NCBI GenBank assembly: GCA_026708055.1
Contig: JAPOVS010000019.1
Coordinates: forward strand, 126,532-190,531
Origin: a bacterium
Lineage (GTDB): Bacteria > Actinomycetota > Acidimicrobiia > Acidimicrobiales > CATQHL01
Direction of reading: 5' to 3'
Length of the DNA: 64,000 nucleotides
Both the position numbers and the translations under genes were made by a program. The notes under the pieces are model-generated. The model was not told the origin of the DNA. It saw only the letters and a program-made list of their open reading frames with translations, and searched no databases. This document shows, one piece after another, positions 1 to 64,000 of this stretch. Each line of letters begins with the position of its first letter. The stretch's first letter is position 1.

Positions 1-564
1 GAGGTGTCGGTCGTGGTGGCCCGGTCCGCGAGCGGCGCGGTCGCCGATCACGGGGTGATGGAGAACGTGCACGTCGGCGGGATCCTGGACACCACCACGG
101 TGCCGGCGCGGCTGCCCGAGGAGGTGACCGCCGCGGCGCGTCGCATCGCCGCCCGGCTGGCACGCCACCTCGACGTGGTCGGCGTGCTGTGCGTGGAGAT
201 GTTCGTGGTCGGCTCCGATCTCCTCGTCAACGAGGTGGCGCCGCGCCCGCACAACAGCGGCCACTGCACGATCGAGGCGGCAGCCGTCAGCCAGTTCGAG
301 CAGCAACTCCGGGCCGTCTGCGGATTGCCGCTGGGGGACGGCGGCTGCCGGCCGGCGGCCATGGCGCAGTTGCTGGGCGACCTCTGGGCCGGCGGCGAAC
401 CGGCGTGGTGCGAGGCCCTGTCGGACCCCGGGATCCGGCTGCATCTCTACGGCAAGCGGGACCCCCGGCCGGGCCGCAAGATGGGGCACTTCACGTGCGT
501 CGACGCCACACCGGAACTGGCCCTGAAGCGGGTTCTGGCAGCCCGGGAACGGCTGGCCTCGTGA
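1..564 (+). CDS. purK: PurK, 5-(carboxyamino)imidazole ribonucleotide synthase, C-terminal part
   Basis: Partial gene: the reading frame is open from base 1, so the N-terminal half lies outside the window. The remaining ~187 residues begin in the SVVVAR strand of the ATP-grasp domain and include the ATP-grasp signature NEVAPRPHNSGH followed by the C-terminal PurK lobe (LYGK..PRPGRKMGH). The family enzyme carboxylates aminoimidazole ribonucleotide with ATP and bicarbonate in purine synthesis in the cytoplasm. The stop codon overlaps the purF GTG start (GTGA), indicating co-transcription and probably translational coupling. No internal lesion is seen. Confidence 0.95.
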   Translation, partial: EVSVVVARSASGAVADHGVMENVHVGGILDTTTVPARLPEEVTAAARRIAARLARHLDVVGVLCVEMFVVGSDLLVNEVAPRPHNSGHCTIEAAAVSQFEQQLRAVCGLPLGDGGCRPAAMAQLLGDLWAGGEPAWCEALSDPGIRLHLYGKRDPRPGRKMGHFTCVDATPELALKRVLAARERLAS

Positions 565-1988
565 TCGGCCCCGCCGGCGACCGGATCCGGGAGGAATGCG
601 GCGTGGTCGGGGTGTACGCGCCCGGCCGCCACGCCGCCCGGATCGCCTTCTTCGGCCTGCACACGTTGCAGCACCGCGGCCAGGAGGCAAGCGGGATCGC
701 CAGCTGCGACCGGGGAGCGGTCCATCTGCACCGTGGCCCGGGCCTGGTCGGGTCGGTCTTCAACGAGGACAACCTCTCGACACTCAGGGGCGAGGCCGCC
801 ATCGGCCACAACCGCTACAGCACGACCGGGGCTTCGGCGCTGCGCAACATCCAGCCGCAGGTGATCGAGACCATCGACGGACCGCTGGCGGTGGCCCACA
901 ACGGCAACCTGGTCAACGCGCCGCAGCTCCGGCGTGACCTACTGGAGAGCGGTGTGGGGTTGCAGACCTCCTCCGACACCGAGTTGATCGTGCAGCTGCT
1001 GGTGGTCGCCGCCGGTGGCTGGCTCAGCCGGATCCGGGCGCTCATGGCGCATCTCGAAGGCGCCTACTCCCTGACCATCCTGACCCGTGACGCCGTCTAC
1101 GGGGTGCGAGACCCGCGCGGGTTCCGCCCGCTGGTGATGGGCCGGCTCGACGACGGCTGGGTGCTGGCCTCGGAGAGTTGCGCACTGTCGGTCGTCGGGG
1201 CCACCTTTGCCGGCGAGGTGGCGCCGGGGCAGATCGTGCGGATCGACGCCGGCGGCATGACGCTCGAGCAGGGAGCGCATCCCCGGCAGCCGGCATTCTG
1301 CACCTTCGAGCAGATCTACTTCTCGCGGCCCGACACGCATCACGGCGGCTCGCTGGTCCACGCGGTGCGGCAGCGCCTCGGCGCCAGACTCGCCATCGAG
1401 GCTCCCGCCGACGTAGATCTGGTGGCACCGGTGCCCGACTCGGGGACACCGCAGGCGGTGGGATACGCCCAGCAGTCGGGGCTGCCCTACACCGACGGGC
1501 TCATCAAGAACCGCTACGTGGGCCGGACGTTCATCGAACCCACCCAGGAGCAGCGCGAGGCGGGCGTGGCCATGAAGTTCAACCCGCTGGGCGACAACGT
1601 GGCGGGCAAGCGGGTGGCGCTGGTCGACGATTCGATCGTGCGGGGGACCACGTCGGGTCCGCTCGTGCGGATGCTGCGGGACGCAGGGGCGCTCGAGGTC
1701 CACGTGCGAGTCGCCTGCCCGCCGATCACCGACCCCTGCCACATGGGAGTCGACATGGCCGCCAAGCAGGAGCTGATCGCCTCCGAGCGGTCGATTCCCG
1801 AGATTTGTGACCACATCGGCGCCGACTCGCTGGCGTTCCTGTCGCTCGAGGGCATGATGGAAGCGCTGGGAGCCGTCGACGGCTACTGCAACGCATGCTT
1901 CACCGGCGTCTACCCGTTCGAGCCTGAGATGTTCGTGCAGTTGGAACTCGGGGCCAAGGACCAGTTCGCCTCGGTCTGGGGCGACTGA
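561..1988 (+). CDS. purF: PurF, amidophosphoribosyltransferase
   Basis: About 475 aa, starting at a GTG that overlaps the purK stop. Catalyses the first committed step of purine synthesis, making phosphoribosylamine from PRPP and glutamine. A 12-residue propeptide precedes the expected N-terminal nucleophile Cys13 (EECGVVGVY) of the class II glutamine amidotransferase domain. The C-terminal phosphoribosyltransferase domain carries the PRPP loop VALVDDSIVRGTTSG. Cysteines in CTFEQ, ACPPITDPC and CNACF match the propeptide-processed, Fe-S-containing Bacillus-type enzyme; the cluster itself is inferred from that family. An 80-nt gap separates it from purD. Confidence 0.97.
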   Translation: MIGPAGDRIREECGVVGVYAPGRHAARIAFFGLHTLQHRGQEASGIASCDRGAVHLHRGPGLVGSVFNEDNLSTLRGEAAIGHNRYSTTGASALRNIQPQVIETIDGPLAVAHNGNLVNAPQLRRDLLESGVGLQTSSDTELIVQLLVVAAGGWLSRIRALMAHLEGAYSLTILTRDAVYGVRDPRGFRPLVMGRLDDGWVLASESCALSVVGATFAGEVAPGQIVRIDAGGMTLEQGAHPRQPAFCTFEQIYFSRPDTHHGGSLVHAVRQRLGARLAIEAPADVDLVAPVPDSGTPQAVGYAQQSGLPYTDGLIKNRYVGRTFIEPTQEQREAGVAMKFNPLGDNVAGKRVALVDDSIVRGTTSGPLVRMLRDAGALEVHVRVACPPITDPCHMGVDMAAKQELIASERSIPEICDHIGADSLAFLSLEGMMEALGAVDGYCNACFTGVYPFEPEMFVQLELGAKDQFASVWGD

Positions 1989-2068
1989 CGTGCGGCGGAC
2001 GACGGCGTGCTGCCAATGGCGGGCCCGGCTGCGATGAGGCCGCCCCCCGGAGCGGACGGGGATCGGTC

Positions 2069-3352
2069 GTGAGCTGCGTCCTGGTCGTGGGCGGCGGCGG
2101 CCGCGAGCACGCGCTGGCCTGGGCGCTGAGCCGCTCGCCGCACGTGGAGCGGCTGCTGGTGGCTCCCGGAAACCCCGGGACCGCCGGCCGCGACCGGACC
2201 GAGAACGTGGCCATCGCGGCTGGCGACATCGACGGGCTGGTGGCGCTGAGCCGCCGCGAGTCGGTCGACCTTGCGGTGATCGGTCCGGAGGATCCACTGG
2301 CCGCGGGGCTCGTGGACGCGCTCGCAGCGGTCGGGGTCGCCGCATTCGGACCCGGCGCCTCGTGCGCCCGGCTGGAGGCCTCGAAGACGCACTGCAAGCA
2401 GTTCCTGATTCGCAACCGGATACCGACTGCCGCCGCCGACGTGTTCGCTGATGCCGACGCGGCTCTGGCGAATCTCGGCTCGCGGCCTGACGTGCCGGTG
2501 GTCAAGGCCTCGGGACTGGCGGCGGGCAAGGGTGTCATCGTCCCCGAGACCAGAGACGAGGCGGCCGCCGCCGTCAGGGCCATGCTGGTGGAGCGGCGCT
2601 TCGGATCCGCAGGTGAGCGGATCCTGCTCGAAGAGCGCCTCCGGGGCCGCGAGGTGTCGGTGCTCGCGTTCTGCGACGGGGAGCGGTTCGCCCTGCTGCC
2701 TCCCGCCCAGGACCACAAGCGGCTCCTGGCGGGCGACGAGGGGCCGAACACCGGCGGGATGGGGGCCTACTCACCGTCCCCCGCCGTCGACGATCGGCTG
2801 CTCGAGCAGATAGGCGAGGAGATCATCGGCCCGACCCTGGCCGCGCGGCGGGACGCCGGAACGCCGTACCGCGGATTGCTCTACGCCGGGCTGATGATCA
2901 CCGCCGACGGGCCCAAGGTGATCGAGTTCAACTGCCGTTTCGGAGATCCCGAGACGCAGGCGGTGATACCGCTGCTGCGTAGCGATCTGTTCGAGATCAT
3001 GGCTGCCTGCGCAACGGGGTCGCTGGGCGACGTCACCATCGACTGGTCGGAGGCGGCGTCAGTGGCGATCGTGATGGCCTCGGCCGGCTATCCGGGAGCG
3101 AGCGGCGATCCTGTCCCGATCTTCGGCCTCGACGCCGCCGAGCAGGAGGGTTGCGCGGTCTTTCAGGCCGGCACAGCGGTCATCGGCGGAGCGGTGCACG
3201 CCACGGGCGGGCGGGTCCTGAGCGTGACGTCGATCGGGCCCGACGTGGGCACCGCCGCCGACCTGGCCTACCGCGGGGTTGCCGCCATCCACTTCGAGGG
3301 CGCCCAGCATCGGGCCGACATCGGTCCGGCGCGAACCGGAGCCCACCCTTGA
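2069..3352 (+). CDS. purD: PurD, phosphoribosylamine-glycine ligase
   Basis: 427 aa from a GTG start. Ligates glycine to phosphoribosylamine using ATP (GAR synthetase). The N-terminal domain opens with VLVVGGGGREHALAWAL. The ATP-grasp region includes KASGLAAGKGV, the NTGGMGAYSPSP loop and the metal-binding EFNCRFGDPETQ motif. Length is normal for a stand-alone bacterial PurD. The 1989-2068 gap before it has no obvious promoter, so it is likely part of the same operon as purK-purF. Its TGA stop overlaps the TTG start of purM. Confidence 0.97.
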   Translation: MSCVLVVGGGGREHALAWALSRSPHVERLLVAPGNPGTAGRDRTENVAIAAGDIDGLVALSRRESVDLAVIGPEDPLAAGLVDALAAVGVAAFGPGASCARLEASKTHCKQFLIRNRIPTAAADVFADADAALANLGSRPDVPVVKASGLAAGKGVIVPETRDEAAAAVRAMLVERRFGSAGERILLEERLRGREVSVLAFCDGERFALLPPAQDHKRLLAGDEGPNTGGMGAYSPSPAVDDRLLEQIGEEIIGPTLAARRDAGTPYRGLLYAGLMITADGPKVIEFNCRFGDPETQAVIPLLRSDLFEIMAACATGSLGDVTIDWSEAASVAIVMASAGYPGASGDPVPIFGLDAAEQEGCAVFQAGTAVIGGAVHATGGRVLSVTSIGPDVGTAADLAYRGVAAIHFEGAQHRADIGPARTGAHP

Positions 3353-4413
3353 GTCCCACCTCGGCGGAGCGCGCCGCGCCGATCCCAGCGGCGCCGGCTG
3401 CGGCCCGCTACCGAGCCGCCGGTGTGGACATCGAGGCCGGCAACCGGGCGGTGGCGCTGCTGTCGGCGGCCGTGGCCTCGACTCGCACGCCGAACGTGCT
3501 CTCGGCGCCGGGGGGGTTCGGCGGGCTGTACTCGCTGGCGGGACTCGATGCGGAGCATGTGCTGGTGGCCTCCACCGACGGTGTGGGCACGAAGGCCGAG
3601 CTGGCCGGCCGCCACGGGCGCTGGCGAGGGATCGGCGTCGATCTGGTCAACCACTGCATCGGCGACATCGCCGTGCACGGCGCCAGACCGCTGTTCTTCC
3701 TGGACTACATCGCCATGTCCCGGCTCGTGCCCGAGGCGGTGGCCGAGATCGTGTCCGGCATGGCCGACGCCTGCCGCGAGGCCGGCTGCGCCCTGCTGGG
3801 CGGGGAGACGGCGGAGATGCCCGGCGTCTATGTCCCGGGGACGATCGATGTGGTCGGGACCATCGTGGGAGCGGCCCGGCGAGACCGGCTCCGGCCGCGC
3901 CCGGAGACGGTGCAGGCCGGAGACGTTCTGGTGGGGATCGCCAGTTCGGGACCGCACACCAACGGCTACTCGCTCATCCGGCGCCTGCTCGACGAACGAC
4001 CCGGTGCCTCTGCGGACGACGCACTGATCGATGCGCTGCTGGCACCTCACCGCAGCTACCTGCCCACCGTCTCGCAGATCACGGTGGCCGGGATCGAGTC
4101 GAAGGCGCTGGCCCACATCACCGGCGGCGGCTTCTTCGACAATCTCCCCCGGGTATTGCCGGACCATCTGGGCGTCCGGCTGCAGCTCGGCACCTGGCCG
4201 GTGCCCGAACTGTTCGCCACGCTCGTGGACTGGGGTGGGCTGGCCGATTCCGAGGCGTTCAGAGTCTGGAACATGGGGATCGGCCTCGTGGCGGTCGTGG
4301 ACGAGGCCGACGCGGAGGTTCTGGTGGGGCAGGGCCACTGCGTGATCGGGTCGGTCGTCGATGTCGCCGCTCCGAACGGGGCCCGGGTCATGCTGGCGGG
4401 GTCCTGGCGGTGA
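3349..4413 (+). CDS. purM: PurM, phosphoribosylformylglycinamidine cyclo-ligase
   Basis: About 354 aa from TTG 3349, chosen because it forms a 4-nt TTGA overlap with the purD stop and leaves a short variable tail before the conserved YRAAGVDIEAGN start of the AIR synthetase fold. The enzyme closes FGAM to AIR with ATP. Visible family motifs are STDGVGTKAEL, the GDIAVHGARPLFFLDYIA block, GGETAEMPGVY and HITGGGFFDNLPRVLP. The stop overlaps the GTG start of purN, continuing the coupled arrangement of the operon. Confidence 0.96.
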   Translation: MSPTSAERAAPIPAAPAAARYRAAGVDIEAGNRAVALLSAAVASTRTPNVLSAPGGFGGLYSLAGLDAEHVLVASTDGVGTKAELAGRHGRWRGIGVDLVNHCIGDIAVHGARPLFFLDYIAMSRLVPEAVAEIVSGMADACREAGCALLGGETAEMPGVYVPGTIDVVGTIVGAARRDRLRPRPETVQAGDVLVGIASSGPHTNGYSLIRRLLDERPGASADDALIDALLAPHRSYLPTVSQITVAGIESKALAHITGGGFFDNLPRVLPDHLGVRLQLGTWPVPELFATLVDWGGLADSEAFRVWNMGIGLVAVVDEADAEVLVGQGHCVIGSVVDVAAPNGARVMLAGSWR

Positions 4414-5102
4414 GCGGCCGGCTGGTGGTGATGGCCTCCGGAGCGGGGACGAACCTGGGCGCCATCCTCGACGCCATCGCCGAGGGGCGCCTCGACGCCG
4501 AAGTGGCCGCCGTGATTGTCAACCGCCGGGGTGCCGGGGCACGCCTGCCGGCCGAACGGGCGGGAGTTCCGGTCCACTACCGACCGCTGGCGCCCTATCG
4601 CGGGCAGGCTCGGCACAGGACCGGCGGCGAACCCCTGGCTGCGAGGGCGCCGCGAGAGCGGGCTTGGGACGCCACAGCGGACCGGCGCCGCTACGACGCC
4701 GACCTGGCGGAGTTGGTGGCGAGCATCGAACCGGATCTCGTGGTGCTGGCGGGCTGGATGCACCTGCTGTCGTCCAGCTTCCTCGACCGCTTCCCCGACC
4801 GGGTCATCAACCTGCACCCGGCCCTGCCCGGGGAGTTCGCCGGCACAGACGCCATTGGCGACGCCTGGAGGGCCTTCGAGGCCGGACGGATCAGCCGGAC
4901 GGGCGTCATGGTCCACTACGTGCCTGACGAGGGGGTGGACGACGGCCCGCCCATCGCATCGGCAGAGGTGCTCATCCACCCCGGCGACACGCTCGAGACC
5001 CTGCGCCGGCGGGTCCGGGAGACCGAGCACGAACTGCTGGTCGCCGCAATCGCCGAGACCCTGGCCGCGCCGGTCGTGCGGCGACTTGCGCCGCTCCCCT
5101 GA
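4410..5102 (+). CDS. purN: PurN, phosphoribosylglycinamide formyltransferase
   Basis: About 230 aa from GTG 4410, which overlaps the purM stop by 4 nt. Transfers a formyl group from 10-formyl-THF to GAR. The start VVMASGAGTNLGAILDAI is the usual PurN N-terminus. The catalytic Asn and His are in NLHPALPG, and the later Asp lies in the VDDGPPI segment. It is longer than the usual ~190-210 aa: an Arg/Ala-rich stretch of about 20 residues near residues 68-90 separates YRPLAPY from the helix before LVVLAGWMHLLS. Whether that insert is structured cannot be told by eye. It is the last gene of the pur operon here; purH and other pathway genes lie elsewhere. Confidence 0.93.
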   Translation: MSGRLVVMASGAGTNLGAILDAIAEGRLDAEVAAVIVNRRGAGARLPAERAGVPVHYRPLAPYRGQARHRTGGEPLAARAPRERAWDATADRRRYDADLAELVASIEPDLVVLAGWMHLLSSSFLDRFPDRVINLHPALPGEFAGTDAIGDAWRAFEAGRISRTGVMVHYVPDEGVDDGPPIASAEVLIHPGDTLETLRRRVRETEHELLVAAIAETLAAPVVRRLAPLP

Positions 5103-5320
5103 CCCGGCTGCGCACCCGGCAATCGAGGCACGCATGACGCGGGGCCAACACTTCTACCCCGGCGAGCGCCGATCGCAGCCGGTTGCTGTTCGGCTTGGTC
5201 TGCGCCACCGCGACCCCGGAGGCGGGCCTCGCTGCCGACGGAGGCATCCAGGCCGTAGGTTCAGGTGGGCGCGCCAATTCTGTATTGTTTCGCGCGTGCT
5301 CTTGTCCGGGAGGCATGGAT

Positions 5321-5944
5321 ATGCCTGATGGGGACGACCCACGCGGCCGGCGAGATGTTGGCGAGACAACTCGACGGCTGCTGGAGGCCGCCGCGGCGGA
5401 GTTCGTCGAGCACGGCTATGAGAAGGCGGTGGTCAGCGACATCGCGCGCCGGGCCGGAGTGACCACCGGCGCCGTCTACGCGCGGTGGCCCCACAAGAGC
5501 GACGTCATGGTGGCCGCCCTCGATCGGATCTTCGAGGAGATCCTGCCGGAGCAGAGGATCAAGGACTTCGGTTCGGACGCGTTGCCGGTTGGCGACATCT
5601 TCGTCATGTGGGGAGCACTCCTCCTGAGTTCCGATGCGACTCAGGACGTGCTGGTCCAAGTATTCGGAAGCGCGCGCAACAATCCCGCGGTGCAGGAGCG
5701 CCTGCAACGATTCCTCGGCGACCAGGCTGATCAGTTGGCTCACCTCGTCGATAGGGGCAAGGAGGAGGGAATCTTCGATCCCGAACTCGGCACGGCCTCG
5801 GTGACCCTGATGATCCAAGCGATCGGGATCGGGACGCACCTGCTGCTGTCCGCTGGGCGAGACGATCTCCACCTACCATCCGAGCGCGAGTGGGCCGAGT
5901 TGATTGCGAGGTTGCTCGGCGGCCTGAAGCCGCAGGGTCAATAG
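5321..5944 (+). CDS. TetR-family transcriptional regulator
   Basis: 207 aa from ATG 5321, selected because GGGAGG at 5308-5313 is spaced 7 nt from it; ATG 5315 is too close to that site. The N-terminal DNA-binding domain is classical: TRRLLEAAAAEFVEHGYE followed by the helix-turn-helix VSDIARRAGVTTGAVYARWPHK. The C-terminal ligand-binding half is helical and shows no recognisable ligand motif. It is the first gene of the same-strand cluster of hydrolases and a branched-chain-amino-acid-type ABC transporter, so a local repressor responding to that substrate is a reasonable guess (inference). The 5103-5320 upstream region has an AT-richer patch (CAATTCTGTATTGT, ending at 5288) that may hold its promoter or operator. 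Confidence 0.93.
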   Translation: MPDGDDPRGRRDVGETTRRLLEAAAAEFVEHGYEKAVVSDIARRAGVTTGAVYARWPHKSDVMVAALDRIFEEILPEQRIKDFGSDALPVGDIFVMWGALLLSSDATQDVLVQVFGSARNNPAVQERLQRFLGDQADQLAHLVDRGKEEGIFDPELGTASVTLMIQAIGIGTHLLLSAGRDDLHLPSEREWAELIARLLGGLKPQGQ

Positions 5945-6237
5945 GCCTTCGGCAGTCGCAGAACCAACTGGCGGTCGCCGGACCAGCCGACGAGCCGCTC
6001 GGTGCCGTTCGCGATGTGCGCGGGCACGGCATGCTCCGCCCGTGGGGATCGCGGCCGGCGACAACCCGCGGAATGCGCCGCTGTCCTTCGATTATTCTGA
6101 GCAGTCGCCCGTACTGATAGCGCACTGGTCGGGGGATCTCCAATCGCACCGAGCGCCAACTCCTCTGTAGGAATCGCCACAGCGACCGCACCGGAAGGGG
6201 CGGTCGCCACGCTCCGTCCGTACGACAGGGCTGGCCG

Positions 6238-7113
6238 ATGACCGCCTGGTGCCGGATACGTGACGACTCCGGCGCGGTCGTGGCAGCGCGCGGCAACGGC
6301 CGGTTGAGGCGCGTGCGGGTGGACGGTCAGCCCGTTCGTGACCTGCACCCGATCATCAGGGGCGAGGTCGCTGCCGCCGACGTGGAGTTCGGCGAACCGA
6401 TCGCACTCGCAGACGCCCGGTTGCTGGCGCCCATGGGCTCGTTCCCGCGCAACATCTTCTGCATCGGCAAGAACTACCGGGCGCATGCACTGGAGTTCAC
6501 GACCAGCGGGTTCGACGCCTCCGCCGGCGCCGCGACACCGACCGACGTCATTCCCACCGCGCCGATCGTCTTCTCGAAGCCCTTCACCTCCGTGATCGGC
6601 CCCGGCGACGTCATCGAATCGCATCCGACCCTCACCGAGAAGCTGGACTACGAGGCCGAGTTGGCGGTCGTCATCGGCCGCGGCGGGCGGGACATCGCCC
6701 TGCCCGATGCCCTCGACCACGTCTTCGGCTACACCATCGTCAACGACGTCACCGCCAGGGACCGCCAGCAGACCCACCGCCAGTGGCTGTTGGGCAAGGG
6801 CCTGGACACCTTCTGCCCCATGGGGCCGGCCGTGGTGACCGCCGAGGAGATCGACCTCGCCAATGCCGTCGTGGAGTGCCGCGTCAACGGCGAACTCCGC
6901 CAGAAGGCGTCGGTCGCCGACCTCATCTTCGACGTCCCGACGCTGATCCGCGACCTCTCCGCCGGCATGACCCTCGTGCCCGGTGACGTCATCGCCACGG
7001 GAACGCCCGCAGGCGTGGGCATCGGCTTCGACCCGCCGCGCTTCCTGAAGCCCGGCGACGAGGTGGCGGCAACCATCGAACCCATTGGAACCCTCACGAA
7101 CAGGATCGGATGA
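6238..7113 (+). CDS. Fumarylacetoacetate hydrolase (FAH) family protein
   Basis: 291 aa. The family cleaves C-C bonds of dioxo acids or decarboxylates them, using a divalent metal. IFCIGKNYRAHALE (from residue 73) opens the FAH fold. DYEAELAVVIG supplies the metal-binding Glu139 and Glu141, and Asp170 in IVNDVTARD is the third ligand. The C-terminal LVPGDVIATGTPAGVG and LKPGDEV motifs are typical. It lies 3 nt upstream of the alpha/beta hydrolase gene, so both are likely one transcript. Substrate unknown; aromatic or homoprotocatechuate-type degradation is the usual role of relatives. Confidence 0.9.
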   Translation: MTAWCRIRDDSGAVVAARGNGRLRRVRVDGQPVRDLHPIIRGEVAAADVEFGEPIALADARLLAPMGSFPRNIFCIGKNYRAHALEFTTSGFDASAGAATPTDVIPTAPIVFSKPFTSVIGPGDVIESHPTLTEKLDYEAELAVVIGRGGRDIALPDALDHVFGYTIVNDVTARDRQQTHRQWLLGKGLDTFCPMGPAVVTAEEIDLANAVVECRVNGELRQKASVADLIFDVPTLIRDLSAGMTLVPGDVIATGTPAGVGIGFDPPRFLKPGDEVAATIEPIGTLTNRIG

Positions 7114-7116
7114 ACC

Positions 7117-7902
7117 ATGGCCACAGGCTTTCGCGCCCTCGGAAACAAGCACGTCTGGGTCGAGGAGAGTGGTGAAGGACCCGCGGTGGTGGGCATTCAC
7201 GGCCTCGGCGGCACGTGCAACATCTACGGGCCGCAGATCGCCGCCCTAGCCGGTGCCCATCGCTGGGTGACCTTCGACCTCAACGGCCATGGCATGAGCC
7301 CCATGGTCGGCCCCATCTCGATCGAGAACTGGGCCGGGGACGTTGTCGCCCTCATGGATGATCTGGAGTTGGCCGAAGTCGCCCTGGTCTCGCACTCCAT
7401 GGGCACGCTGGTGGCCCAGCAGGTGATGGCCATCGCCGGCGAGCGCATCCGGGCGTCCGCGCTCCTGGGCCCGGTGCGCAACCTGCCGGACGCGGCTCGC
7501 AGCGCCCAGGCCGATCGTGCCGCGCTGGTGCGGGCCCAGGGCATGGCGGCGGTGGCCGGCGGCATCTCCCAGGGCGCGGTCTCGGCGAAGACCCGCGCCG
7601 AGCGGCCCGTGGTCCCGGCCATGATCAAGGAATTGCTGCAGCGCCAGTCCGCTGAGGGCTACGCGGCCGCCTGCGAGGCTCTGGGCGGCTCGAGCCCGCC
7701 GGACATCTCGCGGGTTACCTGCCCGGTGCTCGGTGTCACCGGCACTGAGGACATGGTCTGCCCGCCGGACGGGCTGCGTGCCATCACAGGGGAGTTCGCC
7801 GACGCCACCGCCGTTGTCATCGACGACATCGGGCACTGGACCACGCTGGAGGCCCCCGCCGAGGTGAACGACCTCCTTGGAGACTTTCTGAAGACGGCCT
7901 GA
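7117..7902 (+). CDS. Alpha/beta hydrolase
   Basis: 261 aa. The alpha/beta-hydrolase triad is readable: nucleophile Ser94 in VSHSMG, Asp212 in TGTEDMVCPP and His240 in DDIGHWTT. The oxyanion-hole motif is HGLGGT near residues 28-33. It resembles 3-oxoadipate enol-lactonase and related small esterases, but substrate cannot be assigned. It starts 3 nt after the FAH gene, implying a shared operon in which a ring-cleavage or lactone product could be processed by both enzymes (inference). Confidence 0.9.
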   Translation: MATGFRALGNKHVWVEESGEGPAVVGIHGLGGTCNIYGPQIAALAGAHRWVTFDLNGHGMSPMVGPISIENWAGDVVALMDDLELAEVALVSHSMGTLVAQQVMAIAGERIRASALLGPVRNLPDAARSAQADRAALVRAQGMAAVAGGISQGAVSAKTRAERPVVPAMIKELLQRQSAEGYAAACEALGGSSPPDISRVTCPVLGVTGTEDMVCPPDGLRAITGEFADATAVVIDDIGHWTTLEAPAEVNDLLGDFLKTA

Positions 7903-7966
7903 ATTCCCCAGCCGGAGCGCCGGCCGTCGAATACTCGACAACCGATCAAGACAAGGGAGGCGGAGC

Positions 7967-9199
7967 ATGGGAAACACCCTGTTCACGAACATCAACATCC
8001 TGGACGGCAACGCCGAGGGGCCGGTCGCCGGCGAGGTGAGCGTCGCCGACGGCCGGATCAGCGACGTCGCCACGAACGGCGGGGCACTGCCCCGCGATGA
8101 CCGGCGGGTGATCGACGGCCGCGGCATGACGCTCATGTCGGGCCTGTGTGACGCCCACACCCACTTCACCTGGAACAGCGGGGGCAGCCTCGACGCCCTG
8201 GCGGGCATGCCCGTTGAGGACCACACGATCGTGGCCGTGGAGTCGGCGCGCATCCTGATCGACTCCGGCTACACGATGTGCGTCGGCGCCGCCTCGGCCA
8301 AGGAGCGCATCGACATCGCCGCCCGCGACGCCATCGACGCCGGCATGATCCCCGGGCCCCGCTACCTGGCCTGCGGTCAGGAACTCGCCACGCCCGCCGG
8401 CGTGCTGGTCTACGGCATCACGCGGGAGGTCTCCGGCGCCGAGGAGATGAGCCGCGCCGTGCGGGAGATGTGCGGCCAGGGGGTCGACAACATCAAGCTG
8501 ATCCTCTCGGGCGAGTCCATCACCGAGCGCGTCTGGGCCAAGGACACCTACATGACCGACGAGGAGGTGCGCGCCGCGGTGGTCGAGGCCCACCGGGTCG
8601 GCAAGAAGGTCGCAGCCCATGCCCGCAGCACCGACTCCATCAAGCAGTGCCTGCGCCAGGGGGTCGACATCATCTACCACGCCAGCTACATCGACGACGA
8701 GGCGGCGGACATGATGGAGGAGCGCCGTGACGACGTGTTCGTGGCGCCGGGGCTGCACTGGCTGTATGCGACCCTCTACGAGGCGGCCGACTTCGGCTAC
8801 CCCCAGGAGGCGGCAGAGGCCGTCGGCTACAAGGACGAGCTCGAGAACTCCATCGTCGGACTGAAGGAGATCCACCGCCGGGGCGTGCGCGTGCTGCCCG
8901 GCGGCGACTACGGCTTCGCCTGGACGCCCCACGGCACCAACGCCCGCGATCTGCAGCACTTCGTGGAGTTGCTGGACTTCACGCCTATGGAGACGATCCG
9001 GGCCGCCACGGTCCTCGGAGGGGAGATCTTCGGGCGCTCCGACGAGTTGGGCCGCGTGGCGCCGGGCTACCTGGCGGATCTCCTGCTGGTGAACGGCGAT
9101 CCGTCCAGCGACATCACCGTTCTCCAGAACCACGACAACCTGGTCGGGATCATGAAGGACGGGAAGTGGCACAAGGATCCCGCCATGGCGGGGATGTAG
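7967..9199 (+). CDS. Metal-dependent amidohydrolase (imidazolonepropionase/prolidase-like)
   Basis: 410 aa with a good ribosome-binding site (GGGAGGCGGAG just before the ATG). The start NTLFTNINILDG and the HTH motif in CDAHTHFTW mark the amidohydrolase superfamily. A Lys in NIKLILSGE and His residues in AAHARS and YHASY would complete a binuclear metal site. The C-terminal half has the usual ATVLGGEIFG...LGRVAPGYLADLLLVNGDP composite beta-sandwich. Such enzymes hydrolyse dipeptides, N-acyl amino acids or cyclic amides. Its position directly before an amino-acid-type ABC transporter suggests it acts on the imported compound (inference). Confidence 0.9.
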   Translation: MGNTLFTNINILDGNAEGPVAGEVSVADGRISDVATNGGALPRDDRRVIDGRGMTLMSGLCDAHTHFTWNSGGSLDALAGMPVEDHTIVAVESARILIDSGYTMCVGAASAKERIDIAARDAIDAGMIPGPRYLACGQELATPAGVLVYGITREVSGAEEMSRAVREMCGQGVDNIKLILSGESITERVWAKDTYMTDEEVRAAVVEAHRVGKKVAAHARSTDSIKQCLRQGVDIIYHASYIDDEAADMMEERRDDVFVAPGLHWLYATLYEAADFGYPQEAAEAVGYKDELENSIVGLKEIHRRGVRVLPGGDYGFAWTPHGTNARDLQHFVELLDFTPMETIRAATVLGGEIFGRSDELGRVAPGYLADLLLVNGDPSSDITVLQNHDNLVGIMKDGKWHKDPAMAGM

Positions 9200-9261
9200 C
9201 CGGCCGGACGGCTGAGGACGACATCGTGGGGGCTGTGGCCTCGGACTGCTGAGTAGCGACC

Positions 9262-10131
9262 TTGGACTTCATTGCCAAAGCCGTGATCATCGGCCTGACC
9301 GAGCAGGCGCCGCTGGTGCTGGCGGCCATGGGCATGGCCCTGATCTACAACCTCAGCAAGGTCATCAACGTGGCCTTCGCCGAGACCATCACCCTCGGCG
9401 CCTACTTCGCGCAGTGGATCAACGTCGCCTTCGCGGCCAGTTTCTACCTGAGCCTGGCCATATCCGGGATCCTGGCCGGCGCGCTGAGCTGTGTCACCTA
9501 CCTCCTGGTGTTCCGCACCGCCGAACGGCGGGGCGTGGGGCCGGTGGAGGTGATCATCATCTCGCTGGGGCTCTCGGTGCTGCTGCGCTACGCCCTGCAG
9601 TTCGTGTTCGGCTACGAGGCCCGCTTCTTCGAGACGCCCCCGCCGCGCTTCATGAAGCTGTTCGGCGTGGGGTTCACGTCCTTCCAACTCACGGCTTTCA
9701 TCCTGGTCGTCATCCTGGCGCTGCTCTTCTACCTGTTCGTCCAGAAGACCGTCTGGGGACGTCAGGTGCGGGCGCTGGCCAGCGACGCCGATCTGGCCAA
9801 GGTGAGCGGCATCAACCCGCTGCTGACGACGCTGATCATGTGGTTCATGGCGGGCGCCGCCGGCGGCCTGGCCGGCGCCTTCTGGGGCGTCGGCTCCTCG
9901 GCCAAGCCGGGACTGGGTTGGGATCGCTTCCTGCTGACCCTGCTGGTGGTGCTGGTGGGCGGGGCGCGGGGCCTGCGGGGCGTGATCCTGGCCGGCATGG
10001 GAACCGGTGTGCTGCTGTCGGCCCTGAAGCTGGAGATCGCCCCGCTGCGGGCCGAGATCGTGCTGCTGGTGGCTTTCATCATCGTGTTGAAGCTCCGGGG
10101 CAACCGCTTCCGTGAGCTGGCGAAGGTGTAG
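9262..10131 (+). CDS. livH: LivH-type branched-chain amino acid ABC permease
   Basis: 289 aa from TTG 9262 (LDFIAKAVIIGLTEQAPLVLAAMG), the only start that keeps the conserved first membrane helix; no strong Shine-Dalgarno is seen. About eight hydrophobic helices, and the GINPLLTTLIMWFMAGAAGGLAGAFWG segment is the family's conserved loop. It forms the membrane channel of a HAAT-family importer together with the LivM-like protein 3 nt downstream. Such transporters take up branched-chain amino acids, amides or urea; the neighbouring amidohydrolase argues for an amino-acid derivative. Confidence 0.93.
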   Translation: MDFIAKAVIIGLTEQAPLVLAAMGMALIYNLSKVINVAFAETITLGAYFAQWINVAFAASFYLSLAISGILAGALSCVTYLLVFRTAERRGVGPVEVIIISLGLSVLLRYALQFVFGYEARFFETPPPRFMKLFGVGFTSFQLTAFILVVILALLFYLFVQKTVWGRQVRALASDADLAKVSGINPLLTTLIMWFMAGAAGGLAGAFWGVGSSAKPGLGWDRFLLTLLVVLVGGARGLRGVILAGMGTGVLLSALKLEIAPLRAEIVLLVAFIIVLKLRGNRFRELAKV

Positions 10132-10134
10132 GCG

Positions 10135-11076
10135 ATGAGCGCCGTCTGGGACTACCTCTTCGGGTCGCCGGCGTTCTTGATCTTCGGGACCTACACGCTG
10201 ATGATGATCGTCGGGCTGGGGATCCTGCTGCACCTGCAACTCGGCGTCACCGGGATCGGCAACTTCGGTGTGGCCGGGTTCTGGGGCGCGGGTCTCTACA
10301 CCTTCGGGATCATGCAGGTGACCTACGACCTGGGCTTCTGGTTGGCCCTGCTGGCGGCGACCGCGGCGGGCGGCGTGCTCGGCCTGATCACGGGCTGGGT
10401 CATCGCCGATCTCGACGACGACGGCGTGCTGGCCGCCACGCTGGCCGTGGCGACCATCGTGTTGCTGGCCATCGAGAGCGAGAAGGACATCACCGGTGGC
10501 CGGGTGGGCCTGGGCACGATCGATTTCCCGTTCGATGTGGGCGACCGCACCGATCTGGCCTGGCTGGCGATCCTGTTCGGCGTCACCGGCGTGCTGCTCT
10601 GGTACGCCCGCCGGGTGCACCGCTCGCCCTACGGGCGCCTGCTGATCGCCACCGGCACCAACGAGCCTCTGGCGCGGAGCCTCCGCAAGCCGGTCAAGCG
10701 CACCAAGGTCGGGGTCATGGCGCTCACCTCGGCAGGCATGGGCGCCCTGGGCGGTCTCTACGGCCCGATCGTGCACTTCTTGTTCCCCACCCAACTGACC
10801 GTGGCGATCACCGTGTCGGTGATCACCGCCCTGGTCCTCGGCGGCCAGCAGCGGCCTCTGGGAGCCTTCGTGGGGGCGGTGCTGACCGTGGGGCTCTTCG
10901 ACATCGTGATCAAGCTGTATGTCCCGTTGCCGAAGGATCTGCTGGAGCACGCCTTCCCGGTCACCAAGCAGATCATCTTCGGGGCACTGCTGATCTTCGT
11001 CTTGCTCTTCCGCCCGCTGGGGTTCCTGGGCCGCATGCGGCGGGAGAGCCACGTCAAGGGGCTGTCCCGTGTCTGA
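10135..11076 (+). CDS. livM: LivM-type branched-chain amino acid ABC permease
   Basis: 313 aa, hydrophobic, with LQLGVTGIGNFGVAGFWGAGLYT near the N-terminus and SAGMGALGGLYGP near residue 202, typical of LivM permeases. It pairs with the LivH-like permease upstream in the inner membrane. The C-terminal tail (FRPLGFLGRMRRESHVKGLSRV) is basic and cytoplasmic. Its stop codon lies inside the next gene, overlapping the livG-like GTG start by 8 nt. Confidence 0.93.
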   Translation: MSAVWDYLFGSPAFLIFGTYTLMMIVGLGILLHLQLGVTGIGNFGVAGFWGAGLYTFGIMQVTYDLGFWLALLAATAAGGVLGLITGWVIADLDDDGVLAATLAVATIVLLAIESEKDITGGRVGLGTIDFPFDVGDRTDLAWLAILFGVTGVLLWYARRVHRSPYGRLLIATGTNEPLARSLRKPVKRTKVGVMALTSAGMGALGGLYGPIVHFLFPTQLTVAITVSVITALVLGGQQRPLGAFVGAVLTVGLFDIVIKLYVPLPKDLLEHAFPVTKQIIFGALLIFVLLFRPLGFLGRMRRESHVKGLSRV

Positions 11077-11857
11077 GGGCAACGGGAGCACCCCGGGCGG
11101 CCGCGCTGTGATCCGCATCAGCGGTCTCACCAAGAGCTTCGGCGATCAGACCGTCGTGAACATCGACGAGTTGGTGCTGGGCAGCAAGCCCGTCGAGGGC
11201 CTCATTGGCCCCAACGGCGCCGGCAAGACCACCCTGATGCGCCTCATCATGCGCTCCACCCGGGCCGACACGGGCAGCGTCGTCCTCGACGACGGCTCCA
11301 CCGACGTGGCGCTCTCGAAGCTGCCGCCACACCGGATCGCCTCACTGGGCGTGGTGAAGACCAACCAGGTCACTCAGGACTTCGCCGGTCTGACCATCTG
11401 GGACTCGCTGCTGCTGGCTGTGGCGCAGCGCCACGACGAGCGGCCGCACCGGATCTACCGGGAGCGCCACCTCCTGGAGCGCCACGGCGAGGAGATCCGG
11501 AGCTACCTGGATCTCTTCGAGTTCTCCGAGCCGGCCGGCTTCGCTCATTCCACCGGCGAGAAGAAGCTGTTGGACGTGATCCGCTGCCTGCTCCTGAATC
11601 CCAAGATCCTGTTGCTGGACGAGCCCACGGCGGGCCTGCCCGACGACGTGACCACCCAGATCATCGACTTGCTGCGCATCAAGGTGGCAGAGGGCATGTC
11701 GGTGATCATCGTGGAGCACGATCTGGACGTCATCTGGGGATTCAGCGACATCGTGCACTTCATGGCCGAGGGGGACGTGATCCTGGAGGGTGACCCCGCC
11801 TACATCCGCGCGCACAGCACCGTGGTGGAGAAGTACCTCGGGAGCGGCCATGTTTGA
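11069..11857 (+). CDS. livG: LivG-type ABC transporter ATPase
   Basis: 262 aa from GTG 11069, overlapping the permease by 8 nt. Walker A is GPNGAGKTT; Walker B is ILLLDEPTAGL; the H-loop His is in IIVEHDLDVI. The signature region reads FAHSTGEKKLLDVIRCLLL: STGEKK replaces the standard LSGGQ, with only its Gly conserved, an unusual but not unknown variation in LivG relatives. It energises the transporter with the LivF-like ATPase. Confidence 0.92.
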   Translation: MSEGNGSTPGGRAVIRISGLTKSFGDQTVVNIDELVLGSKPVEGLIGPNGAGKTTLMRLIMRSTRADTGSVVLDDGSTDVALSKLPPHRIASLGVVKTNQVTQDFAGLTIWDSLLLAVAQRHDERPHRIYRERHLLERHGEEIRSYLDLFEFSEPAGFAHSTGEKKLLDVIRCLLLNPKILLLDEPTAGLPDDVTTQIIDLLRIKVAEGMSVIIVEHDLDVIWGFSDIVHFMAEGDVILEGDPAYIRAHSTVVEKYLGSGHV

Positions 11858-12542
11858 GGCGAGCGGCATCTGGACCGGCTACGAGGACATCGACGTCATC
11901 AAGGGCCTGGATTTCACCGTCGGCGAGGAGGTGTTCGCGATCCTGGGGGCGAACGGCGCCGGCAAGACCACCCTGCTCTCGGCCATCGCGGGACTGCTGC
12001 CGCTCACCTCGGGTTCGATCCGCTTCAACGGCGAAACGATCTCGGACATGCCGCCGTGGCGCATCGCCGCCATGGGCGTCGGACTCGTCCCCCAGGAGCG
12101 GGGCGTGTTTCCCGACCTCACCGTGCTGGACAACCTGCGGGTCGGCGGTCTGGTGGCCAAGCAGGCACGCGGTGACCGGATCGACGAGATCATGGAACTC
12201 TTCCCGGCGCTGGCGGGCCTCCGCAACCAGAGGGCCGGCACCCTCAGTGGTGGCGAGACCAAGATGGTCGCAGCGGGCAGGGCCCTGATGCAGGACGCCA
12301 AGCTCCTGCTGATGGACGAGCCGACGGCGGGTCTGGCCCCGCTGTACGTCGAGAACTTCTTCGACAGGATCCGCCGGATCCACGAAACTAAGCAGGTGGC
12401 GATCATCATCACCGAGCAGAATGCTACGAAGGCCCTCGAAGTGGCCGACCGGGCGATGGTGCTCAGCCTCGGTGAGGCGATGATGATCACCGATGCCAAA
12501 GACCTCACAACCGACCAACTGAGGAAAGGATACAAAATATGA
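11850..12542 (+). CDS. livF: LivF-type ABC transporter ATPase
   Basis: 230 aa. Start is ATG 11850, preceded by a GGGAGC ribosome-binding site inside livG and overlapping it by 8 nt; an earlier in-frame start at 11790 adds only livG shadow sequence. Walker A GANGAGKTTLL, signature LSGGETKM, Walker B LLLMDEPTAGLAP and the LivF-typical IITEQNATKALEVADR are present. The H-loop position is Gln (TEQ), which is normal for LivF. Its stop overlaps the ATG of the binding-protein gene (ATGA). Confidence 0.93.
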   Translation: MFEASGIWTGYEDIDVIKGLDFTVGEEVFAILGANGAGKTTLLSAIAGLLPLTSGSIRFNGETISDMPPWRIAAMGVGLVPQERGVFPDLTVLDNLRVGGLVAKQARGDRIDEIMELFPALAGLRNQRAGTLSGGETKMVAAGRALMQDAKLLLMDEPTAGLAPLYVENFFDRIRRIHETKQVAIIITEQNATKALEVADRAMVLSLGEAMMITDAKDLTTDQLRKGYKI

Positions 12543-13960
12543 GAAAAGCACACCGACAGACGGCGGGCGCCAAGCGCTCGCGCAGTTGGGTGTGGCGAGC
12601 GGGCGCAGTTCTGCTTGCGGTCAGCCTCGTGGCGGCCGCCTGCGGGGACGATGACGACGGCGCCGCGGCGCCGCAACCCGCTCCCGCCCCGGCTCCATCG
12701 CCGGATCCCGCCCCCGAACCGCCGCCGCCGCCGGAGCCGGCTCCCGAGCCTGAGGCTGAGCCGATCCTGCTGGGCGATCTCGCCTACTTCACCGGCGACT
12801 TCGCCTCGGTCGGCGACCTGCTGGCATCGCAGGTGGACTTCCCGGTCAACGAGGTCATCAACCTGGATCCGCCGCTGGGGCGCCCGATCGAGGTGATCCA
12901 CGAGGACATCGGCACGGTCGGCGAGGCCCAGGCGGTCCGCAAGCTGCTCGAGCAGGACGGGGTCGACATCGTGTTGAGCTCCGCCCACGAGTACTTCACC
13001 TACCGGGACTTCATGCTGGACTGGCAGGAGGACAACGACGGGCCACTCATGCCGACCGTGCACGGCGGCGTGATCCCTGTGAACGTGGGCGGACGCCCCG
13101 GCGAGCCGATCTTCCGGGCACAGGGCAGCGACGAGGGCCAGGGCGTCACCGACGCTCTGTACGCCGAGGCTCTGGGCGCCGAGGCGGTGGTCATCATGAC
13201 CACACCCACCGCCGGCTACCAGCTCACCGCCGACGCCACCGAGAAGGCACTGGACGTCATCGGCATCGAGTTGCTGGAACGCATCGACGCCCCCGGCGAG
13301 CAGTCCTCCTACCGGACCGAGGTGCAGCGGGCCGTGGACGCGGCGCCTGACGCCGTGATCATCCTCGCCCAGGCCACCGAGAGCGCCATCATGGTGAAGC
13401 AGTTCGCCGAGGCGGGCTGGGCCGGAACCATCATCGGTGAGGTCGGCTGGTCCGAACCCGAGTTCGCCGCCACGGCGACCGCCGAGGCATTGGCGGCGCA
13501 CGAGGTGGTGGCCTACCCGTCGTTCCACCGCCAGGACAACCCGGCCTGGGACTTCTACCAGCCGCTCTGGGACGGCAACGAGACCTACACCCAACACACG
13601 ATCGCCGATGATCCCTACTCCTTCACCACCTACGACCTGCTGATCGTCACCGCGCTGGCGATCGAGGAGGCGGGCTCGGTGAAGGGCTCGGACTGGGCGC
13701 CGGCCATGTTCAAGGTGTCGGGCGCGCCAGGCACGAAGTGCTACACGTACAGCAACTGCCTGGCCCTGATCCGGGCGGGCACCGACGTCGACTACGAGGG
13801 TGTGACCGGTCCGGCCACCTTCAGTCCCGGCGGCATCAACGCGGTCATCCCCGTGGTCCGGATCTTCGGCCCCGACGGCGAGATCGCCGATCAGGTCGCC
13901 GTGGACTCCGAGCGTCACCTCGAGATCCTCGACCAGGTGGCATTCAAGTTCGAGGGTTAG
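12539..13960 (+). CDS. ABC transporter substrate-binding lipoprotein (type 1 periplasmic-binding fold)
   Basis: 473 aa, ATG overlapping livF by 4 nt with GAGGAAAGGA upstream. The N-terminus has a basic region, a hydrophobic core and lipobox LVAAAC with the lipidated Cys at residue 35, so it is an exported lipoprotein. A Pro/Ala/Glu-rich linker follows (residues ~45-75), then a LivJ-like ligand-binding domain beginning ILLGDLAYFTGDFASVGD. It captures the ligand for the LivHMGF transporter. It is the last gene before a strong terminator hairpin. The ligand is unknown. Confidence 0.92.
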   Translation: MRKAHRQTAGAKRSRSWVWRAGAVLLAVSLVAAACGDDDDGAAAPQPAPAPAPSPDPAPEPPPPPEPAPEPEAEPILLGDLAYFTGDFASVGDLLASQVDFPVNEVINLDPPLGRPIEVIHEDIGTVGEAQAVRKLLEQDGVDIVLSSAHEYFTYRDFMLDWQEDNDGPLMPTVHGGVIPVNVGGRPGEPIFRAQGSDEGQGVTDALYAEALGAEAVVIMTTPTAGYQLTADATEKALDVIGIELLERIDAPGEQSSYRTEVQRAVDAAPDAVIILAQATESAIMVKQFAEAGWAGTIIGEVGWSEPEFAATATAEALAAHEVVAYPSFHRQDNPAWDFYQPLWDGNETYTQHTIADDPYSFTTYDLLIVTALAIEEAGSVKGSDWAPAMFKVSGAPGTKCYTYSNCLALIRAGTDVDYEGVTGPATFSPGGINAVIPVVRIFGPDGEIADQVAVDSERHLEILDQVAFKFEG

Positions 13961-13979
13961 TCACCTCGTAACAGACATC

Positions 13980-14010
13980 GTGGGTGGGGCCGTCCACCGG
14001 CCCCACCCAC
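13980..14010 (+). terminator. Hairpin terminator after the ABC transporter operon
   Basis: A perfect 13-bp stem (GTGGGTGGGGCCG with CGGCCCCACCCAC) around a 5-nt TCCAC loop sits 20 nt past the substrate-binding-protein stop. No long T-run follows, which is common in high-GC actinomycetes. It likely ends the transcript from the transporter cluster. Confidence 0.75.
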
Positions 14011-14047
14011 ACCTCCTTCCGGGTCAGCGCGCCTCCGGCTCCCACCT

Positions 14048-14076
14048 CGTCATTCCGGCGAAGGCCGGAATCCAGG
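14048..14076. repeat. Dispersed palindromic repeat (REP-like), copy 1
   Basis: ATTCCGGC-GAAG-GCCGGAAT forms an 8-bp hairpin with conserved flanks CGTC and CCAG. Related copies are at 21994-22020 and 33494-33541, always between genes. The motif resembles the widespread TCATTCCGGCGAAGGCCGG-type repetitive extragenic palindromes. Confidence 0.7.
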
Positions 14077-14167
14077 GCCACCGGTGACGACTGCCGAGTG
14101 CGCGGTGCTCTCCTAGGCTCACCGCGGGTCGTCCCGGATCGGCGACCAGATCGGGAGGACTCGCCAC

Positions 14168-15328
14168 ATGGTCGAGGAAACGGTGCACCGCGTTCTCTGG
14201 ACGTCGTCGAACATGGCGCTGCTGGGCCGCATCGCCGCCGAGTTCGAGACCACGCGGCCCTTCGCCGGGCGGCGCATCGGGGTGTCGCTGCACCTGGAGG
14301 TGAAGACCGCGGTCCTGCTCCTGGCCCTCAAGGCGGGAGGTGCCGACATCGTTGCCACGGGCAACTACGGCACGTCGCAGGACGACGTCGTCGCCTACCT
14401 CAACGACCACGGCATCGACGCCCGCGGCAGCGGCTCGGACTCCCTCCAGCGACACCTGCGCCACGTCGAGTCGGTGCTGGACTCGAATCCCGACATCCTG
14501 CTGGACAACGGCGCCGACCTGGCGCGCCGGGCCGTCGACCGGGGCCTGGCGGTCCTCGGCGGGACCGAGGAGACGACCTCGGGACACAACATCCTCGCCG
14601 GGGAACTGGCGCCGCATCTGAACTTCCCCATCATCGTGATCAACGACACGCCGCTCAAGGCGCTCGTCGAGAACAAGCACGCGGTCGGCCAGTCCACCTA
14701 CGAGTCCTTCTGCCGGATCACCAACCTCATGCCACAGGGCAAGCGGTTCATGATCGTCGGCTACGGCTGGTGCGGGCGCGGGATCGCGCACTACATGAGA
14801 GCCAACGGGGCCGAGGTCACCGTCGCCGAGATCGACGAGATCAAGGCGCTCGAAGCGGCACTCGACGGCTTCAGGGTCGGCGACGTCGCCGCGCTGATCG
14901 CCGAAGCAGACGTCGCCATCACCGCCACGGGGGTCGATGGAGTGATCGGTGTCGACGAACTCGGGCTGGCGCCGGACGGAATCCTGCTGGCGAACACGGG
15001 CCACTTCGACCGGGAGATCGATGTGCCCGCGCTCAACGCGCAGACCGCCGAGCGGATCCCCCTCGGGGATGTTCTCGCCCGGCACGTTCTCGAAGACGGC
15101 AGGACCATCGATCTCATCGCGGAAGGACGGATGTTCAACCTCGCCGGCAGCCGGCCCAAGGGCAACAGCATCGAGTCCATGGACATGGGATTCGCCATGC
15201 AGGCTCGGTCGCTCGAACGCGTGGCCCGAGACCATGCGTCGCTGCCCCGCGGTGCACAACCAGTGCCCGACGACATCAACCGGGCGCTGGCACGGGAGTT
15301 CACCCGGCAGATGGGCAACCCCGTTTGA
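14168..15328 (+). CDS. S-adenosylhomocysteine hydrolase-like protein, compact variant
   Basis: 386 aa from ATG 14168 with GGGAGG at 14153-14158. SAHH fold features: substrate-domain GTEETTSGHN, then INDTPLKALVENKHAVGQST, then the NAD-binding Rossmann loop MIVGYGWCGRGIAHYMR with the acidic strand AEIDEIKALEAALDGF. True SAHHs are ~430-490 aa and end in a KYRY-type tail; this one is shorter and lacks that tail. In the active-site strip the canonical VTKSKFDN becomes PLKALVEN, keeping one Lys but replacing the Asp by Glu. It may act on a different nucleoside thioether. Standalone gene; neighbours give no pathway. Confidence 0.8.
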   Translation: MVEETVHRVLWTSSNMALLGRIAAEFETTRPFAGRRIGVSLHLEVKTAVLLLALKAGGADIVATGNYGTSQDDVVAYLNDHGIDARGSGSDSLQRHLRHVESVLDSNPDILLDNGADLARRAVDRGLAVLGGTEETTSGHNILAGELAPHLNFPIIVINDTPLKALVENKHAVGQSTYESFCRITNLMPQGKRFMIVGYGWCGRGIAHYMRANGAEVTVAEIDEIKALEAALDGFRVGDVAALIAEADVAITATGVDGVIGVDELGLAPDGILLANTGHFDREIDVPALNAQTAERIPLGDVLARHVLEDGRTIDLIAEGRMFNLAGSRPKGNSIESMDMGFAMQARSLERVARDHASLPRGAQPVPDDINRALAREFTRQMGNPV

Positions 15329-15346
15329 GGTGACCGGCCGTGCGCC

Positions 15347-16603
15347 CTAGCCGGTTGAGCCGCCCACGGCGTCGCCGCAGGTCACCTTGAAGTCGAAGAT
15401 GACGCGTTCGGGAGCGGTGGCCAGGTTGAACATGATGTCGGTCGTCTCCGCGAGGCATTGCGGGGGCAGGCGGGTGAGCGTTACGGTGGCGTCGCAGGCC
15501 TCGCCGCCGCTGCCGAGCGCGCGGGTGGGCACACCGTCGAAGGCATCCTCGGCGGTGGGGTCGTCCGCGAGCGCCGCCGTGATGTTGTAGCGGCCCTCCC
15601 GCAGCTCGACGAGGGTGATGCCCTCGATCCTCTGGATGCCGTTCGAGGGGTCTGGCGGCGGCATCACCCCGGGGAGCGGCGACGGCGGTTCGCAATCCGT
15701 CGACAGGGCGTAGTGCACGGCAGCGCCGCCGGAGTCGCCGACGACGGTCTGCAGCAGGAAGACGGTCTTGCTCACGACGCCGACGCGGACGTCGACCGTG
15801 GCCAGGCCGGCAATGTCCTGCAGGACTTCGAGTTTCCGCCCCATGAAGGTGGCGACGAGGTGGCCGGGCAGGCTGAGCGACACGTCGTAGCGGCAACTCT
15901 CGCCCGCCGAGGTGAGGTTCACCACCGGCAACTCGACCGTGACGATGTCGTCGGTCTCGGTCGGTGTGTCCCGGTCGTCCACCTCCGAGGTGGCGCTGCT
16001 GCTGGTGGAACAACCCTTGGGGGCTCGCTCCGTGGGCACGGCCGTCGCGCTGAAGGTGGCGCGCAGGACGGCGTTGCGGTCGGTGGCGTCGCGGTCGACC
16101 GGGACGGCTGGATTCAGACGGAGCACGATGCGGGACTTCTTGCTACAGGCGGTGTCGGGGTCGTCCAGCGTGATGATGATCCTGAAGTCGTCGTCGGGTC
16201 CGAACGGGGCGGGTCCCACCATGCAGTTCCCGTCCGTGGTCGCCTCGATCATCATGACGGTCCATTCGTAGACGCATCGCGGGCTGGTCACCACGACCTC
16301 GGTGGCCTGCGTGCCCGTGAGTTCGCCGGGCTCCGGGTCGGCGTCGGGTGTCCCGTCGGCCTCCACCGTCAGGGTGATCTCACCGGCCATTCCCGACGTG
16401 CCGGAACCGGGGTCGCAGCCTCCCAACGTCTTCCAGGACACCTTGTAGGTGCCGGCGATGGCCGGGGTCGTGATCGCCACCAGCCGCTTCGGCACCTGCC
16501 CGTCGCCGTCCTGCCCGATCACCGGAGCAGCGGATCCCACGAACGCCGAGACCGCCGCCACGGCGGCGAGTGCAGCCCCGATCTGTCGCCGGGCTCTTGA
16601 CAC
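15347..16603 (-). CDS. Exported Cys-rich protein of unknown function
   Basis: 418 aa from GTG 16603, with GGGA about 8 nt upstream. A signal peptide is clear: MSRARRQ, then a hydrophobic core AALAAVAAVSAFVGSAAPVIG, with likely cleavage near residue 30. The mature part is beta-rich, acidic and contains about ten cysteines in GGC, RC, NC, AC and SC contexts, suggesting disulphide-bonded extracellular domains. No membrane anchor or sorting signal follows. I do not recognise the family. It is convergent with the SAHH-like gene (stop to stop, 18 nt). Confidence 0.75.
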   Translation of the reverse strand: MSRARRQIGAALAAVAAVSAFVGSAAPVIGQDGDGQVPKRLVAITTPAIAGTYKVSWKTLGGCDPGSGTSGMAGEITLTVEADGTPDADPEPGELTGTQATEVVVTSPRCVYEWTVMMIEATTDGNCMVGPAPFGPDDDFRIIITLDDPDTACSKKSRIVLRLNPAVPVDRDATDRNAVLRATFSATAVPTERAPKGCSTSSSATSEVDDRDTPTETDDIVTVELPVVNLTSAGESCRYDVSLSLPGHLVATFMGRKLEVLQDIAGLATVDVRVGVVSKTVFLLQTVVGDSGGAAVHYALSTDCEPPSPLPGVMPPPDPSNGIQRIEGITLVELREGRYNITAALADDPTAEDAFDGVPTRALGSGGEACDATVTLTRLPPQCLAETTDIMFNLATAPERVIFDFKVTCGDAVGGSTG

Positions 16604-16705
16604 AACACATCCCTTCGCTCCACGGGAGCCGAACAGGGCGCAGCCCGAGATGCCAATTTAGTTTGCAGGTCGGCGCTGAACGGGTATTTCCACATCGGAG
16701 CGCGC

Positions 16706-16818
16706 GGCGTCGCCGCGGCTCGGATGACGGCGGTCTCGGGGAAGGCGCGTCCTGCACCGTCCCCCTCACTGCCGCAATGGCGTCGCCGCGGCTCAGATGA
16801 TGGCGGTCTCGGGGAAGG
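16706..16818. repeat. Direct repeat of the FAD oxidoreductase 3' end
   Basis: A ~40-bp block (GGCGTCGCCGCGGCTCRGAT onward through GGTCTCGGGGAAGG) occurs at 16706-16745 and again at 16779-16818, 73 bp apart. The second copy contains the last codons and stop of the FAD oxidoreductase gene; the first lies in the intergenic region. It looks like a local duplication. Confidence 0.75.
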
Positions 16819-18016
16819 GCTCGCCGCGGGCGATGCGGTCGTAGCCGAGAGGGGTGAGGTCGAGGGTGCGGTACTCGCCGTAGGTGATGAGTTCGGAGGC
16901 GCCGAGGCCCATGGCGGGGGACTGCTGCACGCCGTGACCGGAGAAACCGTTGATGAAGATGAAGTTGGCGACCTCGGTGTGGGGCCCGATCACGGCGTTG
17001 TGGTCGAGGGTGTTGTGGGCGTAGTGCCCCGCCCACTGGCGCAGCACCTTGGCGCGTTCGAAGGCGGGGACGCGGTGTGCCAGCACCGGCCAGATCTGCT
17101 CCTCCCAGACGTCGGAGTCCATACTGAAGTCGTCGAAGGCGACGGCCGGGTCGATCTCCGGCGTGGATCCGGCCACGTAGACGGCGCCGTCGCTGCGCAC
17201 GTGCACGCCGGTCGGGTCGATCGTGAGCGGCAGCGCCCGCGGGAGCGCCTCGGCGGCGTCGAAGACGACGGTATAGCGCTTGCGGGGCTCGACGGGCAGC
17301 TCCACGCCGGCCATCCGGGCGGTGGCGGCGGCTCGCGGCCCCGAGGCGTTCACGAGTGTGCCGCAGGCGACGGTCTCGCCACTGGCCAGCTTCACGCCAT
17401 TGATCCTGCCGTCCGAGCGCTCGATGGCGGTGACCTCGCCGGTCAGGTACTCGACGCCTGCGAGGCGGGCCTTGCGCCGCCACCAGTCGAACATCGTGGC
17501 CGAGTCGAACCAGCCCTCGTCCGTGGTGTTGTGGCTGCCGCAGACGATGTCGTCGACGTTGTAGAAGGGGTACTCCGCGGCGATCTCGTCGGGGGACATG
17601 ATCACCGTCGCGGCGCCCAGGGAGGACTGCAATCGCTGGCTGGCGCGCAGCGTGGCGGCGAAGCTCTCGTCGCCGGCGAGGTACATGTAGCCGAAGTGGC
17701 GGGTGGCCAGATGGGGGACCTCGGGGTCGTCGCCCATCCAGCGGCGGAAGTTCCGCACGTAGTCGGCGCTGAACTGGCTGATCCGGATGTTGAGTTCGTT
17801 GGAGTACTGCTGGCGCATGCAGCTGTTGGTGCGCGCCGTGGAGGTGAACTCGTAGGACGGGTCGCGCTCCACGACCAGCACGCTGCCGTCGAAATCGTCG
17901 TTGGCGGACAGGAACCAGGCCGCCGACGAGCCCATGACGGCGCCGCCGACGATCACGACGTCGTAGGACGACCGCCGGGGCGCAGTGCTCAGCGGCGGGA
18001 ATGGGGGTGCGTGCAC
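16793..18016 (-). CDS. FAD-dependent amine/sarcosine-type oxidoreductase (DAO family)
   Basis: 407 aa. The N-terminal dinucleotide-binding motif is DVVIVGGAVMGSSAAWFL, and the C-terminal FAD segment is NFIFINGFSGHGVQQSPAMGLGASELI. Both are typical of the DAO superfamily, which includes sarcosine and dimethylglycine dehydrogenases and FOXRED1-like proteins. It would oxidise an amine or N-alkyl amino acid. It starts 28 nt after the fused HyuA-HyuB gene on the same strand. Hydantoinase or oxoprolinase products being N-substituted amino acids, a shared pathway is plausible (inference). GTG 18016 is used as start; a weak ribosome-binding site leaves some doubt. Confidence 0.88.
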   Translation of the reverse strand: MHAPPFPPLSTAPRRSSYDVVIVGGAVMGSSAAWFLSANDDFDGSVLVVERDPSYEFTSTARTNSCMRQQYSNELNIRISQFSADYVRNFRRWMGDDPEVPHLATRHFGYMYLAGDESFAATLRASQRLQSSLGAATVIMSPDEIAAEYPFYNVDDIVCGSHNTTDEGWFDSATMFDWWRRKARLAGVEYLTGEVTAIERSDGRINGVKLASGETVACGTLVNASGPRAAATARMAGVELPVEPRKRYTVVFDAAEALPRALPLTIDPTGVHVRSDGAVYVAGSTPEIDPAVAFDDFSMDSDVWEEQIWPVLAHRVPAFERAKVLRQWAGHYAHNTLDHNAVIGPHTEVANFIFINGFSGHGVQQSPAMGLGASELITYGEYRTLDLTPLGYDRIARGEPFPETAII

Positions 18017-18043
18017 GGCGTGTGTCGTCGGTGGGCGCCGCCC

Positions 18044-21000
18044 TCAGAGGACATAGCCCTGGAGCCGGTCGTTCGCCTCCGCGGCGGGGTCCCGCTCGGC
18101 GGGGTCGCCGAAGCCGCCGCCGCCGGGCAACTCGAGGATGAGCCGCCGGCCCGCGGGTACCGTGTGGCGGCCCTTGGCGGCGAACGGCGTGCCGTCGTCG
18201 AGGCAGACCCGCCCGGGGGCGCCGTCGCCGCCGCCGGCCCGGCCACGCGCCGGGTTGTCGACGCGGTCGAACATGGCGGAGAACTCGAACAGGTAGCCGT
18301 CGGTCGGACCGATCTCCATGATCTGGCCCAGCCCGCCGCGCCGGCGGCCCGCTCCGCCGCTGCCGGGTCGGATCTCCTTGCGCCAGACCACGATCGGGCC
18401 CACCTGCTCGGTGGCCTCGACGCTCATCGTCATCACACCCGACGGGAAGGCGGTGGCGGTCAGCCCGTCGAGGGTGGGGCGGGCGCCGCCTCCGCCGCTG
18501 TTGAACATGAGGATCTCGGCGGGGGGCAGCGGCGTGGCCGGGTCGGCGGTGCGGGCGCTGGCCTGGAAGTTCCAGATGGCCCCGGACCCCTCGGCGGGCA
18601 CCACTCCGGGCAGGGCCTGTGACAGGGCGCCGAGGCAGAGGTCGGTCACGAAGTGGCCGATCACGTGGCGCACCGCGATGGGGGCCGGCTCGGTGGCGTT
18701 GAGGATGACGCCCGGCGGCGCGCTCACGGTGAACGGCAGCAGTGACGCGTGGTTGTTGGGCAACTCCGGGGCCAGCGCCACCAGCATCCCGTAGGTGAAG
18801 TAAGCCTGGGCGTAGGTGATCGGCACGTTGATGCCGAGCGGGCTTATCGGCGACGTGCCGGCGAAGTCGGCGTGCATGCCCGCGGGTGTCACGGTGAGCG
18901 TCACGGCGAGGTCCACCGGCTCGCCGTAGCCGTCCACCCGCATCTCGTTGCGATAGGTGCCCGGCGCCACCCCCGCCAGTGCGCCGAGGGTGGCCTGGCG
19001 CGTCCGGTCGAACACGAAACCGGCCACCTCGTCGAGATCGGAGATGCCGAACTCGTCGAACATGTCACCTAGGCGTCGGCGCCCGATCTCGTTGCAGGCC
19101 GCCAGGCCGTGCAGATCGCCGATCACGTAGTCGGCGGCGCGCACGTTGTGCCGCACGATGTTGATCAGGTCGCGGTTCAGCCGGCCCTCGTCGGCCCAGC
19201 GCATGATGGGGATGCGCAATCCCTCCTCGTACACCTCGCGGGCGTCGGGACCCCAGCCTCGGCCGCCCACGTCGACCACGTGGGCGGTGGAGGCGAAGAA
19301 GCCGACGAGGTCGTCGCCGGTGAACACGGGCGTCGTGACGGTGAAATCGTGCAGGTGGCCGGTGCCCTTCCAGGGGTCGTTGGTGACGTAGACGTCGCCC
19401 GGCGCGATGCTCTCGGCTCCGATGTCGGCGATGAAGTGTCCGACGGCGGCGGCCATCGTGTTGACGTGGCCGGGCGTGCCGGTCACGGCCTGGGCGATCA
19501 TGCGGCCCTGGCGGTCGAACACCCCGGCCGAGAGGTCGCCCGCCTCGCGGACCGACGTGGCGAAGGCCGTGCGCACCAGCGTGCGGGCCTGCTCCTCCAC
19601 GATCGAGATGAGGCGGTTCCACATCACCTGCAGCGGCACTTCGCCCCGCTCGCCGCGGCGGCAGGGGCTCACTGGTGCGGAGCAGGTCGCGGCCGACAGC
19701 GGCACCTCGCCCCGCTCGCCGCGGCGGGAGGGGCTCGCCGGTGCGGCGGTCGGCTCGGCGGCCGCCGGGTCGCCGAAGACGGTCCGGCTGCGGGCCGACG
19801 CCTCGGAGCGGATGACGAGCGCTCCGTCCGCTGCCACGACGGCGGCGTGGTGCGTTCCCAGCACCGTGGTGGTCTGCTCCTCGACGATCAGCGCCGGTCC
19901 CTGTACCTGCTCGCCCGGCACCAGCGCGGCCCGCTCCACGATGCCTGCATCCCGTCGCTCGCCAGTGGCCGGGTCGTGGACCGGCCGGTCCGCCCCCGGC
20001 GTCACGGCGGCGCCGCCGATGACGGGGCGCACGGGTTCCGGCGGCGCCCGCCGCGACGCCACGCGCACCGACCAGCTCACCGCCTCGATGGTGAGGTCGT
20101 CGATGGCGCTCCCGAAGTGCGCCTCGTAGGCCGCGGTGAAGGCGCCGCCGATCGCCTCGGCGGTGACGTGGCCCGGCGGCAGCACCACGGGGATCTCCCA
20201 CCCTTGGCCCCGGTAGCGCATCGACGCCTGCCGTTGCACGTCGACCTGCGCGTCGGTGCCCCGCCTGACGAATGCCTCCGCCTCGGCGCTGAGCTGGGCC
20301 AGCGTGTCGTTGACCCCCTCGCCGTCGAAGTCCTCCACGGTGGTGTAGAAGCTGCGCGCCGCCTCGTAGGAGAACGGCGCCAGCAGGAACCCGATGGCCG
20401 AGCCGACGCCGGCGCCGGGGGGCACCAGCACCTCGCTGAGGCCGAGTTTGTCCATGAGCCGGGTGGCGTGGAGCGGCGCGCCGCCGCCGAAGGCCACCAG
20501 CGAGAAGCCGCTGAGATCCTTGCCACCCTCCACGGCGTGGACGCGAGCCGCGTTCGCCATGTTCTCGTCCACCACCTCGGTGACGCCGACCGCGCCCGTG
20601 ACGGTGTCCAGCCCCAGGGGCGCGGCGATGGCCTGCATGGCCCCGACGGCCAGGCCCGGCGACAGCGAGATGTCCTTGGCCCCGAACGTGTCGGGATGCA
20701 GGCGGCCCAGGCAGACGTCGGCGTCGGTCACGGTGGGGTCGTCCCCGCCGAGATCGAAGGCCGCGGGTCCGGGCGCCGAGCCCGCGCTGCGGGGCCCGAC
20801 GCGGATCTGCCCGAGGGCGTCCACCGCGGCGATGGAGCCGCCCCCCGCGCCGATCTCCAGCATCTCGATTACCGGGATCGAGATCGGCATGCCGCTGCCC
20901 TTCTTGAATCTGGCCTCCCGCGCCACCTCGAAGGTGGAGGCGGTGCGCGGCACGTGATCCTCGATGAGGGCGATCTTGGCCGTCGTGCCGCCCATGTCGA

Positions 21001-21850
21001 ACGAGCAGATGCGCCGGCGGCCGTGGCGGGCGGCCAGTTCGGCGGCGAAGACGGCCCCGCCGGCGGGGCCCGACTCCACCAGCCGCACCGGGAACGCCGC
21101 GGCCACCTCGACGCTCAGCAGGCCGCCGCCGGAGTGGATGAGGTGCAGCGGGCAGGTTGCGCCGAGCCGGCGGAGTTCGGACTCGAGTCGACGCAGGTAC
21201 GAGGCCATTTGGGGCTGCACGTAGGCGTTGGCGCAGGCGGTGTTGAAGCGCTCGTACTCGCGCATCCGCGGCGAGACCTCGCTGCTGAGCGACACGGAGA
21301 TGCCGGGCACGGCGTCCAGCAGCATCTCGCGGAAGCGACGCTCGTGGTCGCCGTTCCGGTAGCTGTGCATGAACCCGACGGCGATGGACTCGTAGCCGCC
21401 GTCGGCCAACCGGGCGATGACGGCGCGGGCGCCGGACTCGTCGAAGGGCACCAGCGTCGCACCCCTTGCGTTGAGACGCTCGCTGACCACGTAGCGGTCC
21501 TTGCGCTCGATCAGCGGCGCCGGCAGCACGATGTTGAGGTCGTACTGCTCGAAGCGGCTCTCGGTGCGGGTCTCGATCACGTCGCGGAACCCTGCGGTGG
21601 TCACCAGGGCGGTGCTCGCACCGGTGCGCTGGATGAGGGCGTTGGTGGCCAGCGTGGTGCCGTGGATGATCTGGGTCACCTCCGCCAGGTCGACGTCGTT
21701 GCCGGCCGCCAACTCGGTCACAGCCGCCAGGACTCCCTCCTCCGGGCGGCCGGTCGTCAGCACCTTCGTCGAGACGAACCGCCCGTCGTCGCGTTCCAGC
21801 ACCACGTCGGTGAAGGTGCCCCCCACGTCGGCCCCGATGCGCAGCGGCAC
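18044..21850 (-). CDS. hyuAB: Fused HyuA-HyuB hydantoinase/5-oxoprolinase
   Basis: 1268 aa from GTG 21850, with GGGGAG about 10 nt upstream; the longer frame to 22183 crosses intergenic repeats and is rejected. Residues 1-~700 are the HyuA domain (RIGADVGGTFTDVVLERDDG, then FDMGGTTAKIALI and GAGGGSIAAVD). Residues ~741-1268 are HyuB (MWNRLISIVEEQARTLVRTAF, TNDPWKGTGHLHDF, FNSGGGGARPTLDG). The family performs ATP-dependent opening of 5-oxoproline or hydantoin rings. The two subunits are usually separate in bacteria, as at 57678-61460 here. The ~40-residue linker is encoded by a duplicated palindromic repeat. Ends in GGGGFGD, the normal HyuB tail. Confidence 0.9.
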   Translation of the reverse strand: MPLRIGADVGGTFTDVVLERDDGRFVSTKVLTTGRPEEGVLAAVTELAAGNDVDLAEVTQIIHGTTLATNALIQRTGASTALVTTAGFRDVIETRTESRFEQYDLNIVLPAPLIERKDRYVVSERLNARGATLVPFDESGARAVIARLADGGYESIAVGFMHSYRNGDHERRFREMLLDAVPGISVSLSSEVSPRMREYERFNTACANAYVQPQMASYLRRLESELRRLGATCPLHLIHSGGGLLSVEVAAAFPVRLVESGPAGGAVFAAELAARHGRRRICSFDMGGTTAKIALIEDHVPRTASTFEVAREARFKKGSGMPISIPVIEMLEIGAGGGSIAAVDALGQIRVGPRSAGSAPGPAAFDLGGDDPTVTDADVCLGRLHPDTFGAKDISLSPGLAVGAMQAIAAPLGLDTVTGAVGVTEVVDENMANAARVHAVEGGKDLSGFSLVAFGGGAPLHATRLMDKLGLSEVLVPPGAGVGSAIGFLLAPFSYEAARSFYTTVEDFDGEGVNDTLAQLSAEAEAFVRRGTDAQVDVQRQASMRYRGQGWEIPVVLPPGHVTAEAIGGAFTAAYEAHFGSAIDDLTIEAVSWSVRVASRRAPPEPVRPVIGGAAVTPGADRPVHDPATGERRDAGIVERAALVPGEQVQGPALIVEEQTTTVLGTHHAAVVAADGALVIRSEASARSRTVFGDPAAAEPTAAPASPSRRGERGEVPLSAATCSAPVSPCRRGERGEVPLQVMWNRLISIVEEQARTLVRTAFATSVREAGDLSAGVFDRQGRMIAQAVTGTPGHVNTMAAAVGHFIADIGAESIAPGDVYVTNDPWKGTGHLHDFTVTTPVFTGDDLVGFFASTAHVVDVGGRGWGPDAREVYEEGLRIPIMRWADEGRLNRDLINIVRHNVRAADYVIGDLHGLAACNEIGRRRLGDMFDEFGISDLDEVAGFVFDRTRQATLGALAGVAPGTYRNEMRVDGYGEPVDLAVTLTVTPAGMHADFAGTSPISPLGINVPITYAQAYFTYGMLVALAPELPNNHASLLPFTVSAPPGVILNATEPAPIAVRHVIGHFVTDLCLGALSQALPGVVPAEGSGAIWNFQASARTADPATPLPPAEILMFNSGGGGARPTLDGLTATAFPSGVMTMSVEATEQVGPIVVWRKEIRPGSGGAGRRRGGLGQIMEIGPTDGYLFEFSAMFDRVDNPARGRAGGGDGAPGRVCLDDGTPFAAKGRHTVPAGRRLILELPGGGGFGDPAERDPAAEANDRLQGYVL
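19631..19746. repeat. In-frame duplicated palindromic repeat forming the HyuA-HyuB linker
   Basis: A 50-nt unit starting CAGCGGCAC and ending GGTGCGG is present at 19631-19680 and 19697-19746, period 66 nt (22 codons), with about five mismatches. Each unit contains an imperfect palindrome centred on CGCCGCGGCG with GCCCC/GGGGC ends. On the minus strand both encode RRGERGEVPL. Confidence 0.85.
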
Positions 21851-21993
21851 GGTCAGCGACTCCCCGATCGGCAGTGGCCCTCTCGCTGAATCGGGTGGTT
21901 GGCTGGTGTCCGGTCGGGGCCGCCGGTGGCCGTCGTCGGGAGCGTCTGGCGAAATCGCTCCGCCGGCCGGCCCCCGGCGTCCCCGCCCTCTCC

Positions 21994-22020
21994 CGTCATT
22001 CCGGCGGAGGCCGGAATCCA
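21994..22020. repeat. REP-like palindromic repeat, copy 2
   Basis: ATTCCGGC-GGAG-GCCGGAAT with the same CGTC/CCAG flanks as the copy at 14048. It lies in the 187-nt gap between the SDR and hyuAB genes, both on the minus strand, so it may separate or stabilise parts of that transcript. The rest of the gap is GC-rich without a gene. Confidence 0.7.
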
Positions 22021-22037
22021 GTCCCGCAGCGGCACGG

Positions 22038-22841
22038 TCAGACCTCCTCGAGCGGGGGGAAGTCCTCCGGCGGCTTGATGTCGACGGTTGCCGAGCGCTG
22101 CTGGGCGAGCATTCCGCCGTCCACACGGAGTACGGCACCCGTGATGTAGGCGGCATCGTCCGACGCCAGGAACAGGGCGGCACCGGTCATGTCGGACGGC
22201 TCGCCCATGCGCCTGAGTGGGACGTTGTCCCCCCGCAGCGCCCGTGCCTCGTCACTCATCCCGACCGTGTCGATCGTGCCCGGCACGAGGGCGTTGACCC
22301 GGATGTTGTACGGCGCCAGATCCAGTGCCATGGCTCGGGTGAGACCCTCGATGCCGCCCTTGGCCGCGTCGTAGGCGGTGAAGCAGCGGTGCGCCTGCGT
22401 GGCGCCTCCGGAGCTCATGTTGATGATGCAGCCGCCGCCCTGGCGAGCCATGATGCGCGCGGCCGGGTGCGCCACGAGGAAGTGCCCCGTGAGGTTCACG
22501 TTCAGGATGTGCCGCCACCAAGCCTCGTCGGCCTCGAAGAAGTGCAGCATCGGGCCATTGAGTCCGGCGTTGTTGACGAGTACGTCGATCCGGCCGTGTG
22601 CAGTCATGACGGCGTCGATCATCGGGTTCACGGCGGCACTGTCGGAGACGTCGGCAGGCACCGCCATGGCAGCGCCACCCGAGTCGCGGATCGACCGCAC
22701 GACCTCGTCGATGCTGTCCGTGTCGACATCGTTGACCGCAACTTTGGATCCCACACCACCAAACCGCTCGGCGATGGCGCGGCCGATGCCCCGGCCGGCG
22801 CCGGTGACGATCACGACCTTGCCTGCCAAGGACTCGTGCAC
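22038..22841 (-). CDS. Short-chain dehydrogenase/reductase
   Basis: 267 aa from GTG 22841, with GGGAGG spaced 8 nt; an upstream in-frame start at 22886 has no such site. Classical SDR: VVIVTGAGRGIGRAIAERF cofactor loop, NNAG at residues ~90, catalytic Ser in NMSSGG and YDAAK (Tyr/Lys). The second strand ends KVAVNDVD, whose Asp suggests NAD rather than NADP preference. A charged extension IKPPEDFPPLEEV follows the fold. It is upstream of hyuAB on the same strand. Substrate unknown. Confidence 0.9.
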   Translation of the reverse strand: MHESLAGKVVIVTGAGRGIGRAIAERFGGVGSKVAVNDVDTDSIDEVVRSIRDSGGAAMAVPADVSDSAAVNPMIDAVMTAHGRIDVLVNNAGLNGPMLHFFEADEAWWRHILNVNLTGHFLVAHPAARIMARQGGGCIINMSSGGATQAHRCFTAYDAAKGGIEGLTRAMALDLAPYNIRVNALVPGTIDTVGMSDEARALRGDNVPLRRMGEPSDMTGAALFLASDDAAYITGAVLRVDGGMLAQQRSATVDIKPPEDFPPLEEV

Positions 22842-22944
22842 CTGTCGAACCTCCCGGCTGTTCGAATTGCGGCGCCGGCAAGGCACCAGCGCCGCGCACT
22901 CGATCGTAGCGACGCCGTACCGGAGTATCCCCGCTGCGGGGCTG

Positions 22945-23379
22945 TCAGCCGCCGGCCTGTGACTTGGCGGTGCGCAGCAGGTAGCGGCCGACGGTGATGC
23001 TCACGATGACGAACAGCACGTCGATGAAGTACCAGAGCAGCAGCCTGATCTCCCAGGGCGGCGTCTCAGCGGCGTCGTACACCTCCCAGCTGAGCCACAG
23101 CCGGTAGAAGAGCAGGAAGAGGCACCCGGAGGCGATCAGCATGGTCGTGGCCGCCCAGTCCGGCAGCTTGCCGGTTTCGCGGATCCGCATGAGGCTCACG
23201 ACGAGCGCAGTCGCCGCGCCAACGGCCATGGCGAAACTCATGGCGTCCCACACGTCGGTGCTCGTCGTCACCTCGTAGGTGGGGGATGCCAAGAACTGCC
23301 CCGCCACCGCCAGGCCGAGAAGGACGTGGGCATAGCCGAACAGATGCCTGAGTGCCTTGATGTACATGCGATTGCTCAT
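22945..23379 (-). CDS. Small four-helix membrane protein, unknown function
   Basis: 144 aa from ATG 23379 (ATG 23367 is an alternative; neither has a strong ribosome-binding site). Four hydrophobic stretches can be seen: FGYAHVLLGLAVAGQFL, AMSFAMAVGAATALVVSLM, TTMLIASGCLFLLFYRLWL and LLLWYFIDVLFVIVSITVGRYLL, with a basic C-terminus. No family recognised. It is likely an inner-membrane protein, transcribed alone or with the downstream SDR gene. Confidence 0.7.
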   Translation of the reverse strand: MSNRMYIKALRHLFGYAHVLLGLAVAGQFLASPTYEVTTSTDVWDAMSFAMAVGAATALVVSLMRIRETGKLPDWAATTMLIASGCLFLLFYRLWLSWEVYDAAETPPWEIRLLLWYFIDVLFVIVSITVGRYLLRTAKSQAGG

Positions 23380-23514
23380 CTCGCTCGAGCGAAGTCCCCC
23401 GCGGGCCCGCGCCGCCCGTGGGAGCAAGATCCGAAGACGAAGACTAATTGTGGGTGGCAGTGAACTGCCAAGCTCGTGCCGTTCGGGCGGCTGGAGTCCG
23501 GCAGTGCGGTTCCA

Positions 23515-23976
23515 TCAGAAGTTCTCGTCTGCGGACCGCGTGCGGACTCCGCGCCTCCAGGCGACGATCTCGACGATGCGACTTTCGGCGCGCAGCGCCT
23601 CCTCCAGCCGGGGCGCCGGTGCCGACAGGTAGACATCTGCCTGGAGATGGACCGCAGCGGCGAGCACTTCGATGCCCAGTGCATTGAGCCGATGGCGGCG
23701 GCTCAAGTGTCCTATCAGCGGCGCCAGGGTCCGAAGGCTTGCAAGCCCGATCCGCTCCGGAAGCTCGAGCAGCGCGCGCAGTGCCGGAGCATGCATGGCT
23801 TCGGGCAGGTCGGCGAACGACGTCGATAGTACGCCGGAGGGTCTGCTGGAACCCAGGACGGCCCGGCACAATCGGACGTACCAGTAGCTGGTTGTCCAGA
23901 CGGCCTCGGAGGGCCGTGGCGGATCGCCGCCGCCGAGCAGTTTGACCAGCAGACGGTCGTCGACGAGTTGGGTCAC
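23515..23976 (-). CDS. Putative PIN-like toxin (VapC-type partner)
   Basis: 153 aa from GTG 23976, which overlaps the antitoxin stop by 4 nt (GTGA). It begins VTQLVDDRLLVKLLGG, consistent with an early PIN-domain acidic pair. The central and C-terminal region (SRRHRLNALGIEVLAAAVHLQADVYLSA) resembles the conserved PIN helix plus late strand. The other catalytic acidic residues are not certain by eye, so this may be a divergent or inactive ribonuclease. Gene order, size and overlap strongly support a toxin-antitoxin unit with the AbrB protein. Confidence 0.65.
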   Translation of the reverse strand: MTQLVDDRLLVKLLGGGDPPRPSEAVWTTSYWYVRLCRAVLGSSRPSGVLSTSFADLPEAMHAPALRALLELPERIGLASLRTLAPLIGHLSRRHRLNALGIEVLAAAVHLQADVYLSAPAPRLEEALRAESRIVEIVAWRRGVRTRSADENF

Positions 23977-24215
23977 TCGTTGGCCAGTTCGGGATCCCCG
24001 AACCCGCCTCGAGCCGCCTCCCAATCCTGATCGGAAACCGATCCCAGGAGTTCTCGGCGGAGCCTGTCGACGCCACCCGGGACGAGCAGCACCGCCTCAC
24101 CGATGTCGAGGTAGCCCACGCTGCCGCCTTCTTCAAGCCCCCACCGTCGCCGCGCTGCCGCCGGCAGACTCATCTGCCCCCGCCCCGACACTCGCAGGTC
24201 ACCCGTGCTCGACAT
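23973..24215 (-). CDS. AbrB/SpoVT-family antitoxin
   Basis: 80 aa. The N-terminal half, LRVSGRGQMSLPAAARRRWGLEEGGSVGYLDIGEAVLLVP, is a swapped-hairpin AbrB DNA-binding domain; the C-terminal tail (LRRELLGSVSDQDWEAARGGFGDPELANE) would wrap the toxin. Such proteins bind their own promoter and neutralise the partner. The toxin gene starts inside its stop codon. Confidence 0.82.
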   Translation of the reverse strand: MSSTGDLRVSGRGQMSLPAAARRRWGLEEGGSVGYLDIGEAVLLVPGGVDRLRRELLGSVSDQDWEAARGGFGDPELANE

Positions 24216-24365
24216 GCCGCCAGCTTACAAGGCGGCTAGGTCGAATGCCTTGTGGCTGCCCACCCATCGTGCTCACCGCTAGTGTCGCCGGCATGCCCGA
24301 CGCAATCGCCTCCGCGTCCGAGCCCGAGGAGAGTGAGGCCTCCTGTGGATAGGGAGCGGTCGAGC

Positions 24366-25658
24366 GTGGCGGATCGGGATTGGGGGTTTCGCACGCGGGC
24401 GCTGCATGCCGGTGGGCGACCCGATCCGGGGACCGGGGCCCGGACCACGCCGATCTACTACAGCTCTGCCTTCGTCTTCGAGGACACCGATGACGCGGCC
24501 GACCTCTTCGCCCTCCAGAAGTACGGCTCCATCTACACGCGCATCTCGAACCCCACCGTCAACGTGTTCGAGGAGCGGATGGCGAACCTAGAGGGAGGCA
24601 TCGGGGCGGTGGCCACCTCCAGCGGCCAGTCCGCCCAGTTCCTCGGCATCACGTCCCTGGCCGGCGCCGGCGATCACATCGTCTCGGCCGCCGGGCTGTA
24701 CGGCGGCACGTACATGCAGTTCGACGTGACGCTGCGCCGCCTCGGCATCGACACCACTTTCGTCCGCGGCAGCGATCCCGACGACTTCGCCGCCGCCATC
24801 GACGACCGGACCAAGCTGCTCTTCACCGAGATCATCGCCAACCCGGCGGGCGAGATCGCCGACCTGAGCGGCCTCGCCGACGTTGCCCGCGCCCACGGCC
24901 TGCCGCTGGTCGTGGACTCGACGTTCGCCACCCCGTACCTCTGCCGGCCCCTGGAGTTCGGCGCCGACATCGTCGTGCACTCAGCCACGAAGTTCCTGTG
25001 TGGGCACGGCACCACCATCGCAGGGGTTGTCGCCGAGGCCGGTCGCTTCGACTGGGGGTCGGGGCGGTTCCCGAGCTTCACCGAGCCGGTGGCCGGCTAC
25101 AACGGGCTGCGCTGGTGGGACAATTTCGGCGAGTACGCCTTCTGCACCCGGCTGCGGGCCGAGCAGATGCGCGACGTGGGCGCCTGCCTCTCGCCCTTCG
25201 ACGCCTTCTTCCTGCTGTGCGGCCTCGAGACGCTGCCGCTGCGCATGGACGCCCACGTGGCCAACTCCCGCGCCGTCGCCGAATGGCTCGACGCCGACGA
25301 CCGTGTGGCCTGGGTGCGCTGGGCCGGCCTGCCCGACCACCCCCACCACGAGCGAGCACAGCGGTACCTCCCCAAGGGGCCGGGCGCCATCTTCACCTTC
25401 GGCGTCGAGGGTGGCAGGCAGGCAGGCGCCAGATTCATCGAGGCGCTGCAACTCGTGTCCCATCTGGCCAACGTCGGCGACGCCAAGACGCTCGTCATCC
25501 ACCCGGCCTCCACCACCCACCAGCAGCTCTCCGAGGCCGACCTGGCCGCCACCGGCGTGTCGGCCGACATGGTGCGGCTCTCGGTGGGCCTCGAGGACAC
25601 AGAGGACATCATCTGGGACCTCGGCCAGGCCCTCGCCGCCGCTGTGGGCCGTGCCTGA
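24366..25658 (+). CDS. O-acetylhomoserine sulfhydrylase-type PLP enzyme
   Basis: 430 aa from GTG 24366, with AGGGAG at 24351-24356; GTG 24345 is an alternative. It belongs to the Cys/Met-metabolism PLP family (cystathionine gamma-synthase, OAH sulfhydrylase, methionine gamma-lyase). FRTRALHAGGRPDPGTGARTTPIYY is the usual start. YTRISNPTVNVFEERMANLEGG and SSGQSAQF bind PLP phosphate, and Lys209 in HSATKFLCGHG forms the Schiff base. Length and the LPKGPGAIFTFGVEGG region favour OAH sulfhydrylase, making homocysteine from O-acetylhomoserine and sulfide. The next gene starts within its last codons. Confidence 0.88.
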   Translation: MADRDWGFRTRALHAGGRPDPGTGARTTPIYYSSAFVFEDTDDAADLFALQKYGSIYTRISNPTVNVFEERMANLEGGIGAVATSSGQSAQFLGITSLAGAGDHIVSAAGLYGGTYMQFDVTLRRLGIDTTFVRGSDPDDFAAAIDDRTKLLFTEIIANPAGEIADLSGLADVARAHGLPLVVDSTFATPYLCRPLEFGADIVVHSATKFLCGHGTTIAGVVAEAGRFDWGSGRFPSFTEPVAGYNGLRWWDNFGEYAFCTRLRAEQMRDVGACLSPFDAFFLLCGLETLPLRMDAHVANSRAVAEWLDADDRVAWVRWAGLPDHPHHERAQRYLPKGPGAIFTFGVEGGRQAGARFIEALQLVSHLANVGDAKTLVIHPASTTHQQLSEADLAATGVSADMVRLSVGLEDTEDIIWDLGQALAAAVGRA

Positions 25659-26148
25659 CTATCCCCCCGTCGAGGGTTGGGCGCCGCCCGACGCCGGCGA
25701 GCGCTGGGACATCATCCGCCGCTCGCGCACGGTGGCGGTCGTGGGTGCCTCGGGCGACCGGGCGCGTGCGAGCAACTTCGTCGTGACCTACCTGCTGTCG
25801 TCGTCGGTGGACTTCGACGTGTATCTGGTGAACCCCCGCGAGCGGGAGATCCTGGGCCGGACGGTCTACCCCTCGCTGGAGGCCCTGCCCGTGGCACCCG
25901 ACATCGTCGACGTGTTCCGCCGCTCCGAGGGCCTGTCCGAGGTGGCGGCCGAGGCCATCGCCGTCGGTGCCGGGGTGTTCTGGGCGCAACTCGGTCTGTG
26001 GAGCCCCGAGGCCGCCCGGCTCTGCCTGGACGCCGGCCTCGACGTCGTGATGAACCGCTGCCTGAAGATCGAGCACGCCAGATTCTCCGGCGGGCTGACC
26101 CTCGCCGGCTTCGACACGGGCGTCATCTCGTCCCGGCGGCGCCTGTGA
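25651..26148 (+). CDS. CoA-binding (Rossmann) domain protein, YccU-like
   Basis: 165 aa from GTG 25651, overlapping the sulfhydrylase gene by 8 nt, so translationally coupled. A short N-terminal helix is followed by TVAVVGASGDRARASNFVVTYLL (CoA/nucleotide loop), VYLVNPREREILGRTVYPSLEALP and the MNRCLKIEHARF ending typical of the family. Members bind CoA in vitro, but their role is unclear. Frequent neighbours are OAH sulfhydrylases, matching this arrangement. Confidence 0.88.
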   Translation: MPDYPPVEGWAPPDAGERWDIIRRSRTVAVVGASGDRARASNFVVTYLLSSSVDFDVYLVNPREREILGRTVYPSLEALPVAPDIVDVFRRSEGLSEVAAEAIAVGAGVFWAQLGLWSPEAARLCLDAGLDVVMNRCLKIEHARFSGGLTLAGFDTGVISSRRRL

Positions 26149-26243
26149 ACTTCCCGAGTGATGTCGGCTGAGGCGCGGCGCGCCGGGTGGATTTTGCCCC
26201 CGGTTCAAGTCCGGGGCAGGCTCGTCGCCGGATTGGCGGTGAG

Positions 26244-26498
26244 ATGGGTCGATTCAGACGGGAGGTGTCGGCGGCCGACGCTCCCGAACTGGCCGGGACC
26301 GTCGTCGACGTGGCCCCGCGGTGGGTCGCCCTGGTGCTCGACCGCCCCGCCCCCGGCACCGCCTTCCTGGCCGTCGAGGGCGATGGCGAGCACGTCACCG
26401 TGTCGATCTGGTCGTACCTCTACGGCCCCGGCGCCGCCGCAGCCGCCCGCGACGACCCTCGCTGGCGCCAGTGGCTGACCGACCGCGCCGCCCCCTGA
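26244..26498 (+). CDS. Small hypothetical protein
   Basis: 84 aa if started at ATG 26244 (MGRFRREVSAADAPELAG); a longer start at 26187 would run over a tRNA T-arm-like sequence. The protein is compact, predicted beta-rich (TVVDVAPRWVALVLDRPAPGTAFLAVEGDGEHVTVSIWSYL) with a Trp-containing C-terminus. No family recognised. Regular codon use suggests a real gene, but support is modest. Confidence 0.5.
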   Translation: MGRFRREVSAADAPELAGTVVDVAPRWVALVLDRPAPGTAFLAVEGDGEHVTVSIWSYLYGPGAAAAARDDPRWRQWLTDRAAP

Positions 26499-26677
26499 CC
26501 GCGACCGCGTCCGCAGACTGCTCCAGTTCGATTGCCAACCCGCCTGTGCATGGCCGACCGAGGAAGGCACGGCGGCAACCGGACGATCATCGGCGAACGC
26601 ACGAGGACCGCTCGGTGGCGGGTTTGCGCCTCCGATATCGCGCCGCCCGCGCACCCCTACCAGGGTTCGTGGACATG

Positions 26678-28474
26678 TCACGACGGGACTCGGCCGATGA
26701 ACCAGCGCGAGCTGTCGACATCCGACCCGTCGAAGACCTCGACACGGGCCAGCACGAAGTCGTCGCCGACGGCGAGTTCGATTCGCACGAGTCCGTCGGC
26801 GGTGTCGATGCCGAAGGCGTCGTCGGCGGTCTGCCATCCCCAACCCTCGCCGTCGGCCGACCATCCGATCCAGACGGCGGGCTCGTCGAACGAGTCGAGA
26901 TCGATACCGGGTCGTGGCCGCGCCGTGGTGACGATTCCGGCGGGGCCCACAGCCAGAATCCTGCCGGGTCCGAGACCGTCGAAGACCGCGACGGGTCTCG
27001 GTTGCTCGCCACTGCCGGAGCGCAGGATGCCGTAGGTGAAGTTGACATCTCTGCTGTACCAGGTCGTGCCGCTGCCGTCGTGGGCGGCGTCGAGGTACCC
27101 GAAGCCCAGCCGGGTCTCGCTCCACGCGCGGCCGTCCGCAGACGTGACCTCCAGCATCCCATCACGGCCGCTGATGGTGACCGAGAAGCCGTCGGGCGCG
27201 CCCATGGCCGAGGTCATCCATCCGGCGTACTCGGCGACCTGCTCGGCGCCGGAGCCCTCGTCCACGAGCAACCGGACTCGATCGGACAGCAGGAATTGAG
27301 TTCCTTCACCGCTCCTGGTGTCCGGCGCCGCGCACGGCCACTGTTCGTCGAGCCCCGGAATCAAGTCGTCGTCGGCCACTTCAACCGTCTCGGGGTCAGA
27401 GGAGTCGCCGAAGTGGACGACGAGCGTGCCGGCGCCGGCGGAGCGCCATTCGAGGATCGACTCCGTGTCCGGGACGTAGCCGCGTGCGACCAACTGCGCG
27501 GGCACATCGAGATAGATGTCGCTCGCAACAACCACGACGATGCGGTCGTCGGACGTCAGTACTGCTCGCACCGACAACCGTTCGAGGCAGGACGGCGGGT
27601 CCGGCGCCGAGCCGTCGATGTTGAGCGCCACCTCGGTCCAGGAAGCGCCCTCGTCGTCGGAGAAAAACGCCCGAGGAGGGTGCCCAAGGTCGGAGTTGCC
27701 CCCTTCACCCAGCAGCCAGCGGTCCCCCGAGATATCGACGACGTCGGGGGAGACGGCACTGGGCGTGTTGATCGCCGCCCAGTGAGTGCCGTCGGCTGTG
27801 ACGATGACCTTGTCGATTGGAGTTTCCCAGACGTAGTGCGGGACCATGCCGCGGGCCACGATTCGTCCGTCGCCGACCGACTGCATGCCGTATACGGCCA
27901 CGAACTCAAGGCTCGTGTCCAAGTCCACCTCGATCCACGTCAGTGTGGGCCCGGTGGACACTTCGTCGGGTGTCGGGGGCTCGGAAGCGGGTGCCGCCGA
28001 TGCCGGGTCGGCATCCCTCGCTCCATCATCCGGGTCGGTCACGACCGGGTCCTCAGGTCGCTCGTTGTCGCTCGCTCCTTTCTCGCCGGACTCAATTTGT
28101 CGGGCGACGGCCAGATCGGAGTCGCCCGTTTCCGCCGCGTCCTGGCTGGCTGAAGAAGCAGGTTCTGCCCCCGCCGGTTCGGCGCGCTCGGGCACCGAGG
28201 ACGGCGCTCTCACCTGGATGCCGCCGCCGTCGCGGCCGAGCGTGCTCCAGGCGACGAGGCCGCCGGCGATCAGAGCCGCCGCCGCTGTGACGCCCACCAG
28301 CGTGTACCGGAGCCTGCGGGCGCTCGCTGCCGCGGCGGCTCGTTCGACGACGCCGCCCACAGGGGGGATGCGGTCCAGAGACTCCGAGCGCCTGCCGATT
28401 GCCGCACCCAGGTCGGCGCCGAGGGTCCGATCGTCGCCGTCGGCGTGTCTGTCGATGTGCCGGTTCTGGTTCAT
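26678..28474 (-). CDS. Single-pass membrane protein with external Asp-box domain; ECF sigma partner 1
   Basis: 598 aa; ATG overlaps the sigma gene stop by 4 nt. Layout: cytoplasmic N-terminus of ~56 residues, one membrane helix at ~57-78 (TLVGVTAAAALIAGGLVAW), a Pro/Ala/Glu-rich spacer to ~175, then an extracellular domain. That domain has Asp-box-like S/T-x-D-G-x-x-W motifs near residues 226-232, 272-279, 445-451 and 539-545, suggesting a beta-propeller. By position it should be the anti-sigma or sensor protein of the coupled ECF factor, although the cytoplasmic part shows no HxxxCxxC zinc motif. Paralogue at 29147-31333; both end RWFI-x2-VP. Confidence 0.8.
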   Translation of the reverse strand: MNQNRHIDRHADGDDRTLGADLGAAIGRRSESLDRIPPVGGVVERAAAAASARRLRYTLVGVTAAAALIAGGLVAWSTLGRDGGGIQVRAPSSVPERAEPAGAEPASSASQDAAETGDSDLAVARQIESGEKGASDNERPEDPVVTDPDDGARDADPASAAPASEPPTPDEVSTGPTLTWIEVDLDTSLEFVAVYGMQSVGDGRIVARGMVPHYVWETPIDKVIVTADGTHWAAINTPSAVSPDVVDISGDRWLLGEGGNSDLGHPPRAFFSDDEGASWTEVALNIDGSAPDPPSCLERLSVRAVLTSDDRIVVVVASDIYLDVPAQLVARGYVPDTESILEWRSAGAGTLVVHFGDSSDPETVEVADDDLIPGLDEQWPCAAPDTRSGEGTQFLLSDRVRLLVDEGSGAEQVAEYAGWMTSAMGAPDGFSVTISGRDGMLEVTSADGRAWSETRLGFGYLDAAHDGSGTTWYSRDVNFTYGILRSGSGEQPRPVAVFDGLGPGRILAVGPAGIVTTARPRPGIDLDSFDEPAVWIGWSADGEGWGWQTADDAFGIDTADGLVRIELAVGDDFVLARVEVFDGSDVDSSRWFIGRVPS

Positions 28475-28947
28475 CTGTCGATCACCTCCCGCAGTTGCGC
28501 GAGTCCTCCCGACAGGAGGCTCTTGACCGTGCCGGGGCGGATGCCCATCGTCTCGGCGATCTCCCGTTCGGACATTGCGCCGTAGTAGCGGAGCACCAGC
28601 GCCGTCTTCCTCCTCGTGGGCAGCTGCTCAAGCGCGTCCAGCAGGTAGTCCTGCTCTGCCGGGATCTGCCGTGGCCGGCCCGGTGGGATGCGGCGCCGTA
28701 CCTCCCGCCTGCGGAGTTCGCTGCGCGCGCCGTTGACGACCGCCGTGCGCAGATATCCGCCCGGGTTGTCGAGCCTGTCCCAATGCTCGAACACTTTGGC
28801 GAACGCGTCCTGCGTGATCTCCTCTGCGGACTCGGGGGTGTCCAGGAGCCCGAAGGCGAGTCGCACCATGGACAGATATTCGGCCCGGTAGAACTCCTCG
28901 AAGGCGGCGACGGTCACGCGGTCATTCAACACGCTCGCGGGAGCCAC
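28471..28947 (-). CDS. ECF-type RNA polymerase sigma factor, SigE-like, copy 1
   Basis: 158 aa from GTG 28947 (GTG 28932 or 28917 are also possible; none has a strong ribosome-binding site). Region 2 is FEEFYRAEYLSMVRLAFGLLDTPESAEEITQDAFAKVFEHWDRL with the PGGYLRTAVVNGARSELRRR promoter-melting segment. Region 4 is LEQLPTRRKTALVLRYYGAMSEREIAETMGIRPGTVKSLLS, a helix-turn-helix for the -35 element. It directs RNA polymerase to GAACC/CGTC-type promoters; one such element lies at 29008-29034, so self-activation is likely (inference). Forms an operon with the membrane Asp-box protein. Confidence 0.9.
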   Translation of the reverse strand: MAPASVLNDRVTVAAFEEFYRAEYLSMVRLAFGLLDTPESAEEITQDAFAKVFEHWDRLDNPGGYLRTAVVNGARSELRRREVRRRIPPGRPRQIPAEQDYLLDALEQLPTRRKTALVLRYYGAMSEREIAETMGIRPGTVKSLLSGGLAQLREVIDR

Positions 28948-29007
28948 GATCCGTCCAGGATCACGATCCGGCGCAGATGCCCGTTGTGAGGCCTCCCATC
29001 ACCCTTA

Positions 29008-29034
29008 CCGACGCACGACCGGAGCGTTCGGTTC
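29008..29034 (-). promoter_or_regulatory. ECF-type promoter upstream of sigma copy 1
   Basis: On the minus strand GAACC (29034-29030), a 16-nt spacer and CGTCGG (29013-29008), followed by the GGGTGATGGGAG box that also follows the promoters of copy 2. The same elements with the same spacing precede the paralogous sigma gene. The predicted transcript would have a leader of about 50-70 nt. Confidence 0.7.
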
Positions 29035-29091
29035 ATCGGACTGTCCTGATTCAGCAATCTCTGTTGGGAGGTGAGGTGTGTCGGAACGTGA

Positions 29092-29119
29092 GCGGGCCCC
29101 GCCGTCGGGCGGGGCCCGC
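29092..29119 (-). terminator. Hairpin between the two ECF operons
   Basis: Perfect 12-bp stem GCGGGCCCCGCC / GGCGGGGCCCGC with a GTCG loop, 28 nt beyond the stop of the second Asp-box gene on the minus strand. No T-tract. Likely terminates the copy 2 operon before the promoter of copy 1. Confidence 0.7.
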
Positions 29120-29146
29120 GTGGGCATGGGGGAGGGTTGTCGGGGG

Positions 29147-31333
29147 CTACGGCACTTTAGCGATGAACCAGCGGGCTCTCCAGCTGCTCGGCGGCCCGGA
29201 CTGAGACTGCTCGGCATCCGGTGACTCGGCCATCGCCATCGCCTCGGCCACATCGAACGAGTTGAACCTAGCGATCACGAAATCCGACCCCACGGCGAGG
29301 GAGAACGGCGTGAGCCCCTCCCCTTCGGCCAGGCCGAACGCCTCGGCGGCGTCCTGCCAGCCCCAGCGCTCGCCGTCGGCCGACCAGCCGATCCAGATCG
29401 GCGGCATGCCGGTCGGGCCGAACAGTTCGGTGCGGGCGGTCACGAGCCGGTCGGTGTCGGGCACCATGTCCTCCTCGGTGAACCGCACGAGCTCCTCGCC
29501 GGTGTCGGGGTCGCTGAAGGCCAGCGAGACGGAACCGTCGTCCTCGGTCACCTCGCGCACGCCGTCGGGAGGTTCGGCGGAGGGCTCCAGCTCTTCGGCG
29601 GAGAACTCGTAGACGGCTGTGCCCGCGGCGAGGTCCCGGAGAGAGGCGCCCCCTGAGGCGTTGTCCAGGCGCAGCTCGTAGCCGTCCTTCTCGAAGCTCG
29701 TCACCTCGATCAGATCCCGGATGGGGTCGGGCAGCATCCATGCCGAGGTCACCACCCCGGCCGGTCCGGCCGACAGCACCCCCACCGGCTGTAACACGTC
29801 GAATACGGCCACCTGCCGCGGCTCGCCGGCGATGTCGCCGCGCCGGATCCGGTAGCCGAGCCAGTGATTCTCGCCCAGCCACACGGTGCCGCCGGGCCCG
29901 CGGGCCACTGTGGCGTATGCCTCCTCGGTGGTCCGGATCTCCGACCAGCTGCGCCCGTCGCGTGACGTGAGCCGCCGGACGCCCCCGGTGTCGGTCGCCA
30001 GCACCATGGCGAAGCCGTCGCTGGTCGCCACCGCGGACGTGGCCCACCCCTCGTAGTCGGCGACCTGCTCGGTGCCGGAGCCGTCGCCTGCCAGCACGCG
30101 GACCCGCCCCGACGCGTAGTCGTCGCAGTCGTGGAGATGCTCGGGCGTGAGCCCTAGTTCGTCCAGCGCCACTTGCAGCGTGTCGCCGTCGGTGCCGTCC
30201 CAATCGGAGGGATCGCCGAGGCGGACCGTCAGGACGTCGTCCGTGCGCCTCCATTCGACTGCCGGCGTCCCCTCAGGGATCAGGCCCCGCTCGGCGAGCA
30301 GCGCCTCGATGTCCAGGAGTCGGCGCAGGGACACCAGCACGACGACGCGGTCGCCCGAGATCAGCACGTCCTGCACCGCCGACTGTTCGACGCAGTGTGG
30401 GGGCAGCCCCGCCTCGGAGCGGATGTCTAGGTTCGGTTCGCTCCAGGACTCGCCGCCGTCGCCGGAGACCAGGACCCGACCGGGATCATCGGCTGCGGTC
30501 GATCCTTGCGAAGCGATCGCCCAGCCGTTCCCGTCGACCGACAGGCGGTACGGGAAGACGCCGTCGGGAAGTCCGGCGGCCCTCCAGGTGATGCCGTCGC
30601 CGGTGATCGCGACCCGGTCGCCGCTCTCGCCCCGGACGCGGGCGACGATCCGTCCGTCGCCCAGGGCCTGCAGCTCTACGGAGTCCGTCGGTCTGCCGCC
30701 GAGGTCTACTGACACCTCGGTCCACTCCAGGGCGGGACCGCTCGAGAGGTCCTCCGGCGCCGGGAAGTTCGACATGCCGCCGGGTTCCGGTGCCGTGTCG
30801 GTCTCCGGATCGGTCGGATCCGCCGACGGTGCCTCCGCTCCGGGCGCTTCGGCTCCTCCAGTGTCGGCGGCCGCTCCGGCGGGTTGCGCCGACGCTGCCT
30901 CCGGTCCGGCGGGCTCGGCTGGTCCGGCGTTGGCTGGTCCGGCGTTGGCGGCAGGTCCGCGTCCGGCGGGTGCGGTCTCAGCGGGTCCGCCGCCGCTGGC
31001 AGGTCCGGCGTCCTCTGCCCGGCCGCCGTCGGCGGGCGTCTGCTCCGCCGGTTCGGCCGCGGTCGGCCCGGTCACCACCCGTTCGCCGTCGCTGCCCAGC
31101 GTGTTCCAGGCCGCCAGGCCGGCGGCGATGAGGGCCGCTGCGGCGGCGATGCTCACCGCCCCGTGCCGGACCCGCCTGGCCTTCGCACGGGCTGCGGCCC
31201 GCTCGGCGATGTTGGTCACCGGCGGTGGAGCAATCGGGGAGTCGGTCTCCCTGGCGACGGCTTCGCCGAGGGCGGCACCGAGCGCTTCTTTGCCGTCACC
31301 GGGTCGCCGGCCGTTTTGCCGGTCGTCGTTCAT
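29147..31333 (-). CDS. Single-pass membrane protein with external Asp-box domain; ECF sigma partner 2
   Basis: 728 aa, ATG overlapping the sigma gene stop (ATGA). Same plan as the paralogue: cytoplasmic N-terminus, membrane helix at ~58-77 (HGAVSIAAAAALIAAGLAAW), a very long Ala/Gly/Pro-rich spacer (residues ~85-200) that could cross the cell wall, then Asp-box motifs TGDGITW, SGDGGESW, SRDGRSW and SADGERW. It has extra sequence relative to copy 1, mainly in the spacer and before the last Asp-box (LEPSAEPPDGVREVTEDDG). Likely an envelope sensor controlling its sigma factor. The absence of a recognisable zinc anti-sigma domain leaves the mechanism open. Confidence 0.8.
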   Translation of the reverse strand: MNDDRQNGRRPGDGKEALGAALGEAVARETDSPIAPPPVTNIAERAAARAKARRVRHGAVSIAAAAALIAAGLAAWNTLGSDGERVVTGPTAAEPAEQTPADGGRAEDAGPASGGGPAETAPAGRGPAANAGPANAGPAEPAGPEAASAQPAGAAADTGGAEAPGAEAPSADPTDPETDTAPEPGGMSNFPAPEDLSSGPALEWTEVSVDLGGRPTDSVELQALGDGRIVARVRGESGDRVAITGDGITWRAAGLPDGVFPYRLSVDGNGWAIASQGSTAADDPGRVLVSGDGGESWSEPNLDIRSEAGLPPHCVEQSAVQDVLISGDRVVVLVSLRRLLDIEALLAERGLIPEGTPAVEWRRTDDVLTVRLGDPSDWDGTDGDTLQVALDELGLTPEHLHDCDDYASGRVRVLAGDGSGTEQVADYEGWATSAVATSDGFAMVLATDTGGVRRLTSRDGRSWSEIRTTEEAYATVARGPGGTVWLGENHWLGYRIRRGDIAGEPRQVAVFDVLQPVGVLSAGPAGVVTSAWMLPDPIRDLIEVTSFEKDGYELRLDNASGGASLRDLAAGTAVYEFSAEELEPSAEPPDGVREVTEDDGSVSLAFSDPDTGEELVRFTEEDMVPDTDRLVTARTELFGPTGMPPIWIGWSADGERWGWQDAAEAFGLAEGEGLTPFSLAVGSDFVIARFNSFDVAEAMAMAESPDAEQSQSGPPSSWRARWFIAKVP

Positions 31334-31845
31334 GGCTCGATCACCTCCCGCAGCTCCGCCAACCCTCGCGACACCAGGCTCTTGACCGTGCCGGGGCGGA
31401 CGCCCATGGTCTCGGCAGTCTCCCGCTCGGACAGGCCGGCGTAGAAGCGCAGCACCAGGGCCGTCTTCCGCTTGGGTGCGAGCCGGTCGAGGGCGTCGAG
31501 GAGGTAGTCCCGCTCCGGCGGCGCCTGCCGGGGTTGCCCCAAGCCGATCCGGCGCCGGACCTCCCGCCTACGGAGTTCGCTGCGGGCGCCGTTGACCACC
31601 GCGGTGCGCAGGTAGCCGCCCGGGGACTCCAGCCGGCCCCAGCGCTCGAACACGCGGGCGAAGGCGTCCTGAGCGATCTCCTCGGCGGACTCGGTGGCGT
31701 CGACCAACCCGCGGGCGAGCCGCACCATGGGCGCGTACTCGGTCCGGTAGAACTCATCGAAATCGACGGCGATCACGCGACCATCCAACACCCTCGGCGG
31801 GGCGGTTGCGTGTTCACCGCTGATGGCGAGGGATACTCCCATCAC
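31330..31845 (-). CDS. ECF-type RNA polymerase sigma factor, SigE-like, copy 2
   Basis: Up to 171 aa. Starts in frame are GTG 31845, ATG 31842, GTG 31791 and GTG 31776; conservation with copy 1 begins around VLDGRVIAVDFDEFYRTEY. Region 2 (LARGLVDATESAEEIAQDAFARVFERW, GGYLRTAVVNGARSELRRREVRRRI) and region 4 (LAPKRKTALVLRFYAGLSERETAETMGVRPGTVKSLVSRG) are both intact. ATG 31842 falls 8 nt after the innermost predicted -10 element, so a leaderless message is possible. Two further promoter copies lie upstream. Strongly similar to copy 1, a segmental duplication. Confidence 0.9.
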   Translation of the reverse strand: MMGVSLAISGEHATAPPRVLDGRVIAVDFDEFYRTEYAPMVRLARGLVDATESAEEIAQDAFARVFERWGRLESPGGYLRTAVVNGARSELRRREVRRRIGLGQPRQAPPERDYLLDALDRLAPKRKTALVLRFYAGLSERETAETMGVRPGTVKSLVSRGLAELREVIEP

Positions 31846-32066
31846 CCGTGACGACGCCCGAGGCGCCCGATCGGTTCCCGAACGCAGTGTCGCTGCGGAT
31901 CAGGTCGCCGCTGACGGCGAGGAATAACTCCCATCGCCTCCAACGACGCCCGAAGCCTCCGATCGGTTCCCGGATGCTGCGTCGTAGCGGCGGATCGAGT
32001 CGGCAGTCGACGGCGAGGGATACTCCCGTTGCCTCCCACGTCGCCCGAGGCGCCCGATCGGTTCCG
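31818..32066 (-). promoter_or_regulatory. Three tandem ECF-type promoters in ~93-bp repeats
   Basis: Three imperfect direct repeats (periods 92 and 95 nt). Each carries, on the minus strand, GGAACC, a 16-nt spacer and a -10: 31879-31873 with CGTCGTC 31856-31850; 31971-31965 with CGTCGTT 31948-31942; 32066-32060 with CGACGTG 32043-32037. Each -10 is followed by an RYGGGAGT box. A degenerate fourth copy may lie near 32100-32150. The remaining 32067-32278 has no gene that I can see. Confidence 0.75.
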
Positions 32067-32278
32067 CGATTCCGGACCGGGGCAGCGGTTCGAGCTGGCT
32101 GCGGCATCGTCGCTCGTCGCCGATCGATGCGTTCCAATCGTCGAGAGCCGCGGCTTGCGGTCCAATGGCGACCGCTCCGCCCTCCTGCCGCACAGACCCC
32201 CACGACCGGTGCCGAGGCCGCGAAAGCACGCGGATCCGCCAGACTGGTGCGGTACCGCACGCTCAACGAGGAGCCGTG

Positions 32279-33445
32279 ATGTCTGTGCTGGTCACTCCCA
32301 ACCCCCTGCGCGAGGAACGAGACTGGCCCCCGGCGCCGCCCGAGATCGCCGGATTCCATCGCCGCATGCCGGCCTACTCGCCGACACTCCTGCTGGACGC
32401 CCCCGACCTGGCCGAACAGCTGGGCGTGGGTCGCCTGCTCGTCAAGGCGGAGACCCGCCGCATGGGCCTGCCGTCATTCAAGATCCTGGGCGCCTCCTGG
32501 GCCACCTACCAGGCCATCTGCGAACACGTCGGTGCCCCGCCGGCCCGCTGGGGGAACATCAACGAGCTGGCGGCCCGGCTGGCCTACCTGCGCCCGCTGC
32601 AGTTGTGCACCGCCACTGACGGCAACCACGGCCGGGCGGTGGCCTTCATGGCCCGGCTGCTGGGCTTCGACGCCCAGATCTTCGTTCCTGCGGGGATGGC
32701 GGCCGCCCGCATCGAAGCCATGGAGTGGGAGGGCGCCAAGGTCACGATGGTTGCCGGCGACTACGACGACGCCGTTGCCCGCTCCGCGCAGGAGGCCGGC
32801 GAGCGCTGCATCGTGGTGTCCGACACCTCCTGGCCGGGCTACGAGACCATCCCCGCCCAGGTGATCGAGGGCTACACCACCATCTTCGCCGAAGTGGACG
32901 AGGCCATTGCCGCAAGCGGCCTCGAGCAACCCGAGCTGGTGGTGGTGCCGATGGGCGTCGGGGCGTTCATGTCGGCCGCGGTGACGCACTACCGGTCCGG
33001 CGACCACCGGCCGGTGCTGGTGGGCACCGAGCCGAGCGACGCCAACTGCGTGCAGGCTTCGGCCCTAGCCGGAGACATCACGCACGTCCCCGGCCCGCAC
33101 CGCTCGATCATGGTCGGACTCAACTGCGGCCAGCCGTCGCCGGTGGCGTGGCCCCGCCTGGCCGCCGGGGTGGACTGGTTCACCTCCGTGGATGACGACG
33201 CGGCCCGACAGGCCATGCGCGACCTTGCCGACGCCGCCGTCGTGGCTGGCGAGACCGGCGCCGCCTCCCTGGCCGGACTGGTAGCACTGCTGGCCGACCC
33301 CGCCGCCCGGGAGGCGCTCGGCGACCTGTCGGGCACGTGCGTGATGGTGACGGTCACCGAGGGCGCCACCGACCCCGACGCCTACGAGCGGATCGTGGGC
33401 CGCAGCCACGACACCGTCGGCCGAGTCCTCACCGCCATGCGCTGA
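32279..33445 (+). CDS. PLP-dependent ammonia-lyase, diaminopropionate ammonia-lyase-like
   Basis: 388 aa from ATG 32279 with GAGGAG at 32268-32273. Fold type II PLP enzyme: FHRRMPAYSPTLLLDAPDLAEQLGVGRLLVKAETRRMGLPSFKILGASWA contains the PLP Lys68 (SFKILGAS); TATDGNHGRAVAFMARLLG and the Gly-rich VVVPMGVGAFMSAAV follow. These features match diaminopropionate ammonia-lyase, which yields pyruvate and ammonia, better than threonine dehydratase. No regulatory ACT domain. Single-gene unit read away from the ECF promoters. Confidence 0.85.
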   Translation: MSVLVTPNPLREERDWPPAPPEIAGFHRRMPAYSPTLLLDAPDLAEQLGVGRLLVKAETRRMGLPSFKILGASWATYQAICEHVGAPPARWGNINELAARLAYLRPLQLCTATDGNHGRAVAFMARLLGFDAQIFVPAGMAAARIEAMEWEGAKVTMVAGDYDDAVARSAQEAGERCIVVSDTSWPGYETIPAQVIEGYTTIFAEVDEAIAASGLEQPELVVVPMGVGAFMSAAVTHYRSGDHRPVLVGTEPSDANCVQASALAGDITHVPGPHRSIMVGLNCGQPSPVAWPRLAAGVDWFTSVDDDAARQAMRDLADAAVVAGETGAASLAGLVALLADPAAREALGDLSGTCVMVTVTEGATDPDAYERIVGRSHDTVGRVLTAMR

Positions 33446-33493
33446 CCCCCGAGGGCGCTCCACCCACCCCGACGGCCGACTCGCTCGCTCTCC

Positions 33494-33541
33494 TGTCATT
33501 CCGGCGGGCTCCTCGAATGTCATTCCGGCGGAGGAATCCAG
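33494..33541. repeat. REP-like palindromic repeat, copies 3 and 4 (degenerate tandem)
   Basis: TGTCATTCCGGCGG occurs at 33494-33507 and again at 33519-33532. The second is followed by a shortened GAGGAATCCAG arm, so neither forms the full hairpin seen at 14048 and 21994. Located between two same-strand genes. Confidence 0.6.
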
Positions 33542-33620
33542 GAGCCCATCGACCCGTCGGTGCCCACCGGTAGCGTGATAGTGGACCGCAGCGGTTCATC
33601 CCGCAAAAAGGAGGTTGAGT

Positions 33621-34556
33621 GTGCCACTGTTCGAGGTTTGTGGCGACGAACTCGTGCCATGCCGGCGTGTCAAGGCCGGAGCGGGCCTGTACGAGAACGA
33701 GATCGAAGGGTTGCTCTGGCACAACCTCGAGGCTTTCGTCGGCTATCCGCTATTCCCGGCCGCTCGTCAGCCGAGCGTCGCGGGTGGATTGCGTCCAGAC
33801 CTCCTTGCGTTGGACATCGAGGGCCATGTCCACGTCATCGAGGTGAAGCGGCACGTCGATCGGACTCAACTCGCTCAGTCCCTGGAATACGCCGGTTGGG
33901 CGCGGGACCTCAGCCTCGACGATCTCGCGGGCATGCACCAAGGTGGGCCGGAGACCTTCTTCGCAGCGTGGTCTGAGTTCACCGATACTGATGCGCCTCG
34001 GCGCATCCACGGGCCGCCGCGAGTGGTGCTCGTCGCGGGCGAATTCGACAGTCGAACCGATGGCGCGATCGAGTAACTGGCAGAACTCGATCGCTCGATC
34101 GCTGTGCTACGCGTTTCGGTCTACGAGGATCAGCACCGGCGTCGCTTCGTGGATGTCGAAGCCGACCACGACCCCATGGTTGCTAGGGCTGACGGACCCG
34201 GAGATGGCGCGGAGCTTGCTCGAAGGGGGGGTAGAGAGCGCAAGACTCCCGCTCGATACGAGATCGGCGGGCGTCGGGTTATGGTCGGCGACTTGCTCCA
34301 CGCGGACTTGCTCGAGCCCGGTGCCGCGTTGACCTGGAACAAGCCCCGATCGGGAGTGACGTACCGTGCGACGGTGCTCTCCGACGCCGCTATCTGCTTG
34401 GAGGACGGCCGAGAGTTCTCGACACCGTCCCGAGCTGCCGACGAAGCAGCCGGAATTCAGGGCTTCGACGGCTGGACGGCATGGCGCGTCGCAGACGGCC
34501 GTTCGCTTGCCGATCTGCGGCAGCAGCTTCTGGAGCAGCAGTCTCAGTCTCCTTGA
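33621..34556 (+). pseudogene. NucS/PD-(D/E)XK-type nuclease with C-terminal RAMA domain, split by an in-frame stop
   Basis: Start GTG 33621 has GGAGG 6 nt upstream. Residues 1-151 hold a nuclease-like core: GGLRPDLLALDIEGHVHVIEVKR (the D...E-x-K catalytic pattern) and QLAQSLEYAGWARDLSLDDL. A TAA at 34074-34076 interrupts the frame; the same frame continues as LAELDRSIAVLRVSVYED and then a RAMA-like domain (LLEPGAALTWNKPRSGVTYRATVL, EDGREFSTPSRAADEAAG, DGWTAWRV). RAMA domains are predicted to read modified DNA. Intact it would be a ~311-aa modification-sensing nuclease. The C-terminal half could be made separately from GTG 34104. No other lesion is visible. Confidence 0.75.
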
Positions 34557-34635
34557 TGCGACCTCTTGGCCCGTGGGTCTGGATGCCGGCCCGGGCGAGT
34601 TATAGTCTCGAACTTGAGTTGGGAGGTTGTCCGTG

Positions 34636-34851
34636 ATGAGTGCTTCTCGATCGGCGAGGCCAGTGCAGATGAGTCCGGAGACGGGCAGCGACCCCCTCCA
34701 AGCTCTCGACGCCCCCCTGCCTGGCGTTGCGGAAGCGATCGAGTTGTATGAGGCAGCCATGCGCCACTACGCGCCGGCAGCGGCGTATACGGAACGCGTA
34801 TCCAGGGTCTCCTCGACGAGCGCAGCGCTCGCAGCCGACTTCCCCGGCTAG
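34636..34851 (+). CDS. Small hypothetical protein upstream of the SDH-type protease
   Basis: 71 aa from ATG 34636 (GTG 34633 possible), with GGGAGG at 34621-34626 and a TATAGT -10-like hexamer at 34601-34606. Mostly polar with one amphipathic helix (PGVAEAIELYEAAMRHYAPAAAYTERV). No family recognised. It ends 12 nt before the protease gene, so the pair is probably one transcript and the small protein may be its partner. Confidence 0.6.
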   Translation: MSASRSARPVQMSPETGSDPLQALDAPLPGVAEAIELYEAAMRHYAPAAAYTERVSRVSSTSAALAADFPG

Positions 34852-34863
34852 GACCGCCCTCCG

Positions 34864-35916
34864 ATGGGCACTTGGGGTGAAATCGAGAAAGAACTCCTGA
34901 GTAGGCGGCTGCCGAACGGAACTCCGGACTTCGATGGAGTGCGTCGTGGCTACCTCAAGCGGCTGGCGGAATACACGCAGCGCTCAACCATCGTCTACGA
35001 GGCAGACGGCTTCAGTCCATCGCCAGGAGTAATGCCAGCGGATGTCGCTATCGGGCTGGATCCAGATGTCGGCGCATTCATGGAGGTCGTGCACGGATTG
35101 CCGAAGTCCACACCCGTCGATCTCATTCTGCATTCCCCCGGGGGGACTGCTGAAGCAGCAGAAGCGATAGTCGACTATCTGCGCGGTCGGTTTCCGGGGC
35201 TGCGAGTCCTTGTACCTGTCGCAGCGATGTCCGCTGCGACGATGGTGGCGATGGCAGCGGACGAGATCGTAATGGGCGCCCATTCCCAACTCGGCCCGAT
35301 CGATCCTCAGATCTCGATCGCCACACCAGAGGGTCCGCGCTCGGCACCGGCAGCGGCCATACGGCAGCAGTTCGAGGAGGCCCGCCGCGATCTCGCGGCA
35401 CATCCGGAGCACACTGCGGCGTGGTTGCCGATCCTGCGGAGCATGGCACCTGCTCTGCTCCAGATCTGCGAAGACGCCGAGAGACTTGCCAAGTCGATGG
35501 TGACCGAGTGGCTTGCGCGGTTCATGTTCGCCAAGCAGCCCGATCCGCATGCAGCGGCGCAGGGCGTTGCTGACGCTCTGACTGACTATGGACACTTCAT
35601 GAGTCACGGCCGCCGTCTCGGAGTGAGCAGGCTGAAGGGCTTGGGGCTGAACATCACCGACCTCGAGTCAGACCCAACCTTGCAGGACTTGGTGCTGAGC
35701 GTTCACCACGCGGTCAACCACACGATGAACCACACAGGTGTTGTGAAGATCGTGGAGAACCACCTCGGGAAGGCGTTCATACATCGGGTAGGAGTCGTGC
35801 CGGTCACGGTGCCACCGGGCCTGGCAGACCAGCCGCCCGCTTCACCGGATCTTCCGCAGGGAGGGAACCGGCAGCAGCGCCGCGCCGCGGAGAGGAAGCA
35901 AAGGAAGAAGTCGTGA
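34864..35916 (+). CDS. Serine dehydrogenase proteinase (SDH) family, ClpP/crotonase fold
   Basis: 350 aa. The central region is the SDH/SppA-like fold: VDLILHSPGGTAEAAEAIVDYLRGRFPGLRVLVPVAAMSAATMVAMAADEIVMGAHSQLGPIDPQ, with the nucleophile Ser expected in AMSAATM and the oxyanion Gly-Gly in SPGGT. No signal peptide or membrane helix, so cytoplasmic. The C-terminus is a disordered basic tail (GGNRQQRRAAERKQRKKS). Family members are often found among accessory genes; a substrate cannot be named. Coupled to the small ORF upstream. Confidence 0.85.
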   Translation: MGTWGEIEKELLSRRLPNGTPDFDGVRRGYLKRLAEYTQRSTIVYEADGFSPSPGVMPADVAIGLDPDVGAFMEVVHGLPKSTPVDLILHSPGGTAEAAEAIVDYLRGRFPGLRVLVPVAAMSAATMVAMAADEIVMGAHSQLGPIDPQISIATPEGPRSAPAAAIRQQFEEARRDLAAHPEHTAAWLPILRSMAPALLQICEDAERLAKSMVTEWLARFMFAKQPDPHAAAQGVADALTDYGHFMSHGRRLGVSRLKGLGLNITDLESDPTLQDLVLSVHHAVNHTMNHTGVVKIVENHLGKAFIHRVGVVPVTVPPGLADQPPASPDLPQGGNRQQRRAAERKQRKKS

Positions 35917-35965
35917 TACCGACGCCACGAGCTGCTGAGTTGTTGAGGCCGGACCAGGAGCAGCC

Positions 35966-36898
35966 ATGACACGCCCATTCCGGTTCGGCCTCACTCTGGA
36001 GAGGACCAGCAATCAGGACCAGATAGCCGAGCAGGCGCGCCGGGCCGAGGAGTTGGGCTACTCGTGCATGGTGATGACCGATCATCTGGACGCCCGGAAC
36101 GGGCCTCTCGTGACGATCACCACGGCGGCGCTGGCCACTTCGACGCTGCGGGTCGGCACGCTGGTGCTCTGCAACGACTACCGCCATCCCGTCGTCTTGG
36201 CGAAGGAACTCGCCACCCTCGACAGGATCTCCGGCGGCCGGCTGGAGATCGGCATCGGAGCCGGCTGGATGACCACCGACTACGAGCAGGCCGGACTCCC
36301 GAAGGATCGGCCGGGAGTGCGCATCGAGCGCTTGGCGGAGGCCGTTTCGGTCATGGAAGGCTGCTTCGGCGACGGGCCGTTCGACTTCGCCGGGGAGCAC
36401 TACACCATCGGCGGCCTGGACGCCGGCCCCACGCCCGTACAGCGTCCGCGCCCGCCGCTGCTGATGGCCGGCGGCGGCCCGAGGATGCTGATGCTGGCGG
36501 CGCAGCGAGCCGACATCGTGGCGGTCAACGTGAACCTGCGCAGCGGCGTGATGAGCGAGAGCGTGGCGGCCAACGCCACGGCCGAGGCGACCGACGAGAA
36601 GGTGGCGCTCGTGCGCGAAGTCGCCGGGGAACGCTTCGCCGGCATCGAACTCAGCGTCGGCGTGTTCATCGCCAGCATCGTCGACGACCGCCACGGCTTC
36701 GCCGCCGATCTGGCGCCCGGCTTCGGGCTCACCGTCGAGCAGGCCCTCGGCTCACCACACGCCCTCTTCGGCACCGTCGACGAGTGCATCGCCGCCCTCG
36801 AGGAGCGCCGCGAGCGCTGGGGCGTCTCCTACGTGACCATCCCCGCCGAGACGGCCGCGGATTTCGCCCCCGTCGTCGAACACCTCACCGGCCGCTAG
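35966..36898 (+). CDS. LLM-class F420-dependent oxidoreductase
   Basis: 310 aa. Luciferase-like monooxygenase fold: FRFGLTLERTSNQDQIAEQARRAEELGYSCMVMTDHL, LATLDRISGGRLEIGIGAGWMTTDYEQAGL and the C-terminal HALFGTVDECIAALEERRERWGVSYVTIP, characteristic of the F420-dependent subfamily abundant in actinomycetes. It would use reduced F420 for hydride transfer to an unknown substrate. Standalone gene, 49 nt after the protease gene. Confidence 0.9.
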   Translation: MTRPFRFGLTLERTSNQDQIAEQARRAEELGYSCMVMTDHLDARNGPLVTITTAALATSTLRVGTLVLCNDYRHPVVLAKELATLDRISGGRLEIGIGAGWMTTDYEQAGLPKDRPGVRIERLAEAVSVMEGCFGDGPFDFAGEHYTIGGLDAGPTPVQRPRPPLLMAGGGPRMLMLAAQRADIVAVNVNLRSGVMSESVAANATAEATDEKVALVREVAGERFAGIELSVGVFIASIVDDRHGFAADLAPGFGLTVEQALGSPHALFGTVDECIAALEERRERWGVSYVTIPAETAADFAPVVEHLTGR

Positions 36899-37002
36899 CG
36901 CTGGATCTTCCGCCGGTCGGCGGAGTCCGGTACCGTTGATTCGCCTGCAGGCGACGGGCGCCTGCTGGGCGGAATCAGTTGCCGCCAGTCGGGAAAGAGC
37001 AA

Positions 37003-37995
37003 ATGGCCAGGACCGAGGGCTACGTGCCGGACGGCATCCCGATGGAGCCGCCCAGGTTCCTGACGCGGCCGTCGGACTCGCTGAGGGCGATCAGCAAGCT
37101 GACCAAGCTGATGCTCTGGCCCTACGGGTTGTTCTACATCGGGCTGTCGGTGGTGGTCTGGAACTACTTCACGCCTGCGTTGGCCCGCATGCAGCGCTTC
37201 GAGATCGGCTGGGTGGCGGAGATCTATGTGCGCAACCTGGTGATGGTGGCGGTATGGGTGAGCGTCATCCACTTCTGGCTCTACGTGCGCCGAGCGCAGG
37301 GTATGCGGTTCAAGTACGACGACCGATGGCTCAGCACCACCGCCCGCCGCTTCATGTGGCGCAACCAGGCGTGGGACAACGCCTTCTGGACGCTGGTCAG
37401 TGCGCCCGTCTTCTGGACCTTCTGGGAGGCGCTGCTCTACTGGTGCTACGCCAACGACTACGTCCCGCACGCCCGCTGGAGCGACGGGGCGGGCTGGGTC
37501 GTCTACCTGGTGGTGATGACGGTCTTCTCGTTCTGGCTTGTGGCCGGCTACTTCTACGTGACCCACCGGTTCCTGCACACCGGGCCCATGTACCGGTGGG
37601 CGCACTACCTGCACCACAAGAATGTCAACACCGGGCCGTGGTCGGGCCTGTCGATGCACCCCATCGAGCACCTGCTCTACTTCTCCACGCCGGTGTTCTT
37701 CCTGTTCATCCCCGCCAACCCGTTCATCATCATCGTCACGCAGATCTTCACCGGCCTCGCCCCGTCGCTCGGTCACTCCAACTTCGACCGCATCGTGACC
37801 GTCGGCGACCGCACCCTGCCTGCCGGCGACTACTTCCACGACCTGCACCACAAGTACTTCGAGTGCAACTACGGCACGCCGGTGGTCCCGGTCGACGCCT
37901 GGGTGGGCACCTGGCACGACGGCTCCCCCGAGGCCCACGAACGCATGCGAGCCCGCCGCGAGGCCGCCGGACACCTCGCCCGCAAGGGCGACTGA
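37003..37995 (+). CDS. Fatty acid/sterol hydroxylase-superfamily membrane protein, copy 1
   Basis: 330 aa from ATG 37003. A di-iron hydroxylase by its three His clusters: THRFLHT (HxxxH), HYLHHKN (HxxHH) and HDLHHKYFE (HxxHH). About four membrane helices lie in the N-terminal two thirds (YGLFYIGLSVVVWNYF, LVMVAVWVSVIHFWLYV, VYLVVMTVFSFWLVAGYFYV, YFSTPVFFLFIPANPFIIIV). The C-terminus WHDGSPEAHERMRAR is shared with the paralogue at 40054-41031. The family hydroxylates or desaturates lipids using oxygen; the substrate is not determinable. Confidence 0.88.
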   Translation: MARTEGYVPDGIPMEPPRFLTRPSDSLRAISKLTKLMLWPYGLFYIGLSVVVWNYFTPALARMQRFEIGWVAEIYVRNLVMVAVWVSVIHFWLYVRRAQGMRFKYDDRWLSTTARRFMWRNQAWDNAFWTLVSAPVFWTFWEALLYWCYANDYVPHARWSDGAGWVVYLVVMTVFSFWLVAGYFYVTHRFLHTGPMYRWAHYLHHKNVNTGPWSGLSMHPIEHLLYFSTPVFFLFIPANPFIIIVTQIFTGLAPSLGHSNFDRIVTVGDRTLPAGDYFHDLHHKYFECNYGTPVVPVDAWVGTWHDGSPEAHERMRARREAAGHLARKGD

Positions 37996-38128
37996 CCACA
38001 CCTGGCCGGCGCCGGTGTCGGGCCGACCGGTCCGGCGCACCCGTGGCCGCCACTCGGGCAGCTCCTACGCTCGGGGATGTGACCCACCCGATCTCATCGC
38101 TGCCGTTGCCGGCCGGCAGGCGGGCGGC

Positions 38129-39469
38129 GTGGCCATAGATCTGCCCCTGCTGGGTGTCTTCGGCGAGGCGCGGTTCGTGGAGGCTTTCGCCGCGGATCGG
38201 ACCATCGGGGCCTGGCTCGATGTGGAGGTGGCGCTGGCACGGGCGCAGGCCGAAGCCGGCGTGATCCCCGAGTCGGCAGCCGAGACGATCCGGGCAGAAC
38301 TCGCATCGGTCGAGATCGATCACGAGCAACTGGAGGAGGGAACCCGGCTCGTCGGGTACCCGATCCTGCCGCTGTTGCAGCAACTCGGCCGGACCCATCC
38401 CGAGGTGGCCGCCTGGCTGCACTTCGGTGCCACCACGCAGGACATCATGGATACGGCGCTGGTGCTCCAACTGCGCGACGCCTGTAGGGACATCGCCCAC
38501 GCCGGCGTCGAGCTGGGCGACACCCTGGCGGCGCTCGCAGAGTCACACCGGGTCACGCCGATGGCCGGCCGGACCCACGGTCAGCAGGCCGTGCCGATCA
38601 CCTTCGGCATGAAGGTGTCCGGCTGGCTGGAGGAGATCGCCCGCTCGCTGGTACACCTGGGCGAGGCACGGGCGGCCGCCGAGGTGGTCCAGCTGTACGG
38701 GGCGGCGGGCACGTCGGCGGCCTACGGACCCCTCGGCGCTGCCACGCGCCGTCGCACCGCGGAGATCCTGGGTCTGGGTTGCGATGACGTGCCGTGGCAC
38801 AGCGTCCGGGACCGCCTCGCGCAGGTCGCCGGCAGCCTGGGTGTGTTGGCCGCGGCGACGAGCCGGATCGCTCTGGAGGTCATCGACCTGGCCCGCAGCG
38901 AGATCGCCGAGGTCCGGGAGGGCGGCGGCCGGCTGGCCGGTGCGTCCTCCACGATGCCCCAGAAGGCCAACCCCATCCTCTCCGAGACCATCGTGGGGCT
39001 CAGCGGGATGGCCTGCGCGCTTGCCGCCGTGCCGCTGCGCGCCATGACCGGTCGCCACGAGCGGTCGGCGGGGGAGTGGCAGATGGAGTGGGACTCGCTG
39101 CCGCTGCTCGTTGCGTACACCGGCAGCTCGCTGGCACGCTGCGGCGATCTGCTCGCCGGGCTGCACGTGGACCGCGCACGGATGGCCGCCAACCTGGAGA
39201 TCGACGGGGGCCTGATCATGGCCGAGGCGCTCATGATCCGCCTCGCCCCGCTGCTGGGGCGCCAAGAGGCCCACGACGCTGTCTACGACCTGTCCGCGGC
39301 CGCTCGGACCTCCGGCGTGCCCCTGGCCGAGGCTGCCCGGTCGTTCCTCGGCGACCGGGGTCCGGCGGATCAGGTGGACCTCGAACCGGACAGCTACCTG
39401 GGCGAGGCCGAGGCGATCGTGGCTGCCGCCGTCGAGCGCTGGAGGACCGTGCGCCGCCCGCAGCTATGA
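38129..39469 (+). CDS. Fumarase/aspartase-superfamily lyase, PcaB or adenylosuccinate lyase-like
   Basis: 446 aa from GTG 38129. It begins DLPLLGVFGEARFVEAFAADRTIGAWLDVEVALARAQAEAGVIP. HFGATTQDIMDTALVLQLRD and GRTHGQQAVPITFGMKVSGWLEE supply active-site residues. The superfamily signature GASSTMPQKANPI is near residues 270-282. The pattern is closest to 3-carboxy-cis,cis-muconate cycloisomerases and related lyases. Neighbouring genes do not include a protocatechuate pathway, so the reaction is open. It lies between the two paralogous hydroxylase genes. Confidence 0.88.
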   Translation: MAIDLPLLGVFGEARFVEAFAADRTIGAWLDVEVALARAQAEAGVIPESAAETIRAELASVEIDHEQLEEGTRLVGYPILPLLQQLGRTHPEVAAWLHFGATTQDIMDTALVLQLRDACRDIAHAGVELGDTLAALAESHRVTPMAGRTHGQQAVPITFGMKVSGWLEEIARSLVHLGEARAAAEVVQLYGAAGTSAAYGPLGAATRRRTAEILGLGCDDVPWHSVRDRLAQVAGSLGVLAAATSRIALEVIDLARSEIAEVREGGGRLAGASSTMPQKANPILSETIVGLSGMACALAAVPLRAMTGRHERSAGEWQMEWDSLPLLVAYTGSSLARCGDLLAGLHVDRARMAANLEIDGGLIMAEALMIRLAPLLGRQEAHDAVYDLSAAARTSGVPLAEAARSFLGDRGPADQVDLEPDSYLGEAEAIVAAAVERWRTVRRPQL

Positions 39470-39567
39470 GGCACGGCACCCGCCTGTACCTCAAGGTTCC
39501 GGCGGGCACCGGCGGCGTCGGCGTCACGTTCTCCCGACGGCGGGCGCGCCGACCGCGCCCGATCAGG

Positions 39568-39915
39568 TCACTCGATGGCGGCCTCCACGGCGGCATCCGC
39601 CAGAGCCCCCAGCAAGTCGATCACTGCGAAGGCCTTGCCTTCGGAGATCGCGTCGAGCGGCCTCATGCCTTCGAGTTCGGGCTGGGGCGACCGCAACCAG
39701 GTTCGCGCCTCGCGGTCGGGCATCGCCTTGCGGGTGAGATCCACGACGGCGCGCAGCTCGAGGAGCCGTTCCTCCACGTCGCGACGGACGGTGGCGCCTC
39801 GATAGCGCCAGCGGACGACGTTGCGCTTGCTGGTCCGGGTGACCTGCGCGAGGTCTCCAACGGTCAGCACGCCCCCGGCGCACACGTTGTCCAGCAGCGA
39901 TCTGATCGTCGTCAT
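39568..39915 (-). CDS. Orphan MbcA/ParS/Xre-type antitoxin
   Basis: 115 aa from ATG 39915, with AGGAGG 9-10 nt upstream. The N-terminal segment LTVGDLAQVTRTSKRNVVRWRYRGATVRRDVEERLLELRAVVDL is a helix-turn-helix-like Xre part. The C-terminal PQPELEGMRPLDAISEGKAFAVIDLLGALADAA is the DUF2384 toxin-binding domain. Such antitoxins normally sit beside a RES-domain toxin, but no partner frame is present in 39470-40053. Either solitary regulator or remnant of a lost pair. Confidence 0.78.
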   Translation of the reverse strand: MTTIRSLLDNVCAGGVLTVGDLAQVTRTSKRNVVRWRYRGATVRRDVEERLLELRAVVDLTRKAMPDREARTWLRSPQPELEGMRPLDAISEGKAFAVIDLLGALADAAVEAAIE

Positions 39916-40053
39916 CGTTGCGGTCCTCCTCTGTGCATCGGCCTGTCCCCGCATCGGCCTGTCCCCGGAGCCATACGTTGGCACAATTCGGGTGGGCGAG
40001 GGGCGGCTGGTACGCTCCCGCGCGCCGCGGATCGGCTGAGGGGGACGTTGGCC

Positions 40054-41031
40054 ATGGAGCGGATCGCGGGGTACGAACCGGCGGAAGCCATCCCGATGCA
40101 GCCGCCCACGCTGCGGGGCGGCCCCAAGAAGGCGCTGCAGACCATCCGGAACCTCGTCTGGATGACGATGTGGCCCTACGGCTTCATCTACGCCGGCCTG
40201 GCGGCGCTGGTGTGGAACGTCTTCACCCCCGCCATGGAGCGCATGGAGCGGTTCTCCATCGGCTGGATCGCCGAGATCTATCTGCGCAACGTGGTGCTGC
40301 TGCTGGTCTCGGCGGGGGGTCTGCACCTCTGGCTCTACGTGCGCCGGGCCCAGGGCAAGAACTACAAGTACGACCGCCGCTGGTTGAGCAGCAAGAGCCG
40401 CCGCTTCCTCTGGGGCAGCCAGACGCGGGACAACATGTTCTGGGCGCTCACCAGCGGCGCATTCTTCTGGACCGCCTACGAGGCGCTGCTGCTGTGGGCG
40501 TACGCCAACAACCACATCGCCCGGGTGGATTGGGGTGACGGGCCGGGTTGGGTCGTCTACCTGCTTGCAATGACGGTCGTGCCGTTCTTCCTGGTCACCG
40601 GCTGGTTCTACGTGACCCATAGGCTGCTGCACACCCGTCCCCTGTACCGCTGGGCGCACTACCTGCACCACAAGAACGTGAACACCGGACCGTGGTCGGG
40701 CCTCTCCATGCACCCCCTGGAGCACCTGCTCTACTTCTCCACGGTGCTGTTCTTCATGCTCATACCAGTGAGCCCCTTCGTTGTCATCCTGACGAATCTC
40801 TTCACCGCCATGGACCCGGCGCGCGGTCACTGCGGCTTCGACCGCTTCGAGATCGGCTACGGCCGCACCATGCCCGCGGGCACTTACTACCACGACCTGC
40901 ACCACAAGTACTTCGAGTGCAACTACGGCCTGCAGGTGATTCCCATCGACGCCTGGATGGGCACCTGGCACGACGGCTCGCCCGAGGCCCACGAACGCAT
41001 GCGGGCCCGCCTGGAGGCCGTCCGGCGCTGA
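40054..41031 (+). CDS. Fatty acid/sterol hydroxylase-superfamily membrane protein, copy 2
   Basis: 325 aa from ATG 40054 with GAGGGGGA upstream. Close paralogue of the 37003-37995 protein: the same VTHRLLHT, HYLHHKN and HDLHHKYFECNYG His clusters, same helix layout, same GTWHDGSPEAHERMRAR tail. Differences concentrate in the N-terminus and the fourth helix (YFSTVLFFMLIPVSPFVVIL). It probably arose by duplication with specialisation on another lipid substrate, or the two form a heteromer (inference). Confidence 0.88.
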   Translation: MERIAGYEPAEAIPMQPPTLRGGPKKALQTIRNLVWMTMWPYGFIYAGLAALVWNVFTPAMERMERFSIGWIAEIYLRNVVLLLVSAGGLHLWLYVRRAQGKNYKYDRRWLSSKSRRFLWGSQTRDNMFWALTSGAFFWTAYEALLLWAYANNHIARVDWGDGPGWVVYLLAMTVVPFFLVTGWFYVTHRLLHTRPLYRWAHYLHHKNVNTGPWSGLSMHPLEHLLYFSTVLFFMLIPVSPFVVILTNLFTAMDPARGHCGFDRFEIGYGRTMPAGTYYHDLHHKYFECNYGLQVIPIDAWMGTWHDGSPEAHERMRARLEAVRR

Positions 41032-41034
41032 CCG

Positions 41035-41322
41035 GGAACGCCGCCGATCCCTAGTCTGCTGATCGAGTGCTTGCGCGGCGGACGCTGGAAAGTCCGCGAC
41101 GCCGGCTTCGGCCGCGAGCGTGATCGACATGTCCTGCTGGATCCGGGCGATGTCGACCGACAATTCGGGGTCGGAGAACGCGATAGATGACACCTGCCCG
41201 TTGTCGACGATGTGGGTTCGGTGGACTCGCCGCCAGAGGCTCTCGCTGCCTTCGAGCGGCTCACGAGTGATCAGCTGGTCGCCTGCTGCATGCGAGAGAT
41301 CTGGTCTCGCAGCAACTCCCAT
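41035..41322 (-). pseudogene. Truncated hypothetical gene fragment
   Basis: Minus-strand frame from ATG 41322: protein-like text LITREPLEGSESLWRRVHRTHIVDNGQVSSIAFSDPELSVDIARI, typical of a small conserved hypothetical family with an SS-x-AF-x-D...LSVD motif. After about residue 85 it runs into sequence antisense to the hydroxylase gene and loses protein character, so the 3' end appears lost. It follows the 41384-41800 gene on the same strand, suggesting a former three-gene operon. Confidence 0.5.
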
Positions 41323-41383
41323 GTGCCGCTTCGGGCGGTTGCGGTCGTCTCGGTCTCGTGGCCGGACGGGTCCACGATCAGGA

Positions 41384-41800
41384 CTAGGGCTGGCCCGCTG
41401 GGAGGATCTCGACCTCGATTTCGAAACCCCCGGTCATCCATTCAATCTGTACGCCGCCGTCCGGCGTGGGAACGACACAGGGGCTCGGTCCGTTGGGGAA
41501 GATCTCGTTGAGCGCGTCGACGGCTCGCTTCACAGCACTCTCGTGAATGGGGCGTTCGCCGTAGCCGTTCCAGTCCTCCCCCAAGGACAGGAAGCCGAGC
41601 ATCCGGTCGAGTGTCGGCCGGAACCACTGTTGCCTGAAGAGAGCAGCTGACACCTGCAGGGTCAACTCCCGCCGTTCCGGTCCGAGCACGGACCCAGCCA
41701 CGGGTGTCATGGTTTCTGAGACGCCCGCTCGTGCGGAGGCGACCCATGATCGCTGTCGAGGCGCGCTCTCGCTCAGCAGGTCTTGCTCGACTGCGCTCAT
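41384..41800 (-). CDS. Hypothetical protein of the TIGR04255-linked WNGYG type
   Basis: 138 aa. ATG 41800 overlaps the stop of the upstream gene (ATGA), preferred over ATG 41845 despite a GAGAGG site there. Conserved-looking core: GFLSLGEDWNGYGERPIHESAVKRAVDALNEIF, then PSPCVVPTPDGGVQIEWMTGGFEIEVEILP, a pattern I have seen in small proteins next to TIGR04255 family genes. Function unknown. Since its upstream partner is broken, it may be expressed only weakly. Confidence 0.65.
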   Translation of the reverse strand: MSAVEQDLLSESAPRQRSWVASARAGVSETMTPVAGSVLGPERRELTLQVSAALFRQQWFRPTLDRMLGFLSLGEDWNGYGERPIHESAVKRAVDALNEIFPNGPSPCVVPTPDGGVQIEWMTGGFEIEVEILPAGQP

Positions 41801-42729
41801 ATGGTTCGTCCCCAGCGATTGTGTGCCTCTGCTGTCGTGATGCATGTGAAACCTCTCACGATCCACTCGTGAGCGAGGTCCATGAAGTCGAGCGCGCCGT
41901 CGAGGTCGGGCGAACTCGCTCGGCCCCGCGAGACCAGGTTGAGGCCGGTGATCCGCCGCCCATCACCGGACTGCCGGACTGCCCCTCGATGGCGAGCCAT
42001 CCGCGCCCGTTGGGAAGCTCGAAGCGCGTGAAGAACCCGGCCCCGCTTGGCGTTGGCAGGAATTCGTCGCTCATCGATCCCGTCCACGGCGCGACGATCG
42101 TCGACATGCCGTCTGGCGAGTCGTGGCTGTCCTCTACCTCCGGTCGGTTGACATAGAGGACTTCGCTGATCGAGGGTGGGGGCAGAGTCAGGTCGAGGTG
42201 CTCGACGACGCGCGATAGACGCTTCCAGGCCTCGACTAGTGTCCTGAGCCGGAAGTTCGGCGGAGGTATCTGGTGAGGTTAGCAAGCCTTTCAACAGCGG
42301 TTTCGCGCCAAGGCGAACGGTTGAGGCCACGCCATATCCTCATGAACTTGGAACTCAGGACACTAGGAACGCTCGGATGGTTGCGTAGCGCGGGTAAGGG
42401 GTGTCCATTGGGAGCTTCCGCCAGTTGACGACGAGCCGATCTTGCTGGAGTTGCAGGAGTTGGCTTCCTTCCTTGTTCTGAAGCCACAGGCGAGGCGTCT
42501 CCGTCTCGTCGCTCAGCTTGAGTGCCACCGCCGGGCGATCGGGTTCGACGGCAATCGGTGCCAGCGTCGGCCGCTCGGACACGTTCGGCAGCATGTCTTG
42601 CCAAGGCTCGGCGATCTGGGCGAGGTCGACCGAGCGGTAGCCGATGGCTGACTCGAATTGGATCGCCAGAGCCACCTCGACCACCGGCGGCCGGTCGTAG
42701 GCAGGGAGTTGGCCTTCAGGCGGCCGCAC
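41797..42729 (-). pseudogene. TIGR04255-family gene broken by a small transposon and a frameshift
   Basis: Start GTG 42729. N-terminal part: PPVVEVALAIQFESAIGYRSVDL, RLWLQNKEGSQLLQLQQDRLVVNWRKLP and YPRYATIRAFL match the TIGR04255 pattern. At 42364 a 125-bp inverted-repeat element interrupts it. Beyond the element the frame resumes as VEAWKRLSRVVEHLDL, SEVLYVNRPEV, GAGFFTRFELPNGRGWLAIEG. A second lesion near 41935-41950 shifts the frame, after which GLNLVSRGRASSPDLDGALDFMDLAHEWIVRGFTCITTAEAHNRWGR completes the family C-terminus. Two independent lesions make it a pseudogene. The downstream gene overlaps its stop by 4 nt. Confidence 0.82.
42239..42363. mobile_element. 125-bp MITE, IS630/Tc1-like ends, TA target duplication
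   Basis: Ends are inverted repeats: GTGTCCTGAGCCGGAAGTTC and, from the other side, GTGTCCTGAGTTCCAAGTTC (16 of 20 identical, first 10 perfect). TA flanks both sides (42237-42238, 42364-42365) within a CTAG target, as IS630-type elements prefer. It carries no coding capacity. Removing the element and one TA rejoins the interrupted gene exactly in frame (AFL/VEAW). Confidence 0.85.
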
Positions 42730-42752
42730 CGTTCACCGCGTGAGTTGACCGC

Positions 42753-42950
42753 ATGACAGTTCTGAGACTAGCCGGAACGCCGCCCGGAGCAGCGGACGGC
42801 GACCGGCGGGCGGGCCGAACGCGGACTCCGTATCTGACTCGAGAGGAGAAACTGGTGCCGCTGGGTCGCGTGGGCACCGCCCGCAAGCCCGAGTACGACC
42901 GCCGCCTCTCCTGGGACGCCTACTGGAACCTCGCAGCGCCCCCGCGGTGA
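42753..42950 (+). CDS. Possible small protein or gene remnant
   Basis: 65 aa from ATG 42753 without a clear ribosome-binding site. The C-terminal half TREEKLVPLGRVGTARKPEYDRRLSWDAYWNLAAPPR reads like protein; the N-terminal half is less convincing. No family recognised. May be a remnant; kept with low confidence because the 42730-43009 gap holds nothing else besides the mazE promoter. Confidence 0.3.
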   Translation: MTVLRLAGTPPGAADGDRRAGRTRTPYLTREEKLVPLGRVGTARKPEYDRRLSWDAYWNLAAPPR

Positions 42951-42997
42951 GTGACTCGAAGTTGCCTCCCCGCCTCAGCACCTCAGTATTACCGAGT

Positions 42998-43003
42998 TAT
43001 ACT
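42998..43003 (+). promoter_or_regulatory. -10 element of a leaderless mazE message
   Basis: TATACT ends 6 nt before the GTG at 43010, so transcription should begin at or next to the start codon. No ribosome-binding site is present. A -35 hexamer is not obvious. Confidence 0.5.
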
Positions 43004-43009
43004 GACCTC

Positions 43010-43243
43010 GTGAAGGTCGCCGTCTCGATCCCCGATCCCCTGTTCCGCCGTGCGGAACGATTGGCGCGCCGGCGGATGATGTCGCGCTCGCAGCTGTACG
43101 CGTTGGCGCTGGAACAGATCGTGGGTTTCGAAGGCGACAGCGAGATCACCCAGCAACTCAACGCCGTGTATGAAGGCCACGACTCCCGACTGGATTCCGG
43201 TCTGGCGGCAGCGCAGGCCGAAGCCATGCGCGAGCAGTGGTGA
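43010..43243 (+). CDS. mazE: MazE-type antitoxin, ribbon-helix-helix
   Basis: 77 aa from GTG 43010. VKVAVSIPDPLFRRAERLARRRMMSRSQLYALALEQIV is a ribbon-helix-helix DNA-binding domain; the C-terminal tail QLNAVYEGHDSRLDSGLAAAQAEAMREQW would bind the toxin. The toxin gene follows at once, its first possible GTG start immediately after this gene's stop. The start lies 6 nt after a TATACT box, implying a leaderless transcript. First member of the addiction-module series around the methyltransferase genes. Confidence 0.85.
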   Translation: MKVAVSIPDPLFRRAERLARRRMMSRSQLYALALEQIVGFEGDSEITQQLNAVYEGHDSRLDSGLAAAQAEAMREQW

Positions 43244-43606
43244 GTGGGCTCGAGGGTGCTGAGACGCGGCGACATCCACTGGGTGAACCTGCGAGAACCG
43301 GTGGGATCCGAGCCGGGCTACCGCCGCCCGGTTCTGATCGTCTCCGCGGAAGCCTTCAACGAGAGCAGAATCAACACGGTGGTTGCGCTGGCGATCTCGT
43401 CCAACCTGGGCCTCGCCGACGCGCCGGGCAACGTGGAAGTGCTTTCGGCCGAGTCCGGGCTGGATCGCGACTCGGTCGTGAACGTCTCGCAGATCGTGAC
43501 TCTCGACAAGGCCCAAGTGCGAGAGCGGGTCGGAAGCGCGGGCGTCGAGTTGATGCGCCGGGTTGATGCCGGCCTGCGCCTCGTCCTGCAACTCGACGCG
43601 GGCTGA
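43244..43606 (+). CDS. mazF: MazF/PemK-type mRNA interferase toxin
   Basis: Up to 120 aa (GTG 43244; GTG 43256, giving VLRRGDIHWVNL, is equally possible). PemK/MazF beta-barrel markers: RRGDIHWVNLREPVGSEPGYRRPVLIVSAEAFN, TVVALAISSNLGL and DSVVNVSQIVTLDKAQVRERVG. These toxins cleave mRNA at short motifs. The catalytic Arg (YRRPVL) and Thr/Ser positions appear intact. Paired with the antitoxin immediately upstream; 50 nt before the first methyltransferase gene. Confidence 0.9.
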   Translation: MGSRVLRRGDIHWVNLREPVGSEPGYRRPVLIVSAEAFNESRINTVVALAISSNLGLADAPGNVEVLSAESGLDRDSVVNVSQIVTLDKAQVRERVGSAGVELMRRVDAGLRLVLQLDAG

Positions 43607-43656
43607 CAGCGAGGAGGCGTGGACTCGCCAGAGGTCAGTTGCGGGAAGGAACGCCC

Positions 43657-46422
43657 GTGACTGAGCCGCGGCGGAAGCTGATCGAGGTGGCGTTGCCGCT
43701 GGACGCCATCAACGCGGCCGCGTCGGCGGAGAAGACGATCTTTCATGCGCACCCGTCGACACTGCACATCTGGTGGGCGCGGCGCCCGTTGGCGGCGGCG
43801 CGGGCGGTGCTGTTCGCCTCTCTGGTGGACGACCCGTCGGCGCACCCCGACAGGTTCCCGACCACCGAGGCGCAGGCCGCCGAGCGCCAACGCCTCTTCG
43901 GGATCATCGAGCGTCTGGTGCCGTGGAAGAACAGCGACGACGCCGGAGTGCTGGCCGAGGCGCGGGCGGAGATCGCTGCGAGTTGCGGCGGTGACCTGCC
44001 CGCGGTGCTCGACCCGTTCGCGGGCGGCGGGTCGATCCCGCTGGAGGCGCAGCGCCTGGGGTTGGCGGCGCACGCCTCTGATCTGAATCCCGTGGCGGTG
44101 CTGATCAACAAGGCTCAGGTTGAGATCCCGCCGCGGTTCGCCGACCGCCCGCCGGTTCATCCGGACCAGGAGGGTGCCGCGCAGCTGCGGGGCTGGACCG
44201 GCGCGCAGGGCCTCGCCGCCGATGTGCGCTACTACGCCGGTGGTTTGGCCGCGGAGGCCGAGCGCCGCATCGGCGGTCTGTACCCGAAGGTCGTGCTGCC
44301 GCCCGAGCACGGAGGTGGCGAGGCCAAGGTGATCGCCTGGCTGTGGGCGCGCACGGTGCGTTCGGCTGATCCGGCTTGGCGTGGGCACGTGCCGCTGGTG
44401 CGAAGCTTCGTGCTGAGCAGCAAGAAGAGCAGTCGGGCGTGGCTGGAGCCTTCGGTGGACCGAGACTCGAGGACGGTCCGTTTCGCGGTCCGAAGAGGCG
44501 ACGAGGGTGACCTGCCCGCGGGTACCCTCACCCGTAGAGGTGCCCGCTGTCTGGCCACTGGTGCGGCACTGCCGTTTGACTACCTCCGGGCTGAAGGTCG
44601 CGCGGGCCGCATGGGCCACTCACTCTTGGCCATCGTCTCCGGGGGCGACCGGAGGCGGGTCTACCTCCCCGCAAGCGCGGTGCACGAGGAGAGTGCTCTC
44701 GTCGATCCGCCTCTCGACGTTCCGACGGAGCGGCTGCCCGAGAAGGCTCTGGGATTCCGGGTCCAGCAGTACGGCATGACCCGTTGGGCCGACCTTTTCA
44801 CGCCCCGGCAGTTGACGGTGCTGGACACGTTGTGTGACCTGGTTGTCGAGGCGCGTGAGCGGGTTTGGGCCGACGCCGCAGCAGCGGGGTGGGATGACGA
44901 TCAGATGCCGCTGGCCAATGGCGGCAGCGGCGCTGCGGCGTACGCCGAGGCGGTCTCGCTGTACCTGGCGTTCGTGGTGATGAGGGTGGCCGACCGAGGC
45001 TCGTCGCTGGCGTTCTGGCAGCCTGGCCGCGAGACGGTCGCCAACACGTTCACGCGTCAGGCGCTGGCGATGGTGTGGGACTTCGCCGAGGCGAACCCGT
45101 TCAGCGGCTCCTCGGGCAGCCTTGAGACGGCCACAACCTGGGTGGCCAACGCACTGGCCGCGCTCCCCGCCGGCGGGGCGGGCGCCGCCACGCAGGCCGA
45201 CGCGGCAAAGATCGCCTCGCCGCGGCTGGCGCTGATCTCCACCGATCCGCCCTACTACGACAACGTGCCGTACGCCGATCTGTCGGATTTCTTCTATGTG
45301 TGGCTGCGCCGCTGCCTGGGGTCGGTGTACCCGGAGGTGTGCGCGACGCTGCTGGTGCCGAAGGCGCAGGAGTTGGTGGCCACGCCGTACCGCTTCGACG
45401 GCGACAGGAATCAGGCCGAGGAGTTCTTCGAGTCCGGGCTGAACCGGGTCTTCGAGCGGCTGAGGGATGTTCAGGACGAGCGGTTCCCCATGACCGTGTA
45501 CTACGCGTTCAAGCAGGCCGAGACCACCGAGGGCGGTGTGGCGTCGACGGGGTGGGAGACGATGCTTCAGAGCCTCATCGACTCGGGCATGGTGATCACC
45601 GCCACCTGGCCGATGCGAACCGAGCGCTCGAATCGACCGCGTGCCATGGGGGCGAACGCCCTGGCGTCCTCGATCGTGCTGGTGTGTCGCCGGCGCTCGG
45701 TGTCGGCCCCGCTGGCGACTCGGCGCGAGTTCCTGCGCGCCCTTGAGGCCGAGGTGCCTGAGGCGCTGCGGCTGTTGCGTGAGGGCGGCGTCGCACCGGT
45801 GGACATGGCGCAGGCGGCCATCGGACCCGGCATGGCGGTGTTCTCCCGCTACGCCCGGGTGATGGAGGCCAGCGGCGAGACGATGCGGGTTCGCACCGCG
45901 TTGGAGCTGATCAACGAGACGCTCGACGAGGTGGCCGAGGGCATCGACGCCGACTTCGACTACGACACCCGCTGGGCGATCAGCTGGTTCTCCGAGTACG
46001 GCTTCGAGGAAGGGGAGTTCGGCCGCGCCGAACTGCTGTCGAAGTCCCGCAACACCTCCGTGGCCGGCCTCGTCGACGCAGGGATCGTCGAATCCGGTGC
46101 CGGCAAGGTCCGCCTGCTGCGCCGCGACGAACTGGACCCCGACTGGGACCCCACCACCGACGGCCGATTCACCGTCTGGGAGGTCGCCCACCACCTCATC
46201 CACCGCGTCCACGAACAAGGCGAGCAAGAGGCTGCAGCTCTCCTCGGTGCCGTCGGCGGCCACGGCGAGGCCGCCAAGGAACTCGCCTACCGCCTCTACC
46301 TCATCTGCGAGCGCAAGGGCTGGGCCACCGAGGCCCTCGACTACAACAGCCTCGTGACCTCCTGGCCCGAACTAACCAAACTCGCCGCCAGTGCACCGTC
46401 GACCCAGGTCAGCCTCCTGTAG
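43657..46422 (+). CDS. DUF1156-type adenine-specific DNA methyltransferase 1
   Basis: 921 aa from GTG 43657 with GGAAGGA 6 nt upstream. DUF1156 leader KLIEVALPLDAINAAASAEKTIFHAHPSTLHIWWARRPLAAARAVLFASLVDDP; SAM motif I VLDPFAGGGSIPLEAQRLG (D119); catalytic motif IV STDPPYYDNVPYADLSDFFYVWLRR (Asp530-Pro-Pro-Tyr); long region between them, then FPMTVYYAFKQAE and a C-terminal DUF1156-linked tail ending SLVTSWPELTKLAA. The family methylates adenine and typically carries a Zn-ribbon; here its cysteines are mostly gone. Paralogue of 49563-52454, roughly 40-50% alike by eye. Probable role: host DNA modification for a defence locus. Confidence 0.9.
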   Translation: MTEPRRKLIEVALPLDAINAAASAEKTIFHAHPSTLHIWWARRPLAAARAVLFASLVDDPSAHPDRFPTTEAQAAERQRLFGIIERLVPWKNSDDAGVLAEARAEIAASCGGDLPAVLDPFAGGGSIPLEAQRLGLAAHASDLNPVAVLINKAQVEIPPRFADRPPVHPDQEGAAQLRGWTGAQGLAADVRYYAGGLAAEAERRIGGLYPKVVLPPEHGGGEAKVIAWLWARTVRSADPAWRGHVPLVRSFVLSSKKSSRAWLEPSVDRDSRTVRFAVRRGDEGDLPAGTLTRRGARCLATGAALPFDYLRAEGRAGRMGHSLLAIVSGGDRRRVYLPASAVHEESALVDPPLDVPTERLPEKALGFRVQQYGMTRWADLFTPRQLTVLDTLCDLVVEARERVWADAAAAGWDDDQMPLANGGSGAAAYAEAVSLYLAFVVMRVADRGSSLAFWQPGRETVANTFTRQALAMVWDFAEANPFSGSSGSLETATTWVANALAALPAGGAGAATQADAAKIASPRLALISTDPPYYDNVPYADLSDFFYVWLRRCLGSVYPEVCATLLVPKAQELVATPYRFDGDRNQAEEFFESGLNRVFERLRDVQDERFPMTVYYAFKQAETTEGGVASTGWETMLQSLIDSGMVITATWPMRTERSNRPRAMGANALASSIVLVCRRRSVSAPLATRREFLRALEAEVPEALRLLREGGVAPVDMAQAAIGPGMAVFSRYARVMEASGETMRVRTALELINETLDEVAEGIDADFDYDTRWAISWFSEYGFEEGEFGRAELLSKSRNTSVAGLVDAGIVESGAGKVRLLRRDELDPDWDPTTDGRFTVWEVAHHLIHRVHEQGEQEAAALLGAVGGHGEAAKELAYRLYLICERKGWATEALDYNSLVTSWPELTKLAASAPSTQVSLL

Positions 46423-46553
46423 CCAGTGAAGTGGTGCGGTGCAGGTGGCGGGCCGATGTCGGGTTCGCACCGCGCCGCATCGAGCGACTGCGCCACCGGC
46501 CGAAATCGTTGAGCGGCCACTGCTGGCGCTGGGGCGCTGCTTGAGCAGGTTCT

Positions 46554-46571
46554 GTCTACATTACGTAGACT
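46554..46571 (+). promoter_or_regulatory. Inverted repeat and -10 of the second mazEF
   Basis: GTCTAC (46554-46559) and GTAGAC (46565-46570) form an inverted repeat around ATTAC. The TAGACT hexamer at 46566-46571 could be the -10, 6 nt before the ATG at 46578, again leaderless. Probably the binding site of the antitoxin. Confidence 0.5.
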
Positions 46572-46577
46572 TTCCCT

Positions 46578-46817
46578 ATGGCGAACACAACGACCATCAG
46601 AGTTGATCTCGGTACCCATGAGAGACTTGTCGAACTCAGCCGGGCAGCGGACACCTCGCTGATCCAGACGGTCCGCGACGCGGCCGAGGCGCTGCGCCGC
46701 GAGCGGTACGCACGCCGGGTCCGCGCTGAGTTCGCCGCCCTGCGGGCGGACCCGCAGGCTTGGCAGCAGTATCTCGCCGATGCGGAACTCACAGCCGTCA
46801 CAGATGGCGTCGATTGA
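46578..46817 (+). CDS. mazE: MazE-type antitoxin 2
   Basis: 79 aa. TTTIRVDLGTHERLVELSRAADTSLIQTVRDAAEALRRERYARRVRAEF is a ribbon-helix-helix domain; the acidic tail LADAELTAVTDGVD follows. No ribosome-binding site is visible, and an inverted repeat with a -10-like box lies directly upstream. The toxin frame overlaps its end by 14 nt. Distinct in sequence from the antitoxin at 43010. Confidence 0.82.
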   Translation: MANTTTIRVDLGTHERLVELSRAADTSLIQTVRDAAEALRRERYARRVRAEFAALRADPQAWQQYLADAELTAVTDGVD

Positions 46818-47142
46818 CGAACTCTGGTCCGTCGACTTCGGTCCCTCGTATCCGGCAGAGCCCGCATTCCGGCGTCCCGCCGTTGTGGTCGGTCCTCCCG
46901 ACTCGTTCGGCCGGGAGTTCCCGGTGGCGATCGTCGTGCCTCTGACCACCGCACGACGCGATCTCTCGTGCCACGTCGAGGTGGAGGCAACGCCGGCCAA
47001 CGGCTTGGCCGAGACGAGCTATGCCCAGTGCGAACTCGTTCGATCCGTCAACCGGGACCGTCTGGTCCGCCGCCTCGGGGTGATCGATTACGTGAACGGC
47101 CGCCGGATATCCGACGTGCTGAGGATGCTGCTCGACCACTGA
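46804..47142 (+). CDS. mazF: MazF/PemK-type toxin 2
   Basis: 112 aa from ATG 46804, overlapping the antitoxin gene by 14 nt. SIDELWSVDFGPSYPAEPAFRRPAVVVGPPDSF, VAIVVPLTTARRDLSCHVEV and SYAQCELVRSVNRDRLVRRLGVID are standard MazF strands. RRPAVVV contains the conserved active-site Arg. It is followed by a vapB fragment and then the DUF4143 ATPase. Confidence 0.87.
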   Translation: MASIDELWSVDFGPSYPAEPAFRRPAVVVGPPDSFGREFPVAIVVPLTTARRDLSCHVEVEATPANGLAETSYAQCELVRSVNRDRLVRRLGVIDYVNGRRISDVLRMLLDH

Positions 47143-47208
47143 GCACGTCGCCGGCGCCTTCTACGGGCCCGGCGTCCAGTCACCGCCCCAACGCGAGAGG
47201 TGCGCCTG

Positions 47209-47300
47209 GACGAAGACGCTCAGCGGCCTGTCCGTTCCTCGTGGATGTCCTCGCGGGTCCAGCCGCGGCCCGTGTCCCCACTGGCGGTGCCGGCGTCGTC
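47209..47300 (-). pseudogene. vapB 3'-end remnant A
   Basis: A 92-nt block nearly identical to the 3' end of the intact vapB gene (49155-49246). Minus-strand reading gives GRGWTREDIHEERTGR and stop, then the first five codons of a vapC-like gene (LSVFV) before similarity ends. The rest of that toxin-antitoxin locus is missing. Confidence 0.75.
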
Positions 47301-47307
47301 TCACGAT

Positions 47308-47357
47308 TGTGTGTAGGAAATAGTCGACAAATGTGTGTAAGAAGTAACCAACATAAT
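47308..47357 (+). promoter_or_regulatory. Direct repeats and -10 box before the DUF4143 ATPase
   Basis: TGTGTGTAGGAAATA (47308-47322) and TGTGTGTAAGAAGTA (47332-47346) are direct repeats with 24-nt period in an AT-rich pocket. CATAAT at 47352-47357 could be a -10 element and AGAAGAGG at 47361-47368 a ribosome-binding site, although no ATG, GTG or TTG follows it in frame. Confidence 0.5.
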
Positions 47358-47393
47358 TGTAGAAGAGGCATCTCGGTCCGCTAATCTGGCTGG

Positions 47394-48638
47394 ATCGAGA
47401 ACTACATCGCCCGCATCGCTGACCGCGCCCTGGCCTCGGATCTGGGCGGATGGCCTGCCATCCTGCTCACCGGACCCAGGGCGGTCGGCAAGACCACATC
47501 TGCCCAGCGGCTGGCCGGGTCGGTCCTCCAACTGGACCGGCCCGAAGAGCGCAGCCTCGTTCTCGAGGACCCGGACGCGGCGATATCTGTCGGTCCCTTC
47601 CCGCTGCTGCTCGACGAGTGGCAGCACACGCCGGACGTCCTGGGTGCCGTCAAGCGGGCGGTTGACGCCGACGGCGGACCGGGGCGCTTCATCATCACGG
47701 GCTCAGCGAGGAACGACCTCATCGCCAGCTCGTGGCCCGGCACGGGCCGCTTCCTGGACATCCAACTGTGGCCGCTAACCGGCCGGGAGCGCTTCGGTGA
47801 TGCGACCGCGCCGTCGCTCTTCGACCGTTGGGACACCCCAGCGCGGTTCACGGTCCCGACGGATCCGCCCGACATTCTGGGTTACCTGCGGATCGCACTG
47901 GCCGGCGGCTTCCCCGCTGCGGTCGCCTCGGCCGATGCCGACCGGCGGGCCCGCTGGATGCGAAGCTATGTGCGGGTTGCGTCGACCCGCGACCTCGGTG
48001 AGTTTGATAGCGGCAACGGTCGTCCCCGCAGCCCGGAGCGGATGCGCCGCTACCTGCAGGCGTGCGCGTTGCATTCTGCCGGCGTTGTGGCTGACTCGAC
48101 CCTCGCAGAGTCCGCACGCCTGGACCGGAAGACGGCCGCCGGCTATCACGAGATCCTCAGCGTCCTGCGTCTCATAGACGACACGCCGGCTTGGCGTTCG
48201 AACCGCCTGAAGCGTCTCACGGCCACCCCCAAGCGTTACCTCACCGACGCGGGACTCGCCGCCTGGCTGGCCGGGGTCGACTTCGACGCCGCGAGACACA
48301 ACCCGGACGCGCGGGGTCGCATCATCGACACCTACGTGGCAGCCCAGCTCCGGGTGGAGGCCGAGGCATCTGTCCGGCCGGTGCAACTCCATCACCTGCG
48401 CGCTCAGCGCGGCGAGCACGAGATCGACCTGATCGCCGAATTCGGCTTCAGGGTCGCCGCGTTCGAGGTGAAGAGGGCCAGCGCCCCGACCCGCAAGGAC
48501 GCACGGCACATCATCTGGCTGCGAGATCAGATGCCCCCCGAACAGTTCGCTGGCGGCGTCATCTTCCACACGGGTCGTCACCGCCGCCAAATCGCCGAAA
48601 AGATCGAGGCTGTCCCGATCGCAGCCCTGTGGGGTTGA
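47394..48638 (+). CDS. AAA/DUF4143 ATPase lacking a canonical start codon
   Basis: About 415 codons, open and free of stops from 47385. AAA_14 domain: ENYIARIADRALASDLGGWPAILLTGPRAVGKTTSAQRLA (Walker A), FPLLLDEWQHTPDVL (Walker B), FIITGSARND. DUF4143 part: RMRRYLQACALHSAGVV, YLTDAGLAAWLAG and a nuclease-like EIDLIAEFGFRVAAFEVKR. Family proteins normally begin with Met just before ENYI; here that codon is ATC (47394-47396), and no ATG/GTG/TTG occurs until 47958, past the whole ATPase domain. Either an ATG was mutated or a rare AUC/CUG start is used. Flanked by two vapB remnants. Confidence 0.75.
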   Translation: MENYIARIADRALASDLGGWPAILLTGPRAVGKTTSAQRLAGSVLQLDRPEERSLVLEDPDAAISVGPFPLLLDEWQHTPDVLGAVKRAVDADGGPGRFIITGSARNDLIASSWPGTGRFLDIQLWPLTGRERFGDATAPSLFDRWDTPARFTVPTDPPDILGYLRIALAGGFPAAVASADADRRARWMRSYVRVASTRDLGEFDSGNGRPRSPERMRRYLQACALHSAGVVADSTLAESARLDRKTAAGYHEILSVLRLIDDTPAWRSNRLKRLTATPKRYLTDAGLAAWLAGVDFDAARHNPDARGRIIDTYVAAQLRVEAEASVRPVQLHHLRAQRGEHEIDLIAEFGFRVAAFEVKRASAPTRKDARHIIWLRDQMPPEQFAGGVIFHTGRHRRQIAEKIEAVPIAALWG

Positions 48639-48663
48639 CAGACTCCAATCGCTTCCGCTCCGG

Positions 48664-48749
48664 ACGCTCAGCGGCCTGTCCGTTCCTCGTAGATGTCTTC
48701 GCGGCTCCAGCCGCGGCCCCTGTGCCCGCAGGCGGCGCCGGCGCCGACG
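48664..48749 (-). pseudogene. vapB 3'-end remnant B
   Basis: 86-nt copy of the vapB 3' end (minus strand GRGWSREDIYEERTGR, stop), between the ATPase stop and the end of vapC. With remnant A it brackets the ATPase gene as direct repeats. More diverged than A in its 5' half. Confidence 0.72.
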
Positions 48750-48758
48750 CGTCGCGGC

Positions 48759-49169
48759 TCAGCCGATGCCCGAGAAGGGGTTGACGATCTGGACGTCTCG
48801 GATGGTCTGGCCGTCGTTGAGATCCTCGGTGAGGAGACGGTCACTGCCGGCTGCGGCGGCCGCTTCGACGATCAGGGCGTCCCAGATCGAGAGCCTTGCG
48901 GTGAGGGCGGTATCGGTTGCGCGCAGGACCAGCCGGTGGTCGATGGGCACGACGCGGAGCGTGGCCATTTGGCGCACGCCCTCGCGTGCGGCCCGCGGAT
49001 CCAGGCTGAGTTTCCTGGTGACCACCCAGAAGAACTCCGAGAGTACCTGGGTGGAGATGACGACCTCCTCGGGTTGCTCCGTGAGCACTGCGCGAGCGAT
49101 GCGCTGCTTCTCGGCGTCGGCGTGGTCGTAGAGATAAACGAACACGTTCGTGTCGACGAAGACGCTCAG
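48759..49169 (-). CDS. vapC: VapC-type PIN-domain ribonuclease toxin
   Basis: 136 aa if started at CTG 49169, which overlaps the vapB stop (CTGA). The essential first Asp is in LSVFVDTNVFVYLYD, upstream of the first GTG (49145), so initiation must be at or near this CTG. Further PIN acidic residues: VLSEFFWVVTRK, IWDALIVEAAAAAGSDRLLTEDLNDG. Such toxins cleave tRNA or rRNA. The active site looks complete. It is a regular VapBC pair except for the start codon. Confidence 0.88.
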   Translation of the reverse strand: MSVFVDTNVFVYLYDHADAEKQRIARAVLTEQPEEVVISTQVLSEFFWVVTRKLSLDPRAAREGVRQMATLRVVPIDHRLVLRATDTALTARLSIWDALIVEAAAAAGSDRLLTEDLNDGQTIRDVQIVNPFSGIG

Positions 49170-49411
49170 CTTGCTGTCCGTTCTTCGTAGATGTCCTCGC
49201 GAGTCCAGCCGCGGCCCCTGTCCCCACTGGTGACACCGGCGTCGTCGGCGAGCGCGATGAGGGTCCGCACGGTGGCATCCTGCTGCGAGGTCCCGGTGAA
49301 GGACACCAAGAAGTCGCGGACGGCGGCGTTCACCGACGTGCCGGACTCGAGAGCCCGGATCCGAGCGCGACGCAACAACTCGTCATCGATCGCGAGTGTT
49401 AGATTCGCCAC
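49166..49411 (-). CDS. vapB: VapB-type antitoxin, ribbon-helix-helix
   Basis: 81 aa from GTG 49411. MANLTLAIDDELLRRARIRALESGTSVNAAVRDFLVSF is the ribbon-helix-helix domain; GRGWTREDIYEERTAS at the end is the toxin-binding tail, duplicated as remnants at 47209 and 48664. A TACACT -10-like box 7 nt before the start suggests a leaderless transcript under direct-repeat control. Confidence 0.88.
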   Translation of the reverse strand: MANLTLAIDDELLRRARIRALESGTSVNAAVRDFLVSFTGTSQQDATVRTLIALADDAGVTSGDRGRGWTREDIYEERTAS

Positions 49412-49440
49412 GTAATCAGTGTAACACGTAACCCGTGTAA
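49409..49440 (-). promoter_or_regulatory. Four-copy operator of vapBC
   Basis: On the plus strand CACGTAA (49409), AGTGTAA (49418), CACGTAA (49425) and CCGTGTAA (49433) follow one another at 7-9 nt spacing, a typical array for a ribbon-helix-helix repressor. It overlaps the -10-like TACACT (49423-49418) and the vapB start. Confidence 0.6.
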
Positions 49441-49562
49441 CCGACTGCGTGGAGCGATCGACGTGCCGAGATCGTCATTCGCCGGTGCCCGACATCTGTG
49501 CCATCGCCGGGACGCGCCGCTGGGTCGAGCAGCTGTCGTACCTCGCGTGTAGACCTGCGGCT

Positions 49563-52454
49563 GTGGAGTCGTCGCGTTCGAAGCCGTCGGGGCGCAAGCT
49601 CATCGAGGTCGCGCTGCCGCTGGAGGCTGTGAACGCCGCCGGGCGGGCTGAGAAGGCGGTGCCCAAGAAGGGACACCCAGCGACGATGCACCTGTGGTGG
49701 TCCCGCAAGCCGCTTGGCGTCGCGCGGGCCGTGCTGTTCGCCTCGCTCGTGGATGACCCGTCTGCCCGGCCGGATCGATTTCCCACCGAGGCCGACCAGA
49801 ATGCCGAGCGCCGGAGATTGATGGAGTTGATCGAGGGGCTCTGCCGATGGGAGCGCAGCGGCGACGTTGCTCTGCTAGCTGCTGCGCAGCACCGAATCGT
49901 CACCTCCGCGGGCGACGATGTGCCGAGAATCCTGGACCCCTTCTGCGGTGGCGGAGCGATCTCGACGGAGGCGCTCAGGCTGGGTTTGGACACGCTTGCC
50001 ATCGACCTGAACCCCGTCGCCGGCCTTGTGAGTGCGGCCACCTTGTCGATTGCCCAGAGGTTCGCCGGGCAGCCTGCTGTCAACTCCGGTCTCTTCGGAG
50101 GAAGCGATGGGCTGAGGGGAATTGCGTCTGATATTGCTTTCTACGGGGAAGCCGTTGAAGCCGAGTGTCAGCGGCGTCTCGCTCAAGCCTTCGAGGCGGC
50201 CGTGAGTCCGCTGTCGCCGAGCGGGCGCACGGTGGCGATCTCTTACCTGTGGGCGCGGACGATTGCCTGCGGCAACCCAGGCTGCCGTCGCACCACACCG
50301 CTGCTGTCCACATGGTGGTTGTCCAAGAAACGGACGAACCGCTGGCATGCCCGCCCGGTGATCGACAGTGACCGCTTCGACTTCGAAGTGATGCCAGGGC
50401 CGCCGCCCGCCGGTGTCGTTGATCTCAAGGTCGGACGGGGCGCCAACTTCCTGTGCATCTTCTGCAACACGGTGAACGACGCCGACGCGGTGCGCGACTG
50501 GGGGTGGGAGTTTGGCTTCGGGCTGCGTCTGGTGGCTGTGCAAGCTTTCGCCAACCCAGAGCGGCCGCGGGGCGGACGCGGGTGGCTGGCACCCGACGCC
50601 GCGAGCCAACAGGCAGGCCTCGCAGGTGGCGATACCAGGTACCCGGAGGCCGTTGAGGCGGCACTGCGCCGAGAACTGCCAGCCGAATGCGGGAATGTCA
50701 CGGCGTTCGGGCTGCGCACATTCGGCGACCTCCTCTCGCCTCGCCAGCGCCGCACGATGGCCACGTTCAGCGAGGTGATCAACGGAATCACTTCCGTGGT
50801 GCACCGCGACGCCGTCGGGGCGGGAATGCCGGACGCCGAACTCGGCCTCGAGCAGGGTGGCAGTGGTGCACGCGCCTACGCCGAGGCCATCACCACGTAC
50901 CTGGCTCTCGCGCTGTCCCGGATGGCCAACCGTACGACGACGATGACGACCCACAACCGGGCCAACGGGTCGGTCGAGCAGTCGTTCATCCGACCCGCCT
51001 ACGGGTTCTACGGTGAGTTCCCCGAGGCCAATCCCTTCTCGGGGTCGACGGGCTCGTGGGCCGGCGGTCTCGACTACGTTGTCAAGGCGGTCGAGGCCCT
51101 CCCTGCGCCGACGAGCGTTGCCGGTCTGGGATCGATCTCGTCCCCTCCTAGCGGCGAGCCATCCAGCGACATCCTTCGGGAGCTGGCGTGCGTCGGGCGA
51201 GCCGAAGTTCGATGCGCCTCGATGCTCACCGCTCTCGACGGTGACAGGGGGGTGGTCTGTACGGATCCGCCCTACTACGACATGTTCGACTACGCCTCGC
51301 TGTCGAATCTGTTTCTTGTGTGGCTCAGAGCGACGCTCGGTGACGTGTGGCCCGACACGCTGGGACCACTCCTGGCCCCGAGCGATGAGCAGATCGTCTC
51401 CAATTCAGCAAGGTTCGAGGGAGACAGGGCGGCCGCGCACTCCCACTTCGAGACGCTGCTACGCCGGGCCTTCGAGCACATGCGGGAAGTCCACGACCCT
51501 CGTTATCCGCTCACCGTCTACTACGGATACCAGCAGGTGGAGAAGAAGGCGAAGAAGACGAACGCCAGGGCTCCCGGCACGGCGTGGGAGGCGCTGTTGG
51601 AGAGTCTCATCGCTGCCGACTTGCAAATCACCGCAACGTGGCCCTTGCGGACTGAGCGCCCTGAAGGCGTAAAGAAGGGCACCAAGTCTCTGGCGTCCTC
51701 GGTGCTCCTGGTCTGCCGCCCGAAGGCCGGGGACGGTTCCGCCCAGTCCGTGACGACAGTCCGTGAGCTACGTCGCGAGTTGCAGGCCGAGCTTCCCGGT
51801 GCCATACGGCTGCTGCAGCAGGGCAACATCGCCCCGCTGGATCTTGTCCAGGCTGCTGTCGGGCCCGGGATGGCGGTGTACACGCGCTACGAGCGGGTGC
51901 TGGCCGCCGATGGATCGCACCTGGGTGTCCGAGAGGCCCTGGCGCTCATCAATGAGGTTCTCGACGAGACACTGACCGGTACCGGCGCCGAACTCGACGC
52001 TGACACCCGCTGGGCACTGACCTGGTTCGACGAACACGGCTTCAACGAGGGCCCGTTCGGCCGCGCCGAGCAGTTGTCCAAGGCCCGGAACACGTCTGTG
52101 GCCGGACTGGTTGAGGCTGGAGTCGCTGTGGCTGTCGGCGATCGGGTTCGCCTACGAGATCGCGACGAACTCGAGGAAGGGTGGGATCCCACCACAGATA
52201 GGCGCCCCACCGTGTGGGAAGCCACGCAACACCTGCTACGAACACTCCTCGACAGCGGCGAGCCGGCCGCGGCCAGGCTGCTGAGTCGCCTCGAAGCGGA
52301 CACGGCGGACGCGGCCCGCGACTTGGCCTACCGACTGTTCCAAATCTGCACTCGGCGGAACCGGTCCGCGGAAGCCGCTGTCTACAACGGCCTCGTCACC
52401 TCTTGGCCCGAACTGACCCGCCTCGCCGCTACGGGCGAACAGCTTCTGTCCTAA
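49563..52454 (+). CDS. DUF1156-type adenine-specific DNA methyltransferase 2, with Zn-ribbon
   Basis: 963 aa from GTG 49563, chosen because it aligns with the start of paralogue 1; frames up to 49449 have no family sequence. DUF1156 leader KLIEVALPLEAVNAAGRAEKAVPKKGHPATMHLWWSRKPLGVARAVLFASLVDDP; motif I ILDPFCGGGAISTEALRLG (~D125); motif IV CTDPPYYDMFDYASLSNLFLVWLRA (Asp568). Between them a Zn-ribbon is complete: CGNPGC near residue 236 and CIFC near 299. The C-terminus FGRAEQLSKARNTSVAGLVEAGV and LVTSWPELTRLAA match paralogue 1. Likely modifies host DNA; the adjacent HEPN-DUF499 ATPase is its expected partner. Confidence 0.9.
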   Translation: MESSRSKPSGRKLIEVALPLEAVNAAGRAEKAVPKKGHPATMHLWWSRKPLGVARAVLFASLVDDPSARPDRFPTEADQNAERRRLMELIEGLCRWERSGDVALLAAAQHRIVTSAGDDVPRILDPFCGGGAISTEALRLGLDTLAIDLNPVAGLVSAATLSIAQRFAGQPAVNSGLFGGSDGLRGIASDIAFYGEAVEAECQRRLAQAFEAAVSPLSPSGRTVAISYLWARTIACGNPGCRRTTPLLSTWWLSKKRTNRWHARPVIDSDRFDFEVMPGPPPAGVVDLKVGRGANFLCIFCNTVNDADAVRDWGWEFGFGLRLVAVQAFANPERPRGGRGWLAPDAASQQAGLAGGDTRYPEAVEAALRRELPAECGNVTAFGLRTFGDLLSPRQRRTMATFSEVINGITSVVHRDAVGAGMPDAELGLEQGGSGARAYAEAITTYLALALSRMANRTTTMTTHNRANGSVEQSFIRPAYGFYGEFPEANPFSGSTGSWAGGLDYVVKAVEALPAPTSVAGLGSISSPPSGEPSSDILRELACVGRAEVRCASMLTALDGDRGVVCTDPPYYDMFDYASLSNLFLVWLRATLGDVWPDTLGPLLAPSDEQIVSNSARFEGDRAAAHSHFETLLRRAFEHMREVHDPRYPLTVYYGYQQVEKKAKKTNARAPGTAWEALLESLIAADLQITATWPLRTERPEGVKKGTKSLASSVLLVCRPKAGDGSAQSVTTVRELRRELQAELPGAIRLLQQGNIAPLDLVQAAVGPGMAVYTRYERVLAADGSHLGVREALALINEVLDETLTGTGAELDADTRWALTWFDEHGFNEGPFGRAEQLSKARNTSVAGLVEAGVAVAVGDRVRLRDRDELEEGWDPTTDRRPTVWEATQHLLRTLLDSGEPAAARLLSRLEADTADAARDLAYRLFQICTRRNRSAEAAVYNGLVTSWPELTRLAATGEQLLS

Positions 52455-52649
52455 GCCCACCACGCCACGGGACGCCCCCCACATGCAAGGGGGAGTTGGT
52501 CACAGAGACTCTCCAGTTCGCGGCGTTCTGGACCTCACGAACTCCGAGGGTCTACAGGGAGATGTGCCCTGATGCTTGCTACGTTTGTTCGCCGTGACGC
52601 TGGGAGTTGCGGTCTGCCTCGGTCGTGAGGCCGCGGGAGGAGTGATCTC

Positions 52650-55600
52650 TTGGCGCTGAGCAATCATGAGCGGATCGGTAAGGCGATCGCCCTGTTAGGC
52701 GACGGCTTGGCTCCGTTCGTGGCGCGCGAGTGCGAGGCGGAGTTCGGCCCCAACTGGCCGGCGGCCGTGCAGCGCGTCGACACTCGGGGCGGCAAGCCCA
52801 GGCAAGTCAACCCAAAGGATCCGCAGTTCCTGCTCAAGGTGCTCTGGGACGAATGGAACGCGATCTTCTCCCGGAAGCTGTCGCGAGCCGACCGCAGCTA
52901 CATCGCAGAACTGCAGGTTGTGCGTAACTCATGGGCTCACAACGAGAGTTTTTCCACAGATGATGCTCTCCGGGGACTAGACACGGCACAGCGCCTGCTG
53001 GAGTCCGCTGCTGCTGGTGCCCAGGCCAACGAAATCGGTGGCCTCCATCAGGAGTTGCTGCGCCTGAAGTTCGAGGAGCAGAGCCGCAGCGCCCGGCGCA
53101 GCAGGGCGCAGCGCACCGAGGCCGGCGTGGAGGCGGGGCTGCCTTCCTGGCGGGAGGTGATCGAGCCGCACGACGACGTCACCTCGGGGCGCTTCGAGAT
53201 GGCCCAGTACGCTGCCGACCTGCACCAGGTGTGGCGCGGCGCGGCGGCGGCCGAGTACGGCGACCCGACCGAGTTCTACCGGCGCACCTTCATCACCGAG
53301 GGACTCGGCAAGCTGATCACGGGAGCGGTCGAGCGATTCGCGGGTGCCGGCGGCGACCCCGTCGTGAAGTTGCAGACCAACTTCGGCGGGGGGAAAACGC
53401 ACGCCCTCATCGCTTTGTACCACCTCGCCGGCGCCGAGCGGGCGGCCGACATCCCGGGGGTGGAAGACCTTCTGACCGGCGGCGGATCGAGCCTCCCCGG
53501 AACCGGAGTGCGCCGAGCGGTCCTCGTGGGCCATCAACTGGAGCCGAGCACTATCTCCCGAAAGCCCGACGGGACCGAGATTCGCACCATGTGGGGTGAA
53601 CTTGCCTGGCAACTTGGTGGATCTGATGCATATTCGCTGATCGCTGAGGCAGACCGGTCCGCCACCAGCCCCGGCGCCGCCCTCGGCGAAGTGTTGCGGG
53701 CCCACGCGCCGTGCCTGATCCTGATCGACGAGTGGGTGGCCTACGCTCGGCAGCTCTATGGGCAGCAGGGTCTGCCGGCCGGGACCTTCGACGCCCACTT
53801 CAGCTTCGCGCAGGCGCTTGCCGACGCCGTCGCTGCCACACCGCGGGCGCTCCTGGTAGCCACGATCCCCGCCTCGCAGATCGAGGTCGGCGGTGAGGGA
53901 GGGCAAGCCGCGCTAACCCGCCTGGAGAATCTGTTCGGGCGCGTGGAGGCCAACTGGCGCACTGCCTCGACGGAGGAGAGCTTCGAGATCGTCCGGCGCC
54001 GGCTGTTCAAGCCGCTCAGCGCCGCCGCGGCCCGCAGGCGGGAGGCGGTGGCGGCGGCATTTGCGGAGCTCTACAGGGCCAACAGCGGCGAGTTCCCGTC
54101 CGAGTGCCGGGAGGGCGACTACCAGCGCCGGATGGTCGCGGCCTACCCGGTTCACCCGGAGTTGTTCGACCGGCTCTTTGGCGATTGGTCGAACCTGGAA
54201 CGCTTCCAGTGCACCCGCGGTGTTCTGCGCCTGATGGCCAGAGTTATCCACAGTCTGTGGATGAACGAGGACGCCAATTTGCTGATCATGCCGGGCACGA
54301 TCCCCGTCGACGATGCCGAAGTTGCCGCCGAAATAACCCGCTACCTGGACGATGGCTGGCGGCCGGTGCTGGAGGTGGACGTGGACGGGCCCAAGGCCTT
54401 GTCGTGGCGTCTGGACGCCGAGAACGCCCCGCTGGGCCGTTACTCAGCGGCGCGGCGGGTGGCCCGCACGGTGTACTTCGGTTCCGCGCCCAGCCAGCAG
54501 GCTGCCAACAAGGGCCTGGACGACCGTTCGATCAAGCTCGGTTGTGTCCAGCCGGGGGAGCGCCCGGCCACTTTCGGTGACGCCCTCCGGCGACTCTCGG
54601 ACCGGGCCACGTACCTGTACCGCGACGCCTCCCGCTACTGGTACGCGCTGGCGCCGACGGTCACTCGCATAGCCCAGGATCGGGCCGCCGAACTCAAGTC
54701 TCTCGACGTTGACGAGGCGATCCGCCGACGCCTGGGCGCGGAGGCCGCTCGTAGGGGCGACTTCGCAGCTGTGCATCCCTGTGCCCGCTCGCCTGGCGAG
54801 GTGCCCGACGAGGACACGGTCCGGCTGGTGATCATCGATCCCGGCTTCGAGCACGACCGCAGCAGCGAGTCGAGTCGGGCTCAAGACTTCGCCGCCACGG
54901 TTCTGAACGAGCGCTCGGGCGGGGCGCGGCGCCACCGCAACATGGTGGTGTTCCTGGCGCCCGACAGTGCCCGGCTCGCGGAGTTGCGCCAGGCGGCCCG
55001 CCAGTGGCTTGCATGGGACTCCATACGCCGCGACGGCGAGACCCTGAACCTGGACGCTTTCCAGACCCGCCAGGCTGACACGAAGGCGGACGAGTTCGAC
55101 GAGACGGTAGACCAGCGCATTGCCGAGACCTACCAGTGGGTGCTCAACCCCGACCAGCCCGAGAACGACCCGACGGGGCCGATGACCTGGGACACGTTCC
55201 GGCTGCCGAGTCCTGGTGTGGGGCGCGCCGGAGCCAGTTCGGAGTCGCTGGCCGAACGGGTCTCCCGCAAGTTGATCGCCGACGAGGGCCTAGTGCCCGC
55301 ATATTCCGGACCCCGGCTGCGGCTGGACATCGACCGGGTGCCGTTGTGGCGGGGGGACCACGTCAGCGTGGCACAACTGTGGGACGACTTCACGCAGTAC
55401 CTGTACCTGCCCCGGCTTCGGGATCGGTCGGTGCTGGATGAGGCGGTGCGCGACGGCGTGGCCTCGCTGACTTGGCGGGCCGATGGCTTCGCCTATGCCG
55501 ACACCCACAGCGCTGACACTGCTGGCGGGGAGAGCGGTCGCTACGTCGGTCTGCGGGCGGGCGAGGCCCTCGCCGCCCTGGCTCCGAGCGGCTTGGTGGT

Positions 55601-55976
55601 CCGTCCCGACGTGGCCGCCGAGCAACTGGCCGCCGACCGGGCCGAGACCGCCGACGGCCCTGAGGAATCCGGCGAGGCTGGCGGCGGCGATCCTGACTCA
55701 CCGCGTGGTGACGAGCCTGTTGCCGAACCCGCCGGTCCCGCCCTGCCCACTCGCTACTGGGGCCGGGTCACGTTGGACTCGCTGCGCTGGACCCGGGCGG
55801 CCGCCGACATCGCCGACGCCATCGTCAACCAGTTGGCCCGCGCCGACGGTGCCACCGTCGAGATCACCATCGAGGTCGAGGGCACCGCCCCGGCGGGTTT
55901 CGACGAGGCCACTCAGCGCACCGTCAGCGAGAACGCCGCCACACTGAAGTTCACGACCGGCGAGTTCGAGGACTGA
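52650..55976 (+). CDS. Swt1-like HEPN plus DUF499 P-loop ATPase
   Basis: 1108 aa from TTG 52650, with GGGAGGAG 6-8 nt upstream. Residues 1-~125 form a Swt1/HEPN-like helical domain with the motif RNSWAH (R92-H97), the RxxxxH signature of HEPN ribonucleases. Then a linker and the DUF499 ATPase: TNFGGGKTHALIALYHLA (Walker A, ~243-250), CLILIDEWVAYARQL (Walker B, ~356-361), ALLVATIPASQIE. The middle and C-terminal parts contain LGRYSAARRVARTVYFG and TWDTFRLPSPG segments, an acidic hinge (~990-1020) and a final beta-rich domain. DUF499 proteins recur beside DUF1156 methyltransferases in defence-type islands. No helicase or nuclease gene follows. Confidence 0.88.
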   Translation: MALSNHERIGKAIALLGDGLAPFVARECEAEFGPNWPAAVQRVDTRGGKPRQVNPKDPQFLLKVLWDEWNAIFSRKLSRADRSYIAELQVVRNSWAHNESFSTDDALRGLDTAQRLLESAAAGAQANEIGGLHQELLRLKFEEQSRSARRSRAQRTEAGVEAGLPSWREVIEPHDDVTSGRFEMAQYAADLHQVWRGAAAAEYGDPTEFYRRTFITEGLGKLITGAVERFAGAGGDPVVKLQTNFGGGKTHALIALYHLAGAERAADIPGVEDLLTGGGSSLPGTGVRRAVLVGHQLEPSTISRKPDGTEIRTMWGELAWQLGGSDAYSLIAEADRSATSPGAALGEVLRAHAPCLILIDEWVAYARQLYGQQGLPAGTFDAHFSFAQALADAVAATPRALLVATIPASQIEVGGEGGQAALTRLENLFGRVEANWRTASTEESFEIVRRRLFKPLSAAAARRREAVAAAFAELYRANSGEFPSECREGDYQRRMVAAYPVHPELFDRLFGDWSNLERFQCTRGVLRLMARVIHSLWMNEDANLLIMPGTIPVDDAEVAAEITRYLDDGWRPVLEVDVDGPKALSWRLDAENAPLGRYSAARRVARTVYFGSAPSQQAANKGLDDRSIKLGCVQPGERPATFGDALRRLSDRATYLYRDASRYWYALAPTVTRIAQDRAAELKSLDVDEAIRRRLGAEAARRGDFAAVHPCARSPGEVPDEDTVRLVIIDPGFEHDRSSESSRAQDFAATVLNERSGGARRHRNMVVFLAPDSARLAELRQAARQWLAWDSIRRDGETLNLDAFQTRQADTKADEFDETVDQRIAETYQWVLNPDQPENDPTGPMTWDTFRLPSPGVGRAGASSESLAERVSRKLIADEGLVPAYSGPRLRLDIDRVPLWRGDHVSVAQLWDDFTQYLYLPRLRDRSVLDEAVRDGVASLTWRADGFAYADTHSADTAGGESGRYVGLRAGEALAALAPSGLVVRPDVAAEQLAADRAETADGPEESGEAGGGDPDSPRGDEPVAEPAGPALPTRYWGRVTLDSLRWTRAAADIADAIVNQLARADGATVEITIEVEGTAPAGFDEATQRTVSENAATLKFTTGEFED

Positions 55977-56045
55977 GCCGAGCTCCCGCCTGCCGGGGCG
56001 GGCACCGGAGGCGAGGCCGACGCCTAGGCTGGGCGGGATCCCGCT

Positions 56046-56375
56046 ATGACGTCTGGTACCGCTCCCGCCGAAGCCCCCTCGCGACAGGTCGCTGAACGCC
56101 GTTTCAGCCAATCCATGATCGTCTCGGGCACCCGCTGCCTGCTGGCGTATGTCGTGTTCCCCTACGTGTTCCCGCTGCTCGGGGTCGCAGACGTCGTGGG
56201 CCCGGCGGTCGGCGTTGCGATCGGTGTGGTGGCGATCGTGTTCAACGCTCTGAGCATCCGGCGCTTCTGGCGGGGGAACCACCGGCTCAAGTGGCCCCTG
56301 AGCGTCGTCAACCTCGCCGTGATGGGGCTGATGTTCTACCTGGCCGTCGGCGACGTCGCCGAACTCGCCGGCTGA
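56046..56375 (+). CDS. Small membrane protein, unknown function
   Basis: 109 aa from ATG 56046. After a polar N-terminus three hydrophobic helices are seen: CLLAYVVFPYVFPLLGV, VGPAVGVAIGVVAIVFNAL and WPLSVVNLAVMGLMFYLAV. Arg-rich loop IRRFWRGNHRLK between helices 2 and 3 would face the cytoplasm. Unrecognised family. Followed after 17 nt by the DUF454 gene. Confidence 0.75.
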   Translation: MTSGTAPAEAPSRQVAERRFSQSMIVSGTRCLLAYVVFPYVFPLLGVADVVGPAVGVAIGVVAIVFNALSIRRFWRGNHRLKWPLSVVNLAVMGLMFYLAVGDVAELAG

Positions 56376-56392
56376 GTCGGGAGAGCCCGGAC

Positions 56393-56884
56393 ATGGCGGG
56401 GCGGGACGAGTCGAACGGCGGCCCCGAGGTGCCGCCGGCCCGGAATCCGGCCCACGGGGAACCTCCCGCCATGGCCCGCAGCAAGCTGATCCGGGGCGTC
56501 TGGATCGCGACGGGTCTGGTGCTCGTGGGCATCGGCGGAGTCGGCATCGTCGTGCCGGGTCTGCCCTCCACGATCTTCTTCATCCTGGCGGCAGCTGCCT
56601 TCTCCAGGTCGAGTGCCCGCCTTGAGCGCTGGCTCCTGAACCTGCCCGCGGTCGGTCCGCTGGTGCGGGACTACCGGGCAGGGCTGGGCATGCGCCGCCG
56701 CGCCAAGATCCTGGCTGTGTCCATGATCGTGATCGCGGTGGGCATCAGCACCGGCCTGGCGATCCAGAGCTGGACGCCACGGGCCATCGTCCTGGCCGCC
56801 GGTGCGGTGGGCGTGGCCTACGTCAGCTGGCGGGTTCCGACCCGCGAGACCCTGGACCGGATCGCCGCCCAGGGTGCCGGCTAG
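56393..56884 (+). CDS. DUF454 (YbaN-like) inner-membrane protein
   Basis: 163 aa from ATG 56393. The core is the DUF454 pattern: GVWIATGLVLVGIGGVGIVVPGLPSTIFFILAAAAFSRSSARLERWLLNLPAVGPLVRDYRAG, then two more helices (LAVSMIVIAVGISTGLAI, AIVLAAGAVGVAYVSWRV). A ~20-residue charged N-terminal extension precedes the domain. Family function unknown. Confidence 0.87.
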   Translation: MAGRDESNGGPEVPPARNPAHGEPPAMARSKLIRGVWIATGLVLVGIGGVGIVVPGLPSTIFFILAAAAFSRSSARLERWLLNLPAVGPLVRDYRAGLGMRRRAKILAVSMIVIAVGISTGLAIQSWTPRAIVLAAGAVGVAYVSWRVPTRETLDRIAAQGAG

Positions 56885-56947
56885 CGCCCAGGACCGGTAC
56901 CGCCGCCGCTCGGCGGGCAGCGGGTGGCGGTTCGCTACCGTGAGACT

Positions 56948-57475
56948 GTGACCCTCACGCCGATCGTCGGCACGCTCGGCTACCTGTGGGACCGAGCCGG
57001 CGACACGGTGCTGATGGTGCAACGAGATGCACGTCCCGGCGACGACCACTTCGGCAAGGTCAACGGCCTCGGGGGCAAGCTCGAGGCCGGCGAGCACGTC
57101 GTCGAGTGCATGCGCCGCGAGCTGCGCGAGGAGGCCGGCCTGGAGGTCACCTCGCTGCGGCTGCGCGGCACGATCTCCTGGACCGACTTCGGTCCCCGGG
57201 ATGAGGACTGGCTGGGGTTCGTCTTCCTGGCCGACGCCTGGCGCGGCGAGCCCCCGGCGCACAACGACGAGGGAGGCCTGATCTGGGTGCCTCGCACCCG
57301 CCTTTTCGCCGCCTGCGCCCCCGACCCCGCCGCCCGGCAGGCCGCAGGCCTCGAGCTCTGGGACGGCGACCGCCACTTCCTGCCGCTGGTCTTCGACGAC
57401 GACCCGCGCCCGTTCCACGGCACGATGCCCTACGCCGGCGACCGGGCCGTGGGCTGGACCTACGAGCGCCTCTGA
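56948..57475 (+). CDS. Nudix hydrolase, MutT/8-oxo-dGTPase-like
   Basis: 175 aa from GTG 56948 (GTG 56924 is an alternative adding 8 residues). Complete Nudix box GGKLEAGEHVVECMRRELREEAGLEV with the REL-x-EE metal-binding glutamates. N-terminal LTPIVGTLGYLWD and FGKVNGLGGKLE resemble 8-oxo-dGTP diphosphatases, which cleanse oxidised nucleotides. The C-terminal YERL end is intact. The following 57476-57677 has no gene that I can see. Confidence 0.88.
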   Translation: MTLTPIVGTLGYLWDRAGDTVLMVQRDARPGDDHFGKVNGLGGKLEAGEHVVECMRRELREEAGLEVTSLRLRGTISWTDFGPRDEDWLGFVFLADAWRGEPPAHNDEGGLIWVPRTRLFAACAPDPAARQAAGLELWDGDRHFLPLVFDDDPRPFHGTMPYAGDRAVGWTYERL

Positions 57476-57677
57476 CCCAAGACCTCCCCGGACCGGCCGC
57501 AGGGGCAGATGTTGCTCATGTGGTCGCGACGTTGCCATCCCAGAGCCGCGTCGACGCTCGCAACCACATCTCCGGCCGGGATCTGCCCCACAACCAGCGG
57601 TCGGCAACAACTGCTGCGCGGCACGGTCTGGCCCATCGAACCGGTCGCACACTCCCGCGGGACCCGGGCTCGGGCGG

Positions 57678-59348
57678 TCACGCCATAGCGAAATCGTGGA
57701 ACCGGTGGGCGGTGTCCGCCGACACCATTCCGTTGCGCACATCGCTGGCGATCACCCCGTGCGGCCGGGCCGCAGGTGACCCGTAGCCTCCGCCGCCGGC
57801 GTTGAACATCTCGACGATCGAACCGGGCGCAACCAATGTCGTGGAGTTGGGTGCGGGTTCGTACGGTTCGCCGCCCGGGGGCGTGATGACCATGCGGTTC
57901 GGCGCCCCCCGCTCGCCGCCGAAGAGGCCGTAGGGCTCGTCGCTGCCGTCGCCGAAGCACGTGACCACGGTCTCGGCCTCCATGAGATAGGCCACCTTGA
58001 TGCCGAATCCGCCTCGCCACTCACCCGGACCGGCGGAGTCCTCCCAGTACTCGTGGCTCAGCAGGGTGATCGGCATACCCCCCTCGAAGACCTCGTAGTC
58101 GTCGAAGGCGAAGCCGCCCCCGCAGGTCAGGATGCCGATGCAGTCCTGCCCGTCGCCGCCGGCGACGCCGCCCGCGCCGCACTTGTTCGAGAGCAGCGGC
58201 ACGGCCAGGAACTCCCTGCCCGTCGCCGGGTCGGTGCCGTAGAGGCTGACGTTGAGCCCCCTGCCCCAGCCGGCGCACACCCGGTCGGGCGCGGCCGGGG
58301 CGAGGGCCTTCATCACGGTCTCGGCGATCACGTCGTTCATGACGAAGTTGCCCAGCACGCTCGGTGCCGGGAACGCCGCATGCAGGAACGTCCCCTCGGC
58401 CAACACCACCTCGATGCAGCGCTCGACGCCGCCGTTGTGGGGGATGTCGGGGTCGATGATCATCAGGAACGTGGAGGTGGCGGCCGCGTACGACGTGCCG
58501 TGGACCCCGTTGTAGTAGCGGTCCACCTGCGCGTCGGAGTCGCTGAAGTCCAGCACCACCCGGCCGCCGCCGACGGTGGCGACCAAGCGGCAGACCAGCC
58601 GGTCAGGACCGACTCCGGCGGGCAGGTCCCAGGTGGCCTCGGCGGTGTAGGTGCCGGGGATCATGCGCTCGATCTCGGCTCGCGCCCGCTCCTCGCTGAA
58701 GTCCAGCAGGGCGTCGAGATGTGCCATGGCGACGTCGATGCCGTAGCGGGCGCACAACTCCCACAGCGCCCGCTCGCCGACCCCGGTGGCGCCCATGAGG
58801 GCACGCAGGTCGCCGCCCACCAGTTCGGGGAAGCGGCTGTTGGCCATGAGCACGTTCCAGACGTCTCGCCGGAGTGTCCCGCCGTCGAACACCCGCAGCG
58901 GTGGGATGCGGATGGTCTCCTGCCAGACGTCGGTGGCCTGCGGGTCGTAGCCACCCGCCGACCTGCCCCCGAGGTCGGCGAGGTGCCCCTTGGTGGCCGT
59001 CCAGAAGCGCAGATCGCCGTCGATGAACACCGGACGGAACACGCCCGTGTCCTGGGCCTGGTTGTTGCCCCGGAACGTGTCGTTGTGCACGAAGACGTCG
59101 CCGGGACGGATGGGGCCGCCCACCTGCTCGACGAGGTGTCCCAGCATCTCGGAGAACCCGTACGCCATCAGCGGGAGCCCCTCGTTCTGGGCGAGGATCC
59201 GGTGGTCGGCGTCGAGGACCGCCGCGGTGAAGTCCCGCACCTGGAGAAGCTGGGAGCGGGACGTGCGCTCGATGACCCGGGTCATGTCCCGGGTGGCGGC
59301 CTCGATCTTCTTGCCGAGCACCGCCACCAGGATCGGGTCGATCATCAC
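57678..59348 (-). CDS. hyuB: HyuB, hydantoinase/oxoprolinase B subunit
   Basis: 556 aa from GTG 59348 (ATG 59345 equally good). DPILVAVLGKKIEAATRDMTRVIERTSRSQLL is the HyuB N-terminus; FVHNDTFRGNNQAQDTGVFRPVF, GGRSAGGYDPQATDVWQE and NAGGGGYGSPAARP follow in family order. With HyuA it performs ATP-dependent hydrolysis of hydantoin-type or 5-oxoproline rings. It lies 39 nt downstream of hyuA in an operon with an oligopeptide-type transporter. Confidence 0.9.
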   Translation of the reverse strand: MMIDPILVAVLGKKIEAATRDMTRVIERTSRSQLLQVRDFTAAVLDADHRILAQNEGLPLMAYGFSEMLGHLVEQVGGPIRPGDVFVHNDTFRGNNQAQDTGVFRPVFIDGDLRFWTATKGHLADLGGRSAGGYDPQATDVWQETIRIPPLRVFDGGTLRRDVWNVLMANSRFPELVGGDLRALMGATGVGERALWELCARYGIDVAMAHLDALLDFSEERARAEIERMIPGTYTAEATWDLPAGVGPDRLVCRLVATVGGGRVVLDFSDSDAQVDRYYNGVHGTSYAAATSTFLMIIDPDIPHNGGVERCIEVVLAEGTFLHAAFPAPSVLGNFVMNDVIAETVMKALAPAAPDRVCAGWGRGLNVSLYGTDPATGREFLAVPLLSNKCGAGGVAGGDGQDCIGILTCGGGFAFDDYEVFEGGMPITLLSHEYWEDSAGPGEWRGGFGIKVAYLMEAETVVTCFGDGSDEPYGLFGGERGAPNRMVITPPGGEPYEPAPNSTTLVAPGSIVEMFNAGGGGYGSPAARPHGVIASDVRNGMVSADTAHRFHDFAMA

Positions 59349-59387
59349 TGCTCGCCCGCGGCGCCCGGGAGGTCGGTGCTCATGCGC

Positions 59388-61460
59388 TCAGTCCTTGGCC
59401 TCGAGCAGGAAGTGCCCGTAGCCGTCGCAGGACAGGTCGAAGTGCACGTCCACGACGACGTTCGTGTCGGGCAGTTCCACGATGCAGGGGCCCTCGATGC
59501 GCATGCCGGGCAGCACGGCGGTGCCGTCGTAGACGGGCACCTCCACGACGCCGCCGTCCCGGAAGTAGGTGCTGCGGTTGCCCTTGAACGCCCCCGAGGC
59601 GTCGGCGCCGCCCAGCGGCTCGACCCGGGGTTCGGTGGTCCAGGCGTGGCCGATGCTCGTGACCCGCAGGTTCACGACCTCCACCGGGTCGGCCTCGGTG
59701 GCGTAGGAGTAGATCTCCTCGTGCCGCTCGTGGAACTTCTGGTGAATCGACGGCATGGTTGGCTCGTCGAGGGCCGCCCGCTCCACGGGCATCTCCACCT
59801 CGTGGATCTGGCCGTGGTAGCGGAGGTCCATCTTCAGGACGTGGCTCATCTCCGCCGCCTCGACGCCCTCGGCGTCCAGCAGCTCCTCGCCCTCGCCGCA
59901 CATCTCGGCATAGGCGGCCCGAATGGTCTCGACGTCGGCGACCGCCAGCATGGCCTCGTAGGTGCGGACGAAGTCGTGGCGGTAGTCGGTGGTCAGCATG
60001 CCGAAGGCGCTGAAGACGCTGGCGTCGCGGGGGACCATGACCCGGCGGATCCCGATGTCGCGGGCGATCGGGCACACGTGGACGGCCCCGGCGCCCCCGG
60101 CGACCAGCAGCGTGAAACGCCTCGGGTCGTAGCCGCGCTGGACCGACACCTCCCCGATGGCGGCGGCCATCTTGGCGTTGATGACGTCGTAGACGCCGGC
60201 GGCCGCCTCCAGGTCCGAAGTCCCGAGAGCGTCGGCGACCTGGGCGCGCACCGCCTGCCGGGCCAGGTCGCCGTCGAGGGCCATCCGCCCGCCCAGGAAG
60301 TAGTCCGGCGAGATGTAGCCGAGGACCACGTCGGCGTCGGTGACCGTGGCGAAGTCTCCGCCCCGCCGGTAGCAGGCCGGTCCCGGGTGGGATCCGGCGC
60401 TGGCGGGGCCCACCTCCAGCAACCCGGCCTCGTCGACGCGGGCGATGCTGCCGCCGCCCGCCCCCACGGTGTGGATGTCGAGCATCGGCAGCATGAGCCG
60501 GTAGCGGGCCACCGAGCCCTCCCGTGTCACCAGCGAGGCGCCCTCCTCGATCAGGCACACGTCGCAGCTCGTGCCGCCCATGTCCATGACGATGAGGTTG
60601 GCATTGCCCTGCATCCGGCTGAAGGCGGTGCCGCCGGCCACGGCCCCGGCCGGTCCCGACAGCAGGGTGTGCGCCGCCTCGCGGGCCGCCGCCACCTCCG
60701 GCGACATCAGCCCGCCGTTGGACTTCATCACCCGCAGCGCGCCGCCGAACCCGCGCCGACCGAGCTCGGCCAGCAGATGCCGGAGGTAGGTGGCCAGGAT
60801 CGGCCCCACGGCGGCGTTGATCGCCGTGGTCGAGATCCGCTCGTAGAACCGCCGCTCGGAGAGGACGGCGTGCGACAGCGAGACGTGCACCTCGGGCCAT
60901 TCGGCGGCGATCACCTCCGCCGCCTGCGCCTCGTGGGCCGGGTTCCGGTAGGCGTGCAGGAAGCACACCGCGACCGACTCCACGTCCTCGGCGCGCAGCT
61001 CCGCCACCGCCTCCCGCAGGTGGTCCTCGTCGAGGGGCTCGACGACGCTCCCGGCGGCGTCGACCCGCTCGCGCACGCCGAGGCGCAGGTAGCGGGGAAC
61101 CAGCGGCGGCGGCGGCGTGTACTTGTTGTCGTAGAGGCGCTCGCGGATGCCCCGGCGCATCTCCAGGGCGTCCCGGAACCCGAAGGTGGTGATCAACCCG
61201 GTCCGGGCGATCCGGCCGGTGAGGATGGCGTTGGTGGCGACCGTCGTGCCGTGCACGATCACCTCGATCGCCTCGTAGAACCCCTCCGGCGACAGCCCCA
61301 GCCGGTCGGCGAGGTCGTCGAGGCCGGCACACACGTCGGTGGACGGGTCGTCGCCGACGTTGGGGACCTTGGTGGCGGTCATCGTGCCGTCGTCGCTCAC
61401 GCACACCAGGTCGGTGAACGTGCCCCCGACGTCGACGCCCACATGGAAGACGTTCGTCAT
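59388..61460 (-). CDS. hyuA: HyuA, hydantoinase/oxoprolinase A subunit
   Basis: 690 aa from ATG 61460, with AGGAGG 5-6 nt upstream and a 4-nt overlap with the ATPase gene. HVGVDVGGTFTDLVCVSDDG is the nucleotide-binding start; GPAGAVAGGTAFSRM, MDMGGTSCDVCLIEEGA and VGAGGGSIARVDEAG complete the actin-like ATPase features. Standard length. Paralogue of the HyuA half of the fused protein at 18044-21850. Confidence 0.92.
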   Translation of the reverse strand: MTNVFHVGVDVGGTFTDLVCVSDDGTMTATKVPNVGDDPSTDVCAGLDDLADRLGLSPEGFYEAIEVIVHGTTVATNAILTGRIARTGLITTFGFRDALEMRRGIRERLYDNKYTPPPPLVPRYLRLGVRERVDAAGSVVEPLDEDHLREAVAELRAEDVESVAVCFLHAYRNPAHEAQAAEVIAAEWPEVHVSLSHAVLSERRFYERISTTAINAAVGPILATYLRHLLAELGRRGFGGALRVMKSNGGLMSPEVAAAREAAHTLLSGPAGAVAGGTAFSRMQGNANLIVMDMGGTSCDVCLIEEGASLVTREGSVARYRLMLPMLDIHTVGAGGGSIARVDEAGLLEVGPASAGSHPGPACYRRGGDFATVTDADVVLGYISPDYFLGGRMALDGDLARQAVRAQVADALGTSDLEAAAGVYDVINAKMAAAIGEVSVQRGYDPRRFTLLVAGGAGAVHVCPIARDIGIRRVMVPRDASVFSAFGMLTTDYRHDFVRTYEAMLAVADVETIRAAYAEMCGEGEELLDAEGVEAAEMSHVLKMDLRYHGQIHEVEMPVERAALDEPTMPSIHQKFHERHEEIYSYATEADPVEVVNLRVTSIGHAWTTEPRVEPLGGADASGAFKGNRSTYFRDGGVVEVPVYDGTAVLPGMRIEGPCIVELPDTNVVVDVHFDLSCDGYGHFLLEAKD

Positions 61461-63295
61461 CGTCCCTCCTCTCGGGTGGTCGGAGTCGCGACGAGCACAT
61501 CGGAGCGGTAGCAGGCCGCGTGCCGCTGCGCCGACAGTTCCACGAGAGGTGGGTACGTTACCCCACACTCCGGGGTGGCGATCGGGCAGCGCGGGTGCAG
61601 GTGGCACCCTTCGGGAAGGTGGATCGGGCTGGGGATCTCGGCCTCCAGCCGGAAGTCCGGCAGCGCCGCCGCCGGGTCGGGGTACAGCACCGACGACAGC
61701 AGGGCCTTGCTGTAGGGATGCCGCTGCTCGGCGAACAGCTCCGCCGTCGGCGCTGCCTCGACGATCTTCCCCAGGTACATCACCGCGATCCGCGAGCAGA
61801 CGCTGCGCACCGCGGTCAGGTCATGGGAGATGAACAGGTAGGCCATGCCGAGCTGGTCGCTGATCTCGTTCAGCAGGTCGATGATCTCGGCCCTGATGGC
61901 GATGTCCAGCTGCGACGTGGGCTCGTCCAGGACGACGAGGTCGGGCTCGGTGCCGATCGCCCGGGCGATGCCGGCGCGCTGCGCCTGCCCGGCGCTGAGC
62001 TGGTGGGGGAACTTGTCGCCGTCGGCCTCGCTGAGGTGCACCATCGCCAGGACCTCACGCACCCGCTCGTTCCGCTCGCGGCGTCCCATGCCGCCCACCC
62101 GCAGCGGCTCGTCGATGTTGCGCGCCACCGAGGTCGACGGGTTGAGCGAGGCGTGCGGCTCCTGGAAGACCATCTGGATGCGGCTCCGCAGCGGGCGCAT
62201 GTCCGCCTCGGACATCTCCGAGATTCGCTCGCCGGCGAAGTCGATGGAGCCGCCGGTCGGCTCGATCAGGCGCAGCACCAGGCGGCCCACCGTCGTCTTG
62301 CCCGAGCCACTCTCGCCGACCAGGCCGAGCGCCTCCCCGCGGCCGACCTCGAAGCTGACGCCGTTCACGGCGTGCACCCTGAGGTGGCGGGCGCCCCGCA
62401 CCGGGAAGTGCTTGACGAGGTCCCGCACCGCCAGCAGCGGCTCGGCGGCCGGATCCTCGGCGGTGGGGGCGGCGGCCGCCGGGGCGCTCTCGCCGACCGC
62501 CGACGTCATCACCCTCCCCAGCAGGTCGCGGCTGTAAGCCTCGCTCGGCCGATCGAAGAACCTCACCACCGGCGTGTGCTCCACGAGGGACCCGTCGCGC
62601 ATGACCGCCAGGTCGTCGCAGTACTGGGCGACGATGCCCAGGTCCCGCGTCACGATCATCGTGGCCGACCCCAGGTCCGCCAGCAGTCGCCGCAGGAGGT
62701 TGAGCACCTGGCGCTGCACCGTGACGTCGAGGCCGGCGGTGGGCTCGTCGGCGATGATCACGTCGGGCGAGTGCAGCAGCGCCATGGCGATCAGCACCCG
62801 CTGGGCCATGCCCACGCTGAGTTCGTGGGGGTGGGCGTCCTTGCGCCGTTCGGGATCGGGGATGCCCACCGATTCCAGAGCCTCGACGGCGCGCACCGTA
62901 GCCTCGGGCGCCGTCACCTTCTCATGCGCTGTGATCGCCCGGCCGAGCTGGTCGCCGATCGTGGTCAGCGGATCCAGCGAGGCGCCGGGATTGGAGCCGA
63001 TGATGGCGATCCTCCGGCCCCGCACCCGGCGGAGGGAGCGCTCGTCGAGTGAGAGCAGATCCTCGCCGTCGAGGAGCACCTCCCCGCCTGTGACCTTGCC
63101 GGGGAAGCGCACCTGGTTGACGAGCGAATGCACCAGCACGGACTTGCCGCAGCCGGTCTCGCCGACGAGGCCCAGCATCCGGCCCTTGTGCAGGTCGAGG
63201 GACACGTCGCGCACCGCCTCGACCTCGCCGGCGTGGGTGAAGAACGTCGTCGAGACGCCGCCGGCGGAGAGGACGACGCCGTTGCCGCTGCTCAT
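61457..63295 (-). CDS. Dipeptide/oligopeptide ABC transporter double ATPase (DppD-DppF fusion)
   Basis: 612 aa from ATG 63295, overlapping the permease stop by 4 nt. Two ABC cassettes: first, Walker [13 protein letters not shown], signature LSVGM, Walker [13 protein letters not shown]; second, Walker [14 protein letters not shown]-loop [11 protein letters not shown], signature LSAGQ, Walker [14 protein letters not shown]-loop FISHDL. In the first cassette the Q-loop reads [12 protein letters not shown] and the H-loop TRDLG, so both key residues are replaced. The C-terminal [14 protein letters not shown] is the oligopeptide-family Fe-S-like tail. Supplies the HyuAB operon's importer. Confidence 0.9.
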
Positions 63296-64000
63296 CGTCG
63301 CTCCAGCGGGTTGATGGCCTGCCCCATGACCTCGCCCAGGAAGGCGAAGCCCAGGATCGTCCCGCCGAGCGCCAGGCCCGGGAACACCGAGGGCCACCAC
63401 TCGCCGGTGATGATGTGGCGGCCGCCGGAGGCCACCATCAAGCCCCACTCGGGCGTGGGCGCGGCCACCCCGGCACCGACGAAGCTCAGGCCGGCGGTCA
63501 GGAGGATGGCGAACCCGAGCGTCACCGAGGCCTGCACGAACGCCGGCGAGATCACGTTGGGCATCACGTTTCCGAAGGCGACGCGCAGAGGTGTCCCACC
63601 GGCGCAGCGGGCGGCCTCCACGAACGGCATGCGCCGCAGTCCCAGGATCTGTCCCCGGATCAGCCGGGCGAAGATGGGCGCGTTGACGAAGGCGATGGCG
63701 ATGCCCACGTTCAGGGCGCCCGAGCCGGCGGCGGCCACGAGCACGAGGGCGAGCACGAAGACGGGGAACGCCTGGAAGATGTCCAGGATGCGCATGATGA
63801 CTTCGGACACGGCGCCGCCGAGGCCGCGCCGCTCGCCGAAGTAGCCGGCGATCACGCCGAGGATCACCCCGATGGCCATGGAGGCGGCGGTGGCCGCGAA
63901 GGCCACGGGTATGTCGGTGCGGGTGGCGGCGATGACCCGCGAGAACACGTCCAGGCCAGTGGCGTCGGTGCCGAACCAGTGGGCACTGCTGGGCGGTTCC
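63292..64000 (-). CDS. DppC-type ABC permease, N-terminus outside the window
   Basis: Open to the window edge on the minus strand. Upstream of the first internal GTG (63948) the frame reads WFGTDATGLDVFSRV, the conserved DppC pre-helix segment, so the real start is beyond 64000. Helices PVAFAATAASMAIGVILGVIAGYF, FQAFPVFVLALVLVAAAG and FAILLTAGLSFVGAGV are present. The EAARCAGGTPLRVAFGNVMPNVISP loop contacts the ATPase. Its stop overlaps the ATPase gene start. Confidence 0.92.
   Translation of the reverse strand, partial: EPPSSAHWFGTDATGLDVFSRVIAATRTDIPVAFAATAASMAIGVILGVIAGYFGERRGLGGAVSEVIMRILDIFQAFPVFVLALVLVAAAGSGALNVGIAIAFVNAPIFARLIRGQILGLRRMPFVEAARCAGGTPLRVAFGNVMPNVISPAFVQASVTLGFAILLTAGLSFVGAGVAAPTPEWGLMVASGGRHIITGEWWPSVFPGLALGGTILGFAFLGEVMGQAINPLERR

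Follow-up and report, generated by a model that had tools for sequence, protein, structure and literature searches.

Probable tandem triplication of a predicted leaderless self-promoter ahead of an ECF sigma gene in an uncultured marine actinobacterium

In an uncultured marine actinobacterium, an ECF sigma gene is preceded by an array of three direct repeats. The array is probably specific to this lineage and would have arisen by tandem triplication of a conserved module, a leaderless autoregulatory promoter together with its start codon, in the operon of the ECF sigma factor and its putative membrane anti-sigma. This reading draws on the sequence, its conservation, the number of copies in relatives and the reading frame. 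The window (the whole stretch of DNA that was analysed, 64 kb; G000:C19:126532-190531) belongs to a 3.9-Mb draft genome, referred to here as G000, whose nearest relatives are metagenome-assembled genomes of Acidimicrobiia. Two paralogous operons follow one another on the minus strand, each composed of an ECF sigma gene and a membrane protein gene that overlap by 4 nt, and the array is located between the first sigma operon and a divergent gene resembling those of PLP enzymes (Table 1).

Table 1. Features of the two sigma operons and of the tandem array, in window coordinates.
Feature	Position	Strand	Remarks
Tandem array, three units of 92-95 bp	31822..32099	-	Unit = upstream flank, promoter core and first codons
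Copy 1 (inner), core GGAACC-N16-CGTC	31853..31878	-	ATG 10 nt downstream; matrix score 28.1, best of the window; orthologous site in single-copy relatives
Copy 2, core	31945..31970	-	CGTC and downstream ATG (31934) retained; matrix score 23.6, second of the window
Copy 3 (outer), core	32040..32065	-	-10 now CGAC, ATG now ACG (32029); matrix score 22.6, fourth of the window
Predicted transcription start/leaderless start codon (GTG ATG)	31840..31846	-	CGTC-N10-ATG, no Shine-Dalgarno
30-codon ORF from the ATG of copy 2	31842..31934	-	TGA overlaps the sigma ATG (TGATG); read from translation, putatively expressed
ECF sigma gene, 170 aa	31330..31842	-	ATG 31842; in-frame GTG at 31845; Sigma70_r2 and Sigma70_r4_2; length and frame conserved in relatives
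Membrane protein gene, 728 aa, probable anti-sigma	29147..31333	-	Start overlaps the sigma stop (ATGA); Shine-Dalgarno GGGAGGTGATC
Single promoter site TGAACC-N16-CGTC of the paralogous operon	29010..29035	-	ATG at 28999; matrix score 23.3
Paralogous ECF sigma gene	28471..28947	-	74% identity in the core; reading frame of the conserved ATG interrupted after 12 codons
Paralogous membrane protein gene	26678..28474	-	4-nt overlap with the paralogous sigma gene; protein 41% identical to the first

A repeat search returned three direct copies of 78 nt with a 14-nt extension, 69-74% identical to one another and starting at positions 31835, 31927 and 32022, hence spaced by 92 and 95 bp. Each holds on the minus strand the GGAACC-N16-CGTC/CGAC core recognized in the preliminary description, which had also raised the prospect of the same repeats occurring at non-promoter sites. 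Genome-wide, the array is present at a single place in G000, and a dispersed repeat element is thereby ruled out. The near twin G004, a separate deposit (L045 = JAPOYM010000051.1), also carries the three-copy array, which thus cannot be an assembly slip of one genome. The RYGGGAGT box described as shared by the repeats is present in the units, but it corresponds to the start codon plus the codon after it, which were duplicated together with the promoter, and not to an additional regulatory box.

Both sigma proteins of the window contain only sigma regions 2 and 4 (Pfam Sigma70_r2 and Sigma70_r4_2) and exceed the cut-off of the sigma70-ECF model TIGR02937. Their nearest family is SigE-fam_strep (TIGR02983), of which they are not members, with 131.9 and 130.2 bits for a curated cut-off of 141.55. 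Protein length is nearly constant in relatives (167-177 aa), and codons 18-19 of the sigma gene are an in-frame GTG-TTG. ECF sigma factors are typically autoregulated through AAC and CGT boxes and have an adjacent anti-sigma partner (PMC8103513). Both target boxes, AAC at -35 and CGT at -10, are found here, and with the exception of its first G the GGAACC-N16-CGTC core is invariant in 22 sites from relatives. The longer element GGAACC/TGAACC-N16-CGTC-N10/11-ATG precedes the sigma gene in 24 distinct Acidimicrobiia relatives, with a frame open into sigma in each, a count that overstates independence since some are close kin. Sigma-gene relatives bearing the element span this genus and several other families of the order; no such site was detected in the scanned relatives L034 and L059. 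The element is predicted to be a conserved autoregulated leaderless promoter, in keeping with the self-recognised ECF-type promoter proposed earlier.

Leaderless genes, which are common in Actinobacteria, are recognizable by a -10 signal some 10 bp ahead of the start codon (PMC3160421; see also PMC9031893 for their frequency). In all of the sites, CGTC is followed after 10 or 11 nt by ATG. No Shine-Dalgarno sequence was found ahead of sigma (duplex of -3.5 to -7.8 kcal/mol); that of the next gene is strong in this genus (-21 to -23 kcal/mol). Given this spacing, the lack of a Shine-Dalgarno and the preserved frame, the most plausible reading of the inner copy is a conserved self-promoter from which the mRNA would begin at the start codon, where the preliminary description had also placed the onset of transcription. 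In distant relatives (L060-L064, L176), a similar layout is observed with other boxes, approximately GCAACA-N16-CATCGT, and a start codon about 10 nt further on, which suggests that promoter specificity changed there and that the leaderless layout stayed.

The degenerate motif with one mismatch is common (24 matches for 18 expected). A 26-column matrix was trained on 22 non-redundant sites from relatives, with G000 and its twin G004 left out, and its top four sites in the 64 kb are copy 1, copy 2, the site of the paralogous operon and copy 3, followed by a fifth site at 9.6; the matrix scans covered the window and individually selected loci. When only the hexamers are scored, copy 3 falls to 12.2 and ties for sixth because its -10 is CGAC. 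The exact GGAACC-N16-CGTC sequence occurs at 24 sites in the genome versus 14 for the reversed control, and the exact sites outside sigma operons score at most 15 and lie mostly inside long ORFs. The genome-wide search advocated as a means of defining the regulon did not deliver one: no wide regulon could be called from GGAACC-N16-CGTC in G000, where the extended leaderless form is found only at the sigma operons. Within the genus, sigma operons account for 12 occurrences of the leaderless pattern (the extra copies of G000 and G004 included); five further occurrences are located elsewhere, and the reversed control gave a single match. Scanning the class for tandem self-promoters gave matches in 40 of 395 genomes; two matches are the present array, and the remaining ones resemble coding sequence, as judged by the printed sequence alone. 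The relatives examined yielded no second sigma operon with a tandem self-promoter.

The paralogous sigma operon is likewise preceded by a single copy with the same spacing, within two bases of the 29008-29034 interval initially reported for it. Between 28961 and 28999 on the minus strand, this operon keeps the promoter and the leaderless ATG, and the frame reads MGGLTTGICAGS up to a stop after 12 codons. Either the paralogous sigma starts further down or the draft sequence contains an error; one or the other must be the case.

Comparison of repeat number among genomes, as suggested in the preliminary description, gives three copies in G000 and G004 and one in G001, G002, G005 and G007. In G001, the outer flank of the single copy corresponds to that of copy 3, and the sequence inside it to copy 1, indicating that the G000/G004 line gained two units. 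Judging from this alignment, the ancestral state is a single copy, to which two units were added locally by tandem duplication. Past the -10 and ahead of the start codon, copies 2 and 3 have changes in common (GGAGGC) that are lacking in relatives, which suggests that copy 1 was duplicated first, and then its product again. Between G004 and G000, one base differs in the array, none in the sigma gene and 4% in the neighbouring PLP-enzyme gene, and with one differing base in the array the twin gives no independent test of selection. Comparison of positions 31330-31845 with L179 confirms that the whole sigma gene is identical in the two genomes, next to a divergence of 1.3% in the membrane protein gene and 4% in the adjacent PLP-enzyme gene; recent recombination possibly accounts for this identity.

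The three copies agree in 22 of the 26 columns of the core and in 23 of the 66 outside it (Fisher p = 1.4e-5), and a best-window permutation attained the observed value in 7 of 20,000 trials. Core identity amounts to 22-25/26 between copies and 20-25/26 between species; upstream flanks share 11-22/36 positions between copies. Since the cores are as alike between copies as between species and the upstream flanks have decayed, selection is suggested to act on all three copies, retention of the cores via gene conversion between copies being an alternative. Copy 2 has both hexamers and the ATG intact and is likely to be a second active promoter. Copy 3, likely the weaker one, is degenerate at the two best-conserved places: its start codon has changed from ATG to ACG, and the T it lost from CGTC is invariant in 22/22 sites of relatives. 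These two changes, the restriction of the array to one lineage and the modest overall likeness of the copies are what would be expected if the outer copies were neutral debris of tandem duplication and only the inner copy worked, as in relatives. We grant this explanation a real but minor chance, for debris would hardly have kept its cores so much better than its flanks, about as well as between species, or left copy 2 with both hexamers and its ATG.

Other roles can be envisaged for the repeats. Copies 2 and 3 could sequester sigma-RNA polymerase as decoys or hinder transcription from the inner promoter, thereby damping the loop and setting a threshold. The cores were indeed kept while the start codon and -10 of copy 3 eroded, and transcripts from the upstream copies would traverse the inner promoter; nevertheless, copy 2 has an ATG and a frame ending on the sigma start, and three sites are few relative to RNA polymerase numbers, which makes this role rather improbable. 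Even harder to credit is that the repeated box serves a separate regulator as operator or RNA hairpin and resembles a promoter only incidentally. In copies 1 and 2 a hairpin is predicted around the AUG (z of -3.1 and -1.7) and conservation between copies extends to the N16 spacer, yet 26 sequences have no conserved hairpin (mean z of -0.38), the conserved columns are those of the ECF promoter, and spacers differ between clades. The start-codon hairpin of copies 1 and 2, which is not conserved in relatives, was rejected as a feature of the element.

In the triplication model that we favour, the pairing of sigma with the promoter, the start site, the activity of copies 2 and 3, the coupling and the anti-sigma role are the parts that we infer. 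RNA polymerase with this sigma would bind GGAACC-N16-CGTC of the inner copy and begin transcription 0-4 nt before the ATG, yielding a leaderless sigma mRNA on which the membrane protein would be translated separately from its own strong Shine-Dalgarno. Sigma freed by the membrane protein would then amplify both sigma and the membrane protein. The two extra units would have arisen by tandem duplication in the common ancestor of G000 and G004. The frame from the ATG at 31934 encodes MGVIPRRQRRPDPQRHCVREPIGRLGRRHG and its stop codon, TGA (31844-31842), overlaps the sigma ATG, an overlap that follows automatically from the 92-nt spacing and the conserved GTGATG. The mRNA of copy 2 would therefore start at its own ATG and encode a 30-codon peptide ending at TGATG on the sigma ATG, and sigma would be made from it through translational coupling or re-initiation at TGATG, the simplest route to sigma from a longer mRNA when no Shine-Dalgarno is available. 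The likely net effect would be more operon output per free sigma, i.e., a higher loop gain and dynamic range, with no sharper switch. More speculatively, and only as a tentative proposal, such tandem self-recognised leaderless modules might produce outer mRNAs translated only via the short upstream ORF, copy number and coupling might set the loop gain of the ECF factor, and array length might evolve between lineages like a tunable dial.

The downstream gene adjoins the sigma gene with a 4-nt overlap in every relative examined, and in this genus it is preceded by the Shine-Dalgarno GGGAGGTGATC. Its product consists of a cytoplasmic helical N-terminus, one predicted transmembrane segment and an extracytoplasmic beta-rich domain, and the motif LGxALGxA...IAERAAARAKAR is located in the helical N-terminal part, on the cytoplasmic side. 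Searches of Pfam and NCBIfam profiles returned neither a family match nor a known anti-sigma domain. The model of the outer domain has good local confidence and matched propeller-type folds weakly, with TM-scores of 0.25 or less when normalized by query length. From its position and layout, the membrane protein is probably the anti-sigma of the ECF sigma factor. In the third sigma operon of G001 (L058), the membrane protein has RCC1-like repeats replacing the usual outer domain, its sensor part appearing to have been swapped.

The sigma operon also encodes this likely anti-sigma, so that the positive feedback exerted by sigma is accompanied by the making of its probable inhibitor. This bears on the initial proposal that amplification of a self-recognised promoter would build a steep, possibly bistable positive-feedback switch. 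The sites do appear self-recognised, judged by their conservation, and three promoters raise loop gain, but the anti-sigma candidate is co-transcribed and each promoter is served by a sigma monomer. In a toy model in which free sigma is titrated by co-made anti-sigma, with 1, 2 or 3 promoters and six parameter sets, going from one promoter to three increased output, several-fold in most sets. The effective Hill number ranged from 1.06 to 1.68, steepness changed little in most sets (at most from 1.07 to 1.42), and no hysteresis was detected for any copy number in the six sets. In this model, extra promoters raise output without adding cooperativity, and the steep switch is accordingly regarded as quite unlikely.

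Most of these traits are familiar from autoregulated ECF sigma/anti-sigma operons, which also have two sigma domains only, an AAC -35 and a CGT -10, a self-promoter and an overlapping downstream membrane gene (PMC8103513); three tandem self-promoters, a predicted leaderless start and a putative anti-sigma set the present operon apart from them. In Streptomyces coelicolor sigR, a self-dependent promoter upstream of the ECF gene (sigRp2) leads to a product lengthened at its N-terminus, before sigma region 2 (sigma R'; PMC4921905), the nearest case of an N-extended product from a self-promoter. However, sigR has a second, constitutive promoter for a shorter isoform; here, the predicted start is at the promoter and the self-promoter exists in three copies. 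Several promoters also precede Escherichia coli rpoE, but they differ in type, P6 being described as autoregulated (PMC8103513), whereas all copies are here the same self-type element. The leaderless sigma genes sigJ of S. coelicolor (PMC3160421) and sigEp1 of M. tuberculosis (PMC4921905) share an actual or predicted onset of transcription at the start codon; neither is described as having a self-promoter in triplicate. The literature searched, which included few subscription papers, contained no account of an ECF self-promoter multiplied in tandem. As far as comparison of sequences can tell, the self-activating core is ordinary, its tripling is an unusual local variant, and a function of the extra copies is plausible.

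ECF autoregulation is usually described with one self-promoter, and here the number of promoters changed under apparent constraint. The single-copy relatives are natural controls for how the number of promoters affects feedback in an ECF loop. Moreover, self-promoter and start codon form one fused leaderless module in this clade, so that duplication of the promoter also copies start codons and creates an upstream ORF.

In one relative (L211; G006:C140, positions 270-403), the sigma gene and its promoter are deleted, and the PLP-enzyme flank runs into the last codons of sigma; the membrane protein gene then follows, and its match ends shortly before the contig end. Elsewhere in the window, two similar genes with histidine-rich motifs (37000-38000 and 40080-41020, plus strand) flank a lyase-like gene. 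They resemble membrane fatty-acid hydroxylase/sterol desaturase-type proteins, the copies of relatives cross-match at about 75-76% DNA identity, and the pair looks like a local gene duplication.
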